A stretch of DNA of 22,335 nucleotides. It comes from a virus. The stretch lies in IMG/VR virus record IMGVR_UViG_3300019487_000101, positions 1-22,335 of that record, one strand, 5' to 3'. The notes under the pieces are model-generated. The model did no database searches, was not told the origin of the DNA, and saw nothing but the letters and a program-made list of their open reading frames with translations. Positions within the stretch are counted from its first letter, which is position 1. Each line of letters opens with the position of its first letter. Position numbers and translations under genes: made by a program. Shown in pieces: positions 1 to 22,335 of the stretch.

Positions 1-197
1 ATAAGCAGCAGAAGCTGCTGCATCAGCAGAAGCTGCTGATGCAGAAGCTGCTTCAGCAGAAGCTGCATAAGCAGAAGCTGCATAAGCAGCAGAAGCTGCT
101 GCATCAGCAGAAGCTGCTGATGCAGAAGCTGCATAAGCATCAGCAGCTGCTGCATCAGCAGAAGCAGCATCAGCAGCAGCAGAAGCTGCAGCATCTA
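1..197. repeat. In-frame Ala-codon repeat array with an 81-bp period
   Basis: The array is built from GCA/GCT, TCT/TCA and GAT codons read leftward. Bases 1-51 are identical to bases 82-132, an exact 51-bp direct repeat offset by 81 bp (27 codons), so length changes by whole units keep the frame. Alternating GCA and GCT also makes the DNA palindromic: bases 18-29 pair perfectly with 33-44 around a 3-base loop, and 5-11 with 15-21. The array continues off the left edge. Confidence 0.9.
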
Positions 198-462
198 ATT
201 CGTCACGTGTTGCCAGCCCGTCAGCAAATTTTAAAGCAACCTCACACGCATTTATTGAGCGTTGGTCTTTCATTAAGTGACGAACGGTTAGAGCGCACTT
301 TGCTTTTGCCCTTGTTAGTACTTTCAAATCTACATCCAATCGTTTTGCTATCCATAACATCCAATCACCTCTTGGGCACTGGTCCCAAGCCTCTTCAAAT
401 GTTTTGAATTGAGCGCGGAATTCTATGGCATCTTCGCATGGATTAAATTGTCTGATTTCCAT
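1..462 (-). CDS. Imm-5-like 'putative immunity protein' with Ala-rich repeat tail (3' end off window)
   Basis: The frame is open from ATG at 462 to the left edge: 154 codons without a stop, so the C-terminus is missing. Residues 1 to about 90 form a compact domain containing EEAWDQCPRGDWMLWIA, then LTRAKAKCA and TVRHLMKDQRS. From memory this pattern (AW..C.RGDWMLW, CA.TV.HLMKD.RS) belongs to a family common in phages and usually labelled putative immunity protein or Imm-5-like; its function is not established. From about residue 91 the protein is almost only Ala, Ser, Asp and Tyr, encoded by GCA/GCT, TCT/TCA and GAT repeats. Such Ala-rich tails are typical of the family. The long frame on the opposite strand here is a product of the repeats. 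Existence is near certain; the family call is from motif memory. Confidence 0.8.
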   Translation of the reverse strand, partial: MEIRQFNPCEDAIEFRAQFKTFEEAWDQCPRGDWMLWIAKRLDVDLKVLTRAKAKCALTVRHLMKDQRSINACEVALKFADGLATRDELDAAASAAADAASADAAAADAYAASASAASADAAASAAYAASAYAASAEAASASAASADAAASAAY

Positions 463-522
463 TTTAATGTTGTTTAATGTTTAAAAATTGCGCTGTATCG
501 GACGCACCCGCTCCCTCCTGAA

Positions 523-714
523 CTAATCAGAAAGTTTTTGATCGAAATACCTTGCGTTTGCTAAGCTGGGTAGTTGCCCTAACGTCCTTGCAAATTTGTG
601 CGGCTCACCATTCTGAAACCTTGTAACTGTCCATAGTTTTTCTTTTGCTTCCTTCCGCCAACAAATATGCACTCCATCATCAAATTCAAATTCTACTAAT
701 GTGATCTTTTTCAT
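523..714 (-). CDS. Hypothetical 63-aa protein
   Basis: This small, highly charged soluble protein begins MKKITLVEFEFDDGVHICWR and ends in a basic segment. I do not recognise the family. It has no signal peptide or membrane segment. It lies 60 bp upstream of the Imm-5-like gene on the same strand, and a candidate promoter sits about 50 bp upstream of its start, so the two probably form one leftward transcript. The start at 714 is the first ATG after the divergent intergenic region and is followed by Lys-Lys, as is common for phage starts in AT-rich leaders. Confidence 0.65.
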   Translation of the reverse strand: MKKITLVEFEFDDGVHICWRKEAKEKLWTVTRFQNGEPHKFARTLGQLPSLANARYFDQKLSD

Positions 715-765
715 TTTGATTAGTTTTTAATTTCAGCAGGTCGTCTGCTTTGCCCGTTTGATGAT

Positions 766-798
766 TCAAAGTAAAGTAAAATGATTTTAATGCGCAAA
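766..798 (-). promoter_or_regulatory. Candidate Bacteroidota-type promoter for the leftward genes
   Basis: On the minus strand a TTTG box (798-795) is followed after 21 bases by TACTTTGA (773-766), an imperfect form of the TAnnTTTG -7 element. It lies about 50 bp upstream of the 63-aa gene and back to back with the rightward promoter near 855. Confidence 0.4.
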
Positions 799-854
799 CA
801 ATTTACTACTTATTTTAAAAAATATTTTATTAGGATATGTCGATTATTAGTATA

Positions 855-862
855 TATATTTG
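855..862 (+). promoter_or_regulatory. Candidate -7 element (TATATTTG) for the rightward accessory block
   Basis: TATATTTG matches the Bacteroidota -7 consensus TAnnTTTG exactly. No clean TTTG -33 box is present; the region about 20-30 bases upstream is T-rich (TTTTAT at 825-830). It would give a leader of roughly 20 bases before the ATG at 888. Confidence 0.45.
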
Positions 863-887
863 CGTAAGCAATAAAAACAAATGAAAT

Positions 888-1058
888 ATGGCAAAAGAGA
901 AGAAATTAGGACGGCCAAAGGGTAAGGAAAAGGAGCCTGTAAATGTACTCATGCCCCGGCCAACAGCCAAAGAATTGAGGCGTAAGGTGGATAAAAAGAA
1001 GAAAATCAGTATATCGAGTTTAGTATGTGAAGCACTTGAAAAGACCTACGGGATATGA
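888..1058 (+). CDS. Small putative ribbon-helix-helix DNA-binding protein
   Basis: This 56-aa basic protein has an N-terminal KLGRPKGKEKEP segment resembling an AT-hook or GRPK arm. A short strand-like stretch follows (VNVLMPRPT), then two predicted helices (AKELRRKVDKKK and ISSLVCEALEKTY). That strand-helix-helix layout, with the phrase 'S(I/V)SSLV..ALE', is the usual look of Arc/MetJ-type ribbon-helix-helix regulators in phages and mobile elements. It is the first rightward gene, just after a -7 element, as expected for a small autoregulating repressor (inference). An ATG at 881 is in another frame and gives only a short peptide, so 888 is chosen. Confidence 0.7.
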   Translation: MAKEKKLGRPKGKEKEPVNVLMPRPTAKELRRKVDKKKKISISSLVCEALEKTYGI

Positions 1059-1103
1059 AAGTAATGTAGCTACCAACTTTTTACTAAAACTAATTAAAAA
1101 ATT

Positions 1104-1814
1104 ATGGAAACAGAATTATCATTTAAAAATAATCAGCTCATAAAAAATGCTTTGATTACACGAATGGATCACCAAATTGAAATGGATGAACTCATGCAAG
1201 GAGCCATTGGCTCAAATGGAAAAGGTTGTACTGTTTGGTGTGCCTTGAATAACGGGGAATTAAAAAGAGGCTACGATCATTCAGCCTTTCCTGATGTTCT
1301 TGGTTTACCTGAATGGCTTGCTCGATTGCATGATGTTATTTTTGAAGGTCTTACTCCTAATGATTCAAAATGGTTCTCTAAGGAGTGGGTTAGAGCTATT
1401 CCGGTCGGGAAGGACTTAACACCAATCAAATGGAAGTTTACAATTTTTCTTTTGAAGGAAAATTTAGAAAGGGTACTGTCACTGAAAAATAGTAGTGATG
1501 AATTGAAGAATCATGTTGCGAACGCTATACGTGGTTCATTGGCAGTGAATGAATCTGCTTTAAGTACTGGCGTTTGGGATGAATCAGCAGCAGAGTCAGC
1601 AAGGTCAGCAGCATGGTTAGCAGCTGAGTCAGCAGCTGAGTCAGCAGCTGAAGTAGCAGAAGGGTCAGCATGTTCAGCAGCAAGGTCAGCAGCAAGGTCA
1701 GCAGACTGGTCAGTAAGGTTAGCATGGTCAGCAAGGTCAGCAAGGTTAAGAAGGTCAGTAGCATACAAAAAATATGCTCAAGAATTGTTGAGTTTATTTT
1801 CTGAATTGTTATAG
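1104..1814 (+). CDS. Phage accessory protein with conserved N-terminal domain and Ala/Ser-rich repeat tail
   Basis: This 236-aa protein has two parts. Residues 1 to about 145 include MDELMQGAIGSNGKGCTVWC, YDHSAFPDVLGLPEWLARL, DVIFEGL and WVRAIPVGKDLTPI. I recall this pattern (QG.....GKGC.VWC, LGIP..LA.L.D.IFEGL, AI..G.DL) from an uncharacterised family widespread in phages and bacteria; no function is known to me. Residues about 160-215 are Ser-Ala-rich repeats (SAAE, SARSAA) with about 4- and 7-residue spacing, likely a helical or coiled-coil segment. A normal sequence ends the protein. Long minus-strand frames across the repeats are artefacts of low complexity. Confidence 0.8.
   Translation: METELSFKNNQLIKNALITRMDHQIEMDELMQGAIGSNGKGCTVWCALNNGELKRGYDHSAFPDVLGLPEWLARLHDVIFEGLTPNDSKWFSKEWVRAIPVGKDLTPIKWKFTIFLLKENLERVLSLKNSSDELKNHVANAIRGSLAVNESALSTGVWDESAAESARSAAWLAAESAAESAAEVAEGSACSAARSAARSADWSVRLAWSARSARLRRSVAYKKYAQELLSLFSELL
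1580..1760 (+). repeat. TCA/GCA codon repeat tract within the Ala/Ser-rich gene
   Basis: Imperfect in-frame repeats of TCAGCA units, including tandem 12-mers GTCAGCAGCTGA and GGTCAGCAGCAA. They encode the Ser-Ala tail. All units are multiples of three, so slippage would change length without breaking the frame. Confidence 0.8.
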
Positions 1815-1901
1815 AACTGGTTGAAGGTTATTTTGAAAGAGATAATGGGCTTTTGATTGTGAGATTATAGAAAAATGAGAGGCTCTGGATGCAACTAAAA
1901 T

Positions 1902-2228
1902 ATGATGGGTATGACAGAATTTAAGCGAGAATTTTTCATGAAAGACAAACTAATAGAACATCATATAGTTGCCGAACATACAAAGAAAGTTCTTTTTGAA
2001 AACAGGCACATAAAGGATTTCTGTGAGAACGCCAGACACTTTACCATGCTTCCTGGCAAGCCCCCTTTGTACATTCATTACGATGTTTGTTCATGGTTTA
2101 AAGAACCTATGGACGTTCAGGTAACTATTGATACCATTGGCGTGTACGATGATTTCATGGAGTTTGAAAAAGCAAGAATGTTTCAACTTCACAAAGCACA
2201 AAAGAAGGATATACGAAATATAAACTGA
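1902..2228 (+). CDS. Hypothetical 108-aa protein
   Basis: The protein is acidic-to-neutral and soluble-looking, with no signal peptide, membrane segment or motif that I recognise. The centre has aromatic-rich stretches (PPLYIHYDVCSWF, MDVQVTIDTIGVYDDF) that look like a small alpha/beta fold. The start is uncertain: ATGs lie at 1902, 1905 and 1911, and a further Met precedes KDKLIEHH. The gene ends 1 bp before the next one, so the pair is probably cotranscribed. Confidence 0.65.
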   Translation: MMGMTEFKREFFMKDKLIEHHIVAEHTKKVLFENRHIKDFCENARHFTMLPGKPPLYIHYDVCSWFKEPMDVQVTIDTIGVYDDFMEFEKARMFQLHKAQKKDIRNIN

Positions 2229-2229
2229 T

Positions 2230-2535
2230 ATGCACCCAATTGAATTTAAAGAGCAAAACATAGTCTTTGCTAAAGATCAGCCTGAGTACAGGCCGTTGCC
2301 AGCATTCAAAAATGATTCACCACAAGGAGAAGTAATTTCATGCTATAAACTTAGTTTTATTGAAAGGCTTCAAATTTTATTCACTGGTAAGATGTGGATT
2401 TCGGTTTTGTCGTTCAATAAACCATTGACTCCGCAATTCTTGTCTGTTTATAAGTCGGAAGTATTTCAGGCTAAAAAAGAGTTGCTGCTTAAAATTAATG
2501 GTTACGTAAAACGAAAACAGAGCAGAAGGAAATAA
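2230..2535 (+). CDS. Conserved uncharacterised 101-aa phage/bacterial protein
   Basis: The pattern VFAKDQPEYRPLPAF, then an acidic-Pro linker, a Cys-containing 'CYKLSFIERLQILFTGKMW' and 'LSFNKPLTPQ' is familiar. I recall similar small proteins (AK.QPEY.PLPA, GEV..CWKL...ER...LFTG..W, LTF..PL.PQ) in phages and genomes of many phyla, always without a function. The C-terminus is basic (KRKQSRRK). It begins 1 bp after the preceding stop. The family resemblance is from memory and nothing here reveals a biochemical role. Confidence 0.75.
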   Translation: MHPIEFKEQNIVFAKDQPEYRPLPAFKNDSPQGEVISCYKLSFIERLQILFTGKMWISVLSFNKPLTPQFLSVYKSEVFQAKKELLLKINGYVKRKQSRRK

Positions 2536-2564
2536 ATTGTAATCCACCAAATAAAAAAAGAAGT

Positions 2565-2636
2565 ATGAAAGATATAATCGAAATGCCTATTCCAAAAGGA
2601 CACACAGCCAGCTTCGATGAGAAGTCAGTCACATAA
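2565..2636 (+). pseudogene. 23-codon ORF, possible 5' remnant of a small phage gene
   Basis: ATG at 2565 opens a frame (MKDIIEMPIPKGHTASFDEK) that stops at 2636. The sequence resembles the first 20 or so residues of a longer Bacteroidota phage protein family that begins 'M..I.IPIPEGH.A.FDE..G', which here ends abruptly just after FDEKS. I read it as a truncated remnant, but a functional micro-peptide cannot be ruled out. It is followed 17 bp later by the next gene. Confidence 0.4.
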
Positions 2637-2653
2637 TTTTAATCAAAATATAA

Positions 2654-3157
2654 ATGAGTAAAGTAATAACATTTTCAAGGGTGTTTCCAAAGTATCACCC
2701 AAAAGCGGGCCAGCCTACATACTTTGTTGAGCAAATATATAATTCTATTTATAAAGATAAATCAGGCGATTGGAGTGATGCTCCCGGTGCATCAAACTAT
2801 GTGGTTGAATTAGATTATACTGTTTTAGGGCGAAAGCACCACACCATCAGAAACGGTAATCGTTGGAAGGTTGGAGATAAATTTTCACCAAGAGTTTGGA
2901 CAGGTAAACCTTACAAAAGTAAACAAATTACCATTGCGGAAGATTTAGAAATTAAGCAAATATTCAACTTCTCAAAAGATTTAATAAGCGAAAATTGGTA
3001 TGTAAATGGTGTTGAAATGTCGTGTGCTGAAAGAATAGATTTGGCAAAAAATGAGGGACTACTTTACAAAGATTTATTGTTGTGGTTTCAAAAACCTTTC
3101 AATGGTCAAATAATATGTTGGTCGGATGCAGTGTCTTACAAAACGAATAGAGAATGA
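2654..3157 (+). CDS. PUA/ASCH-like protein (putative RNA- or modified-base-binding fold)
   Basis: This 167-aa protein contains KVITFSRVFPKYHPKAGQPT at residues 3-22, then a block with KHHTIRNGNRWKVGDKFSPR and VWTGKPYKSKQI at about residues 60-95. The order 'K.HTIR.G.RW..GD...' followed by a short beta strand resembles the K-T-I-R...G signature of ASCH/PUA-like domains, small beta-barrels that bind RNA or modified bases. The combination is common in phages of this host group. The C-terminal third (about 110-167) has CAERIDLAKNEGL and ends LLWFQKPFNGQIICWS, where the last strand would close the barrel. The exact role is unknown and the fold assignment is inference from motif order. Confidence 0.65.
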   Translation: MSKVITFSRVFPKYHPKAGQPTYFVEQIYNSIYKDKSGDWSDAPGASNYVVELDYTVLGRKHHTIRNGNRWKVGDKFSPRVWTGKPYKSKQITIAEDLEIKQIFNFSKDLISENWYVNGVEMSCAERIDLAKNEGLLYKDLLLWFQKPFNGQIICWSDAVSYKTNRE

Positions 3158-3368
3158 AGGAAAGTGGGGCATGTGATTAGGGAGATTGCCATGATTAGCG
3201 TGCTTGTGTGGCCATCGTATTGTGGCTAAAACCCCATTTAAGGGCTAAAAATAGCGATTTAAAAATATTTAAACTTTTTCTTTTGATTTATGTAACAATA
3301 TTCAAAAATTGTCGTATATTTACATAACAATTAACACGGAGACGCAACCAACCAAAGGGCGAGAAAAA
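3158..3368. other. Intergenic region (211 bp) with AT-rich promoter-like end
   Basis: No gene seen. The left half is relatively GC-rich and holds two copies of GGCTAAAA (near 3223 and 3244). The right half is strongly AT-rich and holds TATATTTA (3315-3322), one base off the TAnnTTTG -7 consensus. A TTTG at 3282-3285 lies 29 bases upstream, too far for a normal -33 box. It probably carries the promoter of the next three genes, but the evidence is weak. Confidence 0.35.
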
Positions 3369-3623
3369 ATGAGTGCTTATTATAACATAAAAGGGCAAAG
3401 TGTTCGTGTTTCAGATCACGAGCCCAACACCGCTCTAAGGGGTAGTTCTGATTTGTATATCTGGACTAAAGATGCGTGTGGAACGTCAATGGCCGTTGGG
3501 TCTCAAATCGACCGATTTTGTGATCGTTACGGTTTTGAACTAAAAGATTTCGAAGCTATTATCCGAGATTTTTCCTCTGTAGACGAGGAATGTAAGTATA
3601 TGCTTATCGAAATTTCAGAATGA
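3369..3623 (+). CDS. Conserved hypothetical 84-aa phage protein
   Basis: Starting at ATG 3369, just after an A-rich GAGAAAAA stretch, the protein reads MSAYYNIKGQSVRVSDHEPN and continues through SDLYIWTKDACG and VGSQIDRFCDRYG. The phrase 'YY.IKGQ.VRVSDHEPN..LRG.SDLY' is one I associate with small conserved phage proteins of unknown function. An upstream TTG at 3309 would add 20 residues, but it lies inside the AT-rich promoter-like stretch and the added sequence (MSYIYITINTETQPTKGREK) looks non-coding. The stop overlaps the next start (ATGA), so the two are translationally coupled. Confidence 0.7.
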   Translation: MSAYYNIKGQSVRVSDHEPNTALRGSSDLYIWTKDACGTSMAVGSQIDRFCDRYGFELKDFEAIIRDFSSVDEECKYMLIEISE

Positions 3624-3922
3624 AACTCACCCGCTTTTTGATCGCAGACAATCCAATGGCAGAGGGTGCGCCCTCTGCCATCATTCATACAGTTAATCCG
3701 CAAGCGATAATTGAAATTATAGAAGGGCATGTGAATGCTTCCAGTCCTTACCGTCACTTCACCAACAATGATGAACTTTATACCTTGCGTGTTCATCATT
3801 TATTCACTACCGAATTTGATGGTGAGCAATACAATATCATAGTTGATAAATTATTGAATCGCGCCTGGCACTGGTTTATGGCGTACATGCAATGGGAAGA
3901 TGAGCAAATCGAGGAAAATTAA
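3620..3922 (+). CDS. Hypothetical 100-aa protein
   Basis: It begins within the stop of the preceding gene (ATGA at 3620). The sequence opens MKLTRFLIADNPMAEGAPSA, followed by IIHTVNPQAIIEI. The middle has YRHFTNNDELYTLRVHHLFT, the C-terminal helix is Trp-rich (RAWHWFMAYMQWEDEQ) and the end is acidic. I do not recognise a catalytic motif. Its 3' end overlaps the next gene by 23 bp. The tight packing with an RHH-type protein suggests a regulatory or accessory operon, but no function can be given. Confidence 0.7.
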   Translation: MKLTRFLIADNPMAEGAPSAIIHTVNPQAIIEIIEGHVNASSPYRHFTNNDELYTLRVHHLFTTEFDGEQYNIIVDKLLNRAWHWFMAYMQWEDEQIEEN

Positions 3923-4061
3923 GCAAGGAGGAAAACGCGCAGGAGCCGGTCGTCCAAAAACAAAAGAGGACACTGTTGTAATTCGCATTCCAAAATCACT
4001 TATTGAAAAAGTAAAGCAGATTATATCACAAACAGCGCAAGAAGCAACAACTCCAAGATAG
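3900..4061 (+). CDS. Small putative ribbon-helix-helix protein (GAGRPK type)
   Basis: This 53-aa basic protein starts at ATG 3900 inside the end of the preceding gene. The N-terminal arm KQGGKRAGAGRPKTKEDT is followed by a beta-strand candidate (VVIRIP) and helices KSLIEKVKQIISQTAQ. 'GAGRPK....V.IRIP.SL.EKVK.II' is the typical look of short Arc/MetJ-like DNA-binding proteins on phages and mobile elements. Helix two is short, so the fold may be minimal or completed by dimerisation. The last 41 bp (4021-4061) overlap the end of the leftward spanin-like gene tail to tail, an antisense overlap at the boundary of the two transcription units. Confidence 0.65.
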   Translation: MSKSRKIKQGGKRAGAGRPKTKEDTVVIRIPKSLIEKVKQIISQTAQEATTPR

Positions 4062-4425
4062 CAAGCCATAAAGCGCCCTCCTTTCGACCTTTCCATTTTG
4101 CTTCCTTAACTTTTGTTTTGTTGGTTTCCTCATGATTGTTAAATCTTTCCTCCCATACAATAACCTCCTGAAATTTGCTATCTCGTTGCTGTGTTCGTAG
4201 TTCAATAAGTTTACCTGCCTGCAATAGTTCCGCCTGCTGTTTGTTGTAGGCAATGCTCAACGTAATAAAAGCTGAATCACATACGGGCAAGGAATTATAA
4301 GCCTCTATCAAACGCCATAACTTCCATTTAGGTACGGGATAAGTCGCTGTACTATCGGATTGTGAGTAGGATACTGTCCAACTCAGAATCACTAAAGCGA
4401 ATAATAACAGCCCTTTGTTTCTCAT
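4021..4425 (-). CDS. Putative spanin-type lysis protein: signal peptide plus C-terminal membrane anchor
   Basis: I choose ATG at 4425 because the following residues form a textbook signal peptide (MRNKGLLLFALVILSWTVSYSQ); the longer frame upstream only adds sequence overlapping the previous gene. After cleavage near residue 22 the chain has a long charged helical region (about 60-112: KQQAELLQAGKLIELRTQQ, then EERFNNHEETNK). It ends in a hydrophobic stretch at the very C-terminus (LWLAILELLLLALFVI, about 119-134). A periplasmic coiled-coil tethered at both ends is how spanins bridge inner and outer membranes. There is no lipobox Cys, so a standard o- or u-spanin is not proven. It overlaps the preceding gene by 74 bp and lies at the end of the lysis cassette. 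Confidence 0.6.
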   Translation of the reverse strand: MRNKGLLLFALVILSWTVSYSQSDSTATYPVPKWKLWRLIEAYNSLPVCDSAFITLSIAYNKQQAELLQAGKLIELRTQQRDSKFQEVIVWEERFNNHEETNKTKVKEAKWKGRKEGALWLAILELLLLALFVI

Positions 4426-4669
4426 AACGTTTACGCCAGATATTAGCCTCTGCTTCGGCTTTAAATTTATCGTGTATTGCTTTTTGATACAGCACGAAGG
4501 TAACCGAGTCCTCGTGTATAATTTCCATGTAATTGGTTCTAATGCTGTCAATACTGTATTTGTACTTAGCATCCTCTAAATCACGGTATTTTGATTGTTC
4601 AAGGTGGTATAGGTAGAAAAACGAAGCGCAAACAAGTAGAACGAGAATGGCGGGAAGGTATGTTTTCAT
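4352..4669 (-). CDS. Putative i-spanin-like (Rz-like) membrane coiled-coil protein
   Basis: This 105-aa protein has one N-terminal membrane segment (about residues 4-22, LPAILVLLVCASFFYLY) followed by a charged helical region (LEQSKYRDLEDAKYKY, IHDKFKAEAEANIWRKRYEK). That is the architecture of Rz-type inner-membrane spanins, which act after the endolysin to disrupt the outer membrane. It lies about 40 bp after the endolysin gene, the usual Rz position, and its 3' end overlaps the next membrane gene in another frame, as Rz/Rz1 pairs often do. Sequence identity to any Rz cannot be judged by eye, so this is an inference from topology and position. Confidence 0.55.
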   Translation of the reverse strand: MKTYLPAILVLLVCASFFYLYHLEQSKYRDLEDAKYKYSIDSIRTNYMEIIHEDSVTFVLYQKAIHDKFKAEAEANIWRKRYEKQRAVIIRFSDSELDSILLTIR

Positions 4670-4709
4670 AAATAAGATTATATCCCTATTATTATAACAA
4701 TATTTAGTT

Positions 4710-5204
4710 TCATATCTGTACGAATCCTAAAACCTTTAAACCGTTCCAAACATCTTTTATTACTTTGCGTTGCTTAATCGCTACCGTTACACCTTCACGT
4801 CCTCCGGTTGCATTTGTGTTGCCCTCCACTGAGGTGAATTCCCAAGTACTTTGAAGTTCTTTAACGATACCCGCATGGCCTTGCCATTGTGGTTTGCCTT
4901 CCTTATGTTGTTGCCATATAACTAAATTACCGTCTTTAGGCAGGTTGTTGATCGGGTAAGCGGCCTTAACAAAGTTCTTGTATGTCTGTACGGCTGACGC
5001 TGAAAACAACTTATCGAACTCTGCGAACTTTTCAGGGTAGGCTTCTTTAAAAACCATCTCACAAAACAATGCACACCACGGGTCACCGTCACGCTGGCCG
5101 ACTCCGTGCATCTTCTTGCCAAAGTAAGTAGCATCAGAAAAAACGTTTCCTGTTAATTCTGTTTGGCCTACGTATTTAAGGGCTACTTCTACGGCTTTGT
5201 TCAT
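4710..5204 (-). CDS. Endolysin, CHAP-like peptidoglycan hydrolase
   Basis: The 164-aa protein has the signature of a papain-like NlpC/P60-CHAP hydrolase. A catalytic Cys sits in DPWCALFCEMVF (Cys44), the catalytic His in WQGHAGIV (His110), and a polar third residue is likely in VEGNTN (Glu127 or Asn129). The N-terminal helix (VEVALKYVGQTEL) and the spacing of the three blocks fit the 'AL...G..E..G....WCA.F......GHVGIV..EGNT' phage amidase/endopeptidase type. It would cut peptide bonds or the amide link in peptidoglycan at lysis. There is no signal peptide, so it needs a holin. Its ATG overlaps the stop of a 30-codon ORF. Confidence 0.85.
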   Translation of the reverse strand: MNKAVEVALKYVGQTELTGNVFSDATYFGKKMHGVGQRDGDPWCALFCEMVFKEAYPEKFAEFDKLFSASAVQTYKNFVKAAYPINNLPKDGNLVIWQQHKEGKPQWQGHAGIVKELQSTWEFTSVEGNTNATGGREGVTVAIKQRKVIKDVWNGLKVLGFVQI

Positions 5205-5293
5205 AGGTCACCGTCAGCTAAATCTTCTAAAGCATTTCCTGCATCATCTACAGCCGATTCGATAAGTTCTCCTGCATTTCCGAATAATCCCAT
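5201..5293 (-). CDS. Small 30-aa ORF coupled to the endolysin
   Basis: ATG at 5293 opens MGLFGNAGELIESAVDDAGN and ends with an acidic stretch at a TGA that overlaps the endolysin start (ATGA). The peptide is acidic and amphipathic with no membrane segment. Its position in an otherwise unexplained 126-bp gap, and its coupling to the next gene, favour real translation, perhaps to set endolysin expression. Its shortness means it could be chance. Confidence 0.45.
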   Translation of the reverse strand: MGLFGNAGELIESAVDDAGNALEDLADGDL

Positions 5294-5330
5294 ATATCTA
5301 TTTTTTAGTTTTCCTTGGCTGTTGTTGTCT

Positions 5331-5555
5331 TTAAGCCTTCTTCCTTTCTAATTTGTCAAATCTGCGATCGTTGTCTTCATGCTTGTTTTCGTGTACTGCA
5401 AGCATGGTTTTCATATCGGATACCGTTTCGCTTAACTGCTTTAGAATCGCATCCGTCCGACCAATGTACGACTTTATTATCCAAATAAGAGCACATCCAA
5501 ATAAAAAACTTAGCGCATAATAAAATGAATCCGGAGGTATTACGATCTCGCCCAT
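5331..5555 (-). CDS. Membrane-anchored coiled-coil protein of the lysis module
   Basis: The 74-aa protein has a single hydrophobic helix at about residues 11-30 (FYYALSFLFGCALIWIIKSY). A charged heptad-like helix follows to the end (LKQLSETVSDMKTMLAVHEN, then DRRFDKLERKKA). Small proteins of this shape sit next to holins in many phages (XhlA-like or antiholin-like accessory proteins). Its ATG at 5555 overlaps the end of the two-helix holin candidate. It could be a holin partner, a second holin or a tail-associated membrane protein; topology and position favour a lysis accessory role. Confidence 0.6.
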   Translation of the reverse strand: MGEIVIPPDSFYYALSFLFGCALIWIIKSYIGRTDAILKQLSETVSDMKTMLAVHENKHEDNDRRFDKLERKKA

Positions 5556-5773
5556 TATTGAAATATGTCTACGATTCCGTCTTTGTTGTTATCAGTACAC
5601 CATATCGCAAGCACCGCCCCGACAAAAGAAAACCCGCCAGCAATCAACATCCAGTGATCTGATGCTCCTAATTCATGCAATCCAACAACACCAGGAGCCG
5701 CAAATACCGCAATAGTCTTTTTAACGTTCTCCCAGAATGTCACTTTTTTCCAAAACTTTGATGCTTCGCTCAT
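5555..5773 (-). CDS. Putative holin with two membrane segments
   Basis: The 72-aa protein has a basic amphipathic start, then two hydrophobic stretches at about residues 20-36 (TIAVFAAPGVVGLHEL) and 41-58 (WMLIAGGFSFVGAVLAIW), and a short polar tail. Size, topology and place before the endolysin fit a small holin that permeabilises the inner membrane to time lysis. The C-terminal tail DNNKDGIVD (61-69) resembles a calcium-binding dockerin/EF-type loop, unusual for a holin and possibly coincidental. It overlaps the 128-aa gene upstream by 4 bp and the next gene by 1 bp. Confidence 0.65.
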   Translation of the reverse strand: MSEASKFWKKVTFWENVKKTIAVFAAPGVVGLHELGASDHWMLIAGGFSFVGAVLAIWCTDNNKDGIVDIFQ

Positions 5774-6156
5774 GTCGGTTTGTGAATAAGTAAGTATTCA
5801 AATAACACAGCTTCTATTTCTGTGTCCTGTTCTTTTGTAAATTCTTTCAACTCGTTCTCTGGTATAAAATTCAATTCCAGTTCGATTAAATATGCCTTTT
5901 GTTTTTCCCGCAGGTTCTTGGTAAACTCTTTTATCTTTTCTTTGTCTTCAAGATAAAACGCAGCGCCCTGCTGTGATGCACCAAAGTCCTCTGCAACATC
6001 ATTTTCTAACTCACTCAAAACTGATAAACTATTTTTCAATGCTATCTTTGCATTAATAAGTTTAATGTAGTTAACGCCTGATACGTGTCTTGCCTTAAGT
6101 CCTTTTTGGCTTAAAGCTGTGTTTAGTTCTACCGCTTGTTGTCTGTTCAGTTTCAT
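5770..6156 (-). CDS. Hypothetical 128-aa helical protein
   Basis: Predicted to be almost entirely alpha-helical and charged (QAVELNTALSQKGLKA, NAKIALKNSLSVLSELEND, KEKIKEFTKNLREKQKAYLI). No membrane segment, signal peptide or catalytic motif is visible. Proteins of this type and size are frequent between the tail fibre and lysis genes of phages in this group, but I know of no tested role; a tail-assembly or lysis-timing partner is possible. The start follows an A-rich leader and the stop overlaps the holin candidate. Confidence 0.65.
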   Translation of the reverse strand: MKLNRQQAVELNTALSQKGLKARHVSGVNYIKLINAKIALKNSLSVLSELENDVAEDFGASQQGAAFYLEDKEKIKEFTKNLREKQKAYLIELELNFIPENELKEFTKEQDTEIEAVLFEYLLIHKPT

Positions 6157-6251
6157 ATTTTATTTTTTTATACTTTCGATCTTTTTGTTGGATTAGTTAT
6201 TTGGTTGACGCCTCGTCCTGTAAGCAGCCTCCAAAGGTAATCATATAGTTT
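6157..6251. promoter_or_regulatory. Intergenic gap with candidate leftward -7 element before the lysis cassette
   Basis: On the minus strand TACCTTTG (6239-6232) fits TAnnTTTG exactly, about 75 bp before the 128-aa gene. No TTG -33 box is found at the expected 19-21 base distance. This is the longest gap in the late region left of 16323, so a lysis-cassette promoter is plausible but not strong. Confidence 0.3.
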
Positions 6252-8978
6252 TTAGTTTTGTAAAACCCTCCAACGTGACGAGGTTCCATCGTACCATATC
6301 GTACAAGCCTCATCAGCTCCTATCGTAATGTTTGCATTTAGTGCAAATCTGTTAGCCGCTGTTGAACTTGCGCTCTCATCGACCAGCACAATATCCTGCG
6401 CCCCTACGTTCAAAATAACTTTATACTCTCCTGCTGTCGGTGCTGCTATCCCCGTAATACTTCGTGAAGCATCGGAAGAAAGTCTAATCACAAACTGCTT
6501 ATGAAAGTCAGTAGGGTTGTAGTCATTCTGATCGGCTGTTAATTGTGTAGGAGAAACAGCGCCAGCCATTATAATTCCTCCGGCAGATGCGTTAAGTACG
6601 TTATGCCTTCCAGCGATGGCGCTTATTGTGGGGCTGTATTTGATACCATCCAGATCATCCCCTGCTGACGTAATAGTTGGTATGATGTTTAGAATAGTAA
6701 CATCACCATTAGCGCCACCAGTCTGATTGATAGTCGGGTTAGTCGTTACAGCGTTATACACCCCTGTACCTGAAGTGGGCGCGAAGCCTGAAGCCATTGC
6801 AACCTCATGCGCTGTGCCTGAGGTATAGGTCATGGCAGCGTTAAGGTTCTTCAAACTGATTCCAAAGGTTGAACTTGGAATTACGCTTGTGTTATTATGT
6901 TGTAATTGTAAGGAAGAACTACTACCAGACCTCACGGTTGAGTTGCCACTCATTACCAGTAGTGAGTTAGTTGTTCCGCTTAAAACCGTAGCACCATTAT
7001 TGAATGCTATCCCTATTCCATTCAGGTTTGTGTTCACCTGCATCGCTACAGCATACGCACCACCGTTTACGGAGTAACGTAAATACCAATCACCTGTAGG
7101 GGCGGCAGCACCTTGTACCGGAACCACCCCCGCATCAAAGTCAACCGTCTGACTTGCTGCTGTTGCGTTTGTCTTCCAGCCTCTTGCCCTCCATCTTGTA
7201 AACGGTGACCACTGTTGCGCTCCTGCGGCTGCGGCTGTTGGGTTTGAAAATGTGATAACGTCTGAAGCAGTCGCTCCCAAACTCGCGGCCTGAAAGTCTA
7301 TTGTATTGGTAGATGTTGCAGCGATTGTGTTTGCCCCTGTTAGGGTAGATGTACCAGACAGTGACCATCCTGACCCTGTTGCCCAGATAAGATCGGAACC
7401 GTTAGAAGAAAGAAATTGACCGGAAGTACCAAGTCCTAAACGTGCTGTAACATTCGATGAGTTTCGATAAATAATATCTCCCCTCGTTGTCATAGGGTCT
7501 GCAAAACCAGAAGCAGACGCTACCCAACTTGCTGTAGTGCCGTCTGATGTCAGTACATATCCACTCGTTCCAATACCTAACCTGGCTGCTACTCCTGATG
7601 CGCCACCTAAAATAATATCCCCCGTTGTCGTCATTGGGTTGCCAAGAATAGGAAGTTTACTTGCTCCCGCGTTTCTTATATACCCAACACCACTGATCGA
7701 CTCAATAATAAATCCATTAGTTGGTGCAGATGTTGTTGCGGTTGTAGCATTTTTAAAGAAAAGAACACCGCTTCCACCACCATAAGATTCACCACCGAAA
7801 CCGTAATTTACAATAAACGGAGCAGTGTCCGAACCAAACACCATTGAGTTACTTTGCCCAACACGTGTGCCACTACCAATAGCCATCGCATACGATAGGC
7901 CGTCTGTTGCTGTTTTATACCCTGTGCCAGCGCCCAAGAACAAAAGACCTATACCGTTCACAGTAGCAGCCCCAAGTCCTCCATCATCACCAGCACTTGC
8001 CCCGACCGCGACTGAACTGTTTATACTGGTACTAAGATTAGCAGCCTGCCCAAATGAGAATGCGCCTATGGCGGTATTATAAGAGCCCAATCCATACACG
8101 CCAGACCAAAATCCCACTCCTACGTTATAAGACTGCGTAGTTAATTTTTCCCATGTTTCACTTCCAATGGTAGTGTTGCCAATTCCACTCGTCACCTGAT
8201 GTAATCCGCCAAACGCAAAATTCCTATATCCAGTTGTCAACTGCCCAAGCACTGAGTTACCAAAGGCGCTATTCTCATAACCTGTAGTAACGTTCGTTAA
8301 AACATCTGCACCAAAACCTGAATTAGCATAACCAGTTAGGGATGCACCGGACAATACGTTTGCTCCAAACCCTGAATTACTCCCCTGTGTTGTTGGAGCG
8401 TTGAGAACATTGTATCCAAATCCAGTATTCTTCGTGCCGATAGTCAGTGACTTTAAAACCTGATAGCCAAAGGCTGAATTATAGCTACTTTCGTAAGTGA
8501 ATGATCCATTTATAAGGGATGAAAGGACACTAAACCCAACACCAGTATTTCTACCTTGCGATGTTGCCCAAGTACCTGTTACTCCTGCGCTATTACCAAT
8601 AGCTAACCCTGAGTTGGTGGTAACACCAGGCATTTGCAGAAACCTGACTCCATTAACTGTAAGCACATTGCTATTAAATGTAAAGTTAGCATTGCCTCCT
8701 ATCGTATTTGATGATGTCCCAAATGCTACTTGCGTTGATGCTATCGTTCCTCCAATTGTACCACCACCTGCTGGCGTAGCCCATACAAGGTCATCGCGTA
8801 AAAACTTAGTACCGTCAGGCGTTCCTGTAAAGGGCAAGTCAGCCCGGACAAGTGATCTGAACGTAGGCAATGTAGCCGCACCCGTTGCTGGGCCAGCGTA
8901 TACAGTGTTGGCTCCAGCGACTGTTCCTGCTGTGCTGCTGAAGGCGTTGTATGCTATATAAAATCTTATCGTTTGCAT
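6252..8978 (-). CDS. Tail fibre / receptor-binding protein with YadA-like head repeats
   Basis: With the start at 8978 (MQTIRFYIAYN, 1 bp after the upstream stop) the protein has 908 residues. The N-terminal region has 'ANTVYAGPATGAATLPTFRS' followed by 'TPDGTKFLRDDLVW', a common phage fibre module. About residues 144-327 carry some eight copies of an N-(T/S)-(G/A)-(F/V/I)-G motif (NTGVG, NSAFG, NTGFG, NSGFG, NTAIG), spaced 18-25 residues, resembling left-handed beta-roll heads of trimeric autotransporter adhesins. Two copies of PMTT(T/R)GDII...GTSG follow (about 448-492 and 495-537). The rest is Ser/Thr/Gly-rich beta structure ending in a compact domain (EACTIWYDGTSSRWRVLQN). Probably trimeric and exposed, binding the host surface; no depolymerase motif is seen. 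An alternative ATG at 9002 overlaps the previous gene. Confidence 0.85.
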   Translation of the reverse strand: MQTIRFYIAYNAFSSTAGTVAGANTVYAGPATGAATLPTFRSLVRADLPFTGTPDGTKFLRDDLVWATPAGGGTIGGTIASTQVAFGTSSNTIGGNANFTFNSNVLTVNGVRFLQMPGVTTNSGLAIGNSAGVTGTWATSQGRNTGVGFSVLSSLINGSFTYESSYNSAFGYQVLKSLTIGTKNTGFGYNVLNAPTTQGSNSGFGANVLSGASLTGYANSGFGADVLTNVTTGYENSAFGNSVLGQLTTGYRNFAFGGLHQVTSGIGNTTIGSETWEKLTTQSYNVGVGFWSGVYGLGSYNTAIGAFSFGQAANLSTSINSSVAVGASAGDDGGLGAATVNGIGLLFLGAGTGYKTATDGLSYAMAIGSGTRVGQSNSMVFGSDTAPFIVNYGFGGESYGGGSGVLFFKNATTATTSAPTNGFIIESISGVGYIRNAGASKLPILGNPMTTTGDIILGGASGVAARLGIGTSGYVLTSDGTTASWVASASGFADPMTTRGDIIYRNSSNVTARLGLGTSGQFLSSNGSDLIWATGSGWSLSGTSTLTGANTIAATSTNTIDFQAASLGATASDVITFSNPTAAAAGAQQWSPFTRWRARGWKTNATAASQTVDFDAGVVPVQGAAAPTGDWYLRYSVNGGAYAVAMQVNTNLNGIGIAFNNGATVLSGTTNSLLVMSGNSTVRSGSSSSLQLQHNNTSVIPSSTFGISLKNLNAAMTYTSGTAHEVAMASGFAPTSGTGVYNAVTTNPTINQTGGANGDVTILNIIPTITSAGDDLDGIKYSPTISAIAGRHNVLNASAGGIIMAGAVSPTQLTADQNDYNPTDFHKQFVIRLSSDASRSITGIAAPTAGEYKVILNVGAQDIVLVDESASSTAANRFALNANITIGADEACTIWYDGTSSRWRVLQN

Positions 8979-8979
8979 A

Positions 8980-9336
8980 TTATAAAACTGTAAACATACC
9001 AAATGCTAAATTTCTGTTGTACCCACCTGACGCCAGATAATTTATTTCATAAAAATAATTTCCATTCTCATCAAAGTCTGTGTCCGTTGAGTTAACAATC
9101 AACGAAGAACCATCCCTTGTAAGTGGTATTGTTTTCAAAACTGTTCCAAGTCGTTCATTATACACAACTAAATTAGCTGAAATGAAATCCGGGAAGTCAA
9201 AATCTGTCTGAGTGCCGCAGTCATCATAATAAAAAACACAAGCTACTCCCAGGATAGGGTCACCGTTATAAAGTTCTATATTTTTATTGTTCGATTGAAA
9301 AATACTGTATGAGTTTAACATCTGCATCGTGGACAT
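8980..9336 (-). CDS. Putative tail appendage / baseplate-type protein
   Basis: The 118-aa protein is mainly beta-strand: 'IELYNGDPILGVACVFYYDD', 'FISANLVVYNERLGTVLKTI' and 'FYEINYLASGGYNRNLAFG'. The layout (strand pairs, '(A)NLVVYNERG..L', then a final 'Y.YE..Y..GGY...L..G...V') resembles small proteins coded just before tail fibres in Bacteroidota phages, probably an appendage or fibre-attachment subunit with an Ig-like sandwich. It starts 22 bp inside the connector gene and stops 1 bp before the fibre start. The function is inferred from position and predicted structure. Confidence 0.55.
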   Translation of the reverse strand: MSTMQMLNSYSIFQSNNKNIELYNGDPILGVACVFYYDDCGTQTDFDFPDFISANLVVYNERLGTVLKTIPLTRDGSSLIVNSTDTDFDENGNYFYEINYLASGGYNRNLAFGMFTVL

Positions 9337-9848
9337 CCGCAGTCCTTTTTATGTTTCTTACTTACTACGCTTATGTGAAAACTATTCCCCAACGTATCAC
9401 TACTGCAATCCCGTGAGTACAGTGGATAATTTGAGTAATATGCGTTCAAAAAGTCTATCATAAACTTTTTATACTTATGCGCTTCCTGTTTTGCGTCTTT
9501 TATGATGGTTGACATCTGCGTATCAGTGGCCACAACGCTGTTATCTTCAGATGGAACCCTAAAACCTGCCCTTGTAGGCTTGTAATTGGCCTTTACCGTC
9601 CAATATTCGTTGGCCTGCCACGCTACAAACTGTTTTATGTACGGAAACAGAGCTTTATAAGCCGTTGACAGTGTGCCGGCCTTGTAATTGGTCAGAAAAT
9701 CATTATAAAAAGCGTCTCCTATAACCATACGTAGCATCTGTTGAGCCCTGTAAATCTTGTGTTCAAGCTCCTCGTCAGGTATGCTCTGCGGTATGTCTAC
9801 CTCTTCTTTCAGGTAGGCGTATGTTATCAGTTTATCTAATTTAGCCAT
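9315..9848 (-). CDS. Putative head-tail connector / adaptor protein
   Basis: This 177-aa helical protein directly follows the portal gene (13-bp overlap). The sequence (ELEHKIYRAQQMLRMVIGDA, then PYIKQFVAWQANEYWTVKAN) matches the all-helical adaptor proteins that dock under the portal and count as gp6/gp15-like connectors. Proteins of this kind are regular partners of the portal in Bacteroidota phages. The C-terminus carries an odd Cys cluster, DCGCPRCRC (Cys170, 172, 175, 177), which could bind a metal or form disulphides. Confidence 0.6.
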   Translation of the reverse strand: MAKLDKLITYAYLKEEVDIPQSIPDEELEHKIYRAQQMLRMVIGDAFYNDFLTNYKAGTLSTAYKALFPYIKQFVAWQANEYWTVKANYKPTRAGFRVPSEDNSVVATDTQMSTIIKDAKQEAHKYKKFMIDFLNAYYSNYPLYSRDCSSDTLGNSFHISVVSKKHKKDCGCPRCRC

Positions 9849-11446
9849 GCGTCAAAATCTTTAAGTTTCACGTCTAAAAAGTCAAACATAGGTTTCCCGC
9901 CCCACTGATTGTACAGTATAACATCGCAACCCTCATTGAAAGGGCTGTTGGCAAAGCGTTCATTGCGTTTCAGATAGCTGTACACCCTTTTTAATTGCCG
10001 TAACCCCATACTTTTGTTAGCCACAATGGCGGCTGCAACCTCACGCCCTGCCTTACCACCGCATTTCAAACCCATTTTATCAGCATATTCTAAGGCCTTG
10101 TTTATGGTTTTGACTACATTATCAGGGAACGTTACCTGTATTGCATTAGAAATCTGCGGTTCAGTTTTAGGCTCTGCCAAATCACCATCCAATAGGATTA
10201 TATCGGTGTTTTTGGTAATCCATTCTCTTTTTTCATCTGGTGTGAGTGCATCCCATATCTTGTCGTCTAGTATTTCCAATTCAGGGTATGGGTTGTACGG
10301 TGTTATTACGACCTCTTCTTTGTACGGGGTAACCATGAGAGGTAAAAACTTCTTATAGGCTTCTGTTAAGTACCTTTGTTTGCGTTTTACCCGCTGTTGC
10401 ATGAGTTTTACCGACACTCTGATAAGATTGCCATCCCCGCCAAGGCTTGCCCCTTCGTTTATGTTGGCCAGAATTGAAGGAACCTTCCATGCAAGGGTTA
10501 TTTTTTTGGTTGAATGGGTGTCAAGGTTATTAAATAAATCCCCGTTATTGTTGGCTGGCAATGTCAGGACCGTTGGTGCCTCCTCGTTGTTGTTCACCCA
10601 CTGCACCCACATATTTCCTATACGTTTTGCCCCCATGAAGTTATGTGAAACGATCTCATCAAACTCCTGTGAGGCTGTAGCCGGTTTACCATCCCCGTTG
10701 TAGTCTGCAAATTCTGGATTATTGCTTGGGTCAAATGGGTTACCTTTTACAATCAACATAAACGGCTGCAACATACCGTTAGCCATGTTATCCTCATGGT
10801 AATCGGCCACTGATGTTTCGGTTTTCATCCATTTTTTACCGCTAACCGCCTCATGCTTGGGGTAAAACCTGCTTAACGTGGTAGTCGTGCCAACAAAAAG
10901 TACCTGCCCCTTATATTTGGTCTTATCCCTCAATATCTGGTCTTTTACAGAATTTGGGTTAAAAACATCGTATATTATAGTTTGTTTTTTGTCGGTGCTG
11001 TTGTAGTCTACTGTACCAAAAAATGGGTTATAATAAATCTTTGATATAAACCCGTTATAATCGGGCTTGCCAAGACGACAATTTTCAAAAGGCAAAAACT
11101 CTACTTCTGTCACCGCCCCGCTAACGTTATACCGAATAAGCAATGCAAACCCCTCAAACTCCCCAAACGAATCAGCGCATTTAGCGTGTATTTGCCAGAA
11201 TGTTTCCCCCGATGGGTTTACTTTGATGTCTTCGAGTTCATTGCCGCTGAACCCATCACCTTCTATAAAGTCCTGTGTAGTTGATAGGCACGATTTCCCG
11301 GTCGGGCTTTCGGAAATTATCCGTGACCATTCAATAGGCCAGTCATCTTTAGCGCCAAATGGAAGGTAACCGTCTGAAGTTGTGGCATTTCTGGGAGCAG
11401 ATTGCCGTATTAGATTGAGGAAATTATAAATTTTCAGCCACGCCAT
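9836..11446 (-). CDS. Portal protein with extra C-terminal domain
   Basis: The 536-aa protein opens with a typical portal N-terminus: 'LPFGAKDDWPIEWSRIISES' followed by 'PTGKSCLSTTQDFIEGDGF'. Then come the wing and stem regions (FEGFALLIRYN, FLPFENCRLGKPDYNG, and later NINEGASLGGDGNLIRVSVK followed by KRKQRYLTEAYKKFL). The portal forms the dodecameric ring through which DNA enters and leaves the capsid. From about residue 460 there is a separate domain (GGKAGREVAAAIVANKSMGL, YLKRNERFANSPFNEG, QWGGKPM) resembling a module found at the C-terminus of other phage head proteins (helix pair, then '(L/Q)WGG..M'). The start at 11446 overlaps the upstream glycosyltransferase by 23 bp. Confidence 0.8.
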   Translation of the reverse strand: MAWLKIYNFLNLIRQSAPRNATTSDGYLPFGAKDDWPIEWSRIISESPTGKSCLSTTQDFIEGDGFSGNELEDIKVNPSGETFWQIHAKCADSFGEFEGFALLIRYNVSGAVTEVEFLPFENCRLGKPDYNGFISKIYYNPFFGTVDYNSTDKKQTIIYDVFNPNSVKDQILRDKTKYKGQVLFVGTTTTLSRFYPKHEAVSGKKWMKTETSVADYHEDNMANGMLQPFMLIVKGNPFDPSNNPEFADYNGDGKPATASQEFDEIVSHNFMGAKRIGNMWVQWVNNNEEAPTVLTLPANNNGDLFNNLDTHSTKKITLAWKVPSILANINEGASLGGDGNLIRVSVKLMQQRVKRKQRYLTEAYKKFLPLMVTPYKEEVVITPYNPYPELEILDDKIWDALTPDEKREWITKNTDIILLDGDLAEPKTEPQISNAIQVTFPDNVVKTINKALEYADKMGLKCGGKAGREVAAAIVANKSMGLRQLKRVYSYLKRNERFANSPFNEGCDVILYNQWGGKPMFDFLDVKLKDFDAWLN

Positions 11447-12200
11447 AGTCTGGGATATTGAAATAGTTCGGCACCGTGTGCAACACTTTGCCGTAAAAAT
11501 TACAATAATATCCTTCCTTAGCGCACATTAAATCCTGAGTTATGGTAGATCGCTCTAAATTGGCTTTCGCTGTGCTGTTCCTTATTTTTTTAGCGTAGTC
11601 TTTTCTAACCCATGAATAATGTTCCATGACAACTTCCTCTGTATACTCAACCCCGGAATCAATATTTATACTTCTGGTTGGGTCTATTCTTATCTGGCCG
11701 TTAATCCACGCAAAAGGATAATTTGTATTGAACTCATGCCTCACTCTTTCTGTCAGCTTATGGATGAACGGAACTAAAGTTATATCGCGTCCTATCGTTA
11801 ATGTGGGGCTTTTAAAATAACAGTTACATGGAATGACCAAGCCTTGCAGCTCCGGTTCCACGTGAAACCGTTCCTTTGCTGTTTTGAATTTCTCGTAATG
11901 ATAAAACTCGTCTGCGTCCATCATTATGAAATGGGTGTACCCTCGTTCTAATGCAATCCTAAGACCTTCGTTTCGTTTTGCTGTTTCCTTTTGCATCGTA
12001 GTAAGTCCACGAGGTTCATATTTTATAGCTTCCATGTCTACTCTCCAAAAATCCGGCATCTTTGAAAACTCCCCGTAATTACTTGCTTCTGAGCCTATAA
12101 CAATAACGTCATCGACAAGAGGATATATGTTTTTATAAGAACGCTCTAACATATCCCAATCATCCCACACGCAAAATATGGCCGCTAATCTCATTTCCAT
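11424..12200 (-). CDS. Glycosyltransferase, GT-A fold (DADEF motif)
   Basis: The 258-aa protein starts with an inverting-GT2-like strand (MRLAAIFCVWDDWDMLERSY), then DVIVIGSEAS, KETAKRNEGLRIALERGYTH and FIMMDADEFYH. The D-x-D (DAD, about residues 95-97) would hold a metal and the sugar nucleotide. It would transfer a sugar from an activated donor to an acceptor not identifiable here. ATGs at residues 1 and 3 are both possible. It overlaps the zinc-ribbon gene (10 bp) and portal gene (23 bp), so it is translated with virion proteins. Confidence 0.75.
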   Translation of the reverse strand: MEMRLAAIFCVWDDWDMLERSYKNIYPLVDDVIVIGSEASNYGEFSKMPDFWRVDMEAIKYEPRGLTTMQKETAKRNEGLRIALERGYTHFIMMDADEFYHYEKFKTAKERFHVEPELQGLVIPCNCYFKSPTLTIGRDITLVPFIHKLTERVRHEFNTNYPFAWINGQIRIDPTRSINIDSGVEYTEEVVMEHYSWVRKDYAKKIRNSTAKANLERSTITQDLMCAKEGYYCNFYGKVLHTVPNYFNIPDYGVAENL

Positions 12201-12406
12201 TTATTTCCTTCTGGATGTGGGCATTCGTTTTCTTCATCGCTTGCCTTTGCTATCAAAGGACACAAACAAACACCACAAACAAATCCCTTTCTTTTATCAC
12301 ACGTTTGACAAATCGATAATCTATCTTCCCTTAAATCCTTGTTTAAGCCTTTGAACAAATACCACCACGCACGAACTATTCTAAATATCATAGGTATCCC
12401 TGACAA
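12191..12406 (-). CDS. Small Cys-rich, putative zinc-ribbon protein
   Basis: The 71-aa protein has an amphipathic hydrophobic N-terminus (IPMIFRIVRAWWYLFKGL) followed by Cys pairs at 33/36 (CQTC), 44/47 (CGVC), and further Cys at 49 and 62 (ECPHPEGNKW). CxxC...CxxC with a final 'CP...W' looks like a zinc-ribbon. Similar small proteins (R...C..C......C..C.C.L..K.....CP...W) appear beside glycosyltransferases in other phages, in my memory. It may be an adaptor or cofactor of the glycosylation enzymes. Confidence 0.6.
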   Translation of the reverse strand: MSGIPMIFRIVRAWWYLFKGLNKDLREDRLSICQTCDKRKGFVCGVCLCPLIAKASDEENECPHPEGNKWK

Positions 12407-13020
12407 TGAAACACAGCTTCTCTATTCGGTTGTGAGTAACCTGGCCCGATGTAGCATAAATGACTCGCCCCTGTTTGGTACTTCATGCCCATACGTTGTG
12501 CAATTATTGAGGCGCACGTCATATCGTGTCTATGGTCTGCCCAATCACCTTTAAAACATCCTGCCTTTGCTGAGGCCGTCCACTCATCCAAAAATTTCAT
12601 AGCCCTTTCGTTGTTCCTGTTCAATCCAAGAAGCCCCGCACTGAACATCGTTAAACCACCTTCGCCCTGTACCGCTTCCTGTACAGTAAGGTTGAAGTAG
12701 TTTCGGGTGTGTTCGTTGCACCACCTGCCAACATAATGCCCAGCTTCCTCGAAAAAATGCCCGTCTTCTTTGATTATGTTTTCAATCTTTGACAGATCAC
12801 CTACACGGTACATTGATGCGTCAGCCCATAATACAATAGGATCAATATTAATAACTATTTTTAGGGCATGGCATTTAAACTCGTAGGGGCTTTCCTGATG
12901 TGTCGGGCTTCCTATTTGAGAATAATTATCATACATCAAATGATGGTAGTTAGACAAACTATTCCTAAGCCTGTTTTGGCCTGACTTAAAATTTCTTGTT
13001 GCGAAGTTTACTACTATCAT
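12388..13020 (-). CDS. Glycosyltransferase-like protein
   Basis: The 210-aa protein begins MIVVNFATRNFKSGQNRLRN and carries 'SLSNYHHLMYDNYSQIGSPT', which looks like the acceptor-side start of a nucleotide-sugar transferase. It also has 'IVLWADASMY' (residues 62-71), a probable metal/donor-site motif in which a D-A-S replaces D-x-D. Later residues (HDMTCASIIAQRMGMKYQTG) fit a GT-A C-terminal half. Similar proteins occur in phage sugar clusters. No direct proof of activity. Overlaps the methyltransferase gene by 4 bp and the zinc-ribbon gene by 19 bp. Confidence 0.6.
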   Translation of the reverse strand: MIVVNFATRNFKSGQNRLRNSLSNYHHLMYDNYSQIGSPTHQESPYEFKCHALKIVINIDPIVLWADASMYRVGDLSKIENIIKEDGHFFEEAGHYVGRWCNEHTRNYFNLTVQEAVQGEGGLTMFSAGLLGLNRNNERAMKFLDEWTASAKAGCFKGDWADHRHDMTCASIIAQRMGMKYQTGASHLCYIGPGYSQPNREAVFHCQGYL

Positions 13021-13619
13021 TTTACGTAAATTAAATTTTCCCCCGATGTATAGATGAGTTTAAATTCAGATAAGTATTTTTCATACTCTTTTTTGAGTTG
13101 CTCCTTCCCGTTATGCTCAATACAAATAAGTTTCGTATGTGTTAAATCCATGTCGGGTAAAATGTCAAGTTCGCTACCCTCGCAGTCCATTGTAATCATG
13201 TCAAACTTTTTAATAGTCAGCCTATTTAAAAACGTTCTCCATGTGTACATCTGAATTTCTACAGGGGTGTATTTTGTTATACTTTTAAACCTTGCCATCT
13301 CGGAGGCGTGTAATGTGCTTACAAGTGCAACATCTGAAGGTGAGCATAACGAAGCAGACTCCTGTAGGAAACATTTGTTATTGCCGTTGCCGATAGCGAC
13401 CTGATAAAAATAGAATCCTTTCAGGCCGTCATAGTTAGCTTTCAGTCGTTCAAATGCTTTAGGGGATGGTTCTACGAACACCCCACCCCATCCAAGTTCT
13501 GCCAGCGCCCTGACGTTAGATAATGTCTTGCCGTCATTAGCTCCAATGTCTAAAAAATTCCCCCTCTTACCATCGAAGTATTTTAAAATTACTTCCTCCT
13601 CTTTATTTTGACTGTACAT
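13017..13619 (-). CDS. FkbM-type SAM-dependent methyltransferase
   Basis: The 200-aa protein has a clear Rossmann SAM motif I (NFLDIGANDGKT, about residues 21-32), motif II (GVFVEPSPKAFERLKANY) and a motif IV-like MDCEGSELDILPDMDL. This order ('DIGAN.G..S......G..V..EP.P...E.L......', then 'MDCEG.E...L') is the FkbM family, which O-methylates sugars or small molecules. In this gene neighbourhood a terminal-sugar methyl group is the simplest inference, for example capping of a glycan added by the neighbouring transferases. Overlaps its neighbours by 17 and 4 bp. Confidence 0.8.
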   Translation of the reverse strand: MYSQNKEEEVILKYFDGKRGNFLDIGANDGKTLSNVRALAELGWGGVFVEPSPKAFERLKANYDGLKGFYFYQVAIGNGNNKCFLQESASLCSPSDVALVSTLHASEMARFKSITKYTPVEIQMYTWRTFLNRLTIKKFDMITMDCEGSELDILPDMDLTHTKLICIEHNGKEQLKKEYEKYLSEFKLIYTSGENLIYVK

Positions 13620-14229
13620 TCAATGCTTTGTTAATTTTGTCTGCTTCACTGTGTTTGCTTGAATAATTGTACTGATGTATTATGGATTCAGTTTTGGCTT
13701 CTGTTACGCAATGGGTTAATACCTTTTCCATCCATGACCAATCCTCTGCATAACTTGTGTCTATGAAGTCGTATAGCTTGGCGTATTCTGTTTTAACCGG
13801 ACAAATGTGCCAGGGCTTCCTGCGAACGATATATTTGTCGTTAGCCTGATCGTTTTCGAACTCCAAGCCCATTTCAACAATCATCCAGAAGTTACCCATC
13901 TTGGAAATGTTTCGGAACGTAACCACATCGGCATCAAATTGGCAAAGCCTTACCAACGTTTCAATATATGCTGGTGAGATACTTTCGTCATCATCCAGAA
14001 AACAAAGATACTTACCTTCTGCTCTTTTAACCAGCGCTTCCCGTTTCTTGCCAATACTTAAACCCCCATCTAAAAATTTTGGTGAATCGTCTACTAATAC
14101 CTCAATCCTTCCGAGTGTTGGATGAAAGGTGTCCATGTATTGTAATTGCCTTTGTACCTCGTTGAATAGTTTGGTGAACATATCAAACCTTTCTGTTATA
14201 GTTGGGATTAAAATTGAAAGTATTATCAT
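13603..14229 (-). CDS. Family 2-type glycosyltransferase
   Basis: The 208-aa protein has the GT2 N-terminal strand SILIPTITERFDMF, then EVLVDDSPK, SIGKKREALVKRAEGKYLCF and LDDDESISPAYIE (D-x-D/E at about 79-82). Later YAEDWSWMEKVL matches the catalytic-base region (E-D-W in place of the usual E-D). This is a complete, compact GT-A domain with no membrane segment. The acceptor is unknown. It starts after the only 49-bp gap in the cluster, where a -7-like element is found. Confidence 0.8.
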   Translation of the reverse strand: MIILSILIPTITERFDMFTKLFNEVQRQLQYMDTFHPTLGRIEVLVDDSPKFLDGGLSIGKKREALVKRAEGKYLCFLDDDESISPAYIETLVRLCQFDADVVTFRNISKMGNFWMIVEMGLEFENDQANDKYIVRRKPWHICPVKTEYAKLYDFIDTSYAEDWSWMEKVLTHCVTEAKTESIIHQYNYSSKHSEADKINKALNVQSK

Positions 14230-14254
14230 TTAAAAAAGTAAGCTATGTTATAAA

Positions 14255-14262
14255 CAAATTTA
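14255..14262 (-). promoter_or_regulatory. Candidate internal -7 element (TAAATTTG)
   Basis: On the minus strand TAAATTTG fits TAnnTTTG and lies about 26 bp upstream of the glycosyltransferase start at 14229, in the only gap of the glycosyltransferase cluster. No convincing TTG -33 box is present upstream, so it may be a weak or chance match. Confidence 0.3.
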
Positions 14263-14278
14263 TAATCAGGACTGTACC

Positions 14279-14860
14279 CTATAATACTTTAGCGGTTCCA
14301 TGTCTATACGGTGCTTTCGTTGTGATAAAATCGTAATGATACATATTAACCGGAATGTGGACTTCTGATTTTAGTAGACCCATGTCGTTGACCTTCTTTG
14401 CCCATATGTAGTCTTCCTGTTCCCATACGTCACTAAATTTAATGTGGCTTACCAATGATTTTTTGAAGCAACAAAGATGATTCGGAAACCTGTAATATTT
14501 TCCTAATCTGTATTCGTAACGCTCGCCAAGTTTAATAACAAAATCAGTCATGCTACCTCCGTTAGTGGTCATGTAGCCAATGAACGTTATAACGTCAGGA
14601 TTTTGATTAATGGATTTCATTAACTCATCAACGTAATAAGCTGGCACAATATCGTCAACGTCCACAAAGCAATAATACTGACCTTTGCAGTCTTGTATCA
14701 TTTGGTTACGCTTTGTGCCTGTGGGCATATCTCTGCCTGTGTCGTTTATGAGTATCTCAACTTCAGGATACCGTGATACCTGTGGTTGTAGTATGTTTGT
14801 AATCCGTTTTAGGAAATTGGCGCTTTCGGGTATCGTTGTGATTAGAATTGATAGTTTCAT
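14279..14860 (-). CDS. Family 2-type glycosyltransferase
   Basis: The 193-aa protein begins MKLSILITTIPESANFL and has 'EVEILINDTGRDMPTGTKRN', then YYCFVDVDDIVPAYYVDEL (D-x-D-D at residues 67-70). It ends with the acceptor half: NHLCCFKKSLVSHIKF and WEQEDYIWAKKV, where the E-D is a likely catalytic base. This is a typical GT-A single-domain enzyme, clearly related in layout to the 208-aa transferase downstream, and the pair may be an ancient duplication. Its start overlaps the previous gene by 4 bp. Confidence 0.8.
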   Translation of the reverse strand: MKLSILITTIPESANFLKRITNILQPQVSRYPEVEILINDTGRDMPTGTKRNQMIQDCKGQYYCFVDVDDIVPAYYVDELMKSINQNPDVITFIGYMTTNGGSMTDFVIKLGERYEYRLGKYYRFPNHLCCFKKSLVSHIKFSDVWEQEDYIWAKKVNDMGLLKSEVHIPVNMYHYDFITTKAPYRHGTAKVL

Positions 14861-15501
14861 AATCCTAACGGGAATCCTTGTGACTTATGCTTGGCAAACA
14901 TCGCTTTACCCTGTTCCCAGTTTGCGGAACTTCTTTGATACGTTTCATCGTCCTTTGCTTTGCCAACTGATACGTGCTGGTGTTCAAACTTTATACGGGG
15001 GCACATTTTCATAGCACCTAATCTGTGAGCCATCCAATAAAGATGCTCATCACAAAACATACTTTTATAAGCAGGATGCCAGAAGTAACCGAGTTTTTCA
15101 TAAAGTTGGCGGTTCATTATTGGGATTGTTAGTACCGCAACATGAAAATTCTGTAAGCAGTCGTCAACCTTTAATAATAAGGGTCTGTCCTCCCCCTCAA
15201 ATTCTTTCAACACTGACAGACCCCAATTATCAAAGCATTTAAAATCATCAGACAAGTAAATAAGAACGTCACCCCTTGAAACTTTTGCAGCTATGTTAGT
15301 AGCTTCAACTACACATGAATTATCATTCTGTAGGTGTATTGCATCTGAATACGCAATCATGTAATCCAAAACAAACGGGTCTGAAGTGTCTGTACTTACA
15401 ATTAATTCAACATCACATCCTGCCTTCTCAATCCATTCCTTTGCATTCTCGTAGGACTTCTGTGGTCGGCCTCTAGATGGATGAATTAAACTTATAACCA
15501 T
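14857..15501 (-). CDS. Glycosyltransferase, GT-A fold
   Basis: The 214-aa protein begins MVISLIHPSRGRPQKSYENA, a form seen in many phage and bacterial GT2 proteins ('(S)L(I/V)HPSRGRP'). After VELIVSTDTSD come NDNSCVVEATNIAA, and YLSDDFKCFDNW, where the S-D-D (84-86) serves as the D-x-D. 'YKSMFCDEHLYWMA' (about 145-158) may hold the base. Acceptor unknown. Overlaps its neighbours by 10 and 4 bp. Confidence 0.75.
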   Translation of the reverse strand: MVISLIHPSRGRPQKSYENAKEWIEKAGCDVELIVSTDTSDPFVLDYMIAYSDAIHLQNDNSCVVEATNIAAKVSRGDVLIYLSDDFKCFDNWGLSVLKEFEGEDRPLLLKVDDCLQNFHVAVLTIPIMNRQLYEKLGYFWHPAYKSMFCDEHLYWMAHRLGAMKMCPRIKFEHQHVSVGKAKDDETYQRSSANWEQGKAMFAKHKSQGFPLGL

Positions 15502-16151
15502 GTTACATTTATGTTTTTGTTATGAACGTATATTGAAAAAAGTCTTTCAAGCAGAAAAGGAACAAGCGGATAGTACGGCACGCCCAATTTTTCCATCAAA
15601 TATTCCGGGCTTGCAGCGTCTTTCTTTGCTAACGCTGAATAATTGCTGTCTACCATGCACAATTTATTCACATTCTTGTCGTTGTCGATCAATTTCATGG
15701 CCGGACTAAGGTACTCGGTTAAATAATCCTTGTAAATCTCTGTCTTTGCGCTGAAATGGTTCTGATAAATTGGGTTTTTGACCTCATTGGGCATATTTTT
15801 GCCTATACCTTCGACAATTTCTGTCAATGCAGCCTTAAATCCTTTGTGCCAAACCTCTGCGGAGCCCATCATTTTATGTTGTCTGCTGTTGCGTGTGAAT
15901 GACAGTACATCGTAATCGCTTTCGAGTACTTCCTGCGTCAGTGGTCGTGGCCTGCCAACATACCACCGCATCTTTTGGCGTAACTTCCATGAACAAACAG
16001 AAACTTTATCGTCTGTGCATTCAGAAGCTACCGCCTCGATAATAGCGTTTTCAAAAAACTTATTTAATGTGGTACTTCTGATCGGTATTGCACAGTCGTA
16101 CAATTCTTTGCGGTGTTCTTTTTTGTAGTAAATCTGGTATAGTTCAGCCAT
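15492..16151 (-). CDS. Glycosyltransferase-associated phage protein (unknown activity)
   Basis: This 219-aa protein has conserved-looking blocks SVCSWKLRQKM (51-61), YDVLSFTRNSRQH (80-92), KNPIYQNHFSA (125-135) and PLVPFLLERLFSIYVHNKNI (195-214). I recall the last two as hallmarks of a family found in phages of this host group and often annotated as glycosyltransferase-like. The classic D-x-D is not obvious (VDSNY at 167-171 is the best candidate), so I do not claim catalysis. Its start lies 8 bp inside the 59-aa gene. Confidence 0.6.
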   Translation of the reverse strand: MAELYQIYYKKEHRKELYDCAIPIRSTTLNKFFENAIIEAVASECTDDKVSVCSWKLRQKMRWYVGRPRPLTQEVLESDYDVLSFTRNSRQHKMMGSAEVWHKGFKAALTEIVEGIGKNMPNEVKNPIYQNHFSAKTEIYKDYLTEYLSPAMKLIDNDKNVNKLCMVDSNYSALAKKDAASPEYLMEKLGVPYYPLVPFLLERLFSIYVHNKNINVTWL

Positions 16152-16323
16152 TCTTAAGCCACGCTAAAACGTCTTTGAAACAAATACCGCAATTCATGTT
16201 CTTATGGGAACCAGGATGAGCAGCATTGTATAGATGAAAAGCCTTTTCCCAATTAGCCGACCGCCTGAAAGTGTTTTGTTCCCCTGATGAAGTAATAGCT
16301 TCCAATACTTCTGCTTTCGTCAT
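16144..16323 (-). CDS. Small 59-aa protein at the head of the glycosylation operon
   Basis: ATG at 16323 gives MTKAEVLEAITSSGEQNTFR followed by WEKAFHLYNAAHPG, NMNCGICFKDVLAWLKNG and a stop at 16144. The 'W.KAF.LYN..H.....M.C..C...VL..L' pattern is one I associate with small proteins and domains near glycosyltransferases in phages of this host group; C-x-x-C could bind a metal. It overlaps the next gene by 8 bp. The promoter just upstream has its -7 element only 6 bases before the ATG, so the mRNA would be nearly leaderless here. Confidence 0.65.
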   Translation of the reverse strand: MTKAEVLEAITSSGEQNTFRRSANWEKAFHLYNAAHPGSHKNMNCGICFKDVLAWLKNG

Positions 16324-16328
16324 GGCAA

Positions 16329-16358
16329 CAAATGTAAAAAATCAGTTAAATAAAACAA
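16329..16358 (-). promoter_or_regulatory. Consensus Bacteroidota promoter for the glycosylation-portal-fibre operon
   Basis: On the minus strand TTG (16358-16356), 19 bases, then TACATTTG (16336-16329): an exact match to the TTG-N19-TAnnTTTG form recognised by the main sigma factor of Bacteroidota. It follows the terminator directly. The predicted start of transcription falls within a few bases of the ATG at 16323. Confidence 0.75.
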
Positions 16359-16360
16359 TA

Positions 16361-16394
16361 AAAAAGCCCCTTATTTTACTAAAGAGGCCTTTTT
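16361..16394 (-). terminator. Rho-independent terminator after the capsid/tail tube genes
   Basis: Read leftward, AAAAAG-G-CCUCUU (16394-16382) pairs with AAGGGGCUUUUU (16372-16361) around an 8-9-base loop. About 12 pairs form with one bulge and one G-U, followed by a U-rich run. It ends the transcript of tape measure, protease, capsid and tube genes, about 28 bp past the tube gene stop. The A/T flanks are symmetric, so it may act in both directions. Confidence 0.75.
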
Positions 16395-16421
16395 AAAAAA
16401 ATATGAAACCTTAATCCAAAC

Positions 16422-16976
16422 TCACAATGTAGCTGCGGCAAGGTAAGCTGCCGTATTGGATGCGGTACCACCAATCAGTAAACGTTTAGGTAAGAATCTT
16501 TCTACTCCAACCAAAACGATAGACGAGGTACTTGCATCTGTTGCTTGTCTGCCTGCTCCTCCGGTCGAACCATCAGAAGTAAGGCCGTTCTCTGCTCCCA
16601 AAATCAGGTATTCACCCGCGTTGGTCTTTATAATGAAAACGGTATCCGCTACTCCTAAATCCTCAATAACTGCGTCATCTGTTGGATTGCTGTTGAACAG
16701 CCTCAACGTTAATGACAGGTTATAAGACTTATTACCACCGTCACCGGTGTTTTCAGTCCATGTATACTCGAAACTGTACTTCGTAGATGAGAACTTGTAC
16801 AAACCCTTGTAAGTTGACAGGGGAATGTTGGTTACATACGAAGCCTGATCCACTGGAAGTAGTGCGGTTAGGTCTGAAAGGTTAAACCCCCATACTTCAC
16901 GCCCTAAACCCCCAGGTTTACGCAGGGAATCACAATTAACGTCAAGCCCTGCGCCAATTCTACAATTCAGTGGCAT
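16422..16976 (-). CDS. Putative major tail (tube) protein
   Basis: The 184-aa protein opens 'MPLNCRIGAGLDVNCDSLRK' followed by 'PGGLGREVWGFNLSDL', a Cys-containing start I associate with tail tube candidates of Bacteroidota phages ('C....G..LDC....GG....Y..N'). The middle, 'YKFSSTKYSFEYTWTENTGD' and 'KSYNLSLTLRLF', and the final beta-rich part (DTVFIIKTNAGEYLILGAEN) suit a tube fold. The gene starts 1 bp after the capsid gene ends and is followed by the terminator, so it is the last of the capsid unit. A head-completion role is the main alternative. Confidence 0.55.
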   Translation of the reverse strand: MPLNCRIGAGLDVNCDSLRKPGGLGREVWGFNLSDLTALLPVDQASYVTNIPLSTYKGLYKFSSTKYSFEYTWTENTGDGGNKSYNLSLTLRLFNSNPTDDAVIEDLGVADTVFIIKTNAGEYLILGAENGLTSDGSTGGAGRQATDASTSSIVLVGVERFLPKRLLIGGTASNTAAYLAAATL

Positions 16977-16977
16977 A

Positions 16978-18033
16978 TTAGTACGCTATTGTTGTAAGAT
17001 CACATTGAATGAACTGCGCTCCAAATCTCATTTCGCCCTGAATGTATGTAGTCTTGCTTTGGCAATTGTAGCATATCTCAAGGTTGTTAAGGTCGGAAGC
17101 GTTCTCAACACCAAATACGTTGTTTTCAGGCAATGTAAGGATAGCAAAGTGACGTAACAGGTTATAATACGGGTTATCTGTATCGTTCTCAAGTGCAAAG
17201 TCTGCAATCCAGAGCGGTACAAGTTCAATACCTCTGTAGTACAACTTCGTAACGCCATCCTGACCCATTTTCCAGCTACCTTCAACACAACAATTGGCTA
17301 TCAATGAATCGTAGTAGTTCTCCCACATTGAACCAGTTACGAATAGCTTAACTTTGCCACTCGTGAACATCTGCTTAAGAAGGATGCTTGATTGACCCCA
17401 CATTGCTCTAAATGTGTTGGTTGCATCATTTGTATTCAGCACTGACGTTGCACCGTTAGGTAAAGCGTTAGTTACTGGCTTCACGCAATATGAAGCGAAT
17501 GAATCAAGGTACTTAGTCCACAGACCGTCAATGGTTGTGTATACGTTTGAGGATGAACTGAAAGAGTTGTTGCCGAAAAGGTATACTTTCCAAACATCCT
17601 GACGTACTTGCTCTGAAATTTCATCCAGAATAAGGCTTCTAAGGCGTCCACCAAGTTCATAACCTGAAAGACCATCTGCTATAAGTTGGCCATCATCGCC
17701 AAGAACGTTAATGGTGCTTAATAGCCCCTGAAATTCCTTTTTACACCATGAATTGTTAACTTCAAAAAGTCCTGTTTCGATTTTACGATCGGTGATAGAA
17801 CCGCTTTGGGTGTATGTAGGCGAACAGGAGGCCGTACCCTTTGCCAACGCTCTTGTAAGCGGTTGCACAAGGTTCAGGTATTGACCTGCACGTATTCCCT
17901 GCATAACGGTAGCGAAATCGGAAATCGCAGGGGTGTTAATCTTCGGTTTTTGAAGTAACTCCGTTGTCAGAATACCAGGGTAGGTATAACTGAAGTTAGG
18001 AGTGTACATTGAGTTTTCTATTCTTTTTTTCAT
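16978..18033 (-). CDS. Major capsid protein
   Basis: The 351-aa protein follows the protease directly and is the largest protein in the expected capsid slot. It contains 'FATVMQGIRAGQYLNLVQPL', an early Cys/Thr-rich region and a long helical stretch 'DDGQLIADGLSGYELGGRLR' leading to SLILDEISEQVRQDVWKVYLFG. The later beta strands 'KLYYRGIELVPLWIADFALE' and 'HFAILTLPENNVFGV' are consistent with HK97-fold P- and A-domains. The ATG at 18033 overlaps the protease stop (ATGA); a second Met at residue 9 is possible. The N-terminal 60 or so residues may be the part removed during maturation, although I cannot see a cleavage site. Identity rests on context and fold-like patterns. Confidence 0.75.
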   Translation of the reverse strand: MKKRIENSMYTPNFSYTYPGILTTELLQKPKINTPAISDFATVMQGIRAGQYLNLVQPLTRALAKGTASCSPTYTQSGSITDRKIETGLFEVNNSWCKKEFQGLLSTINVLGDDGQLIADGLSGYELGGRLRSLILDEISEQVRQDVWKVYLFGNNSFSSSSNVYTTIDGLWTKYLDSFASYCVKPVTNALPNGATSVLNTNDATNTFRAMWGQSSILLKQMFTSGKVKLFVTGSMWENYYDSLIANCCVEGSWKMGQDGVTKLYYRGIELVPLWIADFALENDTDNPYYNLLRHFAILTLPENNVFGVENASDLNNLEICYNCQSKTTYIQGEMRFGAQFIQCDLTTIAY

Positions 18034-19169
18034 TTTTTGATACGGTTATGAGATACTAAAAATTGTTTTGCGAAGTCGCCCATCGGGTCGCCTTCTTGTT
18101 CCTCCTGATTTTTAAATGAGCCCTTTATATTTACTGGCTGTGCATCTCCAAAGGTTTGCGAAACCTCTTCTTTTAGCTTCAAAAAGTCTTTTTCGACTGT
18201 TTTTACCCGGTTCTCAATTTTCAAGGTCTTGGCTTCTGCTTCTGCTTTCTGCCCTGTTAACTCATTTATTTTCGTCTCGTATTCAGCAATCTTAGCTTTG
18301 AGGCTTTCGTTTTCTTCTTTTAATTTCATGTCTTCTTCTGTTGCTTTTTCTTCTGGTGATACTTCTCTTACTTCTGTGATAACACTCGCATCGTCAACTA
18401 CGATTACTCGTCCTGATTCCAATGGGTGTTCTCCTGCCGGAACGGCTGAACCGTCCTCATACATTACCTGCTTTCCTGTAAAATCGCCATCATCTGTAAG
18501 AATGATAACCACCGTACCATCTGCGAGGGTTTCTGTTGCTTCGTTTTTAATCTTAACCCCTTTTAAAAGGTTAGCGAATCGAGCAAATAATCCCTCTGTC
18601 TGTTTTTGATCTTTCATGTCGTTTCTAAATTTTATTAAATCGAATTTTGCAACGGCCTTGATGGCGTCTACTGATTCATCGATGAATCCCATTTGTGCAG
18701 CCTGATCGGCTGTCAGCCACGTTTCGTTATCGTATAACTCGTGTAGCTTTTCTTCAGATAGTCCTGTCCTTTTTTTGTAGACGTTGATTAATAACGATTT
18801 AATCTGGTCTAACTGGTCGGCAACATTTCTAAGGTCTTTTGATTCGGCTGTTTCTGTAAGCCCTGTTATATGCGGATTGTGTACCATAAATTGCGCTGTG
18901 CGGTTCATGGTTATTCTGTCGCCTGCGCCTGCTATCAGTGTCGCTATGCTTGCGCATACACCCTCGATACAGACGTTTATGATTTTACCTGTGTTCTTTA
19001 AGGCGTTATAAATCGAGAACCCCTCCCATACATCCCCACCGGGGGAAATAATGTGAAGCGTTAATTCTTCGGATGCATTACTTGCTTGTATTTGGGTTTT
19101 GATGTTTTCAAATGAAACTTCCCCCTCTTGATCTCCAATAACCCCGTAAATGAAAATATCTCCATTCAT
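18030..19169 (-). CDS. ClpP-like prohead protease with C-terminal scaffold-like coiled coil
   Basis: Residues 1 to about 170 are a serine protease of the S14/ClpP type: oxyanion-loop-like ISPGGDVWEGFSIYNAL, nucleophile Ser74 in GVCASIATLIAGAG, His97 in FMVHNPH, and Asp147 in YDNETWLTADQAAQMGFID. It should process capsid precursors. Residues about 205-265 form a beta domain (ETLADGTVVIILTDDGDFTG, then GEHPLESGRVIVVDD). Residues 272-345 are a highly charged coiled coil (KEENESLKAKIAEYETKINE) and can serve as internal scaffold. A protease-scaffold fusion explains the lack of a separate scaffold gene. The start at 19169 gives MNGDIFIYGVIGD, the usual opening of such proteases. Confidence 0.85.
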   Translation of the reverse strand: MNGDIFIYGVIGDQEGEVSFENIKTQIQASNASEELTLHIISPGGDVWEGFSIYNALKNTGKIINVCIEGVCASIATLIAGAGDRITMNRTAQFMVHNPHITGLTETAESKDLRNVADQLDQIKSLLINVYKKRTGLSEEKLHELYDNETWLTADQAAQMGFIDESVDAIKAVAKFDLIKFRNDMKDQKQTEGLFARFANLLKGVKIKNEATETLADGTVVIILTDDGDFTGKQVMYEDGSAVPAGEHPLESGRVIVVDDASVITEVREVSPEEKATEEDMKLKEENESLKAKIAEYETKINELTGQKAEAEAKTLKIENRVKTVEKDFLKLKEEVSQTFGDAQPVNIKGSFKNQEEQEGDPMGDFAKQFLVSHNRIKK

Positions 19170-19200
19170 GGAGGCTAATGTCCATGATGTTTTCGGGTTA

Positions 19201-19224
19201 TTTACTTATAAAAAACTAAGTAAA
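19201..19224. repeat. Perfect palindrome in the HTH-protease gap
   Basis: TTTACTTA (19201-19208) and TAAGTAAA (19217-19224) form an exact 8-bp inverted repeat with an 8-base AT-rich spacer. It spans the stop of the HTH gene and the gap before the protease. It may be an operator or a weak hairpin; nothing else indicates its role. Confidence 0.45.
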
Positions 19225-19440
19225 CCTTTTGATGACAGTAAAAACTGTGGATTCGCTGACCTTGTTCTTTTCTGCTACCTCAAAAATTGCCTGTGTTTTG
19301 CACTTGCTACCGGATTGCATACTCTGTTCAAAGTCTGCATAAATTTTTTCATATGATGGAACGCTGCAACTAATCCAACCATCATGTATCATCTGTCTTA
19401 CTGTGTCCTGTGATATGTTGTACTTTTTTGATAAACTCAT
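19216..19440 (-). CDS. Small helix-turn-helix protein
   Basis: The 74-aa protein has two HTH-like segments, [20 protein letters not shown] near the N-terminus and [20 protein letters not shown] near the C-terminus ('A....VSESTV..VIK' is the recognition-helix pattern). It lies between the tape measure and the protease, with its ATG overlapping the tape measure stop by 4 bp. A late-gene regulator or a small terminase-like DNA-binding protein are both possible; the position among virion genes does not decide. Confidence 0.6.
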
Positions 19441-21302
19441 GTCTTTGCCATAGTTTCCCTCATCCTCACTCTGTTCTGCGCTCTCGATACCTCAACAACC
19501 GATACCACCGGAGGGGGTAACCGCTTTAATACGTTAGCCATTATAAGGTTCTGCTGGGCCGGTATGGTGTTTGTATTGGTCACAAATCCACCGTCTGCAT
19601 AACCACGTGTTCTCATTCTTTCAAGTACCCGTAAATGTGGCTGCGCTGCTGCTGAATTAACAACTGATTGTGGGGCCACCCATTCGCCTCTGTGTACAAT
19701 CCCTGCCGGTTCGTATTTTCCGCCATGACCTGTGTAACCACCTTCAGCAAACCCTAACGCACTCTTGGCCTGTGCAATACCCGCCAACACTGCCGTAACG
19801 CCACTAAGTATAGCCGCAAGGTTAGCGGGGAATGGTAGACCCGCACCCGCTTGTACTGCCTTTGAAATACCAACCCCTGAATTTATGGCAATTTCAACCA
19901 ACGCTAATACCTTGGCGGCTGCCGTTCCTTCCTCTGCAATGGCCGACAATGCCCCGGCAATCTGACCGTATTGTAGTGCTATACTTTGGGCTGCCTCGGC
20001 TTCGCCCTCCCTTATTATGGTTCTTTCGTCTGCTTGTTGCTGTAGGTCTTTGGTACTCAGTGCCTGTGATTCAGCCAACATATTATCGGCATTGTCAAGT
20101 CCGGCCTGTACCGTTGCGTTCAAATCATCATTAGAAACTAAAGACTCTGATGGGGCTCCGAATGTAGTCGTATCGTCTGCCCCTGGTGTGAGTCGTTGAT
20201 TTCTTACCGCTTCCTGTTCTTTTAAAATCTTTAACCGTTCCTGTTTAGCTTTCGATAACGCATTTATTCTGTCCTGTTCAATCTTTAATAGCGATTCCTG
20301 TGCTTTAATGTTCTCTGTCTGCTTGCCTTTAATTTCCTCCTGAATATCGGATACTTCAGCTAACACCTTACGGATTTGAATCCTCAAATCAAGGTCTTTT
20401 ATTAACTCAAAATTTACTTTACCTTCTTGTATTAATTGTTGTTTACCCCCTTTAGTGATAGAGCCAACTGCCTCACCATAGGTATATAATAGCCTGATTT
20501 GTTTTGTTAAAATATATGTTCTTGCTTTCTCATTTTCGTTTAACTGCTTCTCAACTTCATCTACTGCATCTAATCTCTGCTTCTGAGTCTTGCTGGCATC
20601 ATCTCTGATACGTCTTTGATTTTCTGCTTCTCGTTCTGTATCCTTTATTTTTTGGGCAGCTATTATTGCCTCCTCTTTAAGACCACGAAGTTTAAAAAGT
20701 TGTACTCTTGCTATCTCTAATTCTAAATTTCTTTGATTAGCAATTTCTTTTGTATTGGATGTAAATGCAATGGCTATCTTAGACACACCCTTTGACAGGG
20801 TTTCAAAAAATCCTGCATCACTTGCGTCTCCTACCCTGTTTATAAATTGGTCGAGCAGTGCGTTAATTGAGCCTTGTGCCTTGGCGAAATCCTCAGCTCC
20901 AGCCGCAGACTTTAGATAAGCAGCGCCAAGCGCACCAACAATACCAACCGCTGCCGTCAATGGATTTGCAAACGAACTTAACTTAGTACCGAGCTGTCCA
21001 ACATTGGTGCCCATGATTTTCAGGTTACCGGCTGCCTGCTCGATTGACTTGGAATAGTTACCTACGTTTTGTCGTTGCTTTGTGAGCGCATCTGAATTGT
21101 CCTTTATCTTCTTGTTGTTATCATCAATGGCTTTGTTAAGTTTCTGAACTGCTTCCTGTCCTTTTACAGTAGAGATATTAACACTGTCGCGCTCTTTTCG
21201 TAGCTGTGTGTTGGCCTGCTTTAATGTTGATATACTTTGTACTGCATCTCTTTCATCAACCTGAAAATCCAGTATTACAGTTTCTTGTATCTGCCCCGCC
21301 AT
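19437..21302 (-). CDS. Tail tape measure protein
   Basis: The 621-aa protein begins [20 protein letters not shown] followed by [14 protein letters not shown] and a long heptad region to about residue 95, the usual opening of Bacteroidota phage tape measures. A hydrophobic segment lies at about 113-131 ([18 protein letters not shown]). Long coiled coils (about 185-370) follow, then a second hydrophobic stretch (465-515). The tail end has [11 protein letters not shown] (518-528), [16 protein letters not shown] (533-548), YADGGFV (569-575) and [18 protein letters not shown] (599-616), all common tape measure signatures. It sets tail length; at about 1.5 Å per residue this would be a tail near 90 nm (rule-of-thumb inference). 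It begins 1 bp after the distal-tail gene ends. Confidence 0.9.
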
Positions 21303-21303
21303 A

Positions 21304-22335
21304 TCAATTCACCTTTATAAGTTCAAATATAACTGGAAATTTACTCCCTTTATACCCTGAAATTACTTGCGGATAGTACACACCGTCATTTATCCTGATT
21401 GTGCCTAAAAAATCAATGTTATTGTAAATGTGTTCTGGTATGTTACCCTCTGCACGACTCTTAACGACTTTATTCAAAACCCGTTCCGTATTCGAAAAAT
21501 AAAACGGCTTTAAATCTGAAAACCCTAAAGAGGCCTGATAGTTAGCGGTGCTTAAAAAATTAGCGGTGTCCAGTGTCGTTAACGGTACAAGGTTGTTGCG
21601 ATAATACTCAGGCACAGATGATACGTTGTATATTACCTGGTTCTCGTTTAAAAGCAATAGTATCGGGTCTGAATTAAGGTTATAGCTAACCTTCAGAAGT
21701 TCTATTTTCCCTGTAGCATTGCCAAAATACGGGGCGATGGCCGTGAAAAACGTTGTCGCTGTAATCCCAAAGTATGTGCCGTTGTATTCTGGTACGGTGC
21801 TTTCTTTAATCCTGTAAAGACCTGAATAGCTTATAGCGCCTCCAGAAAAATTAAATTTCGGTACTTCATAACCTAAAGAAATATCAGCGCTGACAGATGT
21901 AAGATTAAGTGTGTCATCAACTGTGACTGTCAGAAAATTGGTAAGTGGCAAAGCCATGCCTATGAATCCGTAATTTGCCTGACCTGGGGCGACAAAATCC
22001 ATTTCTACTATGTCGGTTTCAGCCTCTAAAAATTCATTGTCTATTGTTATCACACCCGACCCGTATGGGTATACGTTGTTCTTGTTGTACTGCTCTACGA
22101 AGTCCTCTGATTGTTCATCCCATACCAAAAGATTATTTTTGCCATAATCTGAAATAAACTCATCAAAGTTATCTTCTACTATAGTGAGGTATTCACTTAA
22201 ATCTACCGGCTCTGAACGTATGATATTATCAAGTTTTTTTGTATTGATTACTTTGGTGTTGGCGTTGTAAGAAGCCACCATGTTCAGCATCCTGAAAATA
22301 TTGGATAAAAAATTCGCTCCCGTCATGTCTGGTAT
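21304..22335 (-). CDS. Tail protein, distal-tail-like (5' end off window)
   Basis: The frame runs from the right edge to a stop at 21304 (344 codons) with no stop before the first Met at 22326. The upstream codons (Ile-Pro-Asp) continue smoothly, so the protein probably begins beyond the window. '[20 protein letters not shown]' followed by '[12 protein letters not shown]' and 'PVDLSEYL' is a pattern I associate with large tail proteins of Bacteroidota phages (D-FL-..LF.....Y......V..L..I......DLS). The remainder is beta-rich with '[20 protein letters not shown]' and '[20 protein letters not shown]'. It lies next to the tape measure gene, which fits a distal-tail or tail-tip component. Confidence 0.6.

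Follow-up and report, generated by a model that had tools for sequence, protein, structure and literature searches.

An overlapping gene pair lacking a lipobox in the lysis cassette of a virus related to Bacteroidota phages: a candidate two-component system for outer-membrane disruption

Overlapped two-component spanins of the Rz/Rz1 type lie after the endolysin gene and pair an N-terminally anchored protein that has a helical periplasmic part with an outer-membrane lipoprotein, whose gene begins inside the first gene in another reading frame and carries an export signal (PMC6139136). The genes of such pairs can be embedded, overlapped or adjacent, and published overlaps include 70 bp in T5, 116 bp in DFL12phi1 and 155 bp in Jersey (PMC6139136). 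Unimolecular spanins (u-spanins), typified by T1 gp11, carry an N-terminal lipobox and a C-terminal segment in one chain. U-spanins have been reported in flavophages (PMC8776804), and a survey from 2025 states that Bacteroidetes phages use u-spanins only, having discarded by its filter any o-spanin candidates without a lipobox (PMC12596118). A survey from 2018 includes the Croceibacter phages P2559S and P2559Y and the Bacteroides phage B124-14 in its list of spanin-less phages, presents outer-membrane breakage by phages without a recognisable spanin as an open question and already raises the possibility of a type I inner-membrane protein in a spanin pair (PMC6139136). Among the matches listed from the consulted portions of four sources (PMC6139136, PMC8776804, PMC10367356, PMC12596118), we found no description of a lipid-free two-component spanin. 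Such a pair would partly fill the spanin-less gap and correct the annotation of the genomes concerned.

We analyzed a stretch of 22,335 bases (hereafter, the window), a partial virus record with a long late operon on the minus strand. Its portal gene matched phrog_11226 in a PHROG profile search (E 4.9e-47), and the 11 phage records matching the portal include five from Cellulophaga, four from Bacteroides and one from Tenacibaculum. Related portal loci in genomes bear Bacteroidota names in 16 of 17 cases, and one (L011) is labelled just "bacterium". Both members of the overlapping pair that a sequence-only reading had proposed at 4021-4669 were found there as open reading frames on the minus strand, at the 3' end of the operon (Table 1, in operon order). 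The endolysin also matched the Pfam CHAP family (E 6.4e-5), falling short of the curated cut-off of that family. The product of 5331-5555 gave a weak XhlA match (Pfam, E 0.13), and for the product of 5555-5773 the PHROG and Pfam scans returned no informative match and tblastn none at all.

Table 1. Features at the 3' end of the late operon (positions in the window).
Feature	Position	Strand	Description
Small hydrophobic protein	5555..5773	-	72 aa; candidate holin from its position alone
Small membrane protein	5331..5555	-	74 aa; possible lysis accessory; FLFGC motif, acidic N-terminus without K/R
Endolysin	4710..5204	-	CHAP-like, 164 aa; phrog_21357 endolysin, E 4.4e-9
P2	4352..4669	-	105 aa; N-terminal anchor (residues 4-20, approximate) followed by a long helix; Rz-like architecture
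P2/P1 overlap	4352..4425	-	74 nt, out of frame; P1 offset by 244 nt (frame +1), its start lying at 0.77 of P2
P1	4021..4425	-	134 aa; no lipobox; Q-rule signal peptide SYS|Q22, then a long helix, a basic cluster and a hydrophobic C-terminal segment (118-134)

We identified membrane segments from hydropathy and motifs by pattern matching, and modeled structures with AF2 from single sequences. The description of P2 as Rz-like was borne out by a single hydrophobic segment near the N-terminus followed by predicted helix (residues 5-89 and 94-104; pLDDT 65, low confidence). The P1 model, of the same low confidence (pLDDT 65), has helices at 4-20, 33-44 and 49-133, so that each protein is predicted to be chiefly one long helix. 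The N-terminal hydrophobic segment of P1 (residues 5-21) runs into a signal-like end with glutamine at the predicted +1 position, in agreement with the signal peptide claimed earlier and consistent with the Bacteroidetes Q rule, by which exposure of glutamine by signal peptidase I is distinctive of this group (PMC10367356). The only cysteine of P1, C49, lies far from the lipobox position, which upholds the reported absence of a lipobox. From the signal and the position of this cysteine, P1 is therefore predicted to be exported via its signal peptide and not lipidated. The hydrophobic segment that had been read as a C-terminal membrane anchor is present and extends to the last residue of the chain, but a basic cluster lies upstream of it and no K/R follows, which makes it uncertain that the segment is an inner-membrane anchor of the usual N-out/C-in kind. 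An ORF with a lipobox at the end of P1, 3851-4096(-), might have been the missing o-spanin, but we rejected it on its codon usage (-0.225) and its antisense position to 3900-4061(+). A Cys-Asp-[ST] motif that follows the signal was dropped too, being missing from the other second proteins described below.

Several measures indicate that P1 and P2 are genes. In 2000 dinucleotide shuffles of 3600-6200 we recovered no overlapping pair of this kind and no ORF of at least 100 aa with a signal-like start and a C-terminal hydrophobic segment; ORFs of at least 130 aa of any sort on the same strand appeared in 23. Codon usage scored +0.092 bits/codon for P1 (+0.12 outside the overlap) and +0.057 for P2 (+0.10 outside the overlap), against a training set of 19 window genes (range 0.024-0.334, scored without leave-one-out). 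The test is modest, as two of 23 spurious ORFs reached 0.065 and 0.071, values between those of P2 and P1. In the P1 frame, the extension ahead of position 4425 scored -0.056, which favors the start there.

Searches for relatives returned no credible match to P1. Neither protein had relatives in IMG/VR (a search sensitive to close relatives only), and tblastn against INPHARED gave a single unrelated match for each (E 5). P1 had no match at E<=0.01 in 395 Bacteroidota genomes (a search without a positive control, whose empty answer shows little) and none at E<=10 in three portal-related viral records; six prophage-bearing genomes gave one row at E 0.096 and another, interrupted by stops, at E 0.17. 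In the PHROG and Pfam scans no spanin profile matched either protein: P1 had no PHROG row at all, P2 matched three PHROGs of unknown function (E 0.023-0.25), and the Pfam rows were at chance level (DUF1315, E 0.069; SusD_RagB, E 0.043).

The layout, as distinct from the sequence, recurs. A strict scan of both strands of 1,039,622 bases, mostly Bacteroidota phage and prophage DNA with some stretches counted twice, returned three rows that represent two loci, the window and Croceibacter phage P2559S. When phages were added (1,218,930 bases) and the scan was relaxed, 17 rows were obtained, five with a lipobox pattern and 12 without, and five of these 12 were kept as four independent pairs: the window, P2559S together with its relative L122, Cellulophaga phage phi39:1 and the Bacteroidota genome locus L060. 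The seven other lipobox-free rows were set aside by eye; at L007, L015, L018, L059, L072 and L110 one or both members began with GTG or TTG, and the row at L024 consisted of two short ORFs. A further 373,238 bases (L157-L199) gave four rows, all judged spurious by eye. Examination of loci by lysin family gave one pair, L060, among all 19 GH108 matches, and none that was kept among 17 of 24 M15_3 matches or 40 of 43 DUF5675 matches. All four second proteins lack a lipobox, lie in frame +1 and have glutamine at the predicted +1 position (SYS|Q, ALS|Q, VQG|Q and ASS|Q), and in every pair the second gene starts at 0.72-0.81 of the first. The architecture is thus common to pairs with undetectable sequence similarity, and its repetition in P2559S, phi39:1 and one Bacteroidota genome means that the window pair is no one-off misreading. 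A C-terminal hydrophobic segment is present in just two of the four second proteins (P1 and L060) and absent from those of P2559S and phi39:1; a common mechanism is therefore not given.

Two of these pairs belong to phages available in culture, phi39:1 on Cellulophaga baltica and P2559S on Croceibacter atlanticus, and both follow a lysin gene directly, overlap out of frame and carry a Q-rule signal without a lipobox, as P2/P1 does; they differ from it in the ends of the second proteins. The P2559S pair (gp29 and an extended gp30) follows the annotated endolysin with an overlap of 98 nt. The annotation of gp30 (L073 27577-28065) starts at an internal GTG at 27826; when it is read from the ATG at 27577, the signal peptide is restored and a helical part is added. 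P2559S and L122 share 720 of 766 bases, and in the unshared part of the second gene dN/dS is 0.085 in its own frame (20.5 silent and 6.5 replacing changes) as opposed to 0.996 and 2.64 in the other two frames; the unshared part of the first gene gave 0.090. By this comparison the extended gp30 is under purifying selection. Its protein end reads by eye as beta strands with a terminal aromatic residue. A plausible lipoprotein of 115 aa (29131-29478) lies about 1.1 kb after the pair and could be a conventional partner, which would count against a lipid-free reading. The phi39:1 pair (gp31/gp32, overlap 83 nt) directly follows gp30, a DUF5675 protein (E 3.3e-24); gp32 has no terminal segment and is predicted to be soluble once its signal is cleaved. 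The L060 pair, 3597-4272 (-), is oriented divergently to a neighboring GH108 gene, lies in no clear prophage and is perhaps a domesticated lysis module. In Tenacibaculum phage Larrie (L007 2000-2807), two annotated genes overlap and the second has a Q-rule-like signal; no known lysin adjoins them.

To place the pairs among Bacteroidota phages, we sampled 16 named phages, several of them in part; the stretches of phi18:1, phi19:1 and Larrie may miss lysis genes. A lipobox protein with a C-terminal segment was found in seven (11b, 6H, RAP44, BS-TP3, FCL-2, phi10:1 and phi19:1): it adjoins the lysin in the first four, lies about 0.75 kb after it in FCL-2 and is away from any known lysin in phi10:1 and phi19:1. 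The lipobox-free pair was found in two (P2559S and phi39:1), both types together in none, and neither type by scan in seven (B124-14, P2559Y, P12002L, P12024S, phi18:1, phi46:1 and Larrie). Some phages of this last group have a lone N-anchored protein beside the lysin (B124-14 ORF016, P2559Y gp23 and phi46:1 gp10). The B124-14 protein belongs to DUF6549 (PF20186, E 8.6e-29) and resembles P2 in its N-terminal anchor, helical part and position adjoining the lysis peptidase; it differs from P2/P1 in that we found no overlapping partner in B124-14, and a Pfam search at E up to 1 gave no DUF6549 row for P1 or P2. By eye, P2559Y gp23 (L074 22998-23621) and phi46:1 gp10 (L199 7257-7769) have an N-terminal segment and a beta-strand-like end, as do two prophage proteins (L063 5940-6563 and L054 3676-4392), all near lysis genes. 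These four are candidate one-chain proteins whose beta tail would reach the outer membrane. After the endolysin of the portal relative L003/L009, a single chain comprises an N-terminal segment, a helix, a basic cluster and a hydrophobic end, and in sequence it reads like P2 and P1 fused into one; single-chain forms of L056, L069 and L009 gave E 0.31, 0.91 and 2.4, respectively, against phrog_739 (Rz-like spanin). A tRNA-like sequence with a CCA anticodon was seen by eye between the L003 endolysin and this membrane protein (20646-20720).

Compared with two-component spanins, the locus agrees in the first protein, which in P2 is N-anchored and helical (low-confidence model), and in the arrangement of overlapped genes directly after the endolysin, of which the second opens within the first, out of frame, and encodes an export signal; the 74-nt overlap is within the published size range (70, 116 and 155 bp; PMC6139136). 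P1 differs from the second protein of the Rz/Rz1 type in having no lipobox, in its greater length (134 aa), in being helical and in its hydrophobic end. As the lipoprotein is missing, we did not file the pair as a two-component spanin. With the unimolecular spanins of Bacteroidota phages (11b gp49, 6H gp36, RAP44 gp03 and BS-TP3 gp16), P1 shares an exported part, a hydrophobic stretch at the C-terminus and the gene neighborhood; it differs in lacking the N-terminal lipobox, in the basic cluster before its last segment and in having a partner gene. Of 15 lipobox proteins, 14 have at least two K/R behind the last segment (the sole exception is L104), as opposed to none of nine lipobox-free proteins near lysins (Fisher P 7.6e-6), in sets that were made by hand and not corrected for kinship (L163, L166 and L168 come from a single genome, and L009 is related to L069). 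The first sets gave 12 of 12 and none of six, and L104, L166, L168, L021, L110 and P12002L gp34 were added afterwards. Given this contrast in charge, P1, with its basic cluster before the terminal segment and a chain that ends inside it, is not simply a u-spanin minus the lipobox.

We weighed what the pair might do. On balance we favor the reading that P2/P1 is probably an outer-membrane-disruption module, a two-component pair that would act as spanins do but include no outer-membrane lipoprotein. In its favor are the position after the endolysin with an overlap of published size, the absence of such pairs from the shuffles, the three further independent pairs, the purifying selection on the P2559S second gene, the DUF5675 gene before the phi39:1 pair and the finding that none of the 16 phages has both types. 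P2 would hold the inner membrane by its N-terminus and extend its helix into the periplasm, like Rz. P1 would be exported by signal peptidase I under the Q rule and hence be non-lipidated, its helix could pair with that of P2, and its basic cluster and hydrophobic end could hold a membrane. After peptidoglycan removal by the endolysin, the two proteins together would disrupt the outer membrane, as gene position and the action of spanins suggest. The link of P1 to the outer membrane might be its own C-terminal tail or a host outer-membrane protein. Against this module, P1, having neither lipid nor beta domain, is not tied to the outer membrane, and a lipobox spanin may lie beyond the window, as the record is partial. 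The lipoprotein gene near the P2559S pair, the setting of L060, the lack of spanin profile matches to P1 and P2, and the seven sampled phages with neither type also count against it. The earlier proposal of a possible new spanin architecture in Bacteroidota is supported in part, by the missing lipobox, the Rz-like partner, the position right behind the endolysin and the recurring layout (P2559S, phi39:1 and one Bacteroidota genome); a type I inner-membrane protein in a spanin pair had been raised before (PMC6139136). A bolder version, which we hold to be doubtful, is that Bacteroidota phages have inverted spanins, in which the N-terminal anchor (P2 or the L009-type chain) marks the inner membrane and a protein-only C-terminal tail the outer membrane; the tail, either basic and hydrophobic (P1 and L060) or beta-rich with a terminal aromatic (P2559S), would replace the lipid. 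If so, helix pairing and the tail anchor would drive fusion. SNAREs, which fuse membranes by helix pairing and a tail anchor, are somewhat similar.

Other functions would also account for parts of the evidence. P1 and P2 might set the timing of lysis by partnering the holin or endolysin in the periplasm or inner membrane, much as the antiholin RI of T4 does, and not break the outer membrane. The position in the lysis cassette fits such a role, as do the predicted solubility of processed phi39:1 gp32 and the chance that both P1 and P2 are held by the inner membrane only. We judge it unlikely, however, because two-component spanins are described with just this layout, an N-anchored helical protein whose gene follows the endolysin and is overlapped out of frame by that of an exported partner (PMC6139136), and because both pair-bearing phages that are complete enough have no lipobox protein with a C-terminal segment. 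It is likewise improbable, in our estimate, that an ordinary lipoprotein spanin is encoded elsewhere, beyond the 22 kb record or in another small gene, and that P1/P2 has another envelope role such as a block to superinfection. The partial state of the record, the FLFGC motif in the upstream gene 5331-5555, the plausible lipoprotein 1.1 kb from the P2559S pair and the lipobox proteins with a C-terminal segment in the portal relatives L004 and BS-TP3 all speak for it. Against it, no such protein occurs within the 22,335 bases of the window or in 28,000 of the 28,760 bases of phi39:1, the lipobox ORF at the end of P1 has non-coding codon usage, and the FLFGC motif has no positive residue ahead of it and a hydrophobic stretch behind. 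That P1 is no true gene, or has another start, with the absent lipobox an artifact, is hardly credible: its frame extends without a stop to an ATG at 4572 and the start is unconfirmed by any homologue, but a clean signal peptide begins at 4425, the upstream extension scores below zero in codon usage as opposed to P1 itself, no shuffle gave a comparable ORF and the counterpart of P1 in P2559S shows purifying selection.

Additional features were noted in the window and in one of its relatives. A near-perfect inverted repeat of 26 bases (3656-3681; 92% self-reverse-complement) lies inside the ORF 3620-3922(+), and an ORF of 236 aa (1104-1814) has a repetitive second half rich in alanine, serine and arginine. 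Between the capsid and portal genes is a run of ORFs (11424-16151), several of them glycosyltransferase- or methyltransferase-like by eye. A similar run is present in L004, where it also includes a lipobox protein carrying a C-terminal segment.
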